From Couchioplanes caeruleus (lineage in GTDB: Bacteria > Actinomycetota > Actinomycetes > Mycobacteriales > Micromonosporaceae): a DNA stretch of 64,000 nucleotides. The notes under the pieces are model-generated. The model had not been told where the DNA came from, made no database searches, and saw nothing but the letters and a program-made list of their open reading frames with translations. The stretch covers positions 2,611,501 through 2,675,500 of the forward strand of contig NZ_CP092183.1 of the NCBI RefSeq assembly GCF_023499255.1, in the 5' to 3' direction. This document shows positions 1 through 64,000 of this stretch, in pieces (the stretch's first letter is position 1; every line of letters starts with the position of its first letter). Made by a program: the position numbers and the translations under genes.

Positions 1-1640
<1,640 letters not shown>

Positions 1641-1800
1641 TCTAGATCTCCTCAGGTAATGCGATATCGGGTGAGAGGGGGTGCCCGAGGAAGGGCGGGT
1701 ACGGCCGGCCGCTGGAGGCGGTCGGCGTGCGAGGTCCGGTGCGGCTCTTCTCAGGTGGGCGTCGCTGCCGCTGGGTCGGCGTGGAGCGGGAACCCCGGGC

Positions 1801-2820
1801 TCAGGTGGTGACGGCCGGTCCGGCTCCGGTCGAGCCGCGGGCCATGAAGGTGGCGGGTATGACGGTCGGTCGGTTGGGCAGGGGTGAGCCCTCGAAGTGG
1901 GCGAGCAGCGTGCGTGCCGCGGCCTCGCCCATCTCGCGCAACGGTTGGTGCACGGTGGTCAGCGGCGGCTGGGTGTGCGCCGCCAGGGGGATGTCGTCGA
2001 AGCCCACCACCGCGACGTCCTGCGGGATGCGCCGTCCACTGTCGAGGATCGCCTGCATGGCGCCGGTGGCGGAGAGGTCGTTGTGGGCGAAGACGGCGTC
2101 GAAGTCGAGCCCCGCCTCGATCGCGGCGTTCACGCCCTCGAAGCCGCAGGCGATGGTGAAGTCGCCGGGCAGGATGTGGTCGGCCGGGATCGGGTGGCCG
2201 GCCTCGGCGTACTCGGTGGCGAAGCCCTCGAGGCGCTGCACGGTGCACCCGAAGCGCTCGGGGCCGGCGATGACCAGCGGCTTGTAGCGGCCGACCTCCA
2301 GCAGGTGCCGGGCGGCCGAGCCGGCGCCGGTGAAGTGCGTGGTGCCGACGCTCGGGATCTGCATCGGCTGCACGTCGCGGTCGTCGATCAGCACGACCGG
2401 CAGCCCGCGGGCGTGCAGCGTGGCGATGTAGTCGAGGGTGCCCTCGGGCTCGATGACCAGCAGGCCGTCGAAGCTCTTGGCCGAGACCTGGGCGCCGAAC
2501 TGGCGCATGGACTCCTCACCCCGGTTGCAGGTGAACAGCAGCAGCCCGTAGCGCTCGGTCTCCAGCACGTCGACCGCGCCCTGCAGGACCTCGCCGATCC
2601 ACGGCCAGGTGAGGGAGGGGACCAGCATGCCGACGACCCGGGTACGCCCGCGGGCCAGCCCGACGGCGCGGGAGCTGGGCACGTACCCGAGTTCCTCGAT
2701 GACCTTGCGGACCCGGGCGGCGGTGGACTCGTCCAGTTCACCCTTGCCGTTGAGCACCCGGGACACCGTGGTCTTGCTGACCTTGGCCCGGGCCGCCACA
2801 TCGGCGATGGTGATTGGCAC
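1801..2820 (-). CDS. LacI-family transcriptional regulator
   Basis: Sugar-responsive repressor, 339 residues, the usual LacI length. The N-terminal helix-turn-helix ([22 protein letters not shown]) occupies residues 3-24, the hinge follows near residues 48-58, and the rest is a periplasmic-binding-protein-like effector domain containing VVLIDDRDV and [13 protein letters not shown] chose GTG at 2820 because GGAGG sits 7 bases upstream and LacI proteins start a few residues before the helix-turn-helix; a longer in-frame start at 2913 would add an unlikely arginine-rich leader across the putative operator. It is transcribed towards the family-5 binding-protein gene 160 bases downstream, so it probably controls that transporter as well as itself. 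Confidence 0.93.
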
Positions 2821-2861
2821 TGGTCCTCCGACTTGTGTCCGTGGGGTAACACCGCAGTTTC

Positions 2862-2885
2862 GGAACCGGTTTCGGGAGCGGTTCC
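2862..2885. promoter_or_regulatory. Probable LacI-type operator upstream of the LacI gene
   Basis: GGAACCGGTTTC at 2862-2873 is a near-palindrome with a central CCGG and only two unpaired positions, the form expected for LacI-family sites. It is followed directly by GGGAGCGGTTCC. The outer arms GGAACCG and CGGTTCC also form a 7-base inverted repeat across 24 bases. It lies about 45 bases upstream of the LacI start codon, consistent with autoregulation. Confidence 0.5.
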
Positions 2886-3049
2886 GGCAGTAAACTCCGG
2901 TGAGTCGCGTCACGTCAACGCGTCGGCGTCTTTATTTAGGTTTCGAGACGATAACCAAGGGAAGATTCAGGCGTTTACCGGCTTCCCAGGACGCCACGAA
3001 CCGGGCGAATCACCCGCCTGTCGCGGCCCTGTCCGTGACCAACCCGTGA

Positions 3050-3886
3050 TCAGCCGGCGGCCGGGACTCCTTCCACGCGCCGGACCACGTCGGGCAGCAC
3101 CCGGCCGAGCGGCGCGTCGACGATCAGCTGGGCGTACGGAGTGCCCCGCGTCTCGCCCTGGTTGACGATCGCCACCCGGATCCCGTCCTTCGCCGCCCGC
3201 AGCACGAACCGGCGGCCGGACATGACGGTGAGCGACGACCCGAGGACCAGCAGGGTCCGCGCCCCGGCGACGAGCTCGAAGCTGCGGCTCACCCGGGCGG
3301 GCGGCACGGTCTCGCCGAAGTACACGACGTCCGGCTTGAGCATGCCGCCGCAGGCCGTGCAGTCCACCACCGTGAAGCCGTCCAGCTCGGCGTCGTCGAT
3401 CTCCACGTCACCGTCCGGGTTCACGGCGGAGACGGCCGCGGCGAAGCCCGGGTTCGCGGCGTCGAGCCGCTCGCCGAGCTCGGCCCGGCCGGTCCGGCGC
3501 CCGCAGTCCAGGCAGACGATCCAGGCCAGGTTGCCGTGCAGCTCGACCACCCCGTGCGCGCCGCCGGCCTGGTGCAGCCCGTCCACGTTCTGCGTGATGA
3601 TCCCGTCGATGCGGCCCAGCTCCTGCAGGCGCGCGACCGCCCGGTGCCCGTCGTTCGGCCGGGCGTCACCGATGGTGCGCCACCCCAGGTGGCTGCGCGC
3701 CCAGTAGCGCCGGCGCGCGATCGGGTCCCGGGTGAACGCCTGGTAGGTCATCGGGGTGCTGGGCCGGGCGGCGCCGGACGGGCCGCGGTAGTCCGGGATG
3801 CCCGACTCGGTGGACAGGCCCGCGCCGCTCAGCACCACGACCCCGCCGTCGGCGCACCACCGCGCCAGCTCGTCGTCTCGCTCCAC
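3050..3886 (-). CDS. NAD-dependent protein deacylase, sirtuin (SIR2/CobB family)
   Basis: Removes acyl groups from lysines using NAD+, in the cytosol. About 278 residues, normal for bacterial sirtuins. Visible motifs are [15 protein letters not shown] near residue 20 (NAD binding), TQNVDGLH, the catalytic HGN, two zinc-binding Cys pairs (CLDCG and CTACG), and VVYFGE followed by the GSSLTV nucleotide-binding strand. GTG at 3886 is chosen over GTG at 3928 because GAGGGA precedes it and the protein then begins just before the Rossmann fold. Nothing in the flanking genes suggests a specific partner; the LacI gene lies to the left on the same strand and the next gene to the right is divergent. Confidence 0.92.
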
Positions 3887-4038
3887 CCCACCATGGTCCC
3901 TCACGACCGGCCCCGCGCCGCGAGACACCGGTCACGGCGGCCGGTGACGGCCCGAGGGGTGTCACCCGCGGGAGTGGGACGAAGTACTCAGTCGATGCGA
4001 TCTGTGCACGGACCTGCGGACCACGGTAAGTTGATGCC

Positions 4039-4527
4039 GTGGCTGACGTCGTGCGCCTGCTTCCCCGTCACTGGGACGGGCGCCGCCTGCTGCAATTTCT
4101 CGCCGGGCTGGCGCTGATCGCGCTCGCGTTCGCCACGCCGGCACTGTCCGCGGCGCCCGACGCCGGCACCTCCGAGACCGTGGTCACCACGGTCGATGCA
4201 CCCCTGGACACGAGCCTCGGCGACCGCGTCCTGGTGCCGGACACGGGCCCCGCGCAGCGCGCCGGGTCGGGTTCCGCGCCGTCGGGCGAGCAGGCCCGCG
4301 CCGCCGCCGTCGCCGGCCTGGAAGCCCGTGCCGCCGGCGAGACCGCGACCGCCTCCGGCGACTCCGGCCGCACGATGAGCCCGGACGCCTCCCGCGCCAC
4401 GACGTCCGACGCGCCCGCCTTCTCCTCCGACGCGGCCGGTCCGGCCAAGCTCTGCGACCGCGGCGTGCCCGGCCTCGACGGTGTCGCCCAGCGCCCCTAC
4501 GCCGGGCGCGCCCCGCCGCGGGCGTAG
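4039..4527 (+). CDS. Hypothetical secreted or membrane-anchored protein
   Basis: 162 residues of unrecognised function. An N-terminal basic segment is followed by a hydrophobic stretch at about residues 19-37 (FLAGLALIALAFATPAL), which could be a signal peptide or a single anchor. The remainder is Ala/Ser/Thr/Asp-rich and looks disordered. GTG at 4039 is preceded by a weak ribosome-binding region, and the nearby ATG at 4032 is in another frame. The divergent sirtuin lies 150 bases away. The composition fits coding sequence, but no domain is visible, so this is a low-information call. Confidence 0.6.
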   Translation: MADVVRLLPRHWDGRRLLQFLAGLALIALAFATPALSAAPDAGTSETVVTTVDAPLDTSLGDRVLVPDTGPAQRAGSGSAPSGEQARAAAVAGLEARAAGETATASGDSGRTMSPDASRATTSDAPAFSSDAAGPAKLCDRGVPGLDGVAQRPYAGRAPPRA

Positions 4528-4689
4528 AGCCCACCGGCGAAGAACCCCTCCCGTGACGCCCGCGGGCCGGCGTGCGCGCCTGCCCCGCCCGTGTGAGCGT
4601 CGCCCCGGTGGCCCGCGGCGAGGTGCTGTGCCCGTACCCGCCGCGGCCGCCCGCCCGTCATCAGCGAAGCCCGACGCACGAGGAAACCG

Positions 4690-5406
4690 GTGTTGACCGT
4701 GGAGACCGCTGCCGTCATCTGGATGATCATGCTGCTCGCCGTCGCCGCCGCGGCGGCCGCTCTCGCCGTGCCGCGCCGGGAGGCGCGCGCCAACCGCCAC
4801 CCCGCCCCGCCCTCGGCCGCCGAACGGTACGCCGACGAGGTGGCCGCTGCCGCCGACCACGCCGCCGGGGCCGCCCGGCGCAGCCGCGTCGCGTGGGAGA
4901 TCGCGCAGGAGGATGTCGACGCCGCGTGGGCCGCGTACGACGCCGCGGACGGCGAGGCCCGTCGCTGCCGGGCCGCGGCCGTGTTCCCGGTGCTCCGGCA
5001 GCGCCGCACCCGGGCCGAGATCGCCGATCGCACCCGCTGCCTGCACCGCTCCGCGCTCGCCGCGTGCCGCCGCAAGGAGCTGTCGATCGCTCAGCTCAAC
5101 GAGGTGCTCGCGCACCGCGGGCCGTGGAACCCGCGCAAGCATCCGGTCGCCCAGGAGACCGCCCTGCGGGCCGCCGTCGCCGAGCACCGCTTCGCCGCGT
5201 ACCAGGCCGCGGTCGAGCGGGAGCGGTCCGCGTGGGCCGAGGCCGAGCAGGCGGCCGTGGCCCTGCGCAGCCTGCGCGCGGAGGCCCTGGCTGCGACGAC
5301 GAGCGCCGGGCGCGACCTGCGGCCCGAGGACTCCCGGCGGGCGGAGCAGTGGAGCCCGGCCGAGCCGGTCGCCCGCCCGGCGAACGCGCGCCTGGCGGTG
5401 CACTGA
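4690..5406 (+). CDS. Membrane-anchored coiled-coil-like protein, unknown function
   Basis: 238 residues. An N-terminal transmembrane helix at about residues 8-28 is followed by a long Ala/Glu/Arg-rich helical region (about 40-210) with heptad-like spacing, such as AAADHAAGAARRSRVAWEIAQ, suggesting a cytoplasmic coiled coil. GTG at 4690 has GAGGAAA just upstream. The next gene (5513) follows by about 105 bases on the same strand and may be co-transcribed. I do not recognise a family; similar Ala-rich anchored proteins are common in actinomycetes. Confidence 0.7.
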   Translation: MLTVETAAVIWMIMLLAVAAAAAALAVPRREARANRHPAPPSAAERYADEVAAAADHAAGAARRSRVAWEIAQEDVDAAWAAYDAADGEARRCRAAAVFPVLRQRRTRAEIADRTRCLHRSALAACRRKELSIAQLNEVLAHRGPWNPRKHPVAQETALRAAVAEHRFAAYQAAVERERSAWAEAEQAAVALRSLRAEALAATTSAGRDLRPEDSRRAEQWSPAEPVARPANARLAVH

Positions 5407-5512
5407 CCCTCCAGAGTGGACCCGGACCGCGCCTTGGCCGGTTGCGGGGCGGGACCCGGGCGGGCCGGGTACCGTCACAGGGGCCGTCGACGACGAGTGG
5501 CAGGAGGCCGAA

Positions 5513-6553
5513 GTGTCAGTGACCCCGGCGGGCCGTCCGCCGGCCGTGCGGCTGCACCGCGCGGCCCGCATCGAGGACGCCGTCCACGAGGTCGTCGAGC
5601 GACGGCTCCGGCAGCGCGGCTGGCGGCCGGTGATCACCGCCTACACCGGGTACGGTGCCCCCGGCTGGGCCCGCGTCATGGCCCGGGTCGTGCTCACCCG
5701 CAGCTCGCAGGTCCCCAAGCGGCTGGAGAAGGTCCGCGGCTGGCGCAGCTTCACCACGTCGCCGGTCAACAACGCGCTGGTGGAGATCCGGATCGGCGAC
5801 CGGGTGCACCAGACCCGCACCGACCGCAGCGGGTACGTGGACACCCGGGTCAGGGGCGAGCTGGATCCGGGCTGGGCGTGCGTACGCCTGTCCACCGAGG
5901 GCGCGGAGCCGGTCGAGGCGCCGATCCGCGTGGTGGACCCGGCCATGAAGTTCGGGGTCATCAGCGACATCGACGACACCGTCATGGTGACCGCGCTGCC
6001 CCGGCCGCTGCTCGCCGCCTGGAACACGTTCGTGCTGGACGAGCACGCCCGCATGGCGGTCCCGGGCATGGCGGTGCTCTACGAGCGGCTGGTCAACGCC
6101 CACCCCGGCGCCCCGGTCTTCTACCTGTCGACCGGCGCGTGGAACGTCGCCCCGACGCTGACCCGGTTCCTCTCCCGGCACCTCTACCCGGCCGGGCCGC
6201 TGCTGCTCACCGACTGGGGACCGACACCGGACCGCTGGTTCCGCAGCGGGAGCGAACACAAGCGCAACACCTTGGCCAGGCTCGCCGGCGAGTTCCCCGA
6301 CATCCGGTGGCTGCTCATCGGCGACGACGGCCAGCACGACCAGGAGATCTACTCCGAGTTCGCGCATGCGCACCCGGACAACGTGACCGCGGTCGCGATC
6401 CGTCGCCTGTCGCCGACCCAGGCCGTGCTGGCCGGCGCGATCCCGGGGCCCACGGGCAACGCGGAGGCCGTCGGCTCCGGCGGCAAGACGTGGTTCTCCG
6501 CCCCGGACGGCGCCGGCCTCTGGTCGCTGCTGCGGGACTCCGACGTTGTCTAG
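5513..6553 (+). CDS. APP1-type phosphatidate phosphatase-like protein (DUF2183)
   Basis: 346 residues. The C-terminal half carries the conserved DUF2183/APP1 catalytic region: ISDIDDTV near residue 148 (HAD-like DxDxT/V nucleophile motif), the YLSTGAWN segment, and LLIGDDGQHDQEIY, which supplies acidic metal-binding residues. The N-terminal part resembles the beta-rich domain usually found before it, with RSGY and DPGW. In yeast the family dephosphorylates phosphatidate, but bacterial substrates are mostly unknown, so the reaction is inferred. GTG at 5513 is preceded by AGGAGG at a 5-base spacing, which decides the start against much longer in-frame openings upstream. No membrane segment is evident. 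Confidence 0.88.
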   Translation: MSVTPAGRPPAVRLHRAARIEDAVHEVVERRLRQRGWRPVITAYTGYGAPGWARVMARVVLTRSSQVPKRLEKVRGWRSFTTSPVNNALVEIRIGDRVHQTRTDRSGYVDTRVRGELDPGWACVRLSTEGAEPVEAPIRVVDPAMKFGVISDIDDTVMVTALPRPLLAAWNTFVLDEHARMAVPGMAVLYERLVNAHPGAPVFYLSTGAWNVAPTLTRFLSRHLYPAGPLLLTDWGPTPDRWFRSGSEHKRNTLARLAGEFPDIRWLLIGDDGQHDQEIYSEFAHAHPDNVTAVAIRRLSPTQAVLAGAIPGPTGNAEAVGSGGKTWFSAPDGAGLWSLLRDSDVV

Positions 6554-6556
6554 GCG

Positions 6557-6742
6557 TCAGCGCCCGGCGCCGGCCTCCGGGTCCGGGGCGGTCCCGGACG
6601 TCTCCGCCACCCGGGCGTGCAGCCGTTCCCGGATCTCGTCCGGCGTGTACGCCCGCCGTCGCCGCTCCTGCCGTGCCAGCACCACACCCGTGGCGGCGAC
6701 GCCCGCCAGCCCGGCCAGTCCCGCTACTTTCCACCAACGCAT
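6557..6742 (-). CDS. Small single-pass membrane protein
   Basis: 61 residues: one hydrophobic helix at residues 5-24 (KVAGLAGLAGVAATGVVLA) followed by a basic stop-transfer segment (RQERRRR) and a short polar tail containing a YTPDEIRERL helix. This layout (helix, RRRR, YTPDEIRERL) fits real small actinobacterial membrane proteins. It lies three bases from the end of the convergent APP1-like gene and is divergent from the YiiX-like gene, with 17 bases between start codons. Its function is unknown. Confidence 0.6.
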   Translation of the reverse strand: MRWWKVAGLAGLAGVAATGVVLARQERRRRAYTPDEIRERLHARVAETSGTAPDPEAGAGR

Positions 6743-6759
6743 CTGCCGAGGATAGACAC

Positions 6760-7404
6760 GTGGTTGCCGAGATCAGCCTCGACGAGGCCATCGACCTGAC
6801 GCGTACGGGTGACATCTGGATCTTCCGGGGCCGCTCGGGCCCGGACCGTGCCATCCAGGCGATGACCAACAGCCCGGTCAACCACGTCGGCATGTCCGTC
6901 GTGATCGAGGACATGCCGCCGCTGATGTGGCACGCGGAGCTGGGCAAGTCCCTGCCGGACCGGTGGTCGGGCACGTTCCAGCGCGGCGTGCAGCTGCACG
7001 ACCTGCGCGACGCGGTCACCGTGTGGGCCAAGCGGTACGGCCAGCGCGGCTGGCTGCGTCAGCTCGAGCCGCCGGCGGGCAAGGACATGGAGGACAAGGC
7101 GCTCAAGACGGTGGCCCGCCTGGACGGCACGCCGTTCCCGTCGACCGCGCAGCTCGCCTGGCGCTGGGCGCGGGGCCGGGTGCCGCATCTCCGGCTGCCC
7201 TGGCAGCAGGAGAAGCCCGACCCGGGCGACCTCGAGACGGCGTACTGCGCCGAGGTGGTCGCGGTGACGTACGAGGACATGGGGCTGCTGCCGCGGGGCA
7301 AGCAGCCGAACTGGTACGACCCGGGCCGCTTCTGGAGCGGCGACGACCTCGAGCTCTGCGACGGTTACCGGCTGGGCGACGAGATCTCCGTCAGCATCCC
7401 CTGA
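6760..7404 (+). CDS. YiiX/LRAT-like permuted NlpC/P60 (papain-like) protein
   Basis: 214 residues without a signal peptide. A GDIWIFRG strand near residue 13 precedes VNHVGMSV, which supplies a His, and the Cys comes late in AYCAEVVA (about residue 166). This His-before-Cys order is the mark of circularly permuted NlpC/P60-like hydrolases such as YiiX and LRAT, which act on acyl or amide bonds of lipids or peptides; the substrate here is unknown. GTG at 6760 is chosen because GAGGA lies 7 bases upstream and the fold starts at once; the same frame is open far upstream but overlaps other genes. A VOC-domain gene follows after 35 bases on the same strand. Confidence 0.75.
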   Translation: MVAEISLDEAIDLTRTGDIWIFRGRSGPDRAIQAMTNSPVNHVGMSVVIEDMPPLMWHAELGKSLPDRWSGTFQRGVQLHDLRDAVTVWAKRYGQRGWLRQLEPPAGKDMEDKALKTVARLDGTPFPSTAQLAWRWARGRVPHLRLPWQQEKPDPGDLETAYCAEVVAVTYEDMGLLPRGKQPNWYDPGRFWSGDDLELCDGYRLGDEISVSIP

Positions 7405-7439
7405 GTGTCACCGGCGGCCGGTCCGGGTATCCGGAAGCG

Positions 7440-7811
7440 ATGACCAGTCGCATCGCGCAGTGGACGCTGGACGTGCAGGACGTCGACGTGATGGCCCGGT
7501 TCTGGTCGGCCGTGCTCGGCTACCGGATCAACCGTGGCGGCGACGGGAACGCCAAGCTGTACCCGCCGGACGACGCCCCGGGGGCGCCCCCGGTGTGGCT
7601 GCAGGCGTCGGCCGGGCCGAAGTCCGGCAAGAACCGCACCCACCCGGACCTCGTGGTCACGGGCGGCGAGGACCAGGCGGCGGAGGTGGACCGGCTGCTG
7701 AGCCTGGGCGCCCGCCGGGCCGACGTGGGCCAGACGGGCGACGAGGGCTTCACGGTGCTCGCCGACCCGGAGGGCAACGAGTTCTGCGTCCTCAGAGGAC
7801 AGCCGGGCTGA
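7440..7811 (+). CDS. VOC/glyoxalase-like protein
   Basis: 123 residues, typical for one vicinal-oxygen-chelate domain of two beta-alpha-beta-beta-beta modules. Landmarks are WTLDVQDVDVMARFWSAVLGY at the start, HPDLVV in the middle (a usual metal-ligand position) and LADPEGNEFCVL at the end, which supplies the conserved Glu. Members include glyoxalases, dioxygenases and resistance proteins, so the reaction cannot be named. ATG at 7440 is the only sensible start, though no strong ribosome-binding site is seen. A hairpin follows the stop codon. Confidence 0.85.
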   Translation: MTSRIAQWTLDVQDVDVMARFWSAVLGYRINRGGDGNAKLYPPDDAPGAPPVWLQASAGPKSGKNRTHPDLVVTGGEDQAAEVDRLLSLGARRADVGQTGDEGFTVLADPEGNEFCVLRGQPG

Positions 7812-7814
7812 CCG

Positions 7815-7838
7815 CCCGGACGGCCGAGGCCGCCCGGG
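7815..7838. terminator. Hairpin between convergent VOC and helicase genes
   Basis: CCCGGACGGCC at 7815-7825 pairs with GGCCGCCCGGG at 7828-7838 with one mismatch. It lies between two genes whose 3' ends face each other, the expected place for a bidirectional terminator. There is no T-tract. Confidence 0.5.
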
Positions 7839-7850
7839 AACCTCGACGGG

Positions 7851-9347
7851 TCAGCGGCCGCTGCGGCGACCGACGCGGGTGCCCGAGGAGAACGCGGCGG
7901 CGCCCCCGGACTGGCTGGTGTGCACCGGCGTCGAACCGGCGCCACCGCTGCGACGGGCCCGCGGCTGCCCGGCGGACGCGGCCGATCGCGGCTGCCCGCC
8001 CGACGCGCCGGTCCGGGACTGCTGCGCGCCCCGGCCCTTCGGCGGACGGCCACCGGACTTCTCGCCGCCGGCCGGCGCCTGCTCGCGGGCACCGGCGGGG
8101 CGGGCCCGCCCGTGGCCGCGCCGCGAACCACCCGACGGCCGGCCCGGCTCGTCCGAGGCAGGAGCCGCGACGGGCGGCGCGGTGAACGTACGCTTGCCCG
8201 GCGCCAGCTGCGCGAGCAGGGCGTCGCCCGGCCGCGCCTTCGACGTGGTCGGCTTGATGCCGGCCTTGCGGGTCAGGTCGCGTACGTCGCCCTGCTGGTC
8301 GTCGGTCATCAGCGTGATCACGGTGCCCTGCGCGCCGGCCCGGGCCGTACGCCCGGAGCGGTGCAGGTACGCCTTGTGCTCGACCGGCGGGTCGGCGTGG
8401 ATCACCAGCGCCACGTCGTCGACGTGGATGCCGCGCGCGGCGATGTCCGTGGCCACGAGGGTCTCGGCGCTGCCGTCGGAGAACGCGGACAGGTTGCGGT
8501 TGCGCGCGTTCTGAGCGAGGTTGCCGTGCAGCTCCACCGCCGGTACGCCGGCCGCGATGAGCTGACGGGTCAGCGTCTTGGCGCGGCGCTTCGTCCGGGT
8601 GAAGACCACCGTGCGGCCGGGTGCCGCCACCAGGTCCACCAGGACCGGGAACCGGTCGTCGTGGCGCACGTGCAGCACGTGGTGCGACATCTCGACGGGC
8701 GCCTCGTCGGCGGCGTCGACGTGGTGCGTGACCGGGCGGTTCATGAAGCGCTTGACCAGCACGTCCACGCCGCCGTCGAGGGTGGCGGAGAAGAGCATCC
8801 GCTGCCCGTCGCGGGGGGTGGCGTCCATGAGGCGCCGGACCACCGGCAGGAAGCCGAGGTCGGCCATGTGGTCGGCCTCGTCGAGCACGGTGATCTCGAC
8901 GGCGTCGAGGCTGGCGTGCCCGCTGCGCAGGTGGTCCTCGAGCCGGCCGGGGCAGGCCACGACGATGTCGACGCCGGCCTTGAGCCCGCGGATCTGCGGG
9001 TTGGGGCCGACGCCGCCGAAGATCGTCAGCGTGCGCAGGCCCAGCTTGGCGGCCAGCGGCGCGAGGGTCGCGTCGATCTGGGTGGCGAGCTCGCGGGTCG
9101 GGGCGAGGATCAGCGCGCGCGGCCGGCCGGGGCGCCGCGGGGTCCGGGAGCCGGCGAGCCGGGCGACGACCGGCAGCACGAACGCGTACGTCTTGCCGGA
9201 GCCGGTGCGCCCGCGGCCGAGCACGTCACGGCCGGCCAGGGAGTCGGGCAGCGTCGCGGCCTGGATGGGAAAGGGGCTGGTGACGCCGAGACCGGCGAGC
9301 ACCTCGGCGAGCTCGGCGGGTACGCCGAGATCGGTGAACGAGGACAT
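7851..9347 (-). CDS. DEAD-box ATP-dependent RNA helicase
   Basis: 498 residues. It unwinds RNA in ribosome assembly, mRNA decay or cold adaptation. Motifs appear in order: Q motif with SPFPIQ near residue 28, motif I GRTGSGKT (about 47-54), PTRELA, VLDEAD (about 153-158), SAT, VFTRTKRR, and motif VI HRSGRTAR near residue 330. The C-terminal 120 residues are low-complexity and rich in Arg, Gly, Pro and Ser, as in RhlE/CsdA-like helicases where such tails bind RNA. ATG at 9347 begins the family-typical F-x-D-L-G-V. No strong ribosome-binding site is visible. The gene is divergent from the first sigma factor. Confidence 0.95.
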   Translation of the reverse strand: MSSFTDLGVPAELAEVLAGLGVTSPFPIQAATLPDSLAGRDVLGRGRTGSGKTYAFVLPVVARLAGSRTPRRPGRPRALILAPTRELATQIDATLAPLAAKLGLRTLTIFGGVGPNPQIRGLKAGVDIVVACPGRLEDHLRSGHASLDAVEITVLDEADHMADLGFLPVVRRLMDATPRDGQRMLFSATLDGGVDVLVKRFMNRPVTHHVDAADEAPVEMSHHVLHVRHDDRFPVLVDLVAAPGRTVVFTRTKRRAKTLTRQLIAAGVPAVELHGNLAQNARNRNLSAFSDGSAETLVATDIAARGIHVDDVALVIHADPPVEHKAYLHRSGRTARAGAQGTVITLMTDDQQGDVRDLTRKAGIKPTTSKARPGDALLAQLAPGKRTFTAPPVAAPASDEPGRPSGGSRRGHGRARPAGAREQAPAGGEKSGGRPPKGRGAQQSRTGASGGQPRSAASAGQPRARRSGGAGSTPVHTSQSGGAAAFSSGTRVGRRSGR

Positions 9348-9489
9348 GTAGGTGTGAACTCCGAACGTCTGAAGGGGTCGTCCTGCCCGGCGCAGACCTC
9401 ACGGGTCGCGGCGCGTGGTGGTCGATCCGTACGCGGCCCGAGGCAGAACAGGTCGAAGCCGCGAGATCAAGTGTACGCCCCGCTCCACC

Positions 9490-9507
9490 GCAACCCTGCT
9501 GCACCCG
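9490..9507 (+). promoter_or_regulatory. TcrA-box-like direct repeat upstream of the first FliA-like sigma gene
   Basis: GCAACCC-TGCT-GCACCCG matches the pattern GCA(A/C)CCG-n4-GCA(A/C)CCG at 13 of 14 defined positions. It lies 97-114 bases before the sigma start codon and is on the coding strand. The pattern is my recollection of the site of TcrA, an orphan response regulator of Actinoplanes missouriensis. Confidence 0.6.
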
Positions 9508-9603
9508 AGTGTGACCCGTCCTGCACCTCGCGGATCAGACCGTTCTCCTCAGCGCCGGACTCTCCCCCCACCGTCCGGCCGGTACCTTCCGAGGAGACCC
9601 CCT

Positions 9604-10446
9604 ATGAGCGGTGCTGTTGAGGTCGACCGCCGTCGTGAGGACACCGTACGGGCGCACATGCCGCTCGTCGGCCACCTGGTCCGCGAGATGCTCGCCCGGG
9701 TGCCCGCCCACGTGAACCGCGACGATCTGCTCTCGGCCGGGTACGCGGCGCTGGTCGCGGCCGCCCGTGGTTTCGACGAGTCCCGAGGTGTGCCGTTCGC
9801 CCGGTTCGCGGCGGCGCGGGTCCGGGGCGCCCTGCTGGACGAGCTGCGCGGCCTGGACTGGGCGAGCCGCTCGGTGCGGCAGCGGGCCCGGCGTACCGAC
9901 TCGGCGCGCCAGGAGCTGACCGCCGAGCTGGGCCGTACGCCCACCCTGGCCGAGGTCGCCGAGCGGCTGGGCTGTTCGGTCGAGGACATCGAGTCGGCCG
10001 ACGACGACGTGCAGCGTGCCGTGGTGTTCAGCCTGCAGGGCTTCGCCACCGCCGGCGCCGACGACATGGTGACCGAGCCGAGCGCCGGCCCGGAGGAGAT
10101 GCTGATCCGCCGCGAGCGCCTGGGCTACCTGCGGCACGCGATCGAGGTCCTGCCCGAGCGCCTGCGCGTGGTCATCACCGGGTACTTCTTCGACGAGCGT
10201 CCGATGGCGCAGATCGCCGCCGATCTGGGGGTGACCGAGTCCCGCGTCTCGCAGCTGCGCGCCGAGGCGTTGTCGCTGCTCAAGGACGGCCTGAACATCC
10301 ACCTCAACCCGGGCGTGGCCACCTCCGTCAAGGACGGCTGCGTGGCCCGGCGCCGGGCGGCGTACTACGACCAGATCGCGACCCGGGGCACCCTGCGGGA
10401 CCGGCTCGCGCTCACCGGCCCGGACGGTCTGCCCGTCGCGGCCTGA
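9604..10446 (+). CDS. FliA/WhiG-family (sigma-28-like) RNA polymerase sigma factor
   Basis: 280 residues, group 3 sigma-70 protein. Region 2 contains HMPLVGHLVREML and a core-binding and -10 recognition stretch ending ARVRGALLDELRGLDWASRSV, close to the GAxLDExRxxDWxPRSV signature of FliA. Region 3 follows (ELGRTPTLAEVAERLG), and region 4 is FDERPMAQIAADLGVTESRVSQLRAEAL near residues 195-225. A 50-residue C-terminal extension (ARRRAAYYDQIATRGTLRDRLAL) recurs in the paralogue at 13624-14532. ATG at 9604 has AGGAGA upstream. In Actinoplanes several FliA-family factors drive flagellar, sporangium and spore genes; which one this is cannot be told here. Confidence 0.92.
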   Translation: MSGAVEVDRRREDTVRAHMPLVGHLVREMLARVPAHVNRDDLLSAGYAALVAAARGFDESRGVPFARFAAARVRGALLDELRGLDWASRSVRQRARRTDSARQELTAELGRTPTLAEVAERLGCSVEDIESADDDVQRAVVFSLQGFATAGADDMVTEPSAGPEEMLIRRERLGYLRHAIEVLPERLRVVITGYFFDERPMAQIAADLGVTESRVSQLRAEALSLLKDGLNIHLNPGVATSVKDGCVARRRAAYYDQIATRGTLRDRLALTGPDGLPVAA

Positions 10447-10463
10447 ACCCGTAGGCGGACAAC

Positions 10464-10499
10464 GAGGCCCGGTCCCACGTCGCTGGGGGATCGGGCCTC
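10464..10499. terminator. Terminator between convergent sigma and lipoprotein genes
   Basis: GAGGCCCG at 10464-10471 pairs perfectly with CGGGCCTC at 10492-10499, and an inner TCCC/GGGA pairing extends the stem. It sits between two convergent stop codons. Confidence 0.7.
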
Positions 10500-10513
10500 G
10501 CCGCGTACGGGGG

Positions 10514-11032
10514 TCAGGCGTTGGCGCAGGTGCCGGCCTTCTTCTGCAGGGCGATGGCCCGGTCGGCGCCCTTGGCGTAGAGGGCCAGGCCCTCCTTGGC
10601 GGGCTCGAGCTTCCAGGCGTCCTGCTCGTACACCATCGTGTACGACTGCGCGGCGACCAGCTGCTTGGCGATGACGACGGCCTTGTCGGCACCGTCCATC
10701 CGGGCGCTGGTCAGCTGGATGGACAGGCCCTTGCGGGAACAGGTCTCGTTGAGCTTGACGTAGTCCGCCTTGCTGATCGCGGCCTTGCCGGCGGCGGTGT
10801 ACATCTCCCAGGCGCCGCCGAAGTCGCCGCCGCTGAAGCGGTCGAACACGGTCTGCGCGGCGGCCTTGGCGCCCTCGAGGGTCTTGGGCTCCGGTCCGCC
10901 GGCGGCGGCCGCGGCGGCGTTGCCGGCCGGGGCGTCGCCCGAGTCGTCGGAACAGGCGGAGGAGAAGGCGAGCGCGGCGACCGCGACGAGGGCGACGGCG
11001 CCGAGACGACGGAACGGGTGGCTGTGGTTCAT
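10514..11032 (-). CDS. Small secreted lipoprotein, unknown function
   Basis: 172 residues. An N-terminal basic segment and hydrophobic core end in the lipobox FSSAC, with the lipidated Cys at about residue 27, followed by an acidic/Ala-rich linker. The mature part (KTLEGAKAAAQTVFDRFSGGDFGGAWEMYT) resembles small NTF2-like lipoproteins that begin with an alpha helix and a TWE/AWEMY motif, but the similarity is too weak to assign a function. The start ATG at 11032 lies upstream of the hydrophobic segment. It is convergent with the first sigma factor. About 250 bases separate it from helD, including the odd hairpin at 11181-11222. Confidence 0.8.
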   Translation of the reverse strand: MNHSHPFRRLGAVALVAVAALAFSSACSDDSGDAPAGNAAAAAAGGPEPKTLEGAKAAAQTVFDRFSGGDFGGAWEMYTAAGKAAISKADYVKLNETCSRKGLSIQLTSARMDGADKAVVIAKQLVAAQSYTMVYEQDAWKLEPAKEGLALYAKGADRAIALQKKAGTCANA

Positions 11033-11180
11033 GACCCGCTTAAAGGTGGAGCCCCCATCGGCGTAACGGCCGGCACCGCACGGTGACGGATTCCTGACAC
11101 TGCCTGCCGCGTGGCGTAACCTCCGCCACGGTGTCGTCAGGGGTAACGCGGACCGGCTATTCTGAGCGTTTCCAAGCAAC

Positions 11181-11222
11181 AAAAAAGACGACCCTCTGAT
11201 GGAGAAAATCAGAATGGTCGTC
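11181..11222 (-). terminator. Intrinsic-terminator-like hairpin with T6 tail on the minus strand, upstream of helD
   Basis: Read on the minus strand, GACGACC and TCTGAT pair with ATCAGA and GGTCGTC around the 7-base loop TTTCTCC, and the stem is followed at once by TTTTTT (A6 at 11181-11186 on the plus strand). Such T-tracts are rare in this genome. On the plus strand it would be a hairpin in the helD leader. Confidence 0.6.
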
Positions 11223-11231
11223 GACGGCCGA

Positions 11232-11262
11232 ATGCTACCACATCAGGGAGTGGTTTTGTCAA
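11232..11262 (-). promoter_or_regulatory. Putative minus-strand promoter antisense to the helD leader
   Basis: TTGACA (11262-11257) and TAGCAT (11237-11232) are separated by 19 bases, slightly long for a housekeeping promoter. A start about 7 bases downstream would lead straight into the T6 hairpin, giving a roughly 50-base RNA. Confidence 0.4.
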
Positions 11263-11285
11263 GCTCCGCCGACGGTACGGACACC

Positions 11286-13568
11286 ATGCGGAACGATGAC
11301 ATCGAGTCCGAACAGGCCTATCTGACCACGCTGTACGACCGCCTCGACGTGCTGCGTGAGCAGGCCGCCGACCGGTTGCGCGCGATCCTGCTCGAGGCCG
11401 GTGGCACCCCGCAGGGCCGTTCCCAGCGCGAGGCCACCCGCAGCCATTGGGCCGAGCAGGTCGCCCAGATGAATTCCGTCGAGAACGGACTGTGTTTCGG
11501 CCGGCTGGATTTCACCGACGACGCGCCGCAGTACATCGGCCGGCTCGGACTGTTCGCCGAGGACCGTGACCGCGATCCGCTGCTGGTCGACTGGCGCGCG
11601 CCGGCCGCCCGGCCCTTCTACCTGGCGACCGCCGTGTCGCCTGCGGGGGTGACCCGCCGCCGGCACCTGCGCACCAAGGGCCGTCAGCTGACCGGCATCG
11701 ACGACGAGGTGCTCGACCTCACCGCCGGGGCGGGCGGCCGCGAGGACGTGACCGGCGAGGCGGCGCTGCTGTCCGCGCTGGGGGCGAACCGTACGGGCCG
11801 GATGCGCGACATCGTCGAGACGATCCAGGCCGAGCAGGACGAGGTGATCCGCGCCGGGCTGCCGGGCGTGATGGTGGTGCAGGGCGGCCCCGGCACCGGC
11901 AAGACCGCCGTCGCGCTGCACCGCGCGGCGTACCTGCTCTACACCCACCGCGCGCAACTGACGAAGCAGGGCGTGCTGATCCTCGGTCCGAACGCGACGT
12001 TCCTGCGCTACATCTCGCAGGTGCTGCCGTCGCTGGCCGAAACCGGCGTGCTGCTCGCCACTCTCGGCGACATGTTCCCCGGGGTGACCGCCCGCGCGTC
12101 CGAGGCGCCCGGGACGGCGGCGCTCAAGGGCCGCCTCGAGATGCTCGACGTGCTCGCCCGCGCGGTCGCCGACCGGCAGACCGTGCCGGACGACTACATC
12201 GAGGTCGACCACGACGGCTATCCGCTGCGCATCGAGCGGGCCGTCTGCGAGGACGCCCGGGCCGCCGCGCGCCGCTCCGGCCGCCCGCACAACGTGGCCC
12301 GCCAGATGTTCGTCACCGAGGCGATCCACGCGCTGAGCCTGCAGATCGCCGAGCGCATCGGCGCCGACCCGCTCGGCGGCGACAACCTGCTGGAGGAGGC
12401 CGACCTCGCCGAGACCCGGCGCGAGCTGCACGAGGACGAGGACGTCCAGCGGGCGCTGTTCGAGCTGTGGCCGGTGCTCACCCCGCGGCAGGTGCTGCGC
12501 GACCTGCTCAGCGACCCCGACCGGCTCGAGTCCGCGGCGTACGACCTCACCGCCGGGGAGCGCGCGCTGCTGCTGCGGGACCGGCAGGCCCGCTGGACCC
12601 CGGCCGACGTGCCGCTGCTCGACGAGCTCGCCGAGCTGCTGGGAGTGGACGACACGCTGCGCGCCCGCGCCGCCGCCCGCGAGCGGCGCGAGGCGATCGA
12701 GTACGCCGAGGGCGTGCTGGAGATCGTCGAGGGCTCCCGGTCGCTCGACTTCGAGGACGAGGAGGAGGAGATCCTGTCCGCGGTCGACGTCGTGGACGCG
12801 AGCTCCTTCGTCGAGCGGCACGAGGTGATCGACACGCGTACCGCCGCGGAACGGGCCGCCGCGGACCGGTCGTGGGTGTTCGGGCACGTCATCGTCGACG
12901 AGGCGCAGGAGCTGTCGCCGATGGCGTGGCGGCTGCTGATGCGCCGCTGTCCCAGCCGGTCGATGACCGTGGTCGGGGACGTGGCGCAGACCGGCGACCT
13001 GTCCGGGACGACGACCTGGGACCGGGTGTTCGAGCCGTACGTGGCCCAGCGGTGGCGGCTGGTCGAGCTGACCGTCAACTACCGCACCCCCGCCGAGGTC
13101 ATGGCGGTGGCCGCGGACGTGCTGGCCGCCGTCGACCCGTCGCTGCAGCCGCCGCGCTCGGTGCGGGAGGCCGGCGTCACGCCGTGGGCGAGCCGCGTGC
13201 GGCCGGAAGCGCTCGCCGACGAGCTGACTGCGGCCGTACGCCGGGAAGCGGCCGAGGCGCAGGAGGGCAGGGTCGGTGTCCTGGTGCCCGCCGCCCTCGA
13301 GGAGTCGCTGGGCGACGCGCTGGTGGCGGCGATCCCGGAGGCCGCCGTGGGGGAGCAGCCGGACCTGCGCAACCACATCGTGCTCATGACCGTGCGGCAG
13401 GCGAAGGGCCTCGAGTTCGACAGCGTGCTCGTCGTCCAGCCCGACCAGATCATCGCCGAGAGCCCCCGCGGCCTCAGCGACCTCTACGTGGCGGTGACCC
13501 GGGCGACGCGGCGGCTGGGTGTGCTGCACACCGCCGACCTGCCGAAGGTGCTGAACGCGCTGGCGTGA
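11286..13568 (+). CDS. helD: HelD-family helicase-like RNA polymerase recycling factor
   Basis: 760 residues, the length of actinobacterial HelD/HelR. This superfamily-1 (UvrD-like) ATPase removes stalled RNA polymerase from DNA, and some members protect it from rifamycins. Visible features are an N-terminal helical arm (EQAYLTTLYDRLDVLREQAADRL), the inserted DPLLVDWRAPAARPFY segment typical of HelD, Walker A GGPGTGKT near residues 200-207, HVIVDEAQELSPM near 537, and a C-terminal helicase lobe with VRQAKGLEFDSVLV and LYVAVTRATRRL. ATG at 11286 is preferred because the frame upstream runs through the A6/hairpin element and has no family likeness; the ribosome-binding site is weak. Two FliA-like sigma genes lie on either side. 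Confidence 0.92.
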   Translation: MRNDDIESEQAYLTTLYDRLDVLREQAADRLRAILLEAGGTPQGRSQREATRSHWAEQVAQMNSVENGLCFGRLDFTDDAPQYIGRLGLFAEDRDRDPLLVDWRAPAARPFYLATAVSPAGVTRRRHLRTKGRQLTGIDDEVLDLTAGAGGREDVTGEAALLSALGANRTGRMRDIVETIQAEQDEVIRAGLPGVMVVQGGPGTGKTAVALHRAAYLLYTHRAQLTKQGVLILGPNATFLRYISQVLPSLAETGVLLATLGDMFPGVTARASEAPGTAALKGRLEMLDVLARAVADRQTVPDDYIEVDHDGYPLRIERAVCEDARAAARRSGRPHNVARQMFVTEAIHALSLQIAERIGADPLGGDNLLEEADLAETRRELHEDEDVQRALFELWPVLTPRQVLRDLLSDPDRLESAAYDLTAGERALLLRDRQARWTPADVPLLDELAELLGVDDTLRARAAARERREAIEYAEGVLEIVEGSRSLDFEDEEEEILSAVDVVDASSFVERHEVIDTRTAAERAAADRSWVFGHVIVDEAQELSPMAWRLLMRRCPSRSMTVVGDVAQTGDLSGTTTWDRVFEPYVAQRWRLVELTVNYRTPAEVMAVAADVLAAVDPSLQPPRSVREAGVTPWASRVRPEALADELTAAVRREAAEAQEGRVGVLVPAALEESLGDALVAAIPEAAVGEQPDLRNHIVLMTVRQAKGLEFDSVLVVQPDQIIAESPRGLSDLYVAVTRATRRLGVLHTADLPKVLNALA

Positions 13569-13577
13569 GACACGCGA

Positions 13578-13608
13578 GAGGGGCCGGCGCTGTGTGCGCC
13601 GGCCCCTC
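13578..13608. terminator. Bidirectional terminator between helD and the second sigma gene
   Basis: A perfect 13-base-pair stem, GAGGGGCCGGCGC (13578-13590) with GCGCCGGCCCCTC (13596-13608), closes a 5-base loop TGTGT. It lies between two convergent stop codons. Confidence 0.85.
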
Positions 13609-13623
13609 GTCACCGCTGAAGCG

Positions 13624-14532
13624 TCACGCGGCACCCTGGGCGTACGGGCTGAGCCCGTGCGCGTTGGTCAGGGCCAGCCGCGAGTGCATGTTCGTGTTCC
13701 CGGCGATCGACGCGTAGTAGCTCGCCCGGCGGCGCGCCGTGATGCTCTCCGGGTTCTCCGGCACCGGCGCCAGGTGCGGGTCGAGGTGCGTGTTGATGCC
13801 GTCCTTGAGCAGCGACAGCGCCTCGGCGCGCAGCTGCGAGATGCGGCTCTCGGTGACGCCCAGGTCGGCGGCGATGTCCGCCATCGGGCGCTCCTTGAGG
13901 AAGTACTCGGTGATGACGAACTGCAGCCGCTCCGGCAGCGAGCCGATCGCGTGGTGCAGGTAGCCGATCTGCTCGCGGCGGATCAGCATCTCCTCCGGCC
14001 CCGGCGTGCGCTCGGTGACCAGGTCGTCGGCGCTGCTGGTGGTGAAGCCCTGCAGGGACAGGACGGTGGCGCGCTGCACGTCGTTGTCGGTCTGGTGCAG
14101 GTCCGTGGTGGTGGTGCCCAGCGCCTGCGCCAGCTCCTCGTTCGTCGGCGTACGCCCGAGCGTGGTGGTGAGGTTCTGCCGGGTGGCGTCGGTGGCGCGG
14201 GCCTTGCTGCGCACCGAGCGGGTGGCCCAGTCCAGCGAACGCAGCTCGTCGAGGATCGCGCCGCGGATGCGGGTGGTCGCGAAGCGGTGGAACGGGATGC
14301 CGCGCTCGGGGTCCCAGCCACGGGCCGCGGTGACGAGCGCGTGCAGGCCGGCGCTGGTCAGGTCGTCGCGGTGGATGTGGTTCGGGATGCGGGTGAGCAT
14401 GTCGCGCACGAGGTGGCCGACCAGCGGCATGTGCGTACGGATCAGCTCCTCCTGCTCGGCGGCGGACAGGGCCGGCACGGCGGTCGTGTCGGCGGCGTCG
14501 CAGTCGGCAGCGGTCGTCATGGTGCTGGTCAT
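13624..14532 (-). CDS. FliA/WhiG-family sigma factor, paralogue of the first
   Basis: 302 residues. It has the same plan and many identical blocks as the gene at 9604: HMPLVGHLVRDMLTRIP, TTRIRGAILDELRSLDWATRSVR, DNDVQRATVLSLQGF, GPEEMLIRRE, ERPMADIAADLGVTESRISQLRAEALSLLKDG, and a related C-terminal tail. An extra N-terminal 30 residues are Thr/Ala/Asp-rich. ATG at 14532 has GGGGGA 8 bases upstream; ATG at 14520 is a possible alternative. A three-copy GCAACCG-type repeat lies about 100 bases upstream in the same orientation and distance as for the first paralogue, so the two are probably controlled together. Role in motile-spore development is inferred from family and context. Confidence 0.92.
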   Translation of the reverse strand: MTSTMTTAADCDAADTTAVPALSAAEQEELIRTHMPLVGHLVRDMLTRIPNHIHRDDLTSAGLHALVTAARGWDPERGIPFHRFATTRIRGAILDELRSLDWATRSVRSKARATDATRQNLTTTLGRTPTNEELAQALGTTTTDLHQTDNDVQRATVLSLQGFTTSSADDLVTERTPGPEEMLIRREQIGYLHHAIGSLPERLQFVITEYFLKERPMADIAADLGVTESRISQLRAEALSLLKDGINTHLDPHLAPVPENPESITARRRASYYASIAGNTNMHSRLALTNAHGLSPYAQGAA

Positions 14533-14623
14533 GTCGTTTCCCCCGGTTGTTGTCGGTGGCCCGTGGCTGGTGGGCGGCACCGGCTGACAAGGGGAAACTC
14601 TGGGTGACTGCGGGTACAGGTTC

Positions 14624-14651
14624 CGGTTGCGGAACGTTGCTGCGCGGTTGC
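14624..14651 (-). promoter_or_regulatory. TcrA-box-like repeats upstream of the second FliA-like sigma gene
   Basis: On the minus strand GCAACCG (14651-14645), CGCA, GCAACGT (14640-14634) matches 12 of 14 positions of GCA(A/C)CCG-n4-GCA(A/C)CCG. A further GCAACCG (14630-14624) follows after 3 bases. The pair ends 102 bases before the start codon. Confidence 0.55.
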
Positions 14652-14655
14652 TTCG

Positions 14656-15303
14656 TCAGCGGGCGCCGGCGACGTCCCAGACGAAGCGCTCGGGGACGAA
14701 CGCCTCCGCGTAGCGGACCCGGGCCCGGGCACCGAGGTGCCGGGCCGTGGCGGTGGCCAGCTCCGGGTCGGCGACCACGGCGAGCTTGCGGTCCAGGTAC
14801 GCGGTGATGTCGACGAACACCGTCGGGTCGAAGCGCGCGGCGGACTCGCCGGCGTAGTGCAGTATCCGTGCGCTGTGCCGCGCCGCGGAGAGCGTGGCGA
14901 CGGCGGCGGCCCGGCGCTCGGCGTCCGGGTCGGCGGGGGCGGGCACGTAGATCACGTCGGCGTCCACGCCGGTGAGCACGTTCTCGATCGCGGCGATCGC
15001 GGCTCCGTCCCAGCCCTCGCCGGGCCGGGTACGGCGCAGCCGGCGGTCACCGGTGCCCCGGCCCTGCCCGCGGCGCTCCGTGCCCCGGCGGCGCTCGGCG
15101 GCCTCCGGTCCCCATACGAGCAGGCAGTCCAGGGCGCGGGCGGCGGCTTCGGCGTGCCGCGTACCCGGATCGTCGGCGCCGTCGCAGGACAGCACCAGCA
15201 TGGTCACCGAGTCGCCGGCCGCGCGGTGCGCGGCGAGGGTGCCGGCGCAGCCGCACTCCAGGTCCCCGGGGCGGGCGCCGACGGCCAGCACGCTGCGTGC
15301 CAT
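14656..15303 (-). CDS. PIG-L/MshB-like deacetylase homologue with altered metal-binding motif
   Basis: 215 residues with the PIG-L (LmbE) fold pattern: MARSVLAVGARPGDLECGCAGTLAAH at the N-terminus, a VLSCDGADDPGTRHAEAAARAL helix, and DVIYVPAPADPDAERR. Active members deacetylate N-acetylglucosamine conjugates, as in mycothiol synthesis and glycopeptide tailoring, and use an AHPDD motif for zinc and catalysis. Here that motif reads ARPGD: the zinc-ligand His is Arg and the catalytic first Asp is Gly, while the second Asp stays. It is therefore probably not a normal deacetylase. The middle is Arg-rich (RRRGTERRGQGRGTGDRRLRR). ATG at 15303 has GGAGGGGG upstream. It is transcribed towards the second sigma gene. 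Confidence 0.75.
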   Translation of the reverse strand: MARSVLAVGARPGDLECGCAGTLAAHRAAGDSVTMLVLSCDGADDPGTRHAEAAARALDCLLVWGPEAAERRRGTERRGQGRGTGDRRLRRTRPGEGWDGAAIAAIENVLTGVDADVIYVPAPADPDAERRAAAVATLSAARHSARILHYAGESAARFDPTVFVDITAYLDRKLAVVADPELATATARHLGARARVRYAEAFVPERFVWDVAGAR

Positions 15304-15412
15304 GCCCACCCCCTCCGGATCACCTGGTCGCCGCGGTCGGCGGCGCTGAGTGTCCATCGGCCGCCCGGCGCTGCGGTTGAGGGTTGTGGCCCGGCTGCGG
15401 CAGGGTGGTCAC

Positions 15413-15910
15413 ATGGATCTCTCCGACACCGGTACGACCGTCAACCTCATCGCGGGTATCGCGATGGCGGTCGGCGTCCTGGGCGTGCTGATCCCGGTCC
15501 TGCCCGGGCTGCTGCTCTGCTGGGCGGCGGTGCTGCTCTGGGCGCTGCTGGGCGACGCCGGCGGGGTGCGGTGGGCGGTCCTGGCCCTCGCGACGCTCGT
15601 GGCCGTCGGCGGCACGGTCGTCAAGTACCTGTGGCCCGGCCGCCGCCTCAAGAGCACCGGCGTGCCCACCTCGTCGCTGGTGGCCGGCGGGCTGCTGGGC
15701 CTGGTGGGCTTCTTCGTGGTGCCGGTGGTGGGCCTGGTGCTGGGCTTCGTGCTCGGCCTGTTCCTCGCCGAACGGGCCCGCCTCGGCGCGGGCGCGGCGT
15801 GGCCGTCGACCCGTCAGGCGCTCACGGCGGTCGGGCTGTCGATGCTGGTCGAGCTCGCCGCGGCGCTCGGCATCGCGGTGATCTGGGTCGTCGGCCTGCT
15901 CGCGGCGTAG
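15413..15910 (+). CDS. DUF456 integral membrane protein
   Basis: 165 residues, about four to five membrane helices in the pattern of the DUF456 family. An N-terminal helix IAGIAMAVGVLGVLIPVLPGLLLCWAA contains the conserved glycine/proline turn, a short basic loop WPGRRLKSTGVPTSSL follows, then a Gly-rich pair of helices (GGLLGLVGFFVVPVVGLVLG) and a C-terminal helix. The family has no known biochemical function. The start ATG at 15413 lacks a strong ribosome-binding site. It is divergent from the PIG-L-like gene and ends 8 bases from the convergent carboxypeptidase gene. Confidence 0.88.
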   Translation: MDLSDTGTTVNLIAGIAMAVGVLGVLIPVLPGLLLCWAAVLLWALLGDAGGVRWAVLALATLVAVGGTVVKYLWPGRRLKSTGVPTSSLVAGGLLGLVGFFVVPVVGLVLGFVLGLFLAERARLGAGAAWPSTRQALTAVGLSMLVELAAALGIAVIWVVGLLAA

Positions 15911-15918
15911 CTCCGGCG

Positions 15919-17250
15919 TCAGGAGGCCTGCGGGCGGCCGCGTGGCCGGCGGCGGACGCGGTGCCGGCGCCGCTGGGTGAGCAGCAGCAGCAGCGGGGTG
16001 CCGGCCAGGATCACCGCGATGGCGGCGGCCGCGCCCAGGGAGAGGCCGGGCGTGGCGGCGGTCCGGGCGGCGGTGGGGGCCGCGCGGTGGGTGCTGCCCG
16101 CGGCGGGGCCCGCGGGGGCGGCTTCGGTGTCTGCGGCCGTACCCTTCGCGTCCTTGCCGTCGGGCTCGACCAGCTTGCCGACCGACGCGTCCCGGGGCAG
16201 CGAGAAGCCCCAGTCCAGCAGGGCCGCGCCCTGCTGCCAGCCGCGCAGCGGGCTGGCCTCCGCGCCGAGCAGCGTCGCCACCAGCCGCCGGTCGCCGCGC
16301 TGCGCCGCACCGACGTAACTGTGCCGGGCGAGCTTGGTGAAGCCGGTCTTGCCGCCGAGCGCACCCGGATAGTTGAAGATCAGCTTGTTCTCGTTCTGGA
16401 TCTGGAACCCGCCCTTCTTCAGCTGCTTCTGGGCGGGGATCTGCGTGGCGCGGGTCAGCGCGTACCGGCGGAAGTCGGCGTTGGCGAAGCACTTGCGGGC
16501 GATGAGCGCGAGGTCGTACGCGCTGGTGAACTGCCCGGGCCCGTCCAGGCCGGAGGGGGTCACCGCGTGCGTCTGGTACGCACCCAGCCGCTTCGCCTCG
16601 GCGTTCATGGCCGCCACGGTGGCCGGGACCCCGCCCGCGCCGCCGCCGAGCCGGGCGAGCGCGTTGGCGGCCTCGTTGCCGGAGTTCAGCAGCAGCCCGA
16701 GCCACAGCGTCGCGATCGTGTACTTCCCGCCCTTGAGCAGGCCGACCGCCGAGCTGCCTGGCTCGATCGCCAGGTCGCCGTCGGTGACCGTGATCGTCTT
16801 CTTCGGGTCGAGCCGGTCCATGACCGTGGCGGCGAGCAGCATCTTCTGGACGCTGGCCGGGGTGCCGTACACGTGCGGGCCGCACCCGCCGAGCACCTCG
16901 CCGGTGTCCAGGTCGGCGACGAGCCAGCTGGTGGCGGTCAGCGCCGGTGGCTTCCGCGCGCCCTGCGGCACGACGAGCCCGTCGGTGGCCAGTGCGTCGC
17001 CGCCGACGGCCCGCAGCACCGGGTCGTCCTGGGGCGGGGTCGGGCGCGGCGGCCGGCCGGGCGGCGGCTTCACGTCCGGCCGCGGGCAGGGAACGGTCCC
17101 GGCCTTGCTCACCCGGGCCGGCTTTGCGCTCGCGGATGCGGAAGCCGCGGCGGGTGCGGCGGCGACGGGCCCGGTGAGGGCCGCGGCGCCCAGCGCGACG
17201 GTGGCGGCGAGGGACGCGACGACGCGCCGGGTCGTGGAACGGAAGCTCAC
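15919..17250 (-). CDS. D-alanyl-D-alanine carboxypeptidase (peptidase S11), membrane-anchored
   Basis: 443 residues; a penicillin-binding protein that trims the peptidoglycan pentapeptide outside the cell. The signal peptide covers about residues 1-32, and a Pro-rich linker follows. All three active-site motifs are present: SVQK with Ser about 133 and Lys 136, SGN at about 190, and KTG at about 301. A C-terminal hydrophobic helix (LGAAAAIAVILAGTPLLLLL) followed by an Arg-rich tail anchors it in the membrane. GTG at 17250 overlaps the upstream stop as GTGA, so its translation is probably coupled to the preceding small gene. Confidence 0.93.
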   Translation of the reverse strand: MSFRSTTRRVVASLAATVALGAAALTGPVAAAPAAASASASAKPARVSKAGTVPCPRPDVKPPPGRPPRPTPPQDDPVLRAVGGDALATDGLVVPQGARKPPALTATSWLVADLDTGEVLGGCGPHVYGTPASVQKMLLAATVMDRLDPKKTITVTDGDLAIEPGSSAVGLLKGGKYTIATLWLGLLLNSGNEAANALARLGGGAGGVPATVAAMNAEAKRLGAYQTHAVTPSGLDGPGQFTSAYDLALIARKCFANADFRRYALTRATQIPAQKQLKKGGFQIQNENKLIFNYPGALGGKTGFTKLARHSYVGAAQRGDRRLVATLLGAEASPLRGWQQGAALLDWGFSLPRDASVGKLVEPDGKDAKGTAADTEAAPAGPAAGSTHRAAPTAARTAATPGLSLGAAAAIAVILAGTPLLLLLTQRRRHRVRRRPRGRPQAS

Positions 17251-17723
17251 GGCCAGACGACTCCTGCGGTCAGCCGGCGGTCCAGCAGGTCCGCCAGGGG
17301 GATGGTCTCGCCGTCGCCGCCGCCCGCGCCGACCACCAGCCGGGGGGTGCTGGGTGGCACGTCGGCGCCCGAGAACCGGGCCCGCAGCGACGAGGGCACG
17401 CTCAGGACGTAGTACCGGCCGTCCTCGCCCACGGCCACGGACCGGTTGGCCTTCAGATACCAGCCGCGCAGCGAGGTGCGGTACGTGGACCGGCCGTCGA
17501 ACGACATCGCCCGCAGCGGGCCCGGGGGGAGTCCCGCCTGGGCGGCGCGCCGGACGAAACCCTCCAGCAGCTCGGCGGCCCGGCTCGCCTCGGCCGCCCG
17601 GGCGGCGTCGAGTGCGGCCGCGTGGCCGGCCACGGCCTGCCGGCGCTGTTCGTGCCAGCCGGGGTCCGGGCCGGTGCGCCGGTCGCTCGCGTGCGGGGCG
17701 GCACGGTCGTCGTCGGCGTCCAT
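17247..17723 (-). CDS. Conserved hypothetical protein, coupled to the carboxypeptidase gene
   Basis: 158 residues, unrecognised. The N-terminal half is an Ala/Glu-rich helix (HAAALDAARAAEASRAAELLEGFVRRAAQ). The C-terminal half is beta-rich and contains YRTSLRGWYLKANRSVAVGEDGRYYVLSVP, then a C-terminal IPLADLLDRRL. No signal peptide or membrane segment is seen, so it is probably cytoplasmic. Its stop overlaps the start of the D-Ala-D-Ala carboxypeptidase by 4 bases, indicating one operon. ATG at 17723 is the first plausible start; nearby upstream GTG codons are alternatives. Confidence 0.7.
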   Translation of the reverse strand: MDADDDRAAPHASDRRTGPDPGWHEQRRQAVAGHAAALDAARAAEASRAAELLEGFVRRAAQAGLPPGPLRAMSFDGRSTYRTSLRGWYLKANRSVAVGEDGRYYVLSVPSSLRARFSGADVPPSTPRLVVGAGGGDGETIPLADLLDRRLTAGVVWP

Positions 17724-18019
17724 GGCGACGACCCTAACGGCCCGGCAGGCCCCTCGCCCACCGGGGTTTTGCCCCTCGCCGCCGGGCGCCATTCGCGGCG
17801 GTACCCCGGCCGGGCCGGCGCGCAGGTCGGCCGCGGGGCCTCGACGGTCGTGAATAGGTACTGCCGCGTGGAATAGCGTGGTTGCATTTAGTGAGGCCCA
17901 CGTCCCGATTATTGCCCGGCGTGCGCGATATGCGGCGAAATCCGGGAGAACTGTTGCGCGCACCGCGCCGGACACGCCAGACTGACCCCGGTTCTTCGGA
18001 TTTCCCCTCAGGAGTCGTT

Positions 18020-18367
18020 ATGGCGCGGCAGGTAATCACCACCCTCATCGACGACCTCGACGGAAAGCCGGCCGACCGTACGGTCGAGTTCAGTCTCGAC
18101 GGCACGGCGTACACCATCGATCTGTCCGAGGCCAATGCCGGCAAGCTGCGCAAGGCCCTGGATCCGTTCATCAATGCGGGTACGCGAATCGGCCGTTCCG
18201 GATCGGGGCGCGGCACTGCTCGTCCGGCGCCTGCGCGCACGGCGGGAAGCCGCGATGAGAACAGGCTCATCCGGGAGTGGGCGGCCCGCAACGGCCACCA
18301 GATCTCCGAACGGGGCCGCATCCCGGCGAGTGTCAGCAGCGCGTACCGGGCGGCACACGGACGCTGA
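18020..18367 (+). CDS. lsr2: Lsr2-family nucleoid-associated protein
   Basis: 115 residues, the full length of actinobacterial Lsr2, an H-NS-like protein that binds AT-rich DNA and silences genes. The N-terminal dimerisation domain ([18 protein letters not shown]...[23 protein letters not shown]) is followed by a basic linker. The C-terminal DNA-binding domain has [21 protein letters not shown], with the RGR loop that enters the minor groove. ATG at 18020 has AGGAG 7 bases upstream. The 296 bases before it contain no gene and are lower in GC than most of the window; I could not single out one convincing promoter. A strong terminator follows. Confidence 0.95.
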
Positions 18368-18373
18368 GCAAGT

Positions 18374-18415
18374 GATTCCCCATCGGCCGGCCGCGCGGCC
18401 GACCGGTGGGGAATC
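18374..18415 (+). terminator. lsr2 terminator
   Basis: GATTCCCCA (18374-18382) pairs perfectly with TGGGGAATC (18407-18415), and the inner CGG...CCG bases extend the stem. It begins 7 bases after the lsr2 stop codon. Confidence 0.8.
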
Positions 18416-18586
18416 GTCTGTGCGGCGAGCCTGCGGTGCGTTATCGGGCGCGGTCGCCGGAAGGGCTATTGCCGGCGTGCCGCGGACCCGGCGCAAAGCC
18501 CTCGCCCCGCCAAGGAAACCGGCGGCCCGGGTCCTACGCAGAAAGTCCTGTACTCGTAAGATTTCCGGCCCTTTCGGCCCCGCGCT

Positions 18587-19462
18587 TCACGATGCCCGCA
18601 GCCGCTGCAGCATCGGCGCCACCGTTTCCAGCACCTTCTCGTCGCCGGCGTACCAGCTCGAGGCCCGCGGCCAATGCGACAGCACGTCGGTGAATCCGAG
18701 CTCCCGTGCACGGCCCACCGCGTCCTCGAAGGCATCCGGACTGCTCAGTGAGTACACCGGCGAGGAGTCCAGGTTCAGAATGCGCCGCGGAACCGTACGG
18801 CCGCCCTTCTCCAGCGCCGCCTCGAAGCGGGCGCTCACCTCGCGTACGGAATGCCACCACGCGGCCGCGTCGTCCAGTCCCTGCCCGCCCGTGGTGACCC
18901 AGCCGTCGCCGTGCCGGGCGGCCAGCGCCAGCGCGCGGGGCCCGTTCGCCGCCACGAGCAGCGGGGGCCGGGGCCGCTGGACCGGGCCGGGCAGCGTCCG
19001 CGCGTCCACCGCCCGGTAGTGGTGGCCCTCGTACGAGACGTGGTCCTCCCGCAGCAGCCGGGCGAGCAGCTCGAGGAACTCCGCGAAACGGTCGACGCGC
19101 TGCCGGGGCGTCAACGCCGGCCCGCCGAGCACGTCCGCGTCGAAGCCTGTGCCGCCGGCGCCCACCCCGAGCAGCAGGCGGCCGTCGGAAATGTCGTCCA
19201 CGGCGGTCAGCTCGCGGGCGAAGTGCACGGGATGGCGGAAGTTCGGCGACGCCACGAACGTACCGAGGCCGATGCGGCTGGTGACCGTCGCCGCGGCGGT
19301 CAGGGTCGGCACGGCGTCGAACCACGGCCCGTCGACGAGGTCGCGCCAGCCGAGGTGGTCGTACGTCCAGGCGTGGTCGAAGCCGTACTCCTCCGCGCGG
19401 CGCCACCGGTGCCGGGTCACGGACCAGCGGTCGTCGGGAAGGATCACGATGCCGATGCGCAT
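18587..19462 (-). CDS. LLM-class F420-dependent oxidoreductase
   Basis: 291 residues with the bacterial luciferase-like TIM-barrel fold. Landmarks are MRIGIVILPDDRW, YDHLGWRDLVDGPW, SRIGLGTFVASPNFRHP, GRLLLGVGAGGTGFDADV and the late AARHGDGWVTTGG. Actinobacterial members with this pattern generally use coenzyme F420 rather than FMN, but the cofactor cannot be proved from sequence and the substrate is unknown. It is 34 bases upstream, on the same strand, of nothing related; the MarR gene lies immediately to its right and is transcribed towards it, so the two may form an operon in which MarR controls the enzyme (inference). Confidence 0.88.
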   Translation of the reverse strand: MRIGIVILPDDRWSVTRHRWRRAEEYGFDHAWTYDHLGWRDLVDGPWFDAVPTLTAAATVTSRIGLGTFVASPNFRHPVHFARELTAVDDISDGRLLLGVGAGGTGFDADVLGGPALTPRQRVDRFAEFLELLARLLREDHVSYEGHHYRAVDARTLPGPVQRPRPPLLVAANGPRALALAARHGDGWVTTGGQGLDDAAAWWHSVREVSARFEAALEKGGRTVPRRILNLDSSPVYSLSSPDAFEDAVGRARELGFTDVLSHWPRASSWYAGDEKVLETVAPMLQRLRAS

Positions 19463-19496
19463 CGGGGGACCGTACCGCAGCGTGTGTGGGCGGCCG

Positions 19497-19961
19497 TCAG
19501 GCCGTGCGCAGGCCGTTGCTGTCGGCGTCGGCGTCGGCCGCCGCCGCGGTGTCGAAGGCCACGAGGGCCCGGACGAGCTCGGTGCGCCGGGCCGGGTTCA
19601 TCCGCTCGAGCACCTCGGCCAGCGCGGCCTGCCGGCGCTCGCGCAGCTCCTGCAGCAGCCGGCCGGCGGCGGGGGTGGGCAGCAGCCGCACCTCGCGCCG
19701 GTCCCGCGGGTCGGGCACCCGGCGGAGCAGGCCGGTCGCCTCCAGCCGGTCGCACAGGCGGCTCGCCGACGACGGCACCACCTGCAGCGCCTCCGCCAGG
19801 CGGCTCATGTTCGTGTGCTCGTTGCGGCTGATGATCGTCAGCACCCGCAGCTGGGCCGGCGGCACGGCCGGCGACTGGGCCAGCCGGGCGCTCTCGAAGA
19901 TGCCCAGCAACGACTCCACCGTCGACTCCACCGCCGCCGCGACGTCCGTGACGCGCTCCAT
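19497..19961 (-). CDS. MarR-family transcriptional regulator
   Basis: 154 residues, winged helix-turn-helix repressor. The recognition region is NMSRLAEALQVVPSSASRLCDRLEATGLLRR (about residues 50-82), and the wing contains DPRDRREVRLLPTPAG. N- and C-terminal helices form the dimer interface. ATG at 19961. It lies 34 bases before the LLM oxidoreductase on the same strand. About 15 bases upstream of its start, 19976-19994 shows CGCA, AACGTT and TGCG in a loose inverted arrangement that could be its operator, though the arms are not symmetrical. Confidence 0.9.
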   Translation of the reverse strand: MERVTDVAAAVESTVESLLGIFESARLAQSPAVPPAQLRVLTIISRNEHTNMSRLAEALQVVPSSASRLCDRLEATGLLRRVPDPRDRREVRLLPTPAAGRLLQELRERRQAALAEVLERMNPARRTELVRALVAFDTAAAADADADSNGLRTA

Positions 19962-20030
19962 GCCGGTCCTCTGTACGCAGAAACGTTCAGTGCGTTGCGA
20001 GCCGTACCCGTTCGGCGGTGATGTGAAGCC

Positions 20031-21170
20031 TCATCGCCGCCAATCGAGGCAGACGGTGACGGCGTCGTCGGCCGGGTCCGTTCCCGCGTGGTAGTCGCGC
20101 AGGCCGCGCATCACCGTGCCCACTGCCTCGGTTGCGGGCTGCAGCCGCGTCCGGCGCAAGGCGGTCAGCATAGCCGACTCCCCGTACGGGGCCCGTCCGC
20201 CCGGCGTGGCGGCGTGCACGCCGTCGCTGACCACGAGCAGCCGGTCGCCGGGCTCGAGCAGGAAACGCTGGGTCTCGTAGCGGCTGTCGCTGAACATGCC
20301 CAGCGGCAGCTGCTGCTCGAGGCTGACCGGGTGGAACTCGCGCTCCCGGGCGATCACCGCGCGGGGCGAACCGGCGTCGACCGCCTCGACGTGGCCGCCG
20401 ACGAGGTCGATCTCCAGCAGCAGGGTGGCGGCGTGCGCGGCGCCGCCGTAGCGGGCGTACAGCGCGTCGGAGGCCAGCTCGGCCTGCTCGACGATGTTGG
20501 CGCCGGCCCGGCGGGCGTTGCGCATGGCGTTCACCGCGACCGTGGTGAGCACCGCCGCCTCGAGGCCGTCGCCGTACCCGTTGAGCACCGTGACGGTGAG
20601 CCGGTCGCCGTCGAGCACCCAGTCGAAGTGGTCGCCGAAGACCGCGTACGCCGGCTCGAGCTGACCGGCCACGAGGAACCGCTCGTCGCCGAGGGAGCGG
20701 CCGGGCAGCAGCTCCCACTGCAGCTCGGCGGCCATGGTGAGGCGCTGCAGCCGGGTGGCCTGCCGGTACCGGTCGGTCACCGTGCCGGCGGCCCGCAACG
20801 CCACGGCGAGCTCGTCGGCGACGGTGGTGAGCTGCTCGGTGAGGCCCCCGCCGGCAGGCAGCGTGGTGTGCACGGACAGCACGCCGAGCCGCTCGCCCCA
20901 GACGCTCAGCGGCAGGTACGCGTACCGGCTGCCGGACGCGTCCCCGACCACCGGGCGCTGGCTGCCGAAGCACCGGGCGGCGAGCGCGTCGCCGGCCGGG
21001 CCGGCCGGCTGCAGCAGCGGGCGCAGGCCGGTGAGGGTGAGGTCGCCGAGCAGCACCTCGACCCGGCCGGCGCCGTGGTGCCGGCGCAGGTGCTCGGCTG
21101 CCACCTCGGGCAGCCGGTCGGGCGGCGCCGCACGCAGCAGCGCTCCCACAGGTGTCGGACGGTCGGACAC
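20031..21170 (-). CDS. SpoIIE-type PP2C serine phosphatase with N-terminal sensory region
   Basis: 379 residues. The C-terminal PP2C/SpoIIE domain (about 170-375) shows FGDHFDWVLDGDRLTVTVLNGYGDGLEAA, LLVVSDGV and DPADDAVTVCLDW. Such enzymes dephosphorylate anti-anti-sigma proteins in partner-switching circuits. The usual DxxGHG/A metal motif reads LNGYGDG, with Asn where the first Asp is expected, so activity may differ. The N-terminal 150 residues look GAF-like (RYAYLPLSVWGERLGVLSVHTTLP). GTG at 21170 has GGAGGGG upstream; an earlier in-frame start adds an unconvincing leader. It follows the anti-sigma kinase gene on the same strand after 114 bases. Confidence 0.85.
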   Translation of the reverse strand: MSDRPTPVGALLRAAPPDRLPEVAAEHLRRHHGAGRVEVLLGDLTLTGLRPLLQPAGPAGDALAARCFGSQRPVVGDASGSRYAYLPLSVWGERLGVLSVHTTLPAGGGLTEQLTTVADELAVALRAAGTVTDRYRQATRLQRLTMAAELQWELLPGRSLGDERFLVAGQLEPAYAVFGDHFDWVLDGDRLTVTVLNGYGDGLEAAVLTTVAVNAMRNARRAGANIVEQAELASDALYARYGGAAHAATLLLEIDLVGGHVEAVDAGSPRAVIAREREFHPVSLEQQLPLGMFSDSRYETQRFLLEPGDRLLVVSDGVHAATPGGRAPYGESAMLTALRRTRLQPATEAVGTVMRGLRDYHAGTDPADDAVTVCLDWRR

Positions 21171-21284
21171 GACGCCCCTCCGGGGAAACGACGATATTTG
21201 CAGTAGAGCAAGAATGATAGGAAACGGGCACGACGGCCCCACGCCGGGCCGAACGGCCACGGCGTCGCGGGGGCGGGAGGGGGG

Positions 21285-21686
21285 CTACGGGGCCGCGGCG
21301 AAGGACTTCTCGAAGTGGATCAGGCTGCCCCGGCGCGGGGTGGACTGCATCCGGACGTTGTCGCTCAGCGCCTTGATCAGAAAGAGGCCGCGGCCCCGGT
21401 CGCTGACCGTGTCGGGCTCGGCCACCGTGGTGGCGTCGAAGCCGGAGCCGTTGTCGGCGACGTCGATCGCGCAGCGGTCCTCGGCCACGTCGAGGCGGAC
21501 CTCGATGGTGTCGGCCCCGGCGGCGTGCTTGACGACGTTGGCGCACGCCTCGCTCAGCGCGATCTCCAGATCCTCGCCCGACTCCCGGTCGACGTGCAGC
21601 ACCGCGAGCGCGCACCGCAGCAACCGCCGCACGGCGGGCACACTGTCGGCCTCGCGGGGCAGGTTCAGGTGGAGCGAGATACGCAT
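21285..21686 (-). CDS. Anti-sigma factor/histidine-kinase-like ATPase (RsbW family)
   Basis: 133 residues, a single HATPase domain. Motifs are the N box ALSEACANVVKH (about 43-54), G1 DVADNGSGFD (about 76-85) and G2 DRGRGLFLIKAL (about 95-106). RsbW-type proteins bind a sigma factor or phosphorylate an anti-anti-sigma protein. With the downstream PP2C phosphatase this makes a typical partner-switch pair, but no STAS antagonist gene is next to them. ATG at 21686 has GGAGG upstream. The divergent neighbour is itself an ECF sigma factor, which carries its own zinc-binding anti-sigma motif, so a direct link is possible but not shown. Confidence 0.9.
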   Translation of the reverse strand: MRISLHLNLPREADSVPAVRRLLRCALAVLHVDRESGEDLEIALSEACANVVKHAAGADTIEVRLDVAEDRCAIDVADNGSGFDATTVAEPDTVSDRGRGLFLIKALSDNVRMQSTPRRGSLIHFEKSFAAAP

Positions 21687-21918
21687 GGGGCTCGGACCTC
21701 CTCCGCCGCTCGCCCGTCGTCCGGTGCCGTGCCCCGAATGTTCCCCGGTGAGGGGCCCGGCTAACCGCGAGTGTGAAAGGCGTCGCCCGGACGAGGTCCG
21801 GGACCGGCCGGCCGAACTTCCTGTTATCGCAGGCCGTTCGGGCGGTCTCCCTTCCCGTGGTCGGCAAAATCGCTGCCGCGCGCGATGATCGACGTTCCAC
21901 GGAGAGGTCTGCGAAACA

Positions 21919-23793
21919 GTGATGGCTCAACCGGACACCGCGACGGTGGTGGCGGCGCGCGCCGGCGACCCGGCCGCGGTCGACCGCCTCGTCGCGGGGT
22001 ACCTCCCGCTCGTCTACACGATCGTGGGCCGGGCCCTGGACGGTCACGCCGACGTCGACGACGTCGTGCAGGACACGATGCTGCGGGTGCTGCGCAACCT
22101 GGGCGACCTGCGCGACCCGGAGGCGTTCCGGTCCTGGCTCGTGGCGATCACCGTGCGTCAGGTCCGCGAGCGCTACCGGGTGCGCCGCGCCGCGCCGGAC
22201 GCGCTGCTGCCCGACGACGTCCGCGACCCGGGCGCCGACTTCACCGACCTGGCCATCACCCGGCTGGAGCTGGCCGGCCAGCGGCGGGAGACCGCCGAGG
22301 CGACCCGCTGGCTGGACGAGGACAACCGCGAGCTGCTGTCGCTGTGGTGGCTGGAGGCCTCCGGGGAGCTCACCCGCGACGAGATCGTCGACGCGATCGA
22401 GGTGACCCGCCAGCACGCGGCCGTCCGCATCCAGCGGATGAAGGGCCAGCTCGAGACCGCCCGCGTGGTGGTCCGGGCGCTGGCCGCGACCCCGCCCTGC
22501 CCGGAGCTCGCGGTGGTCACCGCCGGCTGGGACGGGCGCCCGGGCGCGCTGTGGCGTAAGCGCATCGCCCGGCACACCCGTGACTGCCGGCAGTGCTCGC
22601 CGGCCTGGTCAGGGCTGGTGGCGGCGGAGAAGCTGCTGGTCGGCATGGCACTGGTCCCGCTGCCGCACACGCTCGGCGGCGGCCTGGCCGGGCTCGGCGG
22701 CGCGGCCGGTGCGCACACCGCGGCCGGCGGGGCGCACGCCGGCGCGCACGTGGCGGCCGGCTCCGGCAAGGCGCTGGCGACGAAGCTCGCGGTCAAGGGC
22801 ACGGTCGGCATCGGCCGCCGGGTGCTCACCGCGGTGCTGGCCACCGGGACCGTGGCCGGTGGGGGCGCGGCCGTGGCCGTCTACGCCACCGACGACAAGC
22901 CCGTGGCCAGCGCGGCGATCGTCTCCACGACCGCACCGGCGCCGCGGCTGACGCTGCCCGCCTCCGCCGGGCCGGCGCCCAGCGCGACATCCGCGTCGCC
23001 CAAGCCGTCTCCGACGAAGAAGAAGACCAAGGCGCCGGTTCCCGTACCGCCGACGGGCACGAGCGCGAAGAAGGGCGTCGGCACCTGGCAGTTCGCCGGC
23101 ATCAAGGGCGCGCTGGCCGACGTCGGCGCGGGCTGGTACTACAACTGGTCGCCGGACGACGACACCATGCCGGGGCCCGCCGGTGTCGAGTTCGTGCCGA
23201 TGGTGTGGGGCAAGGCGAACGTCACCGACGCCACCCTGGCCAAGGTCAAGCGCGAGGGCGACGTGCTGCTCGGCTTCAACGAGCCGGACATGGCCGGGCA
23301 GGCGAACATGAGCGTCGAGGACGCCCTCGCCGCGTGGCCCCGGCTGCAGGCGACCGGGATGCGGCTGGGCAGCCCGGCTGTGGCGTACGGCGCCGACACC
23401 CCGGGCGGCTGGCTTGACCGGTTCATGAAGGGCGCCAAGGCCAAGAACCTGCGGGTCGACTTCATCACGCTGCACTGGTACGGCTCCGACTTCAGCTCCG
23501 CCGCGGCCGGGCAGTTCCTCGGTTACGTCGACGCGGTGCACAGGAAGTACGGCCTGCCGATCTGGGTCACCGAGTACGGCCTGATCAACTTCTCCGGCAG
23601 CCCGAAGTACCCGGCCGCCGCCCAGGAGGTGGCGTTCATCAAGGCCAGCACCAAGGGCATGGAGTCCCGGTCGTACGTCGAGCGGTACGCCTGGTTCGGC
23701 CTGCCCGCCGTCGGCGACAGCGTGGACTTCGGCCTCTACCGGGACGCGAGCACCCCGACCGAGGCGGGTAAGGCGTACCGAGCCGCGGGATAG
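21919..23793 (+). CDS. ECF sigma factor fused to anti-sigma zinc motif, transmembrane helix and extracellular glycosidase domain
   Basis: 624 residues in one frame. Residues about 10-62 are sigma region 2 (LPLVYTIVGRALDGHADVDDVVQDTMLRVL) and about 138-178 region 4 (DEIVDAIEVTRQHAAVRIQRM). Near 218-225 is HTRDCRQC, the Hx3Cx2C signature of zinc-binding anti-sigma domains. A Gly/Ala/His-rich stretch leads to one transmembrane helix (about 302-325), then a Pro/Ser/Thr/Lys linker. From about 386 on there is an Asl1-like/GH128-type glycosidase domain: GFNEPD with Glu 455 and VTEYG with Glu 552 as likely acid/base and nucleophile. GTG at 21919 lies 11 bases after GGAGAGG; ATG follows at once. The F420-dependent dehydrogenase gene follows after 9 bases. 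Fused ECF factors of this kind are known in actinobacteria; here it would sense or process wall or external glucan (inference). Confidence 0.9.
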   Translation: MMAQPDTATVVAARAGDPAAVDRLVAGYLPLVYTIVGRALDGHADVDDVVQDTMLRVLRNLGDLRDPEAFRSWLVAITVRQVRERYRVRRAAPDALLPDDVRDPGADFTDLAITRLELAGQRRETAEATRWLDEDNRELLSLWWLEASGELTRDEIVDAIEVTRQHAAVRIQRMKGQLETARVVVRALAATPPCPELAVVTAGWDGRPGALWRKRIARHTRDCRQCSPAWSGLVAAEKLLVGMALVPLPHTLGGGLAGLGGAAGAHTAAGGAHAGAHVAAGSGKALATKLAVKGTVGIGRRVLTAVLATGTVAGGGAAVAVYATDDKPVASAAIVSTTAPAPRLTLPASAGPAPSATSASPKPSPTKKKTKAPVPVPPTGTSAKKGVGTWQFAGIKGALADVGAGWYYNWSPDDDTMPGPAGVEFVPMVWGKANVTDATLAKVKREGDVLLGFNEPDMAGQANMSVEDALAAWPRLQATGMRLGSPAVAYGADTPGGWLDRFMKGAKAKNLRVDFITLHWYGSDFSSAAAGQFLGYVDAVHRKYGLPIWVTEYGLINFSGSPKYPAAAQEVAFIKASTKGMESRSYVERYAWFGLPAVGDSVDFGLYRDASTPTEAGKAYRAAG

Positions 23794-23802
23794 GGTCGGA
23801 CC

Positions 23803-24807
23803 ATGATTCGGTTCGGGTACAAGGCATCGGCGGAGCAGTTCGCGCCGCGCGAGCTGCTGCGCTACGGCATCGAGGCCGAGCGCAACGGCTTCGACTCCGT
23901 GTTCGTCAGCGACCACCTGCAGCCGTGGCGGCACGACGGCGGGCACGCCCCCGCGGCGCTGCCCTGGCTCGGCGCACTGGCCACCAGCACGGAGCGCGTG
24001 CTGATCGGCACCAGCGTGCTGACCCCGACGTTCCGCTACCACCCCGCCGTGATCGCGCAGGCCTTCGCCACCCTGGGCTGCCTGGCGCCGGGCCGGGTGA
24101 TCCTCGGCGTCGGGTCGGGGGAGTCGCTCAACGAGGTGCCGCTGGGCCTGACCTGGCCCGACGGCAAGGAGCGGTTCGCCCGGCTCAAGGAGGCCGTGGC
24201 GCTGATCCGGCAGCTCTGGACCGAGGACCGGGTGACGTACGAGGGCACGTACTACCGCACCGAGCTCGCGACGATCTACGACAAGCCCGAGCAGCCGGTG
24301 CCCATCTACATCGGCGCCTCCGGCCCGGCCGCCACCCGGCTCGCCGGGCGGGTCGCGGACGGCTTCATCACCACCAGCGGCAAGGGTCACGAGCTCTACA
24401 CCGACACGCTGCTGCCGGCGGTGCGCGAGGGCGCGGGCAAGGCGGGCCGCTCGCTCGACGACCTGGACCTGATGATCGAGGTGAAGGTGTCGTTCGACCC
24501 GGACCTCGAGAAGGCGCGCAACGACACCCATTACTGGGGCGCGCTGGCGCTGTCGCCGGAGGAGAAGACCGGCGTCGAGGACCCGATCGAGATGCAGCGC
24601 CGGGCCGATGCGCTGCCGGTCGACCGGACCGTGACCCGCTGGATCGTCTCGGCGGACCCCGATGAGCACGCCGCCAAGGTCGCCGAGTACCTCGACATGG
24701 GCTTCAAGCACCTGGTGTTCCACGCGCCGGGCCCGGACCAGGACAGGTTCCTGCGCGTGTACGGCGAGGAGATCCTGCCCCGGCTGCGCGAGCGCGCTCA
24801 GCGGTAG
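23803..24807 (+). CDS. fgd: F420-dependent glucose-6-phosphate dehydrogenase
   Basis: 334 residues, near-identical in plan to mycobacterial FGD1. It oxidises glucose-6-phosphate to 6-phosphogluconolactone and reduces coenzyme F420, supplying F420H2 to other enzymes. Diagnostic segments are GYKASAEQFAPRELL, VSDHLQPWRHDGGHAP (catalytic His and Trp), GTSVLTPTFRYHPAVIAQAF, LGVGSGESLNEV, IEVKVSFDPD (phosphate-binding Lys) and TRWIVSADPDE (Arg). It follows the fused sigma gene after 9 bases and may be co-transcribed with it. The stop codon overlaps the convergent glycosyltransferase gene by 10 bases. Confidence 0.93.
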   Translation: MIRFGYKASAEQFAPRELLRYGIEAERNGFDSVFVSDHLQPWRHDGGHAPAALPWLGALATSTERVLIGTSVLTPTFRYHPAVIAQAFATLGCLAPGRVILGVGSGESLNEVPLGLTWPDGKERFARLKEAVALIRQLWTEDRVTYEGTYYRTELATIYDKPEQPVPIYIGASGPAATRLAGRVADGFITTSGKGHELYTDTLLPAVREGAGKAGRSLDDLDLMIEVKVSFDPDLEKARNDTHYWGALALSPEEKTGVEDPIEMQRRADALPVDRTVTRWIVSADPDEHAAKVAEYLDMGFKHLVFHAPGPDQDRFLRVYGEEILPRLRERAQR

Positions 24808-25748
24808 TTCTCGCCCGGCACGGCTCCGTAGCGCGGTGGTTCGTCGCGGCCCTCGCCCCGGATCACGCGCAGGTGGGAGCGGCCCCGGACCCGAGGGGGC
24901 GGCGGCACCGCGTGGCTGCGGGAGTGCCGTCCGGTGACCGTCGCCTCGGGTGCGGGCGCCCGGCGCGCCGGAGGAACGGGGACGCGACGCCAGCGCCGGG
25001 CGTATTCGGTGACGATGGTCCGCAGGATCCGCCACGCGGCGGGCCACGGCCGGCGCGGCCGGTCGCCGTGGATGCGGGGGTAACCCACCGTCGCGACCTC
25101 GACGACGCGCAGGCCGCGGGTGGCCATCCGGACGGTGATCAGCGTCTCGATCTCCGGGCCGTCGCCCCAGGCACGGCGCCCCCGCTTGAGCCCGGGCACG
25201 TCCGGGCCGGGCAGCTCCAGCACCGGCAGCAGCTCGCGCCAGTACGCGTTGTAGCCGCAGCTGAGATCGGTGAACCGGGTGCGGAACAGCAGGTTGACGA
25301 CGCGGCTCAGCACGGCGTGCCCGAGCCGCTCGCCGGGCAGCGCGTCCCGGTGGTCGCCGCCGTAGCGGAAGCGCGAGCCGTGGGCCGCTTCGGCGCCGGA
25401 CAGCAGCGCGTCGACGAAGCGCGGGATCTCGCCGGGGTCCGCGGAGCCGTCGGCGTTGACGGTCACCACGATGTCGCCGGACGCGGCGGCGAAACCGCAG
25501 GCGAGCGCGTTGCCCTTGCCCGAGCGGGTCTGCCGGACGACGACCGCGTCGGGGCGTACCTCGCGGGCCACGGCCACGGTGTCGTCGTCGGAGCGGCCGT
25601 CCACGACGACGACCTCGTCGACCAGCGGGGGCAGGTTCTCGAGCACGAGGGGGAGGTTGTCCTCCTCGTTCAGGGCGGGAATGACGACGGTCACGGTTGG
25701 TGACAACGCGGCGTGGGACGGCGTCGCGCGTCGCGGCGAGGGAGGCAT
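24798..25748 (-). CDS. Family 2 glycosyltransferase
   Basis: 316 residues, cytoplasmic. The GT-A fold is clear: TVVIPALNEEDNLPLVLENL, VVVDGRSDDDT (nucleotide-binding Asp), SGKGNALACGFAAASGDIVVTVNADGSADP (the DxD-like metal site), and FTDLSCGYNAYWR. It resembles polyprenyl-phosphate mannose/glucose synthases but has no membrane helices, and its C-terminal 70 residues are basic, Pro/Arg-rich and probably disordered. ATG at 25748 is preceded by GAGGAG 9 bases upstream; a longer in-frame start at 25805 is less likely. The acceptor is unknown. It is divergent from the LLM oxidoreductase. Confidence 0.9.
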   Translation of the reverse strand: MPPSPRRATPSHAALSPTVTVVIPALNEEDNLPLVLENLPPLVDEVVVVDGRSDDDTVAVAREVRPDAVVVRQTRSGKGNALACGFAAASGDIVVTVNADGSADPGEIPRFVDALLSGAEAAHGSRFRYGGDHRDALPGERLGHAVLSRVVNLLFRTRFTDLSCGYNAYWRELLPVLELPGPDVPGLKRGRRAWGDGPEIETLITVRMATRGLRVVEVATVGYPRIHGDRPRRPWPAAWRILRTIVTEYARRWRRVPVPPARRAPAPEATVTGRHSRSHAVPPPPRVRGRSHLRVIRGEGRDEPPRYGAVPGENYR

Positions 25749-25971
25749 GGCGGTGGCTCCTCGGCGGCGGCCTTGCAGGGGCGGGATGGTCGGGACCGCC
25801 AACAACTTACCGAGGAACTACGGTGCGTCAACTCCGCAGGTGCGAACCACTCGGGACGGTGAACCGGTTCAGCCGTGCGGACGATCCACTACGGACCGTC
25901 ACTTGTCCGGCGGGCGGCCGGGGTGCCGCAGTAGGGTTCCTGGTGGGATTCGCCCGTGGAGAGGAACCCTC

Positions 25972-26844
25972 GTGAAACTGGGTCTGCACATCGCCGACTT
26001 CACCTGGCCCGGGGGCGCGCCGCGGCTGGGGCCGCAGCTCGCCGAGGTCGCCGCCGCGGCCGACGAGGCCGGCTTCGACCGGATCAGCGTCATGGACCAC
26101 CTGTGGCAGATCGGCGTCCTGGGTCCCCCGGAGCACGAGATGCTCGAGGCGTACACGGTGCTGGGTTTCCTGGCGGCGCACACCCGGCGGGCCAAGCTGC
26201 ACACGCTGGTGACCGGCGTGACGTACCGCGATCCCGGGCTGCTGGCCAAGGCGGTGACCACCCTCGACGTGCTCTCCGGCGGCCGGGCGATGCTCGGCAT
26301 CGGCGCGGCGTGGAACGCCGAGGAGTCGGAGGGCCTGGGCCTGTTCTTCCCGCCGACCGCCGAGCGGTTCGAGCGGCTGGAGGAGACGCTGCAGATCTGC
26401 CTGCGGATGTTCCGCGGCGAGGAGGAGGCGTACGAGGGCAGGCACTATCGCCTGGGCCGCCTGCTCAACTCCCCGCAGCCGCTCTCCCGGCCGCATCCGC
26501 CGATCCTCATCGGCGGCGGGGGCGAGAAGAAGACCCTGCGCCTGGTCGCCAGGTACGCCGACGCGTGCAACCTCTTCGCCGGTCCCGAGATCGAGCGCAA
26601 GCTCGAGGTGCTGCGGCAGCACTGCGAGACCGAGGGGCGCGACTACGACGACATCGAGAAGACCGCGCTGGTGCAGCTGGACCCGGGGGAGAAGGGCGAG
26701 AAGGTGGACGAGATCATCGCCACCCTGACCCACCTCGCCGGCCTGGGCGTCACCGTCGGCCACGGCATGGTCGCCGGCGTGCAGGACCTCGGGAAGATCG
26801 AGACGCTGCGTACGCAGGTCATGCCGGCGGTCGAGGCGCTGTGA
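25972..26844 (+). CDS. LLM-class F420-dependent oxidoreductase
   Basis: 290 residues, luciferase-like barrel. The start LGLHIADFTWPGG is followed by AGFDRISVMDHLWQ, HTLVTGVTYRDPGLLAKAVTTLDVLSGGRAMLGIGAAWN, and HPPILIGGGGEKKTLRLVARYAD, the pattern of the TIGR03560-like F420-dependent group. Substrate unknown. GTG at 25972 has GGAGAGG upstream. The HAD gene starts inside its last codon (GTGA overlap), so the two are translationally coupled. FGD, 1.2 kb upstream, could supply reduced F420. Confidence 0.9.
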   Translation: MKLGLHIADFTWPGGAPRLGPQLAEVAAAADEAGFDRISVMDHLWQIGVLGPPEHEMLEAYTVLGFLAAHTRRAKLHTLVTGVTYRDPGLLAKAVTTLDVLSGGRAMLGIGAAWNAEESEGLGLFFPPTAERFERLEETLQICLRMFRGEEEAYEGRHYRLGRLLNSPQPLSRPHPPILIGGGGEKKTLRLVARYADACNLFAGPEIERKLEVLRQHCETEGRDYDDIEKTALVQLDPGEKGEKVDEIIATLTHLAGLGVTVGHGMVAGVQDLGKIETLRTQVMPAVEAL

Positions 26845-27497
26845 CGATCGAGGCGGTCGTCTTCGACCTGGACGGCGTCATCATCGACACCGAGGAGGTC
26901 TGGGAGGAGGTCCGGCGCGGCTACGTCGCCGAGCACGGCCGGGAGTTCCTGCCGGACAGCCAGACCCGGATGATGGGAATGAGCACCGGCGAGTGGTCCC
27001 GGCACCTGAGCGAGGACGTCGGCGTGCCGCGCGATCCCGAGCAGGTGGCGTCCGACGTGCTGGGCCGGATGGCGCAGCGCTACCGGGAGGCGCTTCCACT
27101 CATCCCCGGCTCGGTGGCGGCGGTGCGCCGGCTGGCCGGCCGGTTCCCGCTGGCCCTCGCGAGCTCCTCGGCCCGGCTGCTGATCGACCAGGTGCTGGAG
27201 ACCGCCGGGCTCACGGACGCTTTCCGGGTCACGCTGTCCACCGAGGAGGTTCCGCGCGGCAAGCCGGCGCCGGATGTCTATCTGGCCGCTGTCGAGCGCC
27301 TGGGCCTCGCGCCGGAGATGTGCGCCGCGGTCGAGGACTCCAGCAACGGCCTGCGCGCGGCGGGCGCCGCGGGGCTCGCGGTCATCGCGGTGCCCCACGG
27401 CGTCTACCCGCCCGCCGAGGACGCGCTGGCCCTCGCGAGCCTGGTGGTCCACGACCTGGGCGAGCTCACCCCCGAGGCGGTCGAGAAGCTGCGCTGA
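26841..27497 (+). CDS. HAD-superfamily phosphatase (beta-phosphoglucomutase-like)
   Basis: 218 residues, subfamily IA HAD hydrolase. Motif I is VFDLDGVIIDT (nucleophile and acid Asp pair), motif II LASSSA, motif III GKPAPDVYL (Lys), and motif IV AAVEDSSNGLRAA (metal Asp). The helical cap between residues 15 and 80 fits phosphoglycolate phosphatase and beta-phosphoglucomutase relatives; DGVIIDTEE and SSNG favour the latter group, but the substrate cannot be fixed. GTG at 26841 overlaps the LLM stop by 4 bases. The 3' end overlaps the convergent monooxygenase gene by 32 bases. Confidence 0.92.
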   Translation: MTIEAVVFDLDGVIIDTEEVWEEVRRGYVAEHGREFLPDSQTRMMGMSTGEWSRHLSEDVGVPRDPEQVASDVLGRMAQRYREALPLIPGSVAAVRRLAGRFPLALASSSARLLIDQVLETAGLTDAFRVTLSTEEVPRGKPAPDVYLAAVERLGLAPEMCAAVEDSSNGLRAAGAAGLAVIAVPHGVYPPAEDALALASLVVHDLGELTPEAVEKLR

Positions 27498-28680
27498 CCC
27501 CGGCCGGGCCGGCGTAGGAGGGCAGGTCGATCCCGGCGCTGCGCTCGCCCGCGATCCGCATGGTGAGGCGCATGAACCACGCCTGGTTCGGCAGCCAGTT
27601 GCGCATGCGGATGCCGCGGGCGGTGCGCGGCGCCAGGAACCGCCCGGTGGAGTCGCCGCCCTTCTGCGCCCGGCGGGCGAAGCCGCCGATCAGGGCCTCG
27701 TAGCGGCCGAACGCCACGGTGTGGTCGCCGCCGGCCGCGGCCAGTTCGCCGGCCAGGGCGTACGCGGCCACCAGCGCGGTGCCGTTGCCCATCCCGCCGA
27801 TCGTGGCGCCGCACGCCGCGTCGCCCACCAGCGCGATCCTCCCGCGCGACCACGGGCGTACGTCCACCCGGCAGATCGCGTCGAAGTAGAGGTCGTCCGC
27901 GGCGTCGAGGGCGTCGAGCATGCGCGGCACCTCCCAGCCCAGCCCGGCGAAGCGCTCGCGCAAGATCCGCTTCTGCGCGGCGAGGTCGTGCCGGTCGTAC
28001 GAGATCTCCGCCGGCGACGAGAAGGCGACGAACGCGCCGGCCCGGGCGGGGTCCCGGTGGTCGCCGCCGATGGCCGCCAGCCGCCCCGGCACGTTGTAGT
28101 TCAGCGAGTCGCGGCCCAGGCCCAGGTGGTTGGGCATGTCCCAGCCGGCCACGTAGTAGCCGAGGTGGCGCACGTGGTCGCGCTCCGGCCCGAAGGCCAG
28201 CCGCCGCACCGTGGAGTGCACCCCGTCGGCGCCGATGACCAGGTCGAACGTGCGACGCGTGCCGCTGCGGAAGGTCACGTCGACGCCCGCGGGAGTCTCT
28301 GCGAGCGCGGTGATCGTGTCCCCGAAGATCCACTCGGTGCGGTCGCCGCTCGCCTCGCCCAGGATGCGCGACAGGTCGCCGCGCAGCACCTCCAGCTCGC
28401 CGCCCGCGAAGTCCGACGGCATCTCCATCAGGCACCGGCCGCTCTCGTCGACGAAGCGCATGGCGGTTCCCCCGGTCTGCACTTCCCGCAGCCGGTCGAG
28501 CACGCCCATCCGTTCGAGCAGCCCGAGATGCACGTGCCCGCGGTAGTCGACGGCGTTGCCTCCGGTGCGCAGTGCGGGCGCGATCTCGACGACGGTGGGC
28601 CGGAAGCCGTGGTGCGCGAGCCAGTAGGCGAGCGCGGGCCCGGCGATGCTCGCGCCGGAGATGAGAACGGTCGTGGCCAT
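27466..28680 (-). CDS. FAD-dependent aromatic-type monooxygenase
   Basis: 404 residues, class A flavoprotein hydroxylase. The FAD-binding GxGxxG is replaced by GASIAGPALAYWLAHHGFRPTVVE (GxSIxG variant common in this group). Further motifs are VIGADGVHSTVR (the DG motif) and ALVGDAACGATIGGMGNGTALVAAYALAGEL. The enzyme would use NAD(P)H and oxygen to hydroxylate an aromatic or antibiotic substrate. A divergent TetR gene 85 bases away with an intervening operator-like region suggests that the substrate induces expression, a common drug-inactivation or polyketide-tailoring arrangement. ATG at 28680 begins directly at the Rossmann strand. Confidence 0.92.
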   Translation of the reverse strand: MATTVLISGASIAGPALAYWLAHHGFRPTVVEIAPALRTGGNAVDYRGHVHLGLLERMGVLDRLREVQTGGTAMRFVDESGRCLMEMPSDFAGGELEVLRGDLSRILGEASGDRTEWIFGDTITALAETPAGVDVTFRSGTRRTFDLVIGADGVHSTVRRLAFGPERDHVRHLGYYVAGWDMPNHLGLGRDSLNYNVPGRLAAIGGDHRDPARAGAFVAFSSPAEISYDRHDLAAQKRILRERFAGLGWEVPRMLDALDAADDLYFDAICRVDVRPWSRGRIALVGDAACGATIGGMGNGTALVAAYALAGELAAAGGDHTVAFGRYEALIGGFARRAQKGGDSTGRFLAPRTARGIRMRNWLPNQAWFMRLTMRIAGERSAGIDLPSYAGPAGVSAASRPPRG

Positions 28681-28691
28681 GACGGCCCCCA

Positions 28692-28739
28692 AACTGTGTC
28701 CGTAGGAATCAGTTATTTCTGTGTACGGTAGAGACAGTT
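28692..28739. promoter_or_regulatory. Operator-like region between monooxygenase and TetR genes
   Basis: AACTGT (28692-28697) and ACAGTT (28734-28739) form an inverted repeat. Within it CTGTGTCCGTAG and CTGTGTACGGTAG are near-direct repeats, and CTGTGTAC...GAGACAG is partly palindromic. The stretch is AT-rich for this genome and lies between divergent starts, as expected for a TetR-controlled promoter. Confidence 0.5.
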
Positions 28740-28765
28740 CTGGGCCGGGCGCAAGGGGAGGTCGG

Positions 28766-29440
28766 ATGTCGGTCGAATTCCTGTGGGGTGGCCGGGCGCG
28801 GCCGACCCGCGGACCGAAGCCGGCCCTGACGCTGGAGGGCATCGCCGACGCCGGCATCGCGGTGGCCGACGCCGAGGGGCTCGCCGCCGTGTCCATGCAG
28901 CGGGTGGCCGCCGACCTCGGCTACACGAAGATGTCGCTGTACCGGTACGTGCCGGGCAAGGCGGAGCTGGTCGCGGTCATGGTGGAACGGGCCATCGGCG
29001 AGCCGCCCACGCTCTCGGCGTCCGGCTGGCGTGCCGCCCTCGAGGAGTGGTCCCGGCTGCTGCTCGGCCGCTACCTCGCGCACCCGTGGTCGATCGAGGC
29101 CACGGTGGGGCGGCGGCCGCTGGGGCCGTACGAGATGGGCTGGATGGAAGTCGCTCTGGCCCGCATCGACGGGCTGCCGCTCAGCGGCGCCGAACGGCTG
29201 GACACCATCGCGGTGCTCGCCGGGCACGGCCGGATGCTCGCGCAGCAGGCCGCCGCCCGGCTCGGCGAGGCGGAGATGAGCACGGCGATCGCCGCGGTGC
29301 TGCGGGAGCACGGTGAGCGCTTCCCGCAGCTGACCGCGGCACTGGCCGGTGCCGCCCAGGGAGGCGGGGACCAGGCCTTCGAGTACGGCCTGGCCCGCAT
29401 CCTGGACGGCGTCGGGGCGCTGGTCAGGAGCCGCAGCTGA
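28766..29440 (+). CDS. TetR-family transcriptional regulator
   Basis: 224 residues. The helix-turn-helix lies at about residues 25-70: IADAGIAVADAEGLAAVSMQRVAADLGYTKMSLYRYVPGKAELVAVMVE. The remaining helices resemble the tetracycline-repressor C-terminal domain group. ATG at 28766 has AGGGGAGG upstream. Divergence from the FAD monooxygenase predicts that it represses that gene and itself. Its last 17 bases overlap the convergent GH97 gene. Confidence 0.92.
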   Translation: MSVEFLWGGRARPTRGPKPALTLEGIADAGIAVADAEGLAAVSMQRVAADLGYTKMSLYRYVPGKAELVAVMVERAIGEPPTLSASGWRAALEEWSRLLLGRYLAHPWSIEATVGRRPLGPYEMGWMEVALARIDGLPLSGAERLDTIAVLAGHGRMLAQQAAARLGEAEMSTAIAAVLREHGERFPQLTAALAGAAQGGGDQAFEYGLARILDGVGALVRSRS

Positions 29441-32066
29441 GAACCGCGTCCGCCCAGTCGGCGTGGTCGAAGTTCTTGCCGTCCCCGCCGTCGGTGGCGC
29501 GCAGGGTCAGGACCCGTACGCCGGTGAGGTCCGCCGTGAGCGGCGCGGCCGGGTCGGCGCTGCGCCGCACGCCGCTGGACGCCAGCGGGCGCCCGTCGTC
29601 GCCGAGCACCTGGAAGTCCACCGAGCCCGACTGTGTCACCTCGTCGTCGATGCCGACGACCGCCGAGAAGCGGGTGCAGGCGCCCCCGGTCCAGATCGTC
29701 ACCTCGCCCGGGGCGTGCATCCCCAGGCCCTTCGGGTAGACGGTGCCGCGGATGGTGAGCGGCTTCCCGTCGCCGGCCGCGTCCTCGCCGTTGGACCGGT
29801 CGCGCTCGACCGGGCCGTACCCGTTGCTCTCGGACAGGAACGGCAGGTCGCTGACCGCGGGGTCCCCGCTCGGGTTCGGCGGCGGCACCAGCGCGCGGAC
29901 CGCCTCCTCGACGTGGACCGGGCGCTTGCCCGGCGCATCGGGGGAGCCGGGATCGCCGGTGAAGGTGAACTCCGCCGCGACCGGCAGGTCTGCCCGGCCG
30001 TCCGGCACGTCGGCGCCGGCGTGGAACGTCCACGTGCCGCGCAGCGAGTCACCGCCGCGCATGCGTTCGCCGGTCACCGCCGGGCCGCTGACCGTCCAGC
30101 CCTGCGGCGCGCGCGGTGCCAGCCGTACCCCGGTGATCGGACCGCCGGCGGGCAGCGTGAAGACGGCCTTGACCGTCACCGACTCTCCCGGGTGGACGTC
30201 CGCCGTGGACGGATCGAGGGTCAGCGTGGTGGCCGGCACGTGCCGGATCGGCTCGTCGCAGGTCGCCGAGCCGGTGTACGCGCACAGCACCGTCACGAAC
30301 CCGCCGTTCGCCGGCTCGGGAACGGCCAGGGTGTCCCCGCGCCGGACGATCCGGCTCTCCCGGACCAGCCCGTGGTCGCCGTCGCGCAGCGTCTCGGCGA
30401 GGTAGCGGCCGCCGGCCAGGAAGTCGAGCGGGGCGGACACGGTGTGGGCGGGGATCGCCGAGATGCCGCCGACGAACCAGCGGTCGCCGTGGCGCCGGGC
30501 GACGACGGTCTCGCGACCGGGTGCGCCGGCCAGCAGCCGGGTCTCGTCCCACGTCGTCGGCAGCTGACTGAGCGTGCGCAGCGCCTCCGGGTGCGCCTCG
30601 TACGTCTCGGGCTTGTCGGCGAGGTGGTTCCATCCGGACTCGTACACCAGCGCGAGCGCGACCTCGTGCGCGTCGGTGGTGTCGCGGTCGGTCACCGCCC
30701 AGGTCACCGGCGTGTAGTCCATCCCGCCGACCACGTTGCGGGTGTACGGGAACATGGTGTTCGTCGCCGCCCGGGTGCGGAACTGCTCGGCGCCGCGGAT
30801 CGCCTCCAGGGTCATCACGTGCGGCCACGTGCGCTGGATGCCGCGCGGGACCGTGGCGCCGTGAAAGTTGATCATCAGGTGCTGCGCCGCGGTGGCAGCG
30901 AGGATGTCGTCGTACCACCGGAAGCGGGCCTGGCTGTCCGAGTCCATGAAGTCGACCTTGATCCCGGCGACGCCCCACGCACGGAACTGCGGCAGCTTCG
31001 CGTCGCGTTCCTGCTGGGTGTCGAGGCTCGTCCAGTGCAGCCAGAGCAGCACGTCGACGCCGCGCGCCCGGGCGTAGCGGGTCACCTCGGGCACCCAGTC
31101 GGCGCTCCAGCCCTCGTCGATGAGCACGTACGGCCATCCGTTGCGCGCGGCGAAGTCGATGTACTGCTTCTGGCGTACGGGATCCGACGGGCTGCTGTGC
31201 TCCGACAGCCAGGACCAGGCGACCGTGCCGGGGCGCACCCAGGAGGTGTCGGTGAGCTTCGACGGCGGGGCCAGGTCGTCGACGAGCATCGAACCGGTGA
31301 CCGTGGCGAGGTCGCCGACGACCGCGACCCGCCAGGGCGTCGCCAGCCGGTCGGCGGCGACGATGCCCGGATCGGCCAGCTTGATCCGGTACGCCCCGGA
31401 GCCGGCGTCATGGGTGAGCCGGGCGCCGTCGTAGCGGCCGTCCACATCGGACTCGGTGAGCAGCGCGTATGTGCCGGTGCCCACCTGGAACAGCGACGGG
31501 AAGCCGTAGTCGCCGGCGGCGGCCGACCCCGCGGTGGTTTCTGTGCGGATTCCCTCGTAGTTCGGCGAGTACGGCAGCAGCCACGCGGGCGCGTCGGCCG
31601 GCAGGGTCCACGACGACGCCTCGCCGGTGACCTCGCCACCGGACGGCAGCACGTACCGGTACGCGGCGCCCTCGGCGGAGACCCGGACGACCACGTCGAG
31701 CCGGGCCCCGCCCGTGCCGGTGAACGAGAAGGTCGACTCGGCGAGGGTGACGTCGCGTTTCAGCTGCTTGCCGGTGGTGCGGGTGTAGCGCTCGTGCACC
31801 GTGCGGCTGCTGGTGGAGGTGAAGGACAGGCCGGCGCTGAGGTCGGCGGCGGCGGTGGTGATGCCGATCGGGGCCGGGGCGAGCACGGCGCCGCCGCCGC
31901 GGTCGACCCCGAAGCTCAGCCGGCCGGCGTCGTCGAGGCCGAGCCGGGCGGCGACGGCGCCGCCCGGCCCGGTCACGGTCCAGTTCGTCGCGGCCTGTGC
32001 CGGTGAGGGCACGGCCAGGGGAGTGGCGGTTAGCACAAGACCGAACACAAAGGACAACGTCCGCAT
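29424..32066 (-). CDS. Secreted glycoside hydrolase family 97 with NPCBM domain
   Basis: 880 residues. A signal peptide ends near residue 25 (SPAQA-A). The GH97 N-terminal beta domain (about 28-270) precedes the barrel, with WSWLSEHSSP, YVLIDEGWS and GIKVDFMDSD; Asp at about 372 fits the nucleophile of retaining GH97 enzymes, which are mainly alpha-galactosidases, rather than the Glu of the inverting alpha-glucosidases. After the barrel there is a NEW3-like beta domain near 620-690 and a C-terminal NPCBM-type carbohydrate-binding domain with KGLGMHAPGEVTI and FSAVVGIDDEV. It begins 23 bases after the peptidase gene stop, likely as one operon. No clear ribosome-binding site precedes ATG 32066. 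Confidence 0.9.
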   Translation of the reverse strand: MRTLSFVFGLVLTATPLAVPSPAQAATNWTVTGPGGAVAARLGLDDAGRLSFGVDRGGGAVLAPAPIGITTAAADLSAGLSFTSTSSRTVHERYTRTTGKQLKRDVTLAESTFSFTGTGGARLDVVVRVSAEGAAYRYVLPSGGEVTGEASSWTLPADAPAWLLPYSPNYEGIRTETTAGSAAAGDYGFPSLFQVGTGTYALLTESDVDGRYDGARLTHDAGSGAYRIKLADPGIVAADRLATPWRVAVVGDLATVTGSMLVDDLAPPSKLTDTSWVRPGTVAWSWLSEHSSPSDPVRQKQYIDFAARNGWPYVLIDEGWSADWVPEVTRYARARGVDVLLWLHWTSLDTQQERDAKLPQFRAWGVAGIKVDFMDSDSQARFRWYDDILAATAAQHLMINFHGATVPRGIQRTWPHVMTLEAIRGAEQFRTRAATNTMFPYTRNVVGGMDYTPVTWAVTDRDTTDAHEVALALVYESGWNHLADKPETYEAHPEALRTLSQLPTTWDETRLLAGAPGRETVVARRHGDRWFVGGISAIPAHTVSAPLDFLAGGRYLAETLRDGDHGLVRESRIVRRGDTLAVPEPANGGFVTVLCAYTGSATCDEPIRHVPATTLTLDPSTADVHPGESVTVKAVFTLPAGGPITGVRLAPRAPQGWTVSGPAVTGERMRGGDSLRGTWTFHAGADVPDGRADLPVAAEFTFTGDPGSPDAPGKRPVHVEEAVRALVPPPNPSGDPAVSDLPFLSESNGYGPVERDRSNGEDAAGDGKPLTIRGTVYPKGLGMHAPGEVTIWTGGACTRFSAVVGIDDEVTQSGSVDFQVLGDDGRPLASSGVRRSADPAAPLTADLTGVRVLTLRATDGGDGKNFDHADWADAVLSCGS

Positions 32067-32089
32067 AGGTTCGGACTATAGATGAACAC

Positions 32090-33955
32090 CTATCCGTTGG
32101 GCAGCTGGTGCCGCGACCGGGATTCCGCGGTCACGCCGTTTCTCGTGTGCGGCGCGGCGGAGGACGGCTGCAGCGCGGCGCGTCCGGTGACCGGCAGGGT
32201 GAGCGAGCTCCGCGCGAGATCCACCTCGACGGTGGCGCCGGTGTTCGGCGCCTCGGTGAACTCCGGATCGCTCTGGGTCAGGATCAGCCCGAGCGTGTGC
32301 CCGGCCGGCACGGTGACGTCGTACGCGTTCACCGGCACCGTGATCGAGTACCACCGGTCCGGCCGCAGCGGCGTGGTGAAGCGCAGCGACACGTGATGGG
32401 CGGCGTCCTGCCAGCCGCGGGTCAGCACCGCGTGGTCCGTGGTCGCCACCCGCTCCGCGACGTCGAAGTAGCAGGCGTCGTCCGCGGCCGTCGACTCGCC
32501 CCAGCACGACTCGGTGTCCAGCGTCCGTACGCCCTCACCCCGGTCGTACTGCACGCGCGTGGCCGTGCCGTAGTCCACGAGGCGGGCCGTGAGCTGCGTG
32601 GTCGGCCGGTCCACGCGGACGCGCAGCCGTACCGACGGGGAGCCCGAGATGCGCAGCGGCGCGGTCAGTGGCCCGTACCGCAGCGCCAGCCGTCCCGGCA
32701 CGTCGGCGGCCGGATCGGCGACCGCCTCGTCCTCGGGGAGCGAGACGTCGGTGTACGAGGCGGTCCCGGAGCCGAGCCGTACGGTCACCGGGCGGGTGCC
32801 GGGCAGCGGCCAGTCGCGGGCCTCGGTGAAGGTGCCCGGAGCCGTCTCGACCGTCGCGCGGGGTTCCCGGTCGACGCCGTTGCGCAGGCCCTGCAGCCAG
32901 CGGTCGAACCAGCGGTGCAGGGTGTCGACCCAGGCGCCGCGCCGCACGTCGAACGGGTCCACGTGCCCGGTCTGATGCAGCCAGATCTTGCGGGGCACGC
33001 CCGCGTCGGCGAGCTGGTCCCACCACCGCGCGAACTGGGTGGTCGTGACGTTCAGGTCGTTGACGCCGTGCACCACGAACACGCTCGCGTGCACCCTCGA
33101 CGCCGACGGACGGTAGTCGCGGGCGCGCCAGAACGCGTTGTAGTCACCGGTGGCGTCCGCGCTGTCGCGTGCCAGCGACCCGGTCACCGCGGCGCACTGC
33201 GCGATCCGGTCGCTCACCACCGCCTGCAGGTAGTTCGGGTAGCCGGACGCGCGCAGGCTGCCGTTGTAGCGCATGTAGTCGTACCAGCTGGAGATCGCCG
33301 AGATGGGCACGATCGTCTCCAGCCCCCGTACGCCCGTCGCGGCCACGCCGTTGGCGATCGACCCGTCCCAGGACTTGCCGATCATGCCGACCTTGCCGGT
33401 GGTCCACGCCGCCGCCGACACCGGGGAGCCGTCCGCGGCGAAGCCCGGGGCCCGGCCGTTCAGCCAGTCGACGACCGCCTTCGCGCCGGCCACCTCGTGC
33501 GGGCCGCCGACGTCCTCGCAGCCGGTGGAGCGGTTCGTGCCGGTGAGGTCGACCGCGGCGAAGGCGTACCCGCGGGGCACGAAGTAGTTGTCGTAGAAGA
33601 GCGGCTCCTTGGTGATGACGCCGTTCTCGTCGTACTCCTTGAGCTCGCTCTCGTTGCCCCGCCCGCAGCACGCGTAGTAGGGCGAGGCGTCCATGATCAC
33701 CGGGACCTTGACGCCCGGCCCGGTGCGGGGGCGCACGAGGTCGACGGCCACGCGGTCGGGCACGCCGTCCTCGTCCGCGTCGTCCGGGGTCTGCACCCAG
33801 ACGCTCTCGCGGACGGCGTCGGCGTAGTCGTAGACGGGCACGGTCTCGCTGCCGCGGACGTACGGCCGCCCGCCCGGCGAGGCGTGCGCCGGCGACGGAG
33901 CCGCGACCATCGCGACGAGACAGGCGAGGAGAACGCGAGGTAGGGCACGGGGCAT
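32090..33955 (-). CDS. Secreted Xaa-Pro dipeptidyl-peptidase (S15/CocE family)
   Basis: 621 residues. The signal peptide ends near residue 25. The alpha/beta-hydrolase domain includes VPVIMDASPYYA, FVPRGYAFAAVDLTGTNRSTGC, and the nucleophile elbow GKSWDG with Ser at about 195; VVHGVNDLNV supplies the likely Asp and HQTGHVDP the His. The C-terminal jelly-roll domain (about 400-600) is the usual X-Pro DPP partner. It would release Xaa-Pro dipeptides from extracellular peptides, though related CocE-like esterases cannot be excluded. ATG at 33955 has GGAAGGA upstream. The GH97 gene follows on the same strand; the symporter gene is divergent. Confidence 0.92.
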   Translation of the reverse strand: MPRALPRVLLACLVAMVAAPSPAHASPGGRPYVRGSETVPVYDYADAVRESVWVQTPDDADEDGVPDRVAVDLVRPRTGPGVKVPVIMDASPYYACCGRGNESELKEYDENGVITKEPLFYDNYFVPRGYAFAAVDLTGTNRSTGCEDVGGPHEVAGAKAVVDWLNGRAPGFAADGSPVSAAAWTTGKVGMIGKSWDGSIANGVAATGVRGLETIVPISAISSWYDYMRYNGSLRASGYPNYLQAVVSDRIAQCAAVTGSLARDSADATGDYNAFWRARDYRPSASRVHASVFVVHGVNDLNVTTTQFARWWDQLADAGVPRKIWLHQTGHVDPFDVRRGAWVDTLHRWFDRWLQGLRNGVDREPRATVETAPGTFTEARDWPLPGTRPVTVRLGSGTASYTDVSLPEDEAVADPAADVPGRLALRYGPLTAPLRISGSPSVRLRVRVDRPTTQLTARLVDYGTATRVQYDRGEGVRTLDTESCWGESTAADDACYFDVAERVATTDHAVLTRGWQDAAHHVSLRFTTPLRPDRWYSITVPVNAYDVTVPAGHTLGLILTQSDPEFTEAPNTGATVEVDLARSSLTLPVTGRAALQPSSAAPHTRNGVTAESRSRHQLPNG

Positions 33956-34108
33956 GAGGGTCCTTCCGCCGGTGGTTCAGGCATCCATGCCATTCGATCG
34001 CGGGGTACGGCGCGGCGGAAGGTGCGCCGCCGATTTACCTGCCGGAAACAGACAGGTGTGAAAGATCTTCGGCTCGGGTAAGCGCCGATCGACTGCACAG
34101 GAGGTGCC

Positions 34109-35788
34109 ATGGGCGTGTTGCTGGCCGCTGAAGGGCCCGGGGTCCGGCTCGATCTCGACGTGTTCGACTACCTCATCCTCGTCATCTACTTCGCGACCGT
34201 CCTGGGCATCGGCTTCGCCGCCCGACGGGCCATCAGCACCAGCGCGGACTTCTTCCTCTCCGGCCGGTCGATGCCCGCCTGGGTCACCGGGCTCGCCTTC
34301 GTCTCCGCCAACCTGGGCGCGCTGGAGATCATCGGCATGGCCGCGAACGGCGCCCAGTACGGCCTGATGACCCTGCACTACTACTGGATCGGCGCCGTAC
34401 CGGCGATGGTCTTCCTCGGCATCGTGATGATGCCCTTCTACTACGGCTCGAAGGTGCGCAGCGTCCCGGAGTTCCTGCGGCTGCGCTTCAACCGCCCCAC
34501 GCACCTGCTCAACGCGTCGATCTTCGCCATCGCGCAGGTGCTCATCGCCGGCGTCAACCTGTACGCCCTGGCCCTCATCCTCGACGCGCTGCTCGGCTGG
34601 CCGCTGTGGGCCTCCATCGTCATCGGCGCCGCGATCGTGCTCACGTACATCACGATCGGCGGGCTGTCCTCGGCCATCTACAACGAGGTACTGCAGTTCT
34701 TCGTGATCATCGCGGGTCTGCTGCCGATCACCATCGTCGGCCTCGTCAAGGTCGGCGGCATCAACGGCCTGTTCGACGCCGTCCGCGACAGCAAGCTCGG
34801 CGACGCGGCGCTGCACACCTGGCAGGGCACGGCCGGCTCGGACAACCCGCTCGGCGCGAACTGGATCGGCATCGTCTTCGGCCTCGGCTTCGTGCTCTCG
34901 TTCGGCTACTGGACCACGAACTTCGCCGAGGTGCAGCGGGCGCTGTCGGCCAAGGACATGAGCGCGGCCCGGCGTACGCCCATCATCGGCGCGTTCCCGA
35001 AGCTGATCATCCCGATCATCACGGTCATCCCCGGCCTGATCGCCATCGTCACGGTCAAGGGCCTGGGCGCCAAGACGGGCGACCTGCAGTACAACAACTC
35101 GATCCCGCTGCTGATGCGCGACCTGCTGCCCAACGGCGTGCTCGGCGTCGCGGTGACCGGCCTGGTCGCCTCGTTCATGGCCGGCATGGCCGCCAACGTC
35201 AGCGGCTTCAACACCGTCTTCACGTACGACCTGTGGCAGTCGTACGTGCGCAAGGGCCGCTCCGACGACTACTACCTGCGGGTCGGCCGGATCGCCACCG
35301 TCGCCGGCATCGTCATCAGCATCGGCACCGCGTTCATCGCGGCCGGCTACGACAACATCATGAACTACATCCAGGCGCTGTTCTCCCTGATCAACGCCCC
35401 GCTGTTCGCGACGTTCATCGTCGGCATGTTCTGGAAGCGGATGTCGGCCTGGGCCGGCTTCTGGTCCCTGCTGCTCGGCACGCTGTCGTCGCTCACCCTC
35501 TACCTGCTCTACCTGGCCGACATGGTGAAGTTCAACTCCGACCTCGAGGAGAGCTTCTGGGGCGCGGGCCTCGCGTTCGTCACCGCCGTCGTGGTCGCGG
35601 TGATCGTCACGCTGGTCACCCACCCCAAGCCGGAGAACGACCTGCGCGGGCTGGTCTACGGCCTCGCCGGCACCTCCACCTCGGGTGACGCGGTCCTGGC
35701 CGCCGACAAGGTCTGGTGGCGCAACCCGGTGCTGCTCGGCGGCATCGCCGTCGTGCTGGCCTTCTTGCTGTACATCCCGGTCTGGTGA
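34109..35788 (+). CDS. Sodium/solute symporter (SSS family)
   Basis: 559 residues with about 13-14 membrane helices. Family landmarks are FLSGRSMPAWVTGLAFVSANLGALEIIGMAANGAQYGL (TM1-TM2 with the sodium-binding region), YITIGGLSSAIYNEVLQFFVIIAG (the SSS signature), and GFNTVFTYDLWQ. It resembles the actinobacterial sugar/acetate-type branch, but the substrate is not decidable. ATG at 34109 has AGGAGGTG upstream. A small two-helix membrane protein follows after 22 bases, a partnership often seen for such transporters. Divergent from the secreted peptidase, with a 153-base shared promoter region in which I see no clear operator. Confidence 0.93.
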   Translation: MGVLLAAEGPGVRLDLDVFDYLILVIYFATVLGIGFAARRAISTSADFFLSGRSMPAWVTGLAFVSANLGALEIIGMAANGAQYGLMTLHYYWIGAVPAMVFLGIVMMPFYYGSKVRSVPEFLRLRFNRPTHLLNASIFAIAQVLIAGVNLYALALILDALLGWPLWASIVIGAAIVLTYITIGGLSSAIYNEVLQFFVIIAGLLPITIVGLVKVGGINGLFDAVRDSKLGDAALHTWQGTAGSDNPLGANWIGIVFGLGFVLSFGYWTTNFAEVQRALSAKDMSAARRTPIIGAFPKLIIPIITVIPGLIAIVTVKGLGAKTGDLQYNNSIPLLMRDLLPNGVLGVAVTGLVASFMAGMAANVSGFNTVFTYDLWQSYVRKGRSDDYYLRVGRIATVAGIVISIGTAFIAAGYDNIMNYIQALFSLINAPLFATFIVGMFWKRMSAWAGFWSLLLGTLSSLTLYLLYLADMVKFNSDLEESFWGAGLAFVTAVVVAVIVTLVTHPKPENDLRGLVYGLAGTSTSGDAVLAADKVWWRNPVLLGGIAVVLAFLLYIPVW

Positions 35789-35810
35789 CCGGCGGACGGG
35801 AGGACTTGTC

Positions 35811-36149
35811 ATGGCTGAGGAACTGAACCGTCCGAAGGACGAGCTGCTCAGTGAGACCGAGGAGCTGGAGAAGCGGTCCGCGGCCGCCCGCCTCTTCGAC
35901 GTGCGCCGCGTCATCGGCGGCCTGTTCGTCGTGTACGGCGTGATCGTCACCCTGCTGGGGCTGTTCAACTCGAGCAAGGACCTGGACAAGGCGCAGGGCG
36001 TCCGGATCAACCTCTGGATGGGCCTGTCGATGCTGGTGCTGGGCCTGCTCTTCCTGGCCTGGATGTGGTGGCGCCCGACCGCGGTGCCCTCGACCGAGGA
36101 GCTGCGCGAGGAACTGCGTGAGGAGCGCGACGACAACCGGGAGGGCTGA
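35811..36149 (+). CDS. Small two-helix membrane protein accompanying the symporter
   Basis: 112 residues. An acidic N-terminus (KDELLSETEELEKRSAAARLF) precedes two membrane helices, about 36-52 and 70-88, and a Glu/Arg-rich C-terminal tail (TEELREELREERDDNREG). ATG at 35811 has GGGAGGAC 8 bases upstream, and it lies 22 bases after the symporter stop, so it is in the same operon and may be a small transporter subunit. The role is unknown. A strong terminator follows. Confidence 0.85.
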   Translation: MAEELNRPKDELLSETEELEKRSAAARLFDVRRVIGGLFVVYGVIVTLLGLFNSSKDLDKAQGVRINLWMGLSMLVLGLLFLAWMWWRPTAVPSTEELREELREERDDNREG

Positions 36150-36157
36150 CCGCTTCC

Positions 36158-36185
36158 GCCCCGGCCGGCTCGCTCCGGCCGGGGC
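36158..36185. terminator. Terminator after the symporter operon
   Basis: GCCCCGGCCGG (36158-36168) pairs perfectly with CCGGCCGGGGC (36175-36185) around a 6-base loop. It lies between convergent genes. Confidence 0.85.
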
Positions 36186-36194
36186 GCCGGTGGG

Positions 36195-36860
36195 TCAGGA
36201 GGCGGGCTGAACCTGGAACGAGCTGTCCGCCGTGAACGTCGCCGAGCCGTCCGGTTCGTCGATGTAGAGCTCGGTGCCGCGCCGGTGCACCACGTGGTCC
36301 GGGTAGTTCTTCGAGGTCAGCCGTACGGTCCCGGCGGCCGGCCCCGGCTGCGGGCAGAACGTGGCGTCGTTGCGGAAGAGGTCCGAGTCGTCCGTGGCGT
36401 CGAAGCGCAGCCGGTAGTCGAAGTGGCGCAGGTATCTGCCGTCCTCGGCCCGGAACGAGAAGCAGGTCGGGTCCGCGAGGCCGGGGCCGGCGACCAGGAC
36501 CATCCGCTCGTCCGGCGCCATCGCGGCGAAGCCGTTCGCCGAGGTCAGGTGCGTGTCCGGGTCGTCGAGCGGGGCCAGCAGCCAGGAACCGGCGGCGAGG
36601 CGGGGCCGCGACGGGCTCGGCGGGGCCGCCGACGAGGGTGCCGGTGCCGGAGGCTGGGTGCGCGGTTGCGGCTCGTCCGCGGCGGCGCGCCAGATGGTGT
36701 AGCCGAGGGCCAGGACGCCGACGATGCCCGCGCACACGAGGGCGGTGACCGCGGGGTGGGTACGGGTGAGCAGGCCCGGCCGGGGCTCCCGGACGTCGAC
36801 GCCGCCACGCCCGTAGACGGTGCCGGCGGGGCGCTGTGGTTCGGGTGCCTGACCGGTCAT
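36195..36860 (-). CDS. Membrane-anchored protein with extracellular AbfB (CBM42-like) domain
   Basis: 221 residues. A cytoplasmic 35-residue N-terminus leads to one transmembrane helix (about 40-60: VTALVCAGIVGVLALGYTIW), then a Pro/Ser/Ala linker. The outside domain (about 95-220) has the alpha-L-arabinofuranosidase B fold pattern: YLRHFDYRLRFD, SDLFRNDATFCPQPG, TVRLTSKNYPDHVVHRRGTELYID, STFTADSSFQ. It therefore probably binds arabinofuranosyl or similar sugars, perhaps in the cell's own wall or matrix, and has no catalytic domain. ATG at 36860 has GGAGAAGG upstream, 32 bases from the inferred transcription start. A perfect TcrA-box-like repeat lies 110-127 bases upstream in the same orientation. 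Confidence 0.85.
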   Translation of the reverse strand: MTGQAPEPQRPAGTVYGRGGVDVREPRPGLLTRTHPAVTALVCAGIVGVLALGYTIWRAAADEPQPRTQPPAPAPSSAAPPSPSRPRLAAGSWLLAPLDDPDTHLTSANGFAAMAPDERMVLVAGPGLADPTCFSFRAEDGRYLRHFDYRLRFDATDDSDLFRNDATFCPQPGPAAGTVRLTSKNYPDHVVHRRGTELYIDEPDGSATFTADSSFQVQPAS

Positions 36861-36898
36861 CGTGTCCCTTCTCCGCCTGCGTTGCCGGGGCCGGTGGG

Positions 36899-36926
36899 AG
36901 AGTACCGGGCGGTGGCGGCCACTGAA
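36899..36926 (-). promoter_or_regulatory. Candidate promoter of the AbfB gene
   Basis: TTCAGT (36926-36921), 16-base spacer, TACTCT (36904-36899). The start would fall about 32 bases before the ATG, leaving room for the GGAGAAGG ribosome-binding site. Confidence 0.35.
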
Positions 36927-36969
36927 CGGCAACCCGGGCGGCCCGTTTGATGGAGAAAGCGGTGCGGCA

Positions 36970-36987
36970 CGGGTGCAGCTCGGTTGC
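36970..36987 (-). promoter_or_regulatory. Perfect TcrA-box-like direct repeat
   Basis: On the minus strand GCAACCG-AGCT-GCACCCG matches all 14 defined positions of GCA(A/C)CCG-n4-GCA(A/C)CCG. It lies between the divergent AbfB gene (110 bases to its start) and the small gene at 37041 (54 bases to its start). Confidence 0.65.
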
Positions 36988-37040
36988 ACCGCCACCCCGG
37001 ACCTTTCAGTGGGTACACCCAGCTCCCGATACTCAGGGGC

Positions 37041-37298
37041 ATGGAACCCCTCGCCTCAGTAAGCCTCGCCAGCGGAGCGTCACCACGCCCCGCCGGCTGG
37101 CAGATGCAGCTTCGAGTTGACTATGTGGTCAACAAGGTCATGCAGACGCATCGCGGCCAGTCCGAGGATGCGGTCGCGCAGGCCATCAACGATCAGCTCC
37201 GCAGCGTCGGCGTCGTGCCGAACGGCCGGCAGATCGCCCAGTACGCGGCGGCAATCAGCCAGTTGCCGCTGCTCCCGCCCAACAACCGGACCGCGTGA
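37041..37298 (+). CDS. Small conserved-looking hypothetical protein
   Basis: 85 residues, predicted soluble. The part from residue 22 on (MQLRVDYVVNKVMQTHRGQSEDAVAQAINDQLRSVGV) is regular amphipathic helix with a GRQIAQYAAAISQL C-terminal helix, which looks like a genuine small folded protein. No family is recognised. A GATACT box at 37028-37033, 17 bases after TTCAGT, would place a transcription start at or next to ATG 37041, so the message could be leaderless; alternatively AGGGGC just before the ATG acts as a weak ribosome-binding site. ATG at 37104 is another possible start. Confidence 0.6.
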   Translation: MEPLASVSLASGASPRPAGWQMQLRVDYVVNKVMQTHRGQSEDAVAQAINDQLRSVGVVPNGRQIAQYAAAISQLPLLPPNNRTA

Positions 37299-37307
37299 TC
37301 CCCGCGG

Positions 37308-37340
37308 TTCCCCGCCGGTCCGCCGTCAGCGGGCGGGGAA
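37308..37340. terminator. Hairpin between the small gene and the sugar dehydrogenase gene
   Basis: TTCCCCGCC (37308-37316) pairs perfectly with GGCGGGGAA (37332-37340), loop 15 bases. The right arm lies within the last codons of the convergent dehydrogenase gene. Confidence 0.55.
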
Positions 37341-38447
37341 TCGCAGGATCCGGTCGTCGCCGTCGCGGGCGTCACCGCGGCCGTCCGTGTTCGACGTCGT
37401 GAGCCACAGCGCGCCGTCCGGCGCCACGGCCACCGTACGCAACCGGCCGTAGCGCCCGGAGAACTCGGCCCGCGGCTCGCCCCCGCCCAGCGGTACGGTC
37501 CACAGCCGCTCCCCGCGCAGCGCCGCGACGTACATCGTGTCGCCGGCGATCGCCGCACCCGAGGGTGACGCCTCGTCGGTGCTCCAGGTGACGAGCGGGT
37601 TGACGTACCGGTCGTCGTCGCTCGTGCCCTCGACCTCCGGCCAGCCGTAGTTCTTCCCCGGCTCGATCCGGTTGATCTCGTCGAAGCGGTTCTGGCCGAA
37701 CTCCACGGCGTACATCGTCTTGTCGGCCGCCCAGGCGAGCCCCTGCACGTTGCGGTGCCCCAGGCTCCAGACCGCGGAGCCCGCGCGCGGGTTGCCGGGC
37801 GCCGGTTCACCCTCGGGCGTCAGCCGCAGGATCTTGCCGTTGCTGTCCTGCGGATCCTGCGACGCGGAACGGTTCCCCGCGTCGCCCGTACCCGCGTAGA
37901 GCATGCCGTCCGGGCCGAACGCGATCCGGCCGCCGTTGTGGATGCCGGCCTTGTCGATCCCGTCGAAGATCACTTCCGGGGCGGCGTCGCTGCCCAGCTT
38001 GAAGCGCACGATGCGGTTGTCGTCCGCCGCGGTGTGGTACGCGTACACCCAGCGGGTGCGGGCGTAGTCCTTCGCGACCGCCAGACCCAGCAGGCCGCCC
38101 TCGCCCTCCGCGGCGACACCGGGCACCCGGTACACCTCGCGGGGCTTGCCGCCGCCGGTGGAGACCTGCAGCACGCGCGCGCTGTCGCGCTCGGCCACCA
38201 GCGCGGTGCCGTCGGGAAGGAAGGCGAGGCCCCACGGCGCCGTGAGGCCGGTGGCGACGGTCTGCGGCGCGCCGAGATCCGGGGTGGCGCCGGTGGCCGA
38301 GGGGGCCGCCGCGGTGGTGGCCGGGGCCGACGGCGTGGCCGGGGCGGCGGAGGCGGCCGGCGCGCCCCCGTCGTCTCCGGAACAGGCGGTGAGCAGGGCG
38401 GCGCTCGCCGTGGCGACGGCCAATCCCCAGCGCGAGGCGGAATTCAT
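37326..38447 (-). CDS. PQQ-dependent sugar dehydrogenase-like lipoprotein (GSDH/sorbosone dehydrogenase family)
   Basis: 373 residues. Lipobox LLTAC with Cys at about residue 22, then a Ser/Thr/Ala/Pro linker to residue 55. The six-bladed propeller of soluble glucose/sorbosone dehydrogenases follows: GLTAPWGLAFLPDGTALVAERD, EGGLLGLAV, HNGGRIAFGPDGMLYAGTGD, GHRNVQGLAW, GKNYGWP, and SPSGAAIAG. These residues line the PQQ and calcium site in the family. It would oxidise aldoses at the outer face of the membrane if PQQ is available; PQQ-free homologues exist. ATG at 38447. Divergent from the M14 carboxypeptidase. Confidence 0.9.
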   Translation of the reverse strand: MNSASRWGLAVATASAALLTACSGDDGGAPAASAAPATPSAPATTAAAPSATGATPDLGAPQTVATGLTAPWGLAFLPDGTALVAERDSARVLQVSTGGGKPREVYRVPGVAAEGEGGLLGLAVAKDYARTRWVYAYHTAADDNRIVRFKLGSDAAPEVIFDGIDKAGIHNGGRIAFGPDGMLYAGTGDAGNRSASQDPQDSNGKILRLTPEGEPAPGNPRAGSAVWSLGHRNVQGLAWAADKTMYAVEFGQNRFDEINRIEPGKNYGWPEVEGTSDDDRYVNPLVTWSTDEASPSGAAIAGDTMYVAALRGERLWTVPLGGGEPRAEFSGRYGRLRTVAVAPDGALWLTTSNTDGRGDARDGDDRILRFPAR

Positions 38448-38504
38448 CCGTTCAGCCTGCCTGCACCGCCTGTGAGAAAACTGAACATTCGCCCGGGCGA
38501 GTCC

Positions 38505-38534
38505 TTGACACGGCATCCACCGGCTCGGGAGGGT
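38505..38534 (+). promoter_or_regulatory. Promoter of the M14 carboxypeptidase gene
   Basis: TTGACA (38505-38510), 18-base spacer, GAGGGT (38529-38534), close to the actinomycete TTGACn-N18-TAGnnT form. The start would lie about 30 bases before ATG 38571. Confidence 0.55.
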
Positions 38535-38570
38535 CCACACACGACCTTCCCACCCATGGAGGCCTCCACC

Positions 38571-41500
38571 ATGACACCAGCCCGCTGGGCGACCGCCTGC
38601 GCGCTCTCCCTCGTGACCGCGGCCGCCGCGGTCCTTCCGGGGGTCGCGCCGGCCGCCGCGGCGCCCGCCGAGGACACCCTCGGCGTGTACGTCGGCACCC
38701 TCGACGCCAGGCAGCTCGAACGGCTGCGCGGCGCCGGCATCGACCACGACGAGAGCGCGGTGCGAGCAGCCGCGAACGGCAAGATAGCCGTCGAGACGAT
38801 CCTCGGGCGGCAACAGGCCGACCGGCTCGTCGCCGCCGGCGTGCCCCTGACCCTCAAGCGCAGCACCGCCCGGATGCGCGCCGAGGCCACCGCCGCGCCC
38901 ACGGTCTTCCGGCCGTACGAGGGCAAGGGCGGCCTGCGCGAGGAGCTGGCCGCCACGGCCGCGCAGAACCCGCGCCTGGCCAAGCTCGTGACGATCGGCC
39001 GTACGCTCAAGGGCGTACCCATCCAGGCCGTGAAGGTGACCCGCGACGCGCGGGTCGTGCCCGACGGGCGACGCCCGGCGGTCCTCTACGCCGGCGCCCA
39101 GCACGCCCGGGAGTGGATCACGCCGGAGATGAACCGGCGGCTGCTGCACCACATGATCGACGGGTACGGCACGGACGCCACCATCACCCGGATCCTCAAC
39201 ACGACCGAGCTGTGGTTCGTGCCGGTCGCCAACCCCGACGGGTACGACTTCACGTTCACCGAGGGCCACCGCCTCTGGCGCAAGAACCTGCGCGACAACA
39301 ACGGCGACGGGCAGATCACCGCGGGCGACGGCGTCGACATCAACCGCAACTTCGCCGAGAAGTGGGGTTACGACAACGAGGGTTCGTCGCCCGACCCGGC
39401 CAGCGAGACGTTCCGCGGTTCCGGGCCGAACTCCGAGCCGGAGACCCAGGCCCTCGACGCGCTGTTCAAGCGGATCGGCTTCGAGTTCCTCGTCAACTAC
39501 CACTCGGCCGCGGAGCTGCTGCTCTACGGCGTCGGGTGGCAGGTGAGCACGCCCAGCCCGGACGACCAGATCGCCGTCGCCCTGGCCGGCGACGACGCCC
39601 ACCCGGCGGTGCCCGGCTACGACCCGGACCTGTCCGCGGAGCTGTACACCACCAACGGCGACACCGACTTCCACGCCCAGGTGCGCACCGGGACGATCGG
39701 CTTCACCCCGGAGATGAGCACCTGCGAGACGGTCTCCGCGCTGGACCCGGACGATCAGTGGGACCCGGCCGACTGCGAGAGCGGCTTCAACTTCCCGGAC
39801 GACGAGAAGCTGATCCAGGACGAGTTCGTCAAGAACCTGCCGTTCGCCCTCTCCGTCGCGCAGTCCGCCAAGGACCCCGCCAACCCCGTGTCGTCGGTCG
39901 GCCGCAGCACGCCCGACCTGGCGGTGGACGCCTTCAGCACCTCGTACGGGCGGCGCCAGCAGGTCGCCGTGACGGCCAAGCGCAGCCTGGGCGCCGTCAC
40001 CCTGCACTACTCGGTCAACGGCGGCCGCGCCCGGCTCGCCCGCACCGCGCAGTGGCGCGGCGGCGAGCGCTACGGCGACGGCCTCGACAAGTACTTCGCC
40101 GAACGGCGTGGCGTGGTCCCGTGGGCGCGCCCCGGCGACAAGGTCAAGGTGTGGTTCACCGCCCGCAAGGGCCGCGCCACGGTCACCTCGGCGAACTTCG
40201 CGTACACGGTCGCGAAGAAGATCGGCGGTGACGTGCTGGTGATCGCCGCCGAGGACGTCACGGGCGTCTCGCCGGCGGCCACCGACGGCGCGACCAGCGC
40301 CCGCTACGCCGACGAGCACGTGGCGTCGCTGCGCAAGGCCGGGTACTCGGCGGACGTCTACGACCTCGACACCAACGGCCGGCAGGCGCCGCACCCGCTC
40401 GGGGTGCTGTCGCACTACAAGGCCGTGGTGTGGGAGACCGGCGACGACATCATCCCGCGCGCCTCCGGCCAGCCGGCCGGAACGGTGGCCCGCTCGGCGC
40501 TGGAGACCGAGCTCGCCGTGCGCGACTACCTCAACGAGGGCGGCAAGCTGCTGCTCGGCGGCAAGTACGCCGGCTTCGCCCAGGGCGCGAACGGCGCGTA
40601 CCGCTACCTGCCCGACGGCCCGGGGGAGTGCACCGACCCGGAGAACCCCGCCTGCCTGCAGCTGTTCAACGACTTCCAGCAGTACTGGCTGGGTGCGTAC
40701 TCGTACGTGGACGGCGGCGGCGCCGGCGCGGACGGCAAGCCGTACCCGCTGGTCGGGACGGCCGGGAAGTTCGAGGGCTACACCGGCACGGTCGCCGAGA
40801 GCCACACCGCGGCGTTCCTGGCCACGTCGAGCTTCCTGCCGCCGAAGCAGTTCCCGCAGTTCGCGGACGCGGTGGCTCCGCTCGACTGGAAGCTGCCCGG
40901 CGCGGCGCCGTACGACCCGTACGACGGCGCCTGGTACCTGTGGAGCGGTCAGGCCGACAGCTCGTACAAGCGGCTCACCAAGACGATCGACCTGTCCGGC
41001 GCGCAGACCGCCCGGCTGAAGTTCCACACCTCGTTCGACATCGAGCCGAACTGGGACTTCATGTTCGTCGAGGCGCACCCGGCCGGCACCGACGAGTGGA
41101 CGACGCTGCCCGACGCCAACGGGCTGACCACCACGAACACCGGCGACAGCTGCCAGTCGCAGATCGCCGGCCTGCACCCGTTCGTGGCGCACTACCAGAG
41201 CCCGGACTGCACGCCGACCGGCACCACGGGCACCTGGAACGCGGCGACCGGCGCCAGCGGCGGCTGGAAGGAGTTCGACGCCGACCTGTCCGCGTACGCG
41301 GGCAAGCAGGTCGAGGTCTCGATCACGTACATGTCCGACTGGAGCACCCAGGGCCTGGGCGTCTTCCTCGACGACGTCCGCGTGGAGACCGGCGGCACGG
41401 TCGCCCAGTCGACCTCGTTCGAGAGCGACCTCGGCGGCTGGACGGTTGCCGGCCCGCCGCCCGGCTCCGGCATCAACAGCAACACCTGGACGCGCAGCCA

Positions 41501-41633
41501 GCTGGCGTTCGACTCGGGCGCGGCGACCACCACGAAGGACACCGTCTACCTGGGCTTCGGCCTCGAGGCGCTCCCGCAGGCCGACCGTGACGCGCTGGTC
41601 AAGCGCGCCCTGAAGCACCTCTTTGGGAGGTAA
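38571..41633 (+). CDS. Secreted M14 zinc carboxypeptidase with C-terminal beta-sandwich domains
   Basis: 1020 residues. The signal peptide ends near residue 28. A propeptide-like region covers about 30-120. The catalytic domain has zinc ligands in HARE (His 178, Glu 181) and His 311 (NYHSAAELL), substrate-binding NPDGYDF and DINRNF, and the general base Glu 381 in GFTPEMST. After about 450 a beta domain follows, then a Rossmann-like region (VLVIAAEDVTG...VVWETGDDI) and a C-terminal region like that of immune-inhibitor-A proteases (FHTSFDIEPNWDFMFVEA). The start at 38571 is preferred to ATG 38556 because GGAGG lies 8 bases before it. It cleaves C-terminal residues from extracellular peptides. 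Confidence 0.93.
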   Translation: MTPARWATACALSLVTAAAAVLPGVAPAAAAPAEDTLGVYVGTLDARQLERLRGAGIDHDESAVRAAANGKIAVETILGRQQADRLVAAGVPLTLKRSTARMRAEATAAPTVFRPYEGKGGLREELAATAAQNPRLAKLVTIGRTLKGVPIQAVKVTRDARVVPDGRRPAVLYAGAQHAREWITPEMNRRLLHHMIDGYGTDATITRILNTTELWFVPVANPDGYDFTFTEGHRLWRKNLRDNNGDGQITAGDGVDINRNFAEKWGYDNEGSSPDPASETFRGSGPNSEPETQALDALFKRIGFEFLVNYHSAAELLLYGVGWQVSTPSPDDQIAVALAGDDAHPAVPGYDPDLSAELYTTNGDTDFHAQVRTGTIGFTPEMSTCETVSALDPDDQWDPADCESGFNFPDDEKLIQDEFVKNLPFALSVAQSAKDPANPVSSVGRSTPDLAVDAFSTSYGRRQQVAVTAKRSLGAVTLHYSVNGGRARLARTAQWRGGERYGDGLDKYFAERRGVVPWARPGDKVKVWFTARKGRATVTSANFAYTVAKKIGGDVLVIAAEDVTGVSPAATDGATSARYADEHVASLRKAGYSADVYDLDTNGRQAPHPLGVLSHYKAVVWETGDDIIPRASGQPAGTVARSALETELAVRDYLNEGGKLLLGGKYAGFAQGANGAYRYLPDGPGECTDPENPACLQLFNDFQQYWLGAYSYVDGGGAGADGKPYPLVGTAGKFEGYTGTVAESHTAAFLATSSFLPPKQFPQFADAVAPLDWKLPGAAPYDPYDGAWYLWSGQADSSYKRLTKTIDLSGAQTARLKFHTSFDIEPNWDFMFVEAHPAGTDEWTTLPDANGLTTTNTGDSCQSQIAGLHPFVAHYQSPDCTPTGTTGTWNAATGASGGWKEFDADLSAYAGKQVEVSITYMSDWSTQGLGVFLDDVRVETGGTVAQSTSFESDLGGWTVAGPPPGSGINSNTWTRSQLAFDSGAATTTKDTVYLGFGLEALPQADRDALVKRALKHLFGR

Positions 41634-41651
41634 TCCGCCGTAATCACCCAC

Positions 41652-41691
41652 CGCGCCGCGCGCCCCGTCCGAGGATGAGGCGCGCGGCGCG
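41652..41691 (+). terminator. Terminator after the M14 gene
   Basis: A 13-base-pair stem, CGCGCCGCGCGCC (41652-41664) with GGCGCGCGGCGCG (41679-41691), closes a 14-base loop. It lies 18 bases after the stop codon. Confidence 0.8.
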
Positions 41692-41719
41692 CTGCCGTGC
41701 AGGGCGGAGAGACGACGCA

Positions 41720-43243
41720 GTGCGAGCACCATCCCGGCCGTACCCGGCCGCGTTCCTGGCCGTGTTCCTGGCCGTCGCGACGGCCGTGACCACGGCGGCG
41801 GCCCCCGCCCACGCCGCCCGGGACCGCCTGTCGGCGTGGACACCGTGCGCCGAGGACCGCACCGCCCAGTGCGCGACCATGACGGCGCCGGCGGACCGGT
41901 CCGACCCGTACAGCCCGTCGGTGCGCATCGCCGTGGCCCGCCGCCCCGCGACCGACCCGGCGCACCGCATCGGCACGCTCCTGGTCAACCCCGGCGGCCC
42001 GGGTGGCTCGGGCGTCGACTTCGCCCTGGACAGCCCCTGGTTCTTCAGCCCGCAGCTGCGCCGCCGCTTCGACGTCGTCGGCTTCGACCCCCGCGGGGTC
42101 GCCCGCAGCAGCCCGGTGCGGTGCTCGGCGTCGCTGCTCGCCGCCGGGCCGTCCGTGCCGATCTCCACTTCCCGCGGGTACGGCGCAACCGTCGCATACA
42201 ACCGCAGGCTCGCGGCTGACTGTGCACGGCTCAGCGGCCCCGTCTTCGGCCACGCCGACACGCTGAGCGTGGCTCGCGACATGGACGCGCTCCGCGCCGC
42301 GCTGGGTGAGCGCACGATCAGCTTCTACGGCGTCTCGTACGGCACCCTGCTCGGCACCCAGTACGCGGAGCTCTACCCGGACCGCGTCCGAGCCCTGGCG
42401 CTCGACAGCGTGATGGACCACAGCGGCGACACGGGCGCCTTCCTGACCGCCGAGACGGCCGCGGCCCAGGACGCCTTCGACCAGTTCGCCGCCTGGTGTG
42501 CCCGCAGCACCGAGTGCGCGCTGCACGGCCGCGACGTCCGCACGCTCTGGTCCCGCCTGCTGGACCGCGCCCGCCGCGGCCTGCTGCCCGACCCGTTCGA
42601 CCCGTCCCGCCGGCTCACCGAGTACGACCTGCTCGGCGTGGCCTTCGGCTCCTTCTACGACCCGCAGTGGCACTCGCTCGCGATCTACCTGCTGGAGGCG
42701 TCGTCGGGCGCCCGCTCGCGCCGCGCGCCCACCGGCATCGAGCACAGCTTCCCGGCGGTCTTCTGCGACGACTGGACGCTGCCGCTCGGCGGCTGGCCGG
42801 ACCTGCGCGACCGCCTCGCCGCCCTGGCCGCCCGCAACCCGCAGATGCCGGTGTCCCCGCTCGCGCTGGCGTCGGTGACGGGTTGCCTCGGCTGGCCGCT
42901 GGGGACGGACAACCCGCAGCGGGTGCCGGCGCCGCTGCGCACCGGTCCGGTCCTGCTCATCAACTCCCGCCACGACCCGGCCACCCCGTACGCCTGGGCC
43001 CGCACCGTCGCCGCCCAGCTCGGCCCGCGCGCGTCGCTGGTCACGTACGAGGGCTGGGGCCACACCGTGTACGGCCGCAGCGGCTGCGTGACCGCGGCGG
43101 TCGACCGGTACCTGCTGACCGTGCGGCCGCCGGCGGCGGGGCTGTCCTGCCCGGGCGTGGAACCGCAGGAGGGCGGGGTGGGCAAGCGCCCGGCCGCTTC
43201 CGTGGGCGGTCCCGCGCTTGCGTGGGCCGGAACTCCGGGCTGA
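41720..43243 (+). CDS. Secreted alpha/beta-hydrolase, tripeptidyl aminopeptidase-like (S33)
   Basis: 507 residues. The signal peptide covers about residues 1-33. The fold matches the Streptomyces Tap/SlpD family: LLVNPGGPGGSGVDF (oxyanion loop), FDVVGFDPRGVARSSPV, nucleophile elbow YGVSYGT with Ser 206, LLINSRHDPATP (Asp), and GWGHTVYG (His). It would release tripeptides or Pro-containing peptides from secreted proteins. GTG at 41720 has GGAGAG upstream. It follows the M14 peptidase on the same strand but beyond a terminator. The C-terminal 30 residues are Gly/Pro-rich. Confidence 0.92.
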   Translation: MRAPSRPYPAAFLAVFLAVATAVTTAAAPAHAARDRLSAWTPCAEDRTAQCATMTAPADRSDPYSPSVRIAVARRPATDPAHRIGTLLVNPGGPGGSGVDFALDSPWFFSPQLRRRFDVVGFDPRGVARSSPVRCSASLLAAGPSVPISTSRGYGATVAYNRRLAADCARLSGPVFGHADTLSVARDMDALRAALGERTISFYGVSYGTLLGTQYAELYPDRVRALALDSVMDHSGDTGAFLTAETAAAQDAFDQFAAWCARSTECALHGRDVRTLWSRLLDRARRGLLPDPFDPSRRLTEYDLLGVAFGSFYDPQWHSLAIYLLEASSGARSRRAPTGIEHSFPAVFCDDWTLPLGGWPDLRDRLAALAARNPQMPVSPLALASVTGCLGWPLGTDNPQRVPAPLRTGPVLLINSRHDPATPYAWARTVAAQLGPRASLVTYEGWGHTVYGRSGCVTAAVDRYLLTVRPPAAGLSCPGVEPQEGGVGKRPAASVGGPALAWAGTPG

Positions 43244-43552
43244 CCGCCGGCGGTCGGCGCCGTGACCTGTTCCGTGCCGCCCCTCCCGCCCGCCGACTCG
43301 CGCCCCGCAGCCCTTGTCGCCGCCCCACCCGCCGCCCTCGCCGCCCCACCCGCCGTCCTTTCGCCGCCCTCCTCGCTGTCCTCCCCGGCCCTCTTGCAGC
43401 CCTTCTCCGGGCGCTCCTCGCCGCTCTTCTTGCTGGCCCGTCCGGCGTGACCCGCGTCCCATTCGCGGGGCGGGCGGCTCCCGTGGGTGCGGGGTATCGT
43501 TAGCCAGGCTAACTACCCGGCCACCCGATCCCGGTAGCGAGGAGGGCGCCTG
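43244..43552. other. Intergenic stretch without a gene
   Basis: 309 bases with a low-complexity Cys/Pro-codon-like CCGCCC stretch at about 43270-43440 and no credible reading frame. The only structured element is the perfect palindrome at 43499-43513, just before the ABC exporter. Confidence 0.6.
43499..43513. promoter_or_regulatory. Perfect palindrome upstream of the ABC exporter operon
   Basis: GTTAGCCAGGCTAAC has 7-base arms around a single A. It lies 40 bases before the TTG start of the exporter and is the only AT-richer site in the region, so it is probably an operator. The core resembles but does not match the IdeR/DtxR box spacing, and no regulator gene is adjacent. Confidence 0.55.
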
Positions 43553-46153
43553 TTGAGCCGCCGCGCGCCCAAGGCGTCCATCGACCCCGACACCCGCAAG
43601 ACCTGGCTCCGGCGGGCCCTGCCGCTCGTCAAAGCCCACCGCGCCCTGCTCATCACCTCGCTGGTGCTGTCCTTCGCCGGCCTCGTCGTCCAGGTGCAGA
43701 TCCCCAACCTGGTCCGCATCGGCATCGACCGGGCCGTCGTGGAGCGCACCGCCCAGCTCTCCACGTACGTGTGGTGGATCGTCGCCTTCGCCCTCCTGCA
43801 GGGCGTCATCAACTATCTGGCCCGGCTCTACCTGCTGCGCACCGCCTACGAGCTCGAGTACGACCTGCGCAACATCGTGTACGCCCACCTCGCCCGGATG
43901 CCGTTCGGCTTCTTCGACCGGGTGCAGTCCGGCGAGCTGATGTCGCGTTCCGGCTCCGACATCCGGGCGGTGCAGATGTACCTGTCGTTCGGCCCGTCGA
44001 TCATCGTGCAGTGCCTGATCGCGGTCGTCGCGTTCGGCCTGATGCTCTCCATCAACGTCCCGCTGGCGATCGTCGCGATGGCCACCATGCCGGTCATCGG
44101 CTTCCTCGGCGTCGGCATGCGCAAGGCGATCTTCCCGGTGTCGTGGCTGATCCAGGCCCGGCTGGCCCGGCTCGCCACGGTGGTCGACGAGAACATCCAG
44201 GGCGTACGCATCGTGAAGGCGTTCGCGGCGGAGGGGCGTCAGCTGCGCACCCTCGCCGAGTCCGCCGACGAGGTGCGGTGGGCGTACCTGCAGGACGCCC
44301 GCATCCGCAGCCGATGGAACCCGGTCCTCGACAACCTGCCCCGCCTCGGCCTGGCGCTGGTCCTGCTGGTCGGCGGCCTCATGGTGATCCGCGGCGGGAC
44401 GACGGTCGGCACGATCGTGGCGTTCAACTCGTACGTGCTCATGCTCCAGCCACCGTTCCGCATGCTCGGCATGATGATCATGCTGGGCCAGCGCGCGTCG
44501 GCATCGGCCCGGCGCATCTACGAGATCCTCGACACCCCCAGCGAGATCGTCGACGCTCCCGACCCCGTCGACGTGCGGCTGCGGGGAGACGTGCGTTTCG
44601 AGGACGTACGGTTCGCGTACCCGAACGGCACGCTCGCCCTCGACGGCCTGAACCTGCACGTCACCCCCGGCGAAACGGTCGCGGTCGTGGGCGCCACGGG
44701 CAGCGGCAAGTCCACCCTGGGCCGCCTCCTCGCCCGCTTCTACGACGTGACGTCGTGCCAGGTCACGATCGACGGCCACGACGTCCGTACGCTGCGCCTG
44801 GCAGGCCTGCGCGACCAGGTCGGCATCGTGCCGGACGAGCCGTTCCTGTTCTCGCTGTCCCTGCACGACAACATCGCGTACGGCCGCCCCGAAGCCACCC
44901 GCGCCGAGGTCGAGGACGTGGCCCGCGCGGCCGGCGCCGACGACTTCATCCGCCGGCTCCCGGACGGCTACGACACGGTCGTCGGCGAGCGCGGCTACAC
45001 ACTCTCGGGCGGCCAGCGCCAACGCGTCGCCATCGCCCGCGCGCTGCTGGTCAATCCCCCGATCCTGGTCCTCGACGACGCAACCAGCGCCATCGACGTC
45101 ACGGTCGAACAACGCATCCACGGCTCGCTGCGCGACCGCATGAAGGGCCGCACCACCCTGATCGTCGCCCACCGCCTGTCCACGATCGGCCTCGCCGACC
45201 GCGTGATCCTCATGGAAGCGGGCCGCGTGACGGCGGACGGCACCCACGAATCCCTGCTGGCGACGGAACCCCGATACAGCCGCGTGCTCGCCACCCTCAC
45301 CACCGACGACACCGACGACGACGCCCCGATCGGCCCGGCCACCGCGGCGGTCCGAGCTGGTCCGGCACGTCCGGCTGGTCCGGCACGTCCGGCTGGTCCG
45401 GCACGTCCGGCTGGTCCGGCACGTCCGGCTGGTCCGGCTGGTTCGGCTGGTTCGGCACGTCCTGCTGGTCCGGTTGGTTCGGCTGGTTCGGCTGGTTCGG
45501 GTGGTCCGACGGCCCCGGGCGATGTCGGCGGTCCGGCGGCCCCGGCCGGTCCGGGTGGCACGGTGGCCGCGAATTGGCCGGCCGCCGCCCGCAGCGTGGC
45601 CATTGCGAACGGCGCGGCCTCGGACGGCTCGGCGGCTGCGAACGGCGCGGTGGCGTCCGACGGTGCAGCGGCTGCGAACGGTGCGGCCTCGGACGACACG
45701 GCGACTGCAAACGGCCCGGCGGCTGCGGACGGCCGAGCGGCTGCGGACGGCCCGGCGGCTGCGGATGGCACGGCGGCTACCAACGGCACGGCGGCTGCGG
45801 ACGGCCCGGCAGCTGTGAACAGCCCGAACGGCCCGTCAGCTGCCAACGGCTCGGTGGCGCCCAACGGCTCGGCGGCGCCCAACGGCTCGGCGGCGCCCAA
45901 CGGCTCGGCGGCTGCCAAGGGCGCGGCGAGCCCGGACGGCTCGGCCGTTGACGATGGCGCGGCGGCCTCGGATGGTGTGGCGGTCCAGGGTGGCGCGGTG
46001 GTCTCGGATGGTGTGGCGGTCCAGGGTGGCGCGGCGGCCTCGGATGGTGTGGCGGCCCAGGGCGGCGCGCCGGTCTCGGATGGTGCGGGGGCTGAGGGCG
46101 GCCCGGGCTCCGCGAGCTCGGCGGACGTGGATGATGCGGAGGTCGCGGCGTGA
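43553..46153 (+). CDS. ABC exporter subunit 1 (fused TMD-NBD) with long repetitive C-terminal tail
   Basis: 866 residues; homologues stop near 590. A six-helix transmembrane domain covers about 30-320. The nucleotide-binding domain has Walker A GATGSGKST (about 381), the signature LSGGQ (about 484), Walker B LVLDDATS, and H-loop IVAHRLST. Walker B ends in Asp instead of the catalytic Glu, the mark of the degenerate site of heterodimeric exporters. From about residue 588 to the end is a low-complexity Gly/Ala/Pro/Ser/Asn/Asp tail made of repeats. TTG at 43553 has GAGGAGGG 6 bases upstream. The second subunit starts within its last codon. Likely exports a drug, lipid or peptide. Confidence 0.92.
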   Translation: MSRRAPKASIDPDTRKTWLRRALPLVKAHRALLITSLVLSFAGLVVQVQIPNLVRIGIDRAVVERTAQLSTYVWWIVAFALLQGVINYLARLYLLRTAYELEYDLRNIVYAHLARMPFGFFDRVQSGELMSRSGSDIRAVQMYLSFGPSIIVQCLIAVVAFGLMLSINVPLAIVAMATMPVIGFLGVGMRKAIFPVSWLIQARLARLATVVDENIQGVRIVKAFAAEGRQLRTLAESADEVRWAYLQDARIRSRWNPVLDNLPRLGLALVLLVGGLMVIRGGTTVGTIVAFNSYVLMLQPPFRMLGMMIMLGQRASASARRIYEILDTPSEIVDAPDPVDVRLRGDVRFEDVRFAYPNGTLALDGLNLHVTPGETVAVVGATGSGKSTLGRLLARFYDVTSCQVTIDGHDVRTLRLAGLRDQVGIVPDEPFLFSLSLHDNIAYGRPEATRAEVEDVARAAGADDFIRRLPDGYDTVVGERGYTLSGGQRQRVAIARALLVNPPILVLDDATSAIDVTVEQRIHGSLRDRMKGRTTLIVAHRLSTIGLADRVILMEAGRVTADGTHESLLATEPRYSRVLATLTTDDTDDDAPIGPATAAVRAGPARPAGPARPAGPARPAGPARPAGPAGSAGSARPAGPVGSAGSAGSGGPTAPGDVGGPAAPAGPGGTVAANWPAAARSVAIANGAASDGSAAANGAVASDGAAAANGAASDDTATANGPAAADGRAAADGPAAADGTAATNGTAAADGPAAVNSPNGPSAANGSVAPNGSAAPNGSAAPNGSAAAKGAASPDGSAVDDGAAASDGVAVQGGAVVSDGVAVQGGAAASDGVAAQGGAPVSDGAGAEGGPGSASSADVDDAEVAA
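45361..45504 (+). repeat. Tandem 18-bp/9-bp coding repeats in the exporter tail
   Basis: Four perfect copies of TCCGGCACGTCCGGCTGG (45361-45432), then 9-base variants of TTCGGCTGG to about 45504. They encode Gly-Pro-Ala-Arg-Pro-Ala and Gly-Ser-Ala units. Confidence 0.9.
45845..46078 (+). repeat. Further coding repeats in the exporter tail
   Basis: Four 18-base copies of AACGGCTCGGCGGCGCCC with small changes (45845-45916), and three 36-base copies starting GATGGTGTGGCGG (45971-46078), with a partial fourth copy after them. All keep the frame. Confidence 0.88.
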
Positions 46154-48087
46154 GCCTGTTCGGTGGCGGCTTCGGGGGGTTCAATGCCGGCGGGCGGCCC
46201 TCCGTCGGTGCGGCCGGGCGTAAGGGCAACGGCCTGCCGTTCGCGGGCATCCCGGCCGACCTGGCCGAGGGTGTCGCGAAGCTGGAGGCGCGCGAACCCG
46301 ATCACGGCGATCCCCGCGTGTCCTTCGACCCGGTGGCCGACGGCGGCGGGCGGGTCACGCTCGGGCGGCTCGTCGCCGGGCGGACCGGGCTGCTGGTCGC
46401 CGCCGTGCTGGCCGTGCTCGTGGAGGCGCTGCTGCTGCAGGCCGGCCCGTACCTCGTGCAGGTGGGCATCGACCACGGGATGGTCGGCCGGGACGTGCGG
46501 GTGCTGGTCGGGGCGACCGTCGCCTTCGTGGCCGCCGTGCTGCTCACCGGGGTGGCCACCGCCGTACGCATGCGCCAGAGCGGTCTGCTCGCCGCCTCCG
46601 CCACCCGCGACCTGCGGATCCGGATCTTCGCTCACCTGCAACGGATGTCGCTGGACTACTACACCAGCGAGAAGGCCGGGGTCACCATGACCCGGATGAC
46701 CTCCGACGTGGAGGCGCTGCAGAGCCTGCTCGCGGACGGCTTCGCCCAGTTCGGCATCCAGGCGCTGACGATGGTGCTGGTCACCGGCGTGCTCCTCCAC
46801 TACAACGTGGAGCTGACGCTGATCACGCTGCTGCTCATCGTGCCGCCGCTGACGGTGGCGTCGCTGTGGTTCCGGCGGGCGGCCGACCGTGGTTACAACC
46901 GGCAGCGGGACACGATCGCCGCCATGTTCGCCGACCTGTCGGAGAGCCTCAACGGGGCGCGCGTGATCACCGCCCACAACCGGCAGGACCGCAACATCGT
47001 CGCGCACCGGGACGTCGTGGGCGCCTATCGCGACGCGAACGACTTCACCGGGCGGATCAACGCCGTCTACGGCCCCGGGACGTCGGCGATCGGCCTGCTC
47101 GGCATGGCGGCGCTGCTGCTGATCGGCGGTCGCATGGTGCTGCGCGGTTCGCTGACCATCGGCGAGCTCACCGCCTTCGTGCTCTATCTGAACTCGTTCT
47201 TCCAGCCCGTGCAGCAGCTGGTCCAGCTCTACACCCAGTACCAGCAGGGCCGGGCCGCGGTGGGGAAGATCAACGGGCTGCTCGGCACGGCGCCGTCCGT
47301 ACGCCCCAAGCCCGGCGCGGTCGAGCTCCCACCGGTCCGCGGCGAGATCGTCCTCGACGACGTGACCTTCGGCTACCTGCCCGACCGGCCCGTCCTGGAG
47401 CACGTGCGCCTCACGGTCCGGCCCGGTGAGACCATCGCCTGCGTCGGGCCCACCGGCGCCGGCAAGTCGACGCTGGCCAAGCTCGTCACGCGGCTCTACG
47501 ACCCGACCGGCGGCCGGATCCTCATCGACGGCCACGACCTGCGGGACGTCACGCTGGAATCGCTGCGCCGGCAGATCGGCGTGGTGCCGCAGGAGCCGTT
47601 CCTCTTCGCCGGGACGCTGCGCGACAACATCGCCTTCGCCCGGCCGGATGCGTCCGACGCCGAAGTGTGGGCGGCCGTGGACGAGGTGGGACTGCGTGAC
47701 CTGGTGGAGCGCTCGCCGGAGGGCCTGCAGACCCCGCTGCACGAGCGCGGCCAGTCGGTGTCGTCGGGGGAGCGGCAGCTGCTCGCGCTGGCCCGCGCCT
47801 TCCTGGCCGAGCCGCGGGTGGTGGTGCTGGACGAGGCGACGTCGAGCCTCGACCTGCGCAGCGAGCTGCGGGTGGAGGCGGCCCTGGACCGGCTGCTGCA
47901 GGGACGCACGGCGATCCTGGTCGCGCACCGGCTCTCCACCGCGATGCGCGCCGACCGGATCATCGTGGTGGACGATCACGGCATCGTGGAGTCGGGAAGT
48001 CACGATGAGCTGGTCGCCGCCGGCGGCCGCTACGCACAGATGTACGCGACCTGGGCGGCACACGGCGCGACCGACCACGCAGCGTGA
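46150..48087 (+). CDS. ABC exporter subunit 2 (fused TMD-NBD)
   Basis: 645 residues. A Gly-rich N-terminus (LFGGGFGGFNAGGRPSVG) precedes the six-helix domain (about 75-370). The nucleotide-binding domain has Walker A GPTGAGKST (about 435), VPQEPFLFAGTL, Walker B VVVLDEATSSLD with the catalytic Glu, and H-loop LVAHRLST. Its signature reads SSGER instead of LSGGQ. With subunit 1 (good signature, poor Walker B) this gives one consensus and one degenerate ATP site, exactly as in asymmetric heterodimeric exporters. GTG at 46150 overlaps the first subunit's stop by 4 bases, coupling their translation. Confidence 0.94.
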   Translation: MSLFGGGFGGFNAGGRPSVGAAGRKGNGLPFAGIPADLAEGVAKLEAREPDHGDPRVSFDPVADGGGRVTLGRLVAGRTGLLVAAVLAVLVEALLLQAGPYLVQVGIDHGMVGRDVRVLVGATVAFVAAVLLTGVATAVRMRQSGLLAASATRDLRIRIFAHLQRMSLDYYTSEKAGVTMTRMTSDVEALQSLLADGFAQFGIQALTMVLVTGVLLHYNVELTLITLLLIVPPLTVASLWFRRAADRGYNRQRDTIAAMFADLSESLNGARVITAHNRQDRNIVAHRDVVGAYRDANDFTGRINAVYGPGTSAIGLLGMAALLLIGGRMVLRGSLTIGELTAFVLYLNSFFQPVQQLVQLYTQYQQGRAAVGKINGLLGTAPSVRPKPGAVELPPVRGEIVLDDVTFGYLPDRPVLEHVRLTVRPGETIACVGPTGAGKSTLAKLVTRLYDPTGGRILIDGHDLRDVTLESLRRQIGVVPQEPFLFAGTLRDNIAFARPDASDAEVWAAVDEVGLRDLVERSPEGLQTPLHERGQSVSSGERQLLALARAFLAEPRVVVLDEATSSLDLRSELRVEAALDRLLQGRTAILVAHRLSTAMRADRIIVVDDHGIVESGSHDELVAAGGRYAQMYATWAAHGATDHAA

Positions 48088-48173
48088 GGAGTGCGTCCCG
48101 GGTTGTGTCCGGTGGCTGCTGCCGGTAGGCAGAGAGGGTCTGTCCACACTCTCTCTATCGCGCCGGAGGCACG

Positions 48174-49967
48174 ATGCGGTTCTCTCTCGCGCTCGCCACC
48201 ACGGTCACCCTCGCTATGACAACCGTCACCCTGGCCCCGACCAGCGCGAACGCTCACGCGACACCCAACGGTCCCACCGCGGTGGGCTTCGGCGGCGCCG
48301 TCTCGACCGTCGATACCACCGCCACCGCCGTCGGCCTGGACGTGCTCCGCCGCGGCGGCAACGCCGTCGACGCCGCGGTCGCCGCGGCGGCCACCCTCGG
48401 CGTCACCGAGCCCTTCTCCGCGGGCATCGGCGGCGGCGGCTTCTTCGTCTACTACGACGCCAAGCGGCACGCGGTCAGCACGATCGACGGGCGCGAGTCC
48501 GGCCCGGCCACGATGACCGAGACGACGTTCATCGACCCCGCCGACGGCCAGCCGTACGACTTCCAGGAGGCCCGGGTCAGCGGCCTCTCGGTCGGCACGC
48601 CCGGCACGCTGGCGACCTGGGAGGCGGCGTCCCGCAAGTGGGGCACCCGGCCGCTCGGCGCTCTGCTGCTGCCGGCCGCGAAGGTGGCCGACCGCGGCTT
48701 CCCCGTCGACGCCACGTTCCACCAGCAGGTCGCCGACAACGCCGCGCAGTTCGCCCAGTTCGGGTCCACCTCGGAGATCTACCTGCCCGGTGGCGCCCCG
48801 CCCGCGGTCGGCTCGACCCTGCGCAACCCCGACCTCGCCGACACCTACCGGCTGATCGCCCGCCGCGGCACCGGCGTGTTCTACCGCGGACCGATCGGCG
48901 CCGACGTCGTCCGTACGGTGCAGCACCCGCCCGTCGACCCGACTCCCGCCCTGCCGTGGGCGTACCCGATCCGTCCCGGTGATCTGCGCATGTCGGACCT
49001 GGCGCACTACCAGGTCCGCTACCCGGCGCCGACCAGGTCCGGCTACCGCGGGCTGAGCGTGTACGGCATGTCCACGCCGTCCAGCGGCGGCACGGCGGTG
49101 AGCGAGGCGCTGAACATCCTCGAGAAGACCGACCTGTCCAAGGTCTCGATGACCCAGGCGCTGCACCGGTACCTGGAGTCGAGCGCGCTGTCGTTCGCCG
49201 ACCGCAACCGTTATGTCGGGGCGTACACGCCGCAGCCCGTGCTCGACAAGCTGGTCAGCGACGGCTGGGCGAGCCAGCGCGCCTGCCAGATCAACCCGGA
49301 CCACGCGCTGACCAAGCCGGTCCCGCCGGGCGACATCAACGCCTCGGGCTGCACGCCCGCGCCGGTCGGCGGCCCGGTGGAACAGGGCCAGAGCACGACC
49401 AACCTGACCGTGGCCGACCGGTGGGGCAACGTCGTCGAGTACACGCTGACGATCGAGCAGACCGGCGGCAACGCCATGGTCGTCCCCGGCCGCGGCTTCC
49501 TGCTCAACAACGAACTGACGGACTTCAATTTCACGGGTACGCAGGGAAGCGCGCCGGACCCGAACCTGCCCGGCCCCGGCAAGCGCCCGCGCAGCTCGAT
49601 GTCGCCGACCATCGTCCTCAAGGACGGCAAGCCGTTCCTGGCCGCCGGGTCGCCCGGCGGCGCGACCATCATCACGACGGTGCTGCAGATCCTGGTGAAC
49701 CGCATCGACCTCGGGATGACCCTGCCGGAGGCGATGGCGGCGCCGCGTGCCTCGCAGCGCAACACGCCCGGAATCCAGGCCGAACCGGCATTCCACCAGC
49801 GGTACGGGCCCGGCCTGGAAGCGCTGGGCCACACGTTCGGCCCGGACGTGGCGGAGCTCGGCGCGGCCACCGCGATCGAGTTCACCCGCCACGGCGGACT
49901 GATCGCCACGGCGGAACCGGTCCGCCGCGGCGGCGGCTCAGCCGGCGTGCTCTGGCCGCGACGATAG
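48174..49967 (+). CDS. ggt: Secreted gamma-glutamyltransferase
   Basis: 597 residues. Signal peptide about 1-27. The family core is present: GLDVLRRGGNAVDAAVAAAATLGVTEPFSAGIGGGGFFVYYD, then the autoprocessing site GQSTTNLTVAD, where Thr about 408 becomes the N-terminal nucleophile of the small subunit, and PGKRPRSSMSPTIVLKDGKPFLAAGSPGG near 480-510, which forms the oxyanion hole. The usual TTHxSV motif reads TTNLTV, with Asn in place of His. It hydrolyses or transfers gamma-glutamyl groups from glutathione-like peptides. ATG at 48174 has GGAGG upstream. It follows the ABC exporter by 86 bases on the same strand. Confidence 0.93.
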   Translation: MRFSLALATTVTLAMTTVTLAPTSANAHATPNGPTAVGFGGAVSTVDTTATAVGLDVLRRGGNAVDAAVAAAATLGVTEPFSAGIGGGGFFVYYDAKRHAVSTIDGRESGPATMTETTFIDPADGQPYDFQEARVSGLSVGTPGTLATWEAASRKWGTRPLGALLLPAAKVADRGFPVDATFHQQVADNAAQFAQFGSTSEIYLPGGAPPAVGSTLRNPDLADTYRLIARRGTGVFYRGPIGADVVRTVQHPPVDPTPALPWAYPIRPGDLRMSDLAHYQVRYPAPTRSGYRGLSVYGMSTPSSGGTAVSEALNILEKTDLSKVSMTQALHRYLESSALSFADRNRYVGAYTPQPVLDKLVSDGWASQRACQINPDHALTKPVPPGDINASGCTPAPVGGPVEQGQSTTNLTVADRWGNVVEYTLTIEQTGGNAMVVPGRGFLLNNELTDFNFTGTQGSAPDPNLPGPGKRPRSSMSPTIVLKDGKPFLAAGSPGGATIITTVLQILVNRIDLGMTLPEAMAAPRASQRNTPGIQAEPAFHQRYGPGLEALGHTFGPDVAELGAATAIEFTRHGGLIATAEPVRRGGGSAGVLWPRR

Positions 49968-49977
49968 AACGCCGAAC

Positions 49978-50015
49978 GAGAAACGGGCGGGCCGCTCACG
50001 GCCCGCCCGTTTCTC
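49978..50015. terminator. Strong bidirectional terminator after ggt
   Basis: A perfect 17-base-pair stem (arms 49978-49994 and 49999-50015, GAGAAACGGGCGG paired with CCGCCCGTTTCTC) with a CTCA loop. The convergent gene's stop codon (50014-50016) is inside the right arm. Confidence 0.92.
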
Positions 50016-50652
50016 ATGCTGTCAGCGCGATGGTCAGCGCACCCGCCGCCACCAGCACCCCCGCCCACAGCTTGTCCACGTTGAACCAGGCCCGGCGCAG
50101 CACGTTCAGCCCCACGAACTCGTACACCAGCACCGCACATCCGCCCATCACCGCGAACATCGCCACGGTGTGCACGCCGGCGGCGAGCAGGCCCTGCAGT
50201 GCCCCGCCCGGGGCCGCCGCCATCGTGTGTGCCATGTGCGGGCCGGTGGCCATGGGCGTGGTCGCCAGGACCGGGAGGAGCATCAGGCCGGCGCCGTGCG
50301 CCGAGGACATGAGGAACGACCAGCCGGCGAGCTGGGCCCGGGACAGTCGCATGCCCGCCCACCGGAAGTGCCGCTCGGACAGCAGCCGCCACAGGCCGAA
50401 GCCGACCAGGAGGACGCCGCCCGTGATGGCCACGACGTTGCCGGCCACGGCCGACCGGGTCGCCGAGACGACCGCCGCCACGATCGCCACCGAGGCGAGG
50501 TGCCCGGCGGCGATCGGGGGCAGCGAGCGCAGGAGCACCGTACGGCTGCCTTCCTGCATGCCGCGGGCCACCGCGAAGAGCCAGCCCATCGCGGGGTTGA
50601 GGCCGTGGAACGCGCCGAGCGCGGCGAGGGCGGCGAGCTGACCAGCCGTCAC
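50014..50652 (-). CDS. Polytopic membrane protein, partner of the SBP56 gene
   Basis: 212 residues, about six membrane helices. The first helix has LGAFHGLNPAMGWLFAVARGMQE, a His/Asn/Pro motif that resembles the metal-transporting NicO/UreH and related families. A second His-rich helix pair contains SFLMSSAHGAGLMLLPVL and GVHTVAMFAVMGG. The GTG at 50652 overlaps the SBP56 stop by 4 bases, so the two are coupled. It may supply or export a metal or sulfur species for the methanethiol oxidase; this is inference from position. The stop lies inside the terminator stem. Confidence 0.82.
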   Translation of the reverse strand: MTAGQLAALAALGAFHGLNPAMGWLFAVARGMQEGSRTVLLRSLPPIAAGHLASVAIVAAVVSATRSAVAGNVVAITGGVLLVGFGLWRLLSERHFRWAGMRLSRAQLAGWSFLMSSAHGAGLMLLPVLATTPMATGPHMAHTMAAAPGGALQGLLAAGVHTVAMFAVMGGCAVLVYEFVGLNVLRRAWFNVDKLWAGVLVAAGALTIALTA

Positions 50653-52061
50653 GGGAAGCAGTACGAGTCGGACGAGGCGTCGCCGCCCTGCAGCCGGGTC
50701 TGGTGCACGCGCAGCCCGCGGAACTCGTCGCCGTGCGGGAAGAAGCGTTCGTCCAGCGTCATGCCACCGTTCTCCGTGTCCACGTCGATCTTCGCCATCC
50801 ACGCGCCGACGCCGTGCGGGTAGAACTGGTCGTCCCAGGAGCCGTACAGCGAGTTGGTGACGTAGACCCGCTTGCCGTCGCGGCTGATCTCGACCATCTG
50901 GGGGCCGCCGGCGAGCCGTTCGTCCGGGGCGGACGGGTGCGGCACGCGACCGGTCACGCCGCCGAGCCGGATCGAGCCGGTCTCCCTCGGGTGGAACGGG
51001 TCGGAGACGTCGAACTGCTTGAGCTCGCCCGTACCCCAGCAGGAGACGTAGAGGAACCGGTCGTCGACGGACAGGTCGATGTCGGTGACCAGCGGCGGCA
51101 CGGCCCCGAACGGCTGCAGCGCCGGCGGCAGGTCCGCGGCGTCCGCGGGCTCGGCGGGGATGTCGATGACCTTCGTGACCTTGAATTCCCCGTTGTCCCG
51201 GTGCCACACCCAGACCGACGCCGACAGGTCCTCGACGCTGGTGACGACACCGACGAAGCCGTACTCCTTGCGCGGGTCGTGGGCCGGGCGCAGCTCGAGG
51301 GGCATCTGGTACTGGTCGCCGAGGTCGACGGTCTGCACGAGGGTGCGCTTGGCGAGGTCCCAGAAGTGGATGCTGTGGCCGTACTTGCGGCCGACCAGCA
51401 GCTCCGGGTTGATGCCGTCCTCGATCATCGACGGCGTGCCCCACTCCGACGACACCAGCACGTCGCGGGTCAGGTGCCACCAGAAGTCGTACGCGAAGTA
51501 CTGGTCGCCGCGGTCGTTCTCCCAGGCGCCACGTACCTCGAACGTGGTGTGGTCCAGGATCGCGATGCCGCCCGGGCCCTCGGTGGAACCGCCGCCCAGC
51601 GCGGACACGTAGATGCCGTCCGGTCCGCAATGGATCGTGTGCGGCCGCGAATAGCCCGCCTTCGTGGCCAGGTCCTCCGCCGGGATCTCCTTGACCAGCC
51701 TCGGGTTGCGCGGGTCGTCCTTGGTGTCGAGCACGTAGATCCGGGAGGACCGCAGGCCGGGCACGATCAGGTAGCGCCGCTCGACGTGCGGGTGCGGCGC
51801 GGACGGGCACAGCGCGCTCGAGCACGCGTTCCAGCCGAAGTGGTGCAGCTCGTCGCCGGTGTGCGGGAGGTCGGTCCAGCCCACCACCGTCCCGTACGCG
51901 CCGGAAGCGGGATCGGTGTCCACGACGGCGATGGCGTCGGGCTTCTCGGCGGCGCGGTCGAAGGCCGCGACGTAGGCCAGCTGCTCGGCGGGCGCTCGCA
52001 CGGCGTCGCGCGGCGAGGCGTAGAACGTGGGGTCAGGGGTCCACCGGGTCATGGAGGTCAT
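50649..52061 (-). CDS. SBP56/methanethiol oxidase-like protein
   Basis: 470 residues, normal for the selenium-binding-protein-56 family, whose bacterial members oxidise methanethiol to formaldehyde, sulfide and hydrogen peroxide. Recognisable segments are DELHHFGWNACSSALC (conserved Cys), YSRPHTIHCGPDGIYVSALG, EWGTPSMIEDG, YGHSIHFWDL, DDRFLYVSCWGTGELKQFD, and the end GLRVHQTRLQGGDASSDSYCFP. His clusters probably bind copper. There is no signal peptide, unlike some periplasmic relatives. Two in-frame ATGs, 52061 and 52052, are possible; AGGA lies about 9 bases before the second. Tandem TTGACA repeats lie upstream. The histidine kinase gene precedes it on the same strand. Confidence 0.9.
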   Translation of the reverse strand: MTSMTRWTPDPTFYASPRDAVRAPAEQLAYVAAFDRAAEKPDAIAVVDTDPASGAYGTVVGWTDLPHTGDELHHFGWNACSSALCPSAPHPHVERRYLIVPGLRSSRIYVLDTKDDPRNPRLVKEIPAEDLATKAGYSRPHTIHCGPDGIYVSALGGGSTEGPGGIAILDHTTFEVRGAWENDRGDQYFAYDFWWHLTRDVLVSSEWGTPSMIEDGINPELLVGRKYGHSIHFWDLAKRTLVQTVDLGDQYQMPLELRPAHDPRKEYGFVGVVTSVEDLSASVWVWHRDNGEFKVTKVIDIPAEPADAADLPPALQPFGAVPPLVTDIDLSVDDRFLYVSCWGTGELKQFDVSDPFHPRETGSIRLGGVTGRVPHPSAPDERLAGGPQMVEISRDGKRVYVTNSLYGSWDDQFYPHGVGAWMAKIDVDTENGGMTLDERFFPHGDEFRGLRVHQTRLQGGDASSDSYCFP

Positions 52062-52098
52062 CCTCGTCCCGCGGACCGCCGCTGACCAGGGGGGAAAG

Positions 52099-52116
52099 TG
52101 TCAACAGGTTGTCAAC
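52099..52116 (-). promoter_or_regulatory. Tandem TTGACA repeats before the SBP56 gene
   Basis: GTTGACA occurs twice on the minus strand (52116-52110 and 52105-52099), spaced by 11 bases, one helical turn. The second histidine-kinase codons overlap the first copy. No clear -10 box follows either copy, so they may be an operator or one may be a -35 box. Confidence 0.4.
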
Positions 52117-54328
52117 GGGCCTCGAGCGGCAGCCGCACCAGGACCGTCGTGCCCGGACCGTCGTGCTCGGACAGCGCGATGCTGCCGTGGTGGCGGTGCA
52201 CCACGGCCCGGCTCAGCGTGAGGCCCAGCCCCGTACCCGGAATGGCCCGGTCCCGGGCCCGGCTGGTGCGGTAGAGGCCGGCGAACATCTTCTCCCGCTC
52301 GTCGGCGGACACGCCGATGCCGGTGTCGGAGACGGCCAGCTCGGCGGCGCCGCCGGCGGCGCGCAGCCGGACCGTGATCCGGCCGCCGTCCGGGCTGTAC
52401 TTGATCGCGTTGCCGAGCAGGTTGTCCACGACCTGCCGCAGCCGCCGCCGGTCGCCCGGGACGACGAGCCGGTCGGGCAGCTCCTCCGCGATGAGCAGCG
52501 GCTCGCCCTCGACCGCCTTGCGCGCGCTCGCCAGCGCCTCGCGGACGACCTCGGCGAGGTCCAGCGGCGTCAGCTGGACCGCCGCGTGCCCGGTGTCCAG
52601 CGCGGAGAGCTCGAGCAGCTCGTTGATGATGTGCCGCAGCGCGGTGGTGTTGCGGTCGATCACCTCCAGCATCGCCGGCCCGTCGCGGGTCAGCGTCTCC
52701 GCATCCGCCTCCCGCAGCAGTTCCGTGTACGCGCCGATCGAGGTCAGCGGCGTCCGCAGCTCGTGCCCGATGAGCGCCAGATAGTCGTTCTTGCTGCGGG
52801 TGAGCTGGCGCTGCAGGTCCTCGACCACCCGGCTCTCCACGAACTGGCCGATGTGCGCCGCGATGCCGGACATGAGCGTGACCAGTTCGTCGTCCGGGTT
52901 CTCCACGGTGTCGGCGAAGACCGTGAGCACGCCCAGCGGTTCCAGCCCGTGCCGCACGGGGAGCGCCAGGGCCGCGTGCAGCCGGGAACCCTCGGCCGTC
53001 GCGGCGGAGATCAGGCTCTGCGGCAGGCCGACGTCGCGGATCCACAGTGGCTTGCCGGCCTGCCAGACCCGGCCGGCCAGGCCCGTGCCGTACGGCAGCT
53101 CCGCCGGCACCTCGATGCGCCCGTCCCAGCCGGGCGCGTTCCAGTGCGCGACCGACCGCACGACCTGGGCCGCCTCGTCGACCAGCCACAGCTCGGCGTG
53201 GGTCCAGCCCAGCGTGCTGACCACGGCCTCGAGCACCCGCGGGCCGGCGGCCGCCACGTCGGCGGCCCCGGACAGCGCCGTGATCACGCTCAGCTCGCAG
53301 GTGCGGAACCGTTCGGCCCGCTTGCGCCGGGTGACGTCCTGCACGGCCTGGACCGCGCCGAGCGTACGCCCGTCCGGCCCGCTGATCGGTGTCGCGTCGA
53401 CGACGTAGTACCGGGTCCGCCGGCCCTGCCCCGACAGCACCAGCTCGTGATCGCGCAGATGCTCGCCCCGCAACGCGCGGAGCAACGAGATGCTCTCCGG
53501 CGTGATCGGCTTGCCCTCCGCGTCGCTGAGCCCGGCGATGGTGCCGTCCGGGCCGGGCTCGGAGGAGAGCCCCGCGCCGTCCCTCAGTTGCTGCATCCGG
53601 GCGTTGACCAGCACGACCCGCCCGTCGGCGTCGCACGCGGTGACCCCGTCGTGCAGGTTGTCGAGCACGGCGTCGAGGAACCGCCGCTGCTTGTCCACCT
53701 CGTGCCGGGCGAGCTGCTCGGTGATCAGCAGCGTCCCGACCTGCGCGGCCTCCGCGACGGCGGCGTACTCGTCGGCGGTCCACTCCCGCGGCTCCACGTC
53801 GAACGCGCAGCACACCCCGAGCACAACGCCGTGCTCGTCCCGGATCGGATGCCCCAGGTAGCCCCCGATGAGGCGGTGCACCCGGACGGGCGAGGTGGGC
53901 GGCACCCGCTCGTCGGTGGCGACGTCCTCGATGACCAGGGGCTGCCCGGTGGTCACGACGATGCCGCCGAGCGTGTCGACGACGGGGATGTCGCGGAAGT
54001 CCTCGCGCTGCAGCTCCAGCCGGAAGCCGCCGTACAGCCGGAGCCGGTCGCCGTCGACGAAGTGCACCAGACCGCTGTGCGCGCGGACCGAGCGGGCGAT
54101 CAGGGCGGCGAGGTGGTCGGCGGCGCCGAGCGCCAGGACGCCGTGGCCCGGGCCGGAGGCGCTAATCGCTGTGGTGTTCCGGGCCGGTGCGTCGCCGGGT
54201 GCGGACGTGCGGCTCGGCTCGTCCCGGTCCGCGGTCGGCCCGGACGGCGGCTCGCTCTCCGTGCCGCCCGGACGCCCGAGGCGGTCCGGCCCGTCCTGGC
54301 GCTCAAGGCCAAGATCACTTCGTGGCAT
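52112..54328 (-). CDS. Soluble sensor histidine kinase with GAF-PAS-GAF input
   Basis: 738 residues without membrane helices. The N-terminus (1-55) is disordered. GAF 1 spans about 60-215 (LVHFVDGDRLRLYGG...HPIRDEHGVVLGVCCAFD), PAS about 222-345 (FLDAVLDNLHDGVTACDADGRVVLVNARM), GAF 2 about 355-510 (TGLAGRVWQAGKPLWIRDV). HisKA has the phosphoacceptor box ALIGHELRTPLTS near 525, and HATPase has DNLLGNAIKYSPDGG, SDTGIGVS and IPGTGLGLTLS. No response regulator is adjacent, so it is an orphan kinase. ATG at 54328 has GGAGG upstream. TrmB lies before it on the same strand. Confidence 0.93.
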   Translation of the reverse strand: MPRSDLGLERQDGPDRLGRPGGTESEPPSGPTADRDEPSRTSAPGDAPARNTTAISASGPGHGVLALGAADHLAALIARSVRAHSGLVHFVDGDRLRLYGGFRLELQREDFRDIPVVDTLGGIVVTTGQPLVIEDVATDERVPPTSPVRVHRLIGGYLGHPIRDEHGVVLGVCCAFDVEPREWTADEYAAVAEAAQVGTLLITEQLARHEVDKQRRFLDAVLDNLHDGVTACDADGRVVLVNARMQQLRDGAGLSSEPGPDGTIAGLSDAEGKPITPESISLLRALRGEHLRDHELVLSGQGRRTRYYVVDATPISGPDGRTLGAVQAVQDVTRRKRAERFRTCELSVITALSGAADVAAAGPRVLEAVVSTLGWTHAELWLVDEAAQVVRSVAHWNAPGWDGRIEVPAELPYGTGLAGRVWQAGKPLWIRDVGLPQSLISAATAEGSRLHAALALPVRHGLEPLGVLTVFADTVENPDDELVTLMSGIAAHIGQFVESRVVEDLQRQLTRSKNDYLALIGHELRTPLTSIGAYTELLREADAETLTRDGPAMLEVIDRNTTALRHIINELLELSALDTGHAAVQLTPLDLAEVVREALASARKAVEGEPLLIAEELPDRLVVPGDRRRLRQVVDNLLGNAIKYSPDGGRITVRLRAAGGAAELAVSDTGIGVSADEREKMFAGLYRTSRARDRAIPGTGLGLTLSRAVVHRHHGSIALSEHDGPGTTVLVRLPLEAR

Positions 54329-54385
54329 GCGCGGACCTCCGCCTTCAGCGTACGGGGGCGAAAGCGATAAAACCGGCGAACTCGC

Positions 54386-55168
54386 TCAGCGCCGGCGGTA
54401 CACGAGATCGACGATCTCCCGCCCGGCCCGTACGCCCCGATCCTCGAACTTCGTCCGCGGCCGGTGCCCGGGCCGGGGCGCGTACCCGCCGTACGCGTTG
54501 ACCAGGCCGGGATCGCCGTCGAGCGTCTCCCGCATCGCCTCGGCGTACTGCGGCCAGTCGGTCGCGCAATGCAGCGTGCCGCCGGGCCGGAGCCGCTCGC
54601 GCAGCAGCGCGACGTTCCCCGGCGAGATCAGCCGGCGCTTGTGGTGGCGCGCCTTGGGCCACGGATCGGGAAAGAAGCTGTGCACGGCGTCCAGGCTGCC
54701 CGCCGGCAACCGCCGGACCAGCTCCATCGCGTCGCCGTGCGCGACGCGGACGTTCGTCAGGTCCCGCTCGGCGACCAGCGCCAGCAGGTTCCCGATCCCC
54801 GGCGTGTGCACCTCGACCCCGAGATAATCGCGTCCGGGATCGGCGGCGGCCATCTCCGCGGTCGACTCACCCATCCCGAAACCGATTTCGAGTACGCGCG
54901 GAGCGTCGCGGCCGAAGAGCTCCGCGAGGTCGAGCGGGCTGCGGTCCCCGTCGACGACGGTCAGGCCCAGCCGGTGCCACTGCTCCGCGAAGGCGTCCGC
55001 GTGCCGGTTGCTCATCCGGCCCCGGCGCGGGTGAAACGTCCGGATCGGCCGCTCGGCCGTCTCGCTCATCGGGTCGCTCGGGAGCCGGGTCATGCCGTTG
55101 GTCGTGTCGCTCGGGGGCCGCGTCATGCCGTTGGTCGTGTCGCTCGGGGGCCGCGTCGTGTCGTTCAT
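54386..55168 (-). CDS. trmB: tRNA (guanine-N7-)-methyltransferase
   Basis: 260 residues. It methylates G46 of the tRNA variable loop with S-adenosylmethionine. Conserved motifs are RTFHPRRGRMSNRH, VLEIGFGMGEST (SAM site), VHSFFPDPWPKARHHKRRL, and the end RTKFEDRG...DLVYRRR. The first 35 residues are unusual: they are made by a 33-base tandem repeat and read MTRPPSDTTNG twice. Starts at 55168, 55093 or 55069 are all possible, and none has a good ribosome-binding site; the family core begins only near the last, so the repeat may be translated or may be leader. Confidence 0.93.
   Translation of the reverse strand: MNDTTRPPSDTTNGMTRPPSDTTNGMTRLPSDPMSETAERPIRTFHPRRGRMSNRHADAFAEQWHRLGLTVVDGDRSPLDLAELFGRDAPRVLEIGFGMGESTAEMAAADPGRDYLGVEVHTPGIGNLLALVAERDLTNVRVAHGDAMELVRRLPAGSLDAVHSFFPDPWPKARHHKRRLISPGNVALLRERLRPGGTLHCATDWPQYAEAMRETLDGDPGLVNAYGGYAPRPGHRPRTKFEDRGVRAGREIVDLVYRRR
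55089..55154 (-). repeat. Two perfect 33-bp direct repeats at the trmB 5' end
   Basis: 55089-55121 and 55122-55154 are identical 33-base units, beginning GTCATGCCGTTGG on the plus strand. A partial third copy lies at about 55071-55088. The length keeps the reading frame. Confidence 0.92.
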
Positions 55169-55229
55169 CAGGCGCCCAGAATAGGCGCGCCGGCCCGGGA
55201 ACCCCGGACCGGCCGCCTGCACCGCGTGC

Positions 55230-56207
55230 TTATCGCTTGGGCTGGACGCTGGGCTGCGAGCCCTGGTGGAACGGCGTGCGCGCGCCGGTGGACAGGTTGA
55301 CCACCATCACCCACGAGCCGCTCTTGTAGGTTCCGCTCACCACGGCGCGGGTGCTGTCCACGTACGCGAGCTCCCGGTCCTGGGCCGCGCCGACCGTACG
55401 CTTCGCGCCCGTCGCGGTGTCGTACTCCTCGACGTGCACGGGCTGGTCGTCCGCCGCGGTCTCGCCCTTCTGGTACGCCGTCCACGCCAGCTTCGCCCCG
55501 TCCGCGCGCCAGCAGGGGACGACCGCGAACCCGGAGTTCTGCCGGCTGCCGCCCCCGTACGCCGCGACGGTCTTCTCGCCGCCGGTCGCCACGGTGCCCA
55601 CGCTCAGGCAGGCGTCGTAGATCGACTCGCAGTCCCCGCCGCGGAACGCGACCTTGCTCCCGTCGGGCGACCATGCCACGGCGTCGTCGTACCGGAGCCG
55701 CTCGCTCAGCGACCCCGTCGCGGCGGCCGTCGCGGCCGGCTCGGCGGGCAGCTCCTCATCGCGGCAGTAGCTCGGGAACAGCACCTGCGGCTGCGCGCCG
55801 GCCACCGTCGCCGAGATCCGGTACACCCCCGGGCCGCCGGAGCACGACAGCGAGGCGAACGCGATCCACGAGCCGTCCGCCGACCACGACGGCCCGGCCG
55901 CGGCCCGCGTGGTGAGCCGCCGCTTCGCGCTCCCGTCGGCCTTCATGGTCCACAACTGACCGTTCCGCAGCAGGGCGATCGACCGCCCGTCCGCCGACCA
56001 CCGCGGCCGCGACCATCCACCCCCGGTGGTCACCCGCGTCTCGGCGGCGCCCTTGCTGACGTACACATCCCCGCTGCGCACGTACGCGACGAGGCTCGGC
56101 ATGCTCGGCACGGCAGCGGCGGCGGGCGCGGGCGCCGCGATCGAGACCCCGGCGATCCCCGCCGCCGCCACCATCAGATTTCCGGTTACCCGCCCGAACA
56201 CCGACAT
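55230..56207 (-). CDS. Secreted TolB-like/WD40-type beta-propeller protein
   Basis: 325 residues. The signal peptide ends near residue 35 (APAPAAAA-V). Repeated propeller blades each carry the PD40 pattern: SRPRWSADGRSIALLRNGQLW, AGPSWSADGSWIAFASL, DAVAWSPDGSKVAFRGG, and VPCWRADGAKLAWTAY. Cys residues (CSGG, CRDEE, CESIYDAC) could form disulfides. No catalytic motif; probably a binding or sensing protein outside the cell. ATG at 56207 precedes the signal peptide. TcrA-box-like repeats lie 51-68 and 160-177 bases upstream, in the opposite orientation to the gene. Confidence 0.87.
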   Translation of the reverse strand: MSVFGRVTGNLMVAAAGIAGVSIAAPAPAAAAVPSMPSLVAYVRSGDVYVSKGAAETRVTTGGGWSRPRWSADGRSIALLRNGQLWTMKADGSAKRRLTTRAAAGPSWSADGSWIAFASLSCSGGPGVYRISATVAGAQPQVLFPSYCRDEELPAEPAATAAATGSLSERLRYDDAVAWSPDGSKVAFRGGDCESIYDACLSVGTVATGGEKTVAAYGGGSRQNSGFAVVPCWRADGAKLAWTAYQKGETAADDQPVHVEEYDTATGAKRTVGAAQDRELAYVDSTRAVVSGTYKSGSWVMVVNLSTGARTPFHQGSQPSVQPKR

Positions 56208-56257
56208 GCCCAACGCCCCCCGACGCCTTGCTTCCTGCTGACACCGGAGACATCGTC

Positions 56258-56275
56258 GCAACCGCGCTGCACCTA
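56258..56275 (+). promoter_or_regulatory. TcrA-box-like direct repeat (proximal)
   Basis: GCAACCG-CGCT-GCACCTA matches 12 of 14 positions of GCA(A/C)CCG-n4-GCA(A/C)CCG. It lies 51 bases upstream of the propeller gene, on the opposite strand. Confidence 0.4.
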
Positions 56276-56366
56276 AGAAGTTCCCACTCCGAAACCGAAA
56301 CAATTCCGGACCGTTCGGACGATCCACCATCCGCCGGTGGACGAACCCGGTACGCACAACCCACCC

Positions 56367-56384
56367 GCAACCGCCCCGCAACCG
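56367..56384 (+). promoter_or_regulatory. Perfect TcrA-box-like direct repeat (distal)
   Basis: GCAACCG-CCCC-GCAACCG matches all 14 defined positions. It lies 160 bases upstream of the propeller gene; no credible plus-strand gene follows. Confidence 0.6.
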
Positions 56385-56639
56385 GAAGGGGCCCGCACGG
56401 TGCAGGGCCGATGGCGGTATCGGTGAGGATGCGGCGTTGATACCGGGCCGCGGAGCGCGGGGAGTGCGGACCGGACGGCCGGCGCGCCTGGCTCGTCGAC
56501 CCGGCGGTGCGGGCCGGGTGCTGCGGGATATGCGGTACGTGAGTGCCGCGGCCGGCAGCGCGCATGGTGGGCACCGGGAGACCGATCCGGCCGCCGGCCC
56601 GGCCTGCAACCGGCCGGTCGGGCTGCAGCCAGGCTGACC

Positions 56640-56850
56640 CATATCGGGCTCGGCTCGGCTCGGGCCGGGAGGGGCTCGGCCCGGGTTCGGGTCGGATTCG
56701 GGCCGGGGCCGGGGCCGGGGCCGGGGTTGGGTCGGGGCTGGGTCGGGTCAGGCCGGGTCAGGCCCGGGCCGGGTCAGGCTGGGCCGGGTCAGGCTGGGCC
56801 GGGTCAGGCCGAGTCAGGCCGGGTCGGACCGGTGCGGGCCGTGGCGGGCA
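56640..56850. repeat. G-rich low-complexity repeats within an 836-bp gene-free stretch
   Basis: The gap 56208-57043 has no credible gene. It holds two TcrA-box-like sites and, from about 56640, simple repeats: four GGGGCC units at about 56704-56727 and three 15-base copies of GGGCCGGGTCAGGCT (56766-56810, last base changed). The plus strand could form G-quadruplexes. The long frames that cross it are composition artefacts. Confidence 0.8.
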
Positions 56851-57043
56851 GGTGGCGCGGCGAGCGGTGGGGCCGACGGGCTCGGCGCGGCGGTGGCCGG
56901 TGGGGGGCCGACGGGCCAGGCGGGGCGGTGGACCGCGCGGAAGCGGCTCGAGGCGCCTGCCGGGCCGCAAGGGTTGGTGTTGCGCGCGCCCGCCCCGCCC
57001 CCGGACCTGCCGCCGGGAGCGAGGCGGACGGGCCGCGCGACCG

Positions 57044-57703
57044 TCAGGCTGCCGTGGCTGCCCACATCGCCGTGAAGGCTGCCGCCTCGCCGGCCAGCCA
57101 GTGCTCCACGTCGCTCGTCTTCGCCGCCGGGTCCAGGCGGTGGGTGGTGCCGCGCCGGAGGTCGACGAGGACCGGTTCGGCGTTGGGGAGGATCTGGTCC
57201 ATGTGCCGGGCCATCAGGTGCAGCGTCGCGGTGACCGCTTCGGGGGTCGGCGGTTCCTCGTCGAAGTGCAGGCGGACCGCTTCGCGGCGGCCGTCGGCGT
57301 ACCGGAGGCCGAAGTGGGGGTTGATCTTCACGGCGAGGGGGCCGACGGAGGCGAGGGCCTCGCGGGGCTGGGCGAGGCTGACGTGCTCGGGGTCGCCCAG
57401 CGAGTGCAGGTAGGTGAGGGCTCCCGCGCTGACCGCCTCGTAGAGCGGCTTCCAGCGGGGCTTGACCAGCTCGGTGACGGCCGTCAGGTAGGTGCCGCCG
57501 GTGCGGAACGCGACGTCCGCCTTCAGCGCCTTGACGAGCTGGCCGTGCGGGTTGAAGCCGGTGCGGCGCTCGCGCTGGCGGCGCAGGCCGCCGACGAACG
57601 TGGCCTTGGAGGGGCCGGTGCGGGCCACGTAGCGGGTGAAGCCGAGCATCGTCGCGTACGGCGGAATCGCAGGGGTCGAAGAGGGCAGAACGGGCACGGT
57701 CAC
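57044..57703 (-). CDS. Conserved hypothetical protein
   Basis: 219 residues, no signal or membrane segment. Distinct segments are IPPYATMLGFTRYVARTGPSKATFVGGLRRQRERRTGFNPHGQLVKALKADVAFR in the N-terminal half, and AVKINPHFGLRYADGRREAVRLHFDEEPP and VLVDLRRGTTHRLDPAAKTSDVEHWLAGEAAAF in the C-terminal half. I do not recognise its function; it reads as a genuine conserved actinomycete protein. GTG at 57703 is chosen because GGGGAG lies 6 bases upstream and a clear promoter places the transcription start near 57737, which excludes the longer start at 57772. Confidence 0.75.
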   Translation of the reverse strand: MTVPVLPSSTPAIPPYATMLGFTRYVARTGPSKATFVGGLRRQRERRTGFNPHGQLVKALKADVAFRTGGTYLTAVTELVKPRWKPLYEAVSAGALTYLHSLGDPEHVSLAQPREALASVGPLAVKINPHFGLRYADGRREAVRLHFDEEPPTPEAVTATLHLMARHMDQILPNAEPVLVDLRRGTTHRLDPAAKTSDVEHWLAGEAAAFTAMWAATAA

Positions 57704-57743
57704 GGTGATCTCCCCGCAGCTCAGCGGCTGTTTTCGTACATAC

Positions 57744-57772
57744 ATTCTAATCGACGGGTACGACATTCCCAA
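57744..57772 (-). promoter_or_regulatory. Promoter of the conserved hypothetical gene
   Basis: TTGGGA (57772-57767), 17-base spacer, TAGAAT (57749-57744), followed by a leader of about 35 bases with a GGGGAG ribosome-binding site before GTG 57703. Confidence 0.65.
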
Positions 57773-57787
57773 CCGTGCTGCGGGCGG

Positions 57788-58096
57788 TCAGCGGGGTGCC
57801 GTCGGCTCGATCTTGGACAGTGCCGTCCAGGTCCGTTCGAGCAGGAGCGGGACGACGATCCCCTCGATGTTGTCGCGGAAGTGCGGGGTGGCCCGGTGGT
57901 CGGCGAAGGCCGCCTCGTCCGCGTAGACCTCGTAGAGCACGAATCGGGTCGGGTCGTCCGCGTGCTGGTGCGCGGTGAACGTCACGCACCCGGGCTCGGC
58001 CGCGCTCGCCGCGGCGTGCCGGCTCAGGACCTCGCGCACCGTACGGGCGTCGGCTTCGGTCGTGCGGTAGTGGGCGATCACGGTGTACGACGGCAT
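57788..58096 (-). CDS. Antibiotic biosynthesis monooxygenase (ABM)-domain protein
   Basis: 102 residues, a single ferredoxin-like ABM domain: YTVIAHYRTTEADARTVREVLSRH, EPGCVTFTAHQHADDPTRFVLYEVYADEAAFADHRATPHF. Members are cofactor-free quinol monooxygenases or heme-binding proteins such as YgiN and HmoB; the substrate is not evident. ATG at 58096. Divergent from the esterase gene, with 50 bases between starts. It ends 16 bases before the promoter of the next minus-strand gene, so that gene is transcribed separately. Confidence 0.9.
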   Translation of the reverse strand: MPSYTVIAHYRTTEADARTVREVLSRHAAASAAEPGCVTFTAHQHADDPTRFVLYEVYADEAAFADHRATPHFRDNIEGIVVPLLLERTWTALSKIEPTAPR

Positions 58097-58146
58097 GCGG
58101 GCACGGTAACAACGCTCGGTGATCATCGATGGCTGATACTCGGGGG

Positions 58147-58923
58147 ATGGCCCTGATCCGCTGTGACTTCTCGTCCGAGGCGCTGGCGCTCGGCACCTCG
58201 ATGACGGTGCTGCTGCCGCAGACCGCGAGCACCCAGATCGGCCTCGCCGGCCGCGCGTCCGACGCCGCGCCGCCCGTGCTCTATCTGTTGCACGGGCTCA
58301 CCGACGACGACACCGCCTGGACGCGGTACACGTCGATCGAGCGGTACGCCGCCGCGAAGGGCCTGGCCGTCGTCATGCCGCAGGTGCACCGCAGCTTCTA
58401 CGCCGACGAGCGGTACGGCCTGAAGTTCTGGACGTTCCTCTCCGAGGAGCTGCCGTCCGTGGTGTCGTCCTTCTTCCGGGTCTCCACCCGGCGCGAGGAC
58501 ACCTTCGTCGCCGGTCTCTCCATGGGCGGGTACGGCGCCTTCAAGTGGGCGCTCCGGCAGCCGGAGCGCTTCGCCGCCGCCGCGAGCCTCTCGGGCGTGC
58601 TGGACCTGGCGTACATGGCGGAGTGGGACAAGCGTCCGCACATCAGTGAGCTGATGGCCCGGGTCTTCGGCGGCCGTCCGGTCGCCGGCACCGACGACGA
58701 CCTGCTGCACCTGCTGCGGCAGCGGGCCGGCGGCGATCTGCCCGCGCTCCTGCTGCGCTGCGGCACGGAGGACTACCTGGCCGCCCAGAATGAGCGCTTC
58801 CTCGCCGCCTGCCGGCGCCACGAGGTTGCCGTCGACGCGGCCTTCGGGCCGGGTGATCACGAGTGGGGCTACTGGGACGCCCAGATCCGGACCGTCCTCG
58901 ACTGGCTGCCGCTGAGGTCCTGA
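58147..58923 (+). CDS. Esterase of the D/S-formylglutathione hydrolase type
   Basis: 258 residues, cytoplasmic alpha/beta hydrolase. It starts ALIRCDFSSEALALGTSMTVLLPQ, has the HGLTDDDTAW oxyanion loop, the nucleophile elbow GLSMGGYGA with Ser at about 128, Asp in CGTEDY, and His in GPGDHEWGYW. This is the putative-esterase (PF00756) family that includes FrmB and mycolyltransferase-like enzymes. ATG at 58147 is chosen because GGGGG precedes it and the family starts here; ATG at 58129 would add MADTRG. The substrate is unknown. Confidence 0.92.
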   Translation: MALIRCDFSSEALALGTSMTVLLPQTASTQIGLAGRASDAAPPVLYLLHGLTDDDTAWTRYTSIERYAAAKGLAVVMPQVHRSFYADERYGLKFWTFLSEELPSVVSSFFRVSTRREDTFVAGLSMGGYGAFKWALRQPERFAAAASLSGVLDLAYMAEWDKRPHISELMARVFGGRPVAGTDDDLLHLLRQRAGGDLPALLLRCGTEDYLAAQNERFLAACRRHEVAVDAAFGPGDHEWGYWDAQIRTVLDWLPLRS

Positions 58924-58929
58924 GCCGTC

Positions 58930-60471
58930 CTAGGTCTGCAGCGTGGAGGCCATCCGCGCCTGCTCCTCGAGCACCTCGTTCATCCGCTCCTGCACCGCGC
59001 TGATCTGCCCGATGGTCTCGCTGGTGGTCAGGATGCCGGCGGAGACCGTACGCGTGCTGTTCTGGATGCCGTTGATCTGTTCCGACACCCGCTGGGTGGC
59101 CTCGGCGGTCTCCCGGGCCAGGTCCTTGACCTCCCCGGCGACGACGGCGAAACCGCGGCCGACCTCGCCGGCGCGGGCGGCCTCGATGGTCGCGTTGAGG
59201 GCGAGCAGGTTGGTCTGGTCGGCGATCGACGAAATGATCTTGATGACGTCGCCGATGGCGGCCGACGCCTGGCCCAGCGCCTCGACCTCCTGGGTCATCT
59301 CGGAGGCGCGGGCGACGGCGTCCTGGGCGACCCGGGTCGCGTCGTCGCTGGCCGCGCGCAGGCGGGAGACCGTGTCGAGCAGCGACCGCGAGTTCTCCGC
59401 CGCGTACTCGTTGCCGCGGACGATGTCGAGCCGCTGCGACACCAGCTCCTGCACGTTGCGCAGCGCCGACGCGCGGGAGTCGGACAGCTCGATGAACTCG
59501 GTGGTGAAGAAGTCCATCGTGCCGATGATCCGGCCGTGGCTCGTGATCGGCATGCAGATGCCCGAGCGGACGCCGGCCCGCTGGGCGGCGGGGGCGCGTA
59601 CGCAGTCGGTCAGCTCGCCGATGTCGCGGACGAACACCAGGTCGCGAGCCCGCCACGCGCGTCCCGAGAGGCCGACGCCCTCGGCGAAGGTGGCCGCCAG
59701 GGTCACCTTGCGGAACTCGTCGCCGGCCGAGCCCGACTCGACCTTGAACTTCAGCAGGTTGTCGTTCTCGTCGATCTCCCAGTAGGAGCCGTACGCCCAG
59801 CCGAACGCCCTGCGCACCGACTCGAGCGCGATCCGCAGCGTGGAGGGGATGTCCCGGGCCTCGCCGAGCGCGGTCACGACGTTGGTCACGGCGAGCCGGT
59901 CGCCGGCGACCTGGCGCAACTCGGCGGCGGCCAGCGCGGAGAAGCGGGCGCGCTCGGCGATGCGGGCGATCGTGGCCCACTTCTCGCTGCGCGGGCCCTC
60001 CAGGTACAGCGGCTCGGGGGAGTAGTACTCGAGGACGGCGATGACCTGGCCGTCCTGCAGCACCGGCGTGACCACGGCGGCTTCCATCCCGGCGCGCGCC
60101 GCGGCCTGGCACCGCTGGCAGTCCAGGCACTGCTCCATCGCGTCGACGTAGACCGGCAGCTTGGTGCGTACGGCGCGGCCGACGAGGCCGGTGTCCATGG
60201 GTACGGGCTTGCCGGCGATCACCGCCTGCAGCTCGTCCACCAGCGACCCGGTCTCGTAGCCCACCTCGACCTGGCCGTCCCCGGTGGGCAGCCACACCGC
60301 CCCGTAGCTGAGGTTGTGCGAGGCCACCGTGCTGTCGACGGTGACCCGCCAGGCGGTCTGCTCGTCCGTCACGCCGTCGAGATCCATGATCAGCTTCTCG
60401 AGGCTCTCGACGTCGCGCGGCACGGCCTGCAGCGCCGGGACTCCGGCCGTGCGCGAACGAAATGAGACCAC
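58930..60471 (-). CDS. Cytosolic GAF-domain methyl-accepting chemotaxis protein
   Basis: 513 residues without membrane helices. Two GAF domains span about 45-185 ([17 protein letters not shown]...[11 protein letters not shown]) and 200-345 ([22 protein letters not shown]). The signalling domain has the hairpin tip [39 protein letters not shown] near 430-470 and is followed by a short helix. It would signal to CheA-CheW from inside the cell. An unusual Cys cluster CLDCQRC (115, 118, 121) lies in GAF 1 and could bind metal or a redox cofactor. GTG at 60471 has GGGAG 7 bases upstream. A second chemoreceptor lies 1.3 kb away on the same strand. Confidence 0.92.
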
Positions 60472-60678
60472 CGTGGCACTCCCGTCCCTCGTTATGCCCT
60501 GGGTTCACCCATCATCGGACAGCCACCACCGGCGAGGCGGCGATTTGGGCGAAACGGGCGGTGGGGACCTTGCCGCGGCGACCTGGCGGCGGGAAGCCGG
60601 CCCGGCCAGGCCCCGCGGCGGGAACTGGCGCGGGTCCGGTGGCGGGAGCCGGCCCGGCTCGCCGGCCGGGGAGCTGCT

Positions 60679-60709
60679 GCGGCCGCGGTCCGGCGCCGGC
60701 CGCGGCCGC
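60679..60709 (-). terminator. Terminator after the PAC2 gene
   Basis: GCGGCCGCGG (60679-60688) pairs with CCGCGGCCGC (60700-60709), loop 11 bases, just downstream of the PAC2 stop. The 244 bases to the next gene hold no other gene. Confidence 0.65.
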
Positions 60710-60715
60710 GACGTC

Positions 60716-61621
60716 TCAGTCCGAATCCCGGGTCTGCTCGGCGAGGAACCGTTCCAGCTCGGCACCGAGCTCGTCGGCGCTCGGCAGGGCGGTGCCGGAC
60801 TCGGCGAGCAGGTTGCCGGCCCGGCCGCGGACGAACGCGTCGTACTGCGCCTCCAGGGACGCGACCAGGCGTACGGCCTGCTCGTCGTCGGCCACCTGCT
60901 TGTCGATCTCCTCGCGCACCTCGGTGGCGGCCTCGTGCAGTGCCGCGGTCGGCAGGACCAGCCCGGTGGCGTTGGCGACCGACTCGACGAGCAGTTCCGC
61001 GGCGGGCGGGTAGGTGGTCTGCGCGAGATAGTGGGGGACGTGCGCGGCGTACCCCATCGCGTCGTGGCCGGCTTCGCCGAGGCGGAACTCGAGCAGGTTG
61101 CCGACGCTGGCCGGGACCTGCACCCGCTGCAGCCAGGACTCGTGCTCGCCGAGCAGGCGCCGGTCGGTGGCGTGCGCGGTGACGCTCAGCGGGCGGGTGT
61201 GCGGCACGGCCATCGGGATCGCGTTGAGGCCGACGGTCACGGACACGCCGAAACGGTCGATGAGCCCGCGTACGGCCGCGATGAAGCGTTCCCACTGCAG
61301 GTCGGGCTCGGGGCCGGCGAGCAGCAGGAACGGCGTGCCGGTCAGGTCCTTCACGAGGTGCAGCGCGAGGACGGGGGTCTCGTAGCTCTCCCAGTGGTCC
61401 TCGACGAAGATCATCGGGGGCCGGCGGGACCGGTAGTCCAGGAGCTGGTCGAGGTCGAAGGTCGCCAGCACCCGCCCCTCGAAGTTCTCCAGCAGGTGGT
61501 CGCGGGACAGCTGCACGGCGCTGCCCGCGTCGACGAACCCCGTGAGCGCCTGGACGAGCACCACGCCGTCCAGCTCGGGCAGGTCGTCGGCCAACTCGTA
61601 GAGCCCGTGTGGGTCGAGCAC
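60716..61621 (-). CDS. PAC2-family protein (proteasome assembly chaperone-like)
   Basis: 301 residues. The PAC2 core runs through LDGVVLVQALTGFVDAGSAVQLSRDHLLENF, FDLDQLLDYRSRRPPMIF, GPEPDLQWERFI, VSVTVGLNAIPMAVPHTRPLSVTAHATD, and AHVPHYLAQTTYPPAAELLVESV. The actinobacterial PAC2 family is widespread and often found with proteasome genes, though its role there is unproved. A Glu-rich C-terminal helix follows. GTG at 61621 has GAGGAGG 9 bases upstream; longer in-frame starts upstream lack homology. Confidence 0.9.
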   Translation of the reverse strand: MLDPHGLYELADDLPELDGVVLVQALTGFVDAGSAVQLSRDHLLENFEGRVLATFDLDQLLDYRSRRPPMIFVEDHWESYETPVLALHLVKDLTGTPFLLLAGPEPDLQWERFIAAVRGLIDRFGVSVTVGLNAIPMAVPHTRPLSVTAHATDRRLLGEHESWLQRVQVPASVGNLLEFRLGEAGHDAMGYAAHVPHYLAQTTYPPAAELLVESVANATGLVLPTAALHEAATEVREEIDKQVADDEQAVRLVASLEAQYDAFVRGRAGNLLAESGTALPSADELGAELERFLAEQTRDSD

Positions 61622-61712
61622 GCTCCAAGACCTCCTCGTGTCCACGCCCGCGCAACCGGCGGGCGATGAGGAGGGAACAAACGCCCGGCACGGTTCATTC
61701 CCGCTCACGGCG

Positions 61713-61743
61713 AACGCCGCGGCCCGGTGCGGGCCGCGGCGTT
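61713..61743 (-). terminator. Terminator after the membrane chemoreceptor gene
   Basis: A perfect 14-base-pair stem, AACGCCGCGGCCCG (61713-61726) with CGGGCCGCGGCGTT (61730-61743), and a 3-base loop. It lies 22 bases after the chemoreceptor stop. Confidence 0.82.
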
Positions 61744-61765
61744 TCCTGCTGGGCGTACGCGCGGA

Positions 61766-63403
61766 TCAGACGCGGAACTGCGAGACCAGCGACTGCAGTT
61801 CCTCGGCCAGCCGGGACAGCTCCTGGGCGGTACGGCGCGACTCGGTGACGCCCTCGTTGGTGCTCTGTGCCGCCTCGGCCACGCCGCCGATGGTGCGGGC
61901 GATGTCGGTCGAGCCGCCGGCCGCCTCGGAGACGCTGCGGCCGATCTCGCTCGTGGTCGCCGTCTGCTCCTCGACCGCCGAGGCGATCGTGTCCGAGTAC
62001 GCGTTGATGCGTTCGATGACCGCGGCGATCTCGCCGATCGCGTCGACCGCGGCGGACGTGTCGTTCTGGATGGCCTGGATCCGGCTGGAGATCTCCTCGG
62101 TGGCCTTCGCGGTCTCCTGGGCCAGGTCCTTGACCTCGGACGCGACGACGGCGAAGCCCTTGCCCGCCTCGCCGGCCCGGGCCGCCTCGATGGTGGCGTT
62201 GAGCGCGAGCAGGTTGGTCTGCTCGGCGATCGAGGTGATGACCTTGACGATGTTGCCCACCTCGGCCGAGGAGACACCCAGCTTGGCGACCGTGGTGTTG
62301 GCCGACTGGGCCACCTCGACCGCGCCGCGGGCCACTCCGGCCGCGTCGGCCGCGCTCGTGGCGATCTCGCGGATGGACGCGGTCATCTGCTCGCTGGCGG
62401 CGGCGACGGTGTCCACGTTGCTGCTGACCGTGCCGGCGGCGGCGGACACCTGCTCGGCGCGGGAGCTGGTCTGCTCCGCGTTGACGGCGATGCGGCCGCT
62501 GACGTCGGTCATCTCCTGCGCGGAGCCGGCGAGCGTACGGCTGCTCCCGGTGATCTGCGAGATCGTGCTGCGCAGCGTCGCCGTGGCCCGGTCGAGCTGG
62601 GCACCCATCCGGCCGACCTCGTCCTTGCTCTTCATGTCGGCCGTCCGGGTCAGGTCTCCGGCGGCGATGCTGTCGATGATGCCCGACAGCGCCTTGACCC
62701 GGCTCACGATGCTCCGCGCGATCGCCAGGCCCAGCAGCGTGGCGAGGATCAGGCCGACGACGAGCACGACGATGACGAAGGTCCGGGCCGACTCGTACGC
62801 CGAGTGGGCCTCGGCGACGCGCGCCTTGGCGGCCGCCTCCTCCTCCGCCGCGAGCTTGTCCAGGTTGTACTTGGCACGGATGATCGCCGGCTGCAGCTGG
62901 GTGTCCCGGGCGGCCGCCATGGCAACCGCGTTGCCGCTGCCGGCCGCCGTGAGGTACGCGTCACGGGCGGCCCTGTACTTGTCCCAGAGGAAGATCGTCT
63001 GGTCCATCAGCCGCGGGTCGACGGTGCTGCCGCGGTACGCCGTGTTGTCCGCCGTGATCTGACCGTCGAGCGCCTTGATCTGCGCGACGATGTCCGGCGA
63101 CGGCGTCTGGCCGTACGTGAGCGCCTGGGCGTGCATCGTGCCGACGTCCGAGATGATCTTGTTGAGCTGCAGGGAGGCGGTGAAGTTCTCCCGGTACATC
63201 TTGTTGCCGACGTCGTTGACCTCGGCGAGCCGGACCAGCGCCACGACGCCCACGAGGGCCGCGACGATCGTCATCGCACCCACGATGATCATGATCTTCG
63301 TGTTGAGCGAGCGGTCGGCGATCCAGTCGCGCAGCGGGTTCTTGAGCTGCGGCTTGCGCGCGGACTTCGATGCTGCCCTCATGGGGCGGGCGACGGAAGG
63401 CAT
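61766..63403 (-). CDS. Transmembrane methyl-accepting chemotaxis protein
   Basis: 545 residues. The basic N-terminus precedes TM1 (about 38-58: [21 protein letters not shown]), a four-helix-bundle ligand domain of about 150 residues ([19 protein letters not shown]), TM2 (about 206-228), and HAMP ([32 protein letters not shown]). The signalling domain has the tip [38 protein letters not shown]. No pentapeptide CheR tether is seen. ATG at 63403 is chosen because a FliA-like promoter at 63457-63484 excludes the longer GTG start at 63457. The EAL gene lies upstream on the same strand. Confidence 0.94.
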
Positions 63404-63456
63404 GTGGTCGGACCTCGCGGTGGTTGCTACGGGGACGCGAGTCGTCCCCTTTCTCA

Positions 63457-63484
63457 CTATCGGTTGTGGTTCGTGGTCGCTGAG
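63457..63484 (-). promoter_or_regulatory. FliA (sigma-28)-like promoter of the chemoreceptor gene
   Basis: CTCA (63484-63481), 16-base spacer, ACCGATAG (63464-63457). The -10 matches the sigma-28 GCCGATAA form at six of eight positions, and CTCA-n15-17-GCCGA is the flagellar promoter form I recall from Actinoplanes. The start would fall near 63450. Confidence 0.65.
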
Positions 63485-63505
63485 GCGCTTTCCGGGAGTT
63501 CGCCC

Positions 63506-64000
63506 TCACACCGCGAGTGCGCTGTGCGCGGCGAGCTGCGCGTCGACCTGATCCGGGGACAGGGGCCGCGAGAAGTGGTAGCCCTGCGCGAAGCGGTACC
63601 CGAGCCGGTACAGGGTCTCGGCCTGCTCGGCGGTCTCCACGCCCTCCGCGATCGCCTGCAGGTGCAGGCCGTTCGTGATCTGGATCATCGCGGTGGCGAT
63701 GACCGCCTCCTCGGAGCGTCCGCCGATCCCGTCGACGAACGACTTGTCGACCTTGAGGGTGTCGGCCGGGCAGGTCCGCAGCAGGCCGAGCGACGAGTGC
63801 CCGGTGCCGAAGTCGTCGAGCGCCACCTTCACGCCGAGCGTCACCAGGTTCTGCAGGGTGTCGAGCGCGATGCCGCCGTCGAACACGGCCGTCTCGGTGA
63901 CCTCGACGACCAGCTTCTCCGGGTCGAAGCCCGTGTCGGCCAGCGCGGCCCGTACGTCCGCGGCGAAGCCCGGCTCGCGCAGCTGGCGGGCGGAGACGTT
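63506..64000 (-). CDS. EAL-domain cyclic-di-GMP phosphodiesterase (N-terminus beyond window)
   Basis: The last 164 residues are visible; the start lies to the right of base 64000. Conserved EAL motifs are VVEVTETAVF (metal-binding Glu), ALDDFGTGHSSLGLLRTCPADTLKVDKSFV (the DDFGTG loop and catalytic Lys), and AIAEGVETAEQAETLYRLG. All key residues are intact, so it should hydrolyse c-di-GMP. The visible C-terminus is only the EAL domain; GGDEF or sensor domains may precede it. Its stop is 103 bases before the chemoreceptor start on the same strand, but the FliA-like promoter between them suggests separate transcription. Confidence 0.9.
   Translation of the reverse strand, partial: NVSARQLREPGFAADVRAALADTGFDPEKLVVEVTETAVFDGGIALDTLQNLVTLGVKVALDDFGTGHSSLGLLRTCPADTLKVDKSFVDGIGGRSEEAVIATAMIQITNGLHLQAIAEGVETAEQAETLYRLGYRFAQGYHFSRPLSPDQVDAQLAAHSALAV

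Follow-up and report, generated by a model that had tools for sequence, protein, structure and literature searches.

A double TcrA-type box before FliA-family sigma factor genes of Couchioplanes caeruleus and its probable role in their joint activation

Operators of the PhoB/OmpR type consist of head-to-tail half-sites at 11-base steps, lie upstream of the promoter and often comprise several boxes. For the TcrA box, Mouri 2018 is said to be the primary paper, and TcrA control of fliA genes may reportedly already stand there or in Hashiguchi 2020. In Actinoplanes missouriensis, according to PMC12691653, the box reads nnGCA(A/C)CCG-n4-GCA(A/C)CCGn and TcrA acts as an activator; the same paper puts the start points of gimA and gimB 35-38 bases 5' of the start codon, with TcrA boxes upstream of them. 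Transcripts of tcrA, hhkA and fliA2 go up at least 100-fold in sporangium formation (PMC12691653 and PMC11960193), and the sigma factors FliA1, FliA2 and FliA3 are named in PMC11064477, PMC13293333 and PMC11960193.

The window analysed here, a stretch of 64,000 nucleotides from the Actinoplanes-like soil bacterium Couchioplanes caeruleus, contains two FliA-family sigma factor genes (Table 1). The original prediction had placed a TcrA-box-like repeat before each of them, quoting a box that agrees with the one printed in PMC12691653. Both repeats were correctly placed: GCAACCC-TGCT-GCACCCG lies at 9490-9507 (+), 97 bases 5' of the ATG at 9604, and GCAACCG-CGCA-GCAACGT at 14651-14634 (-), 102 bases 5' of the ATG at 14532, with one and two mismatches to the published box, respectively. 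The repeats are real, but each is only the upstream half of its element, and two further half-sites follow (9512-9529 and 14630-14612). Before each window sigma gene the conserved element is thus longer than one box and has four half-sites, arranged head to tail at 11-12-base steps and beginning 114 bases (first gene) and 119 bases (second gene) 5' of the start codon. This double-box architecture is new relative to the prediction, whose overall interpretation was supported in part and is largely right.

The Couchioplanes element resembles the A. missouriensis box in a half-site of the GCA(A/C)CCG type, the 4-base gap, the gene-ward orientation, the place upstream of the promoter region and the association with flagellar and chemotaxis genes. 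It differs in being two tandem boxes with four half-sites over about 40 bp, and half-sites 3 and 4 deviate from the TcrA consensus (TGACC, GCACCC). Compared with PhoB/OmpR-type operators, the half-site sequence is different and the array is nearly restricted to sigma-factor genes.

Table 1. Features of the window discussed in the text
Feature	Position	Strand	Basis or context
First FliA/WhiG-family sigma gene, class A, 280 aa	9604..10446	+	TIGR02479, kinship to second gene
Array of first sigma gene	9490..9529	+	Column conservation, 48 upstream regions including the window's
First array, half-sites GCAACCC, GCACCCG, TGACCCG, GCACCTC	9490-9496, 9501-9507, 9512-9518, 9523-9529	+	
Conserved block TTCTCCTCAGCGCCGG	9543..9558	+	Between first array and start; alignment of 48 upstream regions
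Second FliA/WhiG-family sigma gene, class B, 302 aa	13624..14532	-	TIGR02479
Array of second sigma gene	14612..14651	-	Column conservation, 50 regions including the window's
Second array, half-sites 1-2 GCAACCG, GCAACGT	14651-14645, 14640-14634	-	
Second array, half-sites 3-4 GCAACCG (one-base shift), GTACCC	14630-14624, 14617-14612	-	
Conserved block GTTTCCCCTTGTCAGCCGG	14580..14598	-	Between second array and start; alignment of 50 upstream regions
Exact TcrA box GCAACCGAGCTGCACCCG with third half-site-like GCACCGC	36970..36987	-	110 bases 5' of AbfB-domain gene
AbfB-domain gene	36195-36860	-	Downstream of exact TcrA box

The product of the second sigma gene passes the TIGR02479 cut-off (191.2 bits vs 189.6). 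That of the first scores 188.2 bits, 1.4 below the curated cut-off of 189.6, and the gene is called FliA-type because its product is 64% identical to the second. Class A orthologues were present in 48 of the 49 named loci (51 less the distant hits L123 and L124), one of them cut by a contig end; class B orthologues were present in 49/49, a result that follows from how the loci were chosen. Like FliA1-3 of A. missouriensis, these are FliA-family sigma factors, probably of a sporangium, spore-dormancy and dehiscence programme. Unlike that set, the flagellated Couchioplanes genome carries four FliA-type paralogues, of which the two in the window are convergent and 3.2 kb apart and the third lies outside it.

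Orthologues of both sigma genes keep the repeats upstream, at a similar position and in the same orientation, and because of this conservation we regard both window sites as real. Among named orthologues from the Actinoplanes clade, a box with no more than two mismatches lay between -175 and -75 in 46/47 for class A, counted without L079, which lacks its start, and L121, which runs into a contig end, and in 40/49 for class B, the other 9/49 having more than two mismatches; the chance expectation for this interval is about 0.015 per gene. A relaxed four-half-site pattern was found in 44/47 class A and 26/49 class B orthologues and on the opposite strand in 0/47 and 0/49, the recall being by construction because the pattern and the classes were set after the sites had been seen. 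Exact boxes occurred in 16/48 class A and 5/50 class B regions. In 78 further FliA-type upstream regions, from 30 genomes whose species overlap in part with the named loci, 55 had a box with at most two mismatches and 42 the four-half-site form, which was absent (0) from the opposite strand of the same 78 regions. Fisher values disregard shared ancestry, and group labels were assigned by hand from identity and flagellin positions. Flagellin genes also adjoin G063 (group o) and the second G043 gene (o2).

The third FliA paralogue has an array as well, starting 112 bases 5' of its start, and the fourth a degenerate version; in the group of the fourth, a box with at most one mismatch was present in 2/8 regions and the four-half-site form in 0/8. 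In class C, the expected place before G076, the start of which is doubtful, holds no box.

In the 8.42-Mb genome the array pattern matched three times, each time before a FliA-family sigma gene (two of them in the window), and the array is nearly restricted to such genes in this genome. Across 121 family genomes there were 72 matches and 0 for the reversed control; 40/72 lay at most 300 bases 5' of listed FliA-type genes and 32/72 were not at listed ones, while 42/82 listed genes had no strict-array match. In 393 other genomes of the class the pattern matched six times.

We consider it probable (roughly 0.78) that, through the tandem double box before each sigma gene, a TcrA-type regulator activates three FliA-family genes jointly. 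TcrA, as an OmpR-type response regulator, would bind one DNA face at the array in the form of two dimers and activate the promoter just downstream of it. One phosphorylation signal would in this way turn on three sigma genes (two in the window and one outside it), perhaps with a weak effect on the fourth FliA-type paralogue too, and with a joint timing that would be that of mycelium forming sporangia and flagellated spores.

The prediction presupposed a tcrA gene, and the genome holds a plausible TcrA-type candidate along with a plausible regulon. The best candidate, C1:714309-715007, adjoins cheA, and its PF00072 (receiver) and PF00486 (Trans_reg_C) matches over cut-off make it an OmpR-family regulator. 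It was present in 31/31 sigma-bearing genomes vs 3/90 other family genomes, and exact boxes numbered 9.8 per 10 Mb in genomes with it and 3.2 in those without (reversed control 1.6 vs 1.3). The neighbours of the candidate are a divergently encoded HisKA-domain protein and a CheA-type kinase gene. Unlike the orphan TcrA as described, it thus has adjoining kinase genes, and the label "orphan" is not clean because of the divergent HisKA-domain neighbour; adjoining kinases were sought by motif alone at 30 OmpR-type loci, with five more loci gene-called only. We take this regulator as a putative TcrA.

The arrays might instead belong to another OmpR-family regulator, or to a paralogue of TcrA, that uses a similar GCAACCG half-site, TcrA acting elsewhere. 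Direct repeats at 11-base steps are a general OmpR/PhoB site type, and the genome has 54 OmpR output domain matches (53 over cut-off), of which three were covered by the distribution test. Among these three, the array co-occurs with one: the candidate tracks the sigma genes (31/31), whereas close relatives of C1:5519636 (at least 79% identity) were found in just 8/31 sigma-bearing genomes and those of C1:4730771 (at least 62%) in just 13/31, the two identity limits being our own settings. The latter two were set aside as TcrA because their distribution does not follow the sigma genes. The half-site moreover corresponds to the published TcrA half-site (PMC12691653), and we rate a different owner as improbable.

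Between array and start, both sigma genes have a conserved block with a segment complementary to the Shine-Dalgarno sequence. TCTCCTC of the first block pairs with GAGGAGA at 9591-9597, and GTTTCCCC of the second with the region GGGGAAAC (14543-14536). The first block is either promoter core or leader arm, and an arm that is part of the RNA would require a transcription start no more than about 15 bases from the fourth half-site. GAAAGTTY-like and GCCGG-like blocks upstream of the sigma genes might belong to a core promoter of the FliA type, but their spacing misfits the FliA consensus.

With a transcribed arm, the array would overlap the core promoter, and the bound regulator could repress or gate it. 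In line with this, stems of at least 7 bp were present in 29/43 class A and 5/6 class C leaders vs 12/270 control genes. Such stems were present, however, in only 5/46 class B leaders and 0/35 of the other groups, and leader duplex energies were no stronger than those of 144 control genes (mean -18.9 vs -20.7). TcrA is also described as an activator, with the gimA and gimB boxes upstream of the start points (PMC12691653), and we hold repression or gating to be quite unlikely. Control genes with a strong Shine-Dalgarno sequence had stems of at least 7 pairs in 9/98 cases, and native arms out-paired arms swapped between classes in 116/151; the energy and swap test used 151 leaders and the stem counts fewer, since arms or starts were not settable for all. 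RNAalifold paired the Shine-Dalgarno sequence in classes A-D, x1, x2, x3f and o, not in "of". We put an RNA hairpin in these leaders forward as a lead rather than a claim.

Returning to activation by a TcrA-type regulator, the box is enriched genome-wide: at up to one mismatch there were 110 matches vs 46 for the reversed pattern, and 8 vs 0 exact ones. By our own gene calls, 8/8 exact boxes are intergenic (19% at random) and 6/8 lie 5' of gene starts (6.8% at random). Among the genes behind them, one encodes an MCP-like receptor and two encode GGDEF-domain proteins; flbD is preceded by one box with one mismatch, and 15/22 of the one-mismatch boxes fetched lie within genes. The AbfB-domain gene in the window is possibly a further regulon member. 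Although the window count at up to three mismatches (103 observed vs 103.19 +/- 9.68 expected) is not significant and equals what chance resemblance in GC-rich DNA would give, the recurrence at orthologues and paralogues, on the same strand and at about the same position, already contradicts that reading, the opposite strand having 0 matches to the four-half-site form,, to which we give almost no weight.

If joint activation is correct, FliA-type sigma factors would stand directly under one regulator in several flagellated genera, beyond A. missouriensis. A broader generalization, which we offer tentatively and think rather doubtful, is that in flagellated Micromonosporaceae the cheA-linked OmpR-type regulator controls FliA-family genes generally via the double operator, some of them with a translational lock. 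Were it true, a switch from one regulator to many sigma factors would have been kept across genera, with a dedicated double operator that is rare elsewhere, and in some genes a second, translational lock would pair the Shine-Dalgarno sequence with a conserved upstream arm. A precise 40-bp candidate operator is now defined and testable, the presence of the candidate TcrA orthologue marks the flagellated members of the family, and the array can be used as a search probe for the developmental programme in unstudied genomes.

The original prediction placed a repeat resembling the TcrA box, nnGCA(A/C)CCG-n4-GCA(A/C)CCGn (PMC12691653), before each of the two convergent FliA/WhiG-family sigma genes of the window, and both repeats are present exactly as it stated. 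Counting matches within the window was uninformative (103 with at most three mismatches versus 103.19 expected). In the genome-wide scan suggested with the prediction, run over the single 8.42-Mb contig that includes the window, the box with at most one mismatch was found at 110 places versus 46 for the reversed pattern, and the exact box at 8 versus 0. All eight exact boxes are intergenic and six lie at most 250 bases before a gene start in our own gene calls, as compared with 19% and 6.8% of random places. The one-mismatch places are mostly noise, because only 7 of the 22 that were fetched lay outside genes and only 4 before gene starts.

A search of genome contigs yielded 51 loci, 49 of them from Actinoplanes-clade relatives, and the convergent sigma pair was kept in 48 of these 49 (in one of these a contig end cuts the first gene). 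Of the named relatives met in the sigma search, Nucisporomicrobium flavum, also of this clade, stands closest, its second sigma protein being 98% identical. When upstream regions were compared, as had also been proposed, the repeat proved to be conserved before orthologues of both sigma genes. With the window excluded, the interval from 75 to 175 bases ahead of the start holds a box with at most two mismatches in 46 of 47 orthologues of the first sigma gene and in 40 of 49 of the second; for at most one mismatch the numbers are 40/47 and 25/49. The match rate across these loci, counted on both strands, gives expected values of 0.015 and 0.0044 per gene, respectively, which are too high because the sites themselves are counted in.

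The box is only part of the conserved element, which is longer than predicted and contains two further conserved half-sites downstream. In upstream regions anchored on the box, positions +23 (G), +24 (A), +26 (C) and +33 to +36 (GCAC) were the same in 98-100% of 48 regions of the first gene. Across 50 regions of the second gene, conservation was 94-98% for AC at +24/+25 and 82-98% for ACC at +36 to +38. Among named orthologues, 44 of 47 for the first sigma gene and 26 of 49 for the second have a relaxed form of this four-half-site array, and none has it on the opposite strand. Head-to-tail half-sites at 11-base steps, occupied by tandem dimers, are a pattern familiar from PhoB, and tandem dimers of an OmpR-type protein could sit on the array in this manner.

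A pattern built on the half-site cores matched three places in the genome, each before a FliA-type gene; since it was designed after these three sites had been seen, recovering them is no test, but their being the sole matches is. Over 121 genomes of the family Micromonosporaceae it gave 72 matches in 27 genomes and its reversed control none. Forty of the 72 lay within 300 bases before listed FliA-type genes (40 of the 82 listed genes carry the pattern) and 32 elsewhere, 8 of these in genome G102. Seven of the eight are near-identical copies of CAACCGNNCGGCACCTGTYCGGGACCGGGYCGCGCACC scattered over G102, probably representing a repeat whose likeness to the array is due to chance or to origin. 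The 393 other genomes of the class gave 6 matches in 6 genomes.

Features of the window and of the remaining genome (C1) discussed in the text
Feature	Position	Strand	Remarks
Array of first sigma gene	window 9490-9529	+	
Shine-Dalgarno-complementary arm, first sigma leader	window 9544-9550 with 9591-9597		TCTCCTC/GAGGAGA
Array of second sigma gene	window 14651-14612	-	
Shine-Dalgarno-complementary arm, second sigma leader	window 14598-14591 with 14543-14536		GTTTCCCC/GGGGAAAC
Exact TcrA box	window 36970-36987	-	110 bases before AbfB-domain gene 36195-36860; absent from the original prediction
Third FliA-type paralogue	C1:4574632-4575498	-	same array, starting 112 bases before gene start
Candidate TcrA	C1:714309-715007		232 aa; receiver and Trans_reg_C; directly upstream of CheA-type kinase gene

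The genome carries four FliA-type genes, and before the fourth only parts resembling half-sites 2-4 are left. We also considered the FliA-type genes of 30 other family genomes (82 listed matches minus the four own), 78 upstream regions in all, including those of a Catenuloplanes-like genus (G006, G047, G067, G084, G098). The box was present with at most one mismatch in 46 regions and with at most two in 55, and the four-half-site form in 42, with none of the 78 carrying it on the opposite strand. The weakest were the fourth-paralogue group (at most one mismatch 2/8, four half-sites 0/8), the second group of the Catenuloplanes-like genus, x2 (1/5, relaxed array 5/5), and flagellin-adjacent copies of other genera, an adjacency labelled by hand (1/15, relaxed array 9/15); copies next to flagellin genes in the Catenuloplanes-like genus itself gave 5/5 and a relaxed array in 0/5. 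Many FliA-type genes have a TTGAGG/CTGAGG motif, often followed by a T-rich stretch, at a distance of some tens of bases on the upstream side of the array; it was noted by eye and uncounted in upstream regions of class C (an own paralogue with its orthologues) and of the family groups x2 and o.

Three of the genome's OmpR-type regulators were compared by their distribution over the 121 family genomes. The candidate for TcrA (see table) occurs in 34 of them, namely in 31/31 with FliA-type sigma genes and 3/90 without, or in 32/33 with flagellin over the cut-off and 2/88 without; Fisher values for this co-distribution are too small because the genomes are related. Its counterparts are 98-100% identical inside the genus and 79-93% identical in the rest of the family, except for one genome at 65%. 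Genomes that possess it have three times the density of exact boxes, with no such difference for the reversed control. The two other regulators track the sigma genes poorly and were set aside. A HisKA-domain protein adjoins the candidate, which fits poorly with the term "orphan", and no name such as TcrA appeared among the 120 matches listed in a protein search with it. We put the probability that this regulator is TcrA at about 70%.

Downstream of the six exact boxes that precede gene starts lie genes for a CAP-domain protein, two GGDEF proteins, the AbfB-domain protein of the window, a GAF-MCP receptor-like protein, and a 189-aa protein whose start looks signal-like and which matches no family over the cut-off. 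Flagellin genes are present, and a chemotaxis and flagellar cluster lies at about 714-756 kb (genes called by our own script; flagellin, FlbD, FliW, CsrA and the CheA-type kinase assigned by Pfam, the remainder by eye), in which a one-mismatch box stands 97 bases before flbD. At another locus (L164:6055-10183), three successive genes encode, in this order, a subtilase-domain protein, an AsfR-like single-receiver protein and a CBM96-domain protein, the arrangement reported for AMIS_76080-AMIS_76060/asfR of A. missouriensis (PMC11960193). The third of these genes has a one-mismatch box 79 bases before its start. Another lies 1.04 kb before the called start of the first gene; as the called gene matches no more than the end of the subtilase profile, its true start is probably nearer the box. 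Box-like repeats also cluster at window 56258-56395 (+), with an exact one at 56367-56384; no same-strand gene was called within 250 bases downstream, and the gene next to the cluster (55230-56207) runs divergently. At window 58930-60423 (-) and 61766-63382 (-) there are two genes of MCP chemoreceptor type, GAF-MCP and 4HB-HAMP-MCP, remote from the flagellar cluster and with no box of at most three mismatches just upstream.

The leaders of the sigma genes contain arms complementary to the Shine-Dalgarno sequence (see table), as do those of the third (GTTCCCCCT/AGGGGGAAC) and fourth (CTCCTC/GAGGAG) paralogues; these arms are possibly a translational lock or a DNA inverted repeat. The genes csrA and fliW are located in the flagellar cluster.

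TcrA is described as an activator (PMC12691653), and its boxes at gimA and gimB lie upstream of transcription starts that precede the start codon by 38 and 35 bases; on this model the core promoter would follow immediately downstream of the arrays. In the literature text consulted on Actinoplanes TcrA and FliA, figures and supplements aside, we found no description of the four-half-site array; that TcrA controls fliA genes directly may already have been published, in Hashiguchi 2020 or Mouri 2018. According to two further reports, tcrA, hhkA and fliA2 of A. missouriensis are up at least 100-fold by day 3 (PMC11960193), and three FliA-family sigma factors act together with TcrA, BldC and HhkA (PMC11064477). 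For the two sigma genes of the window, we infer joint switching.
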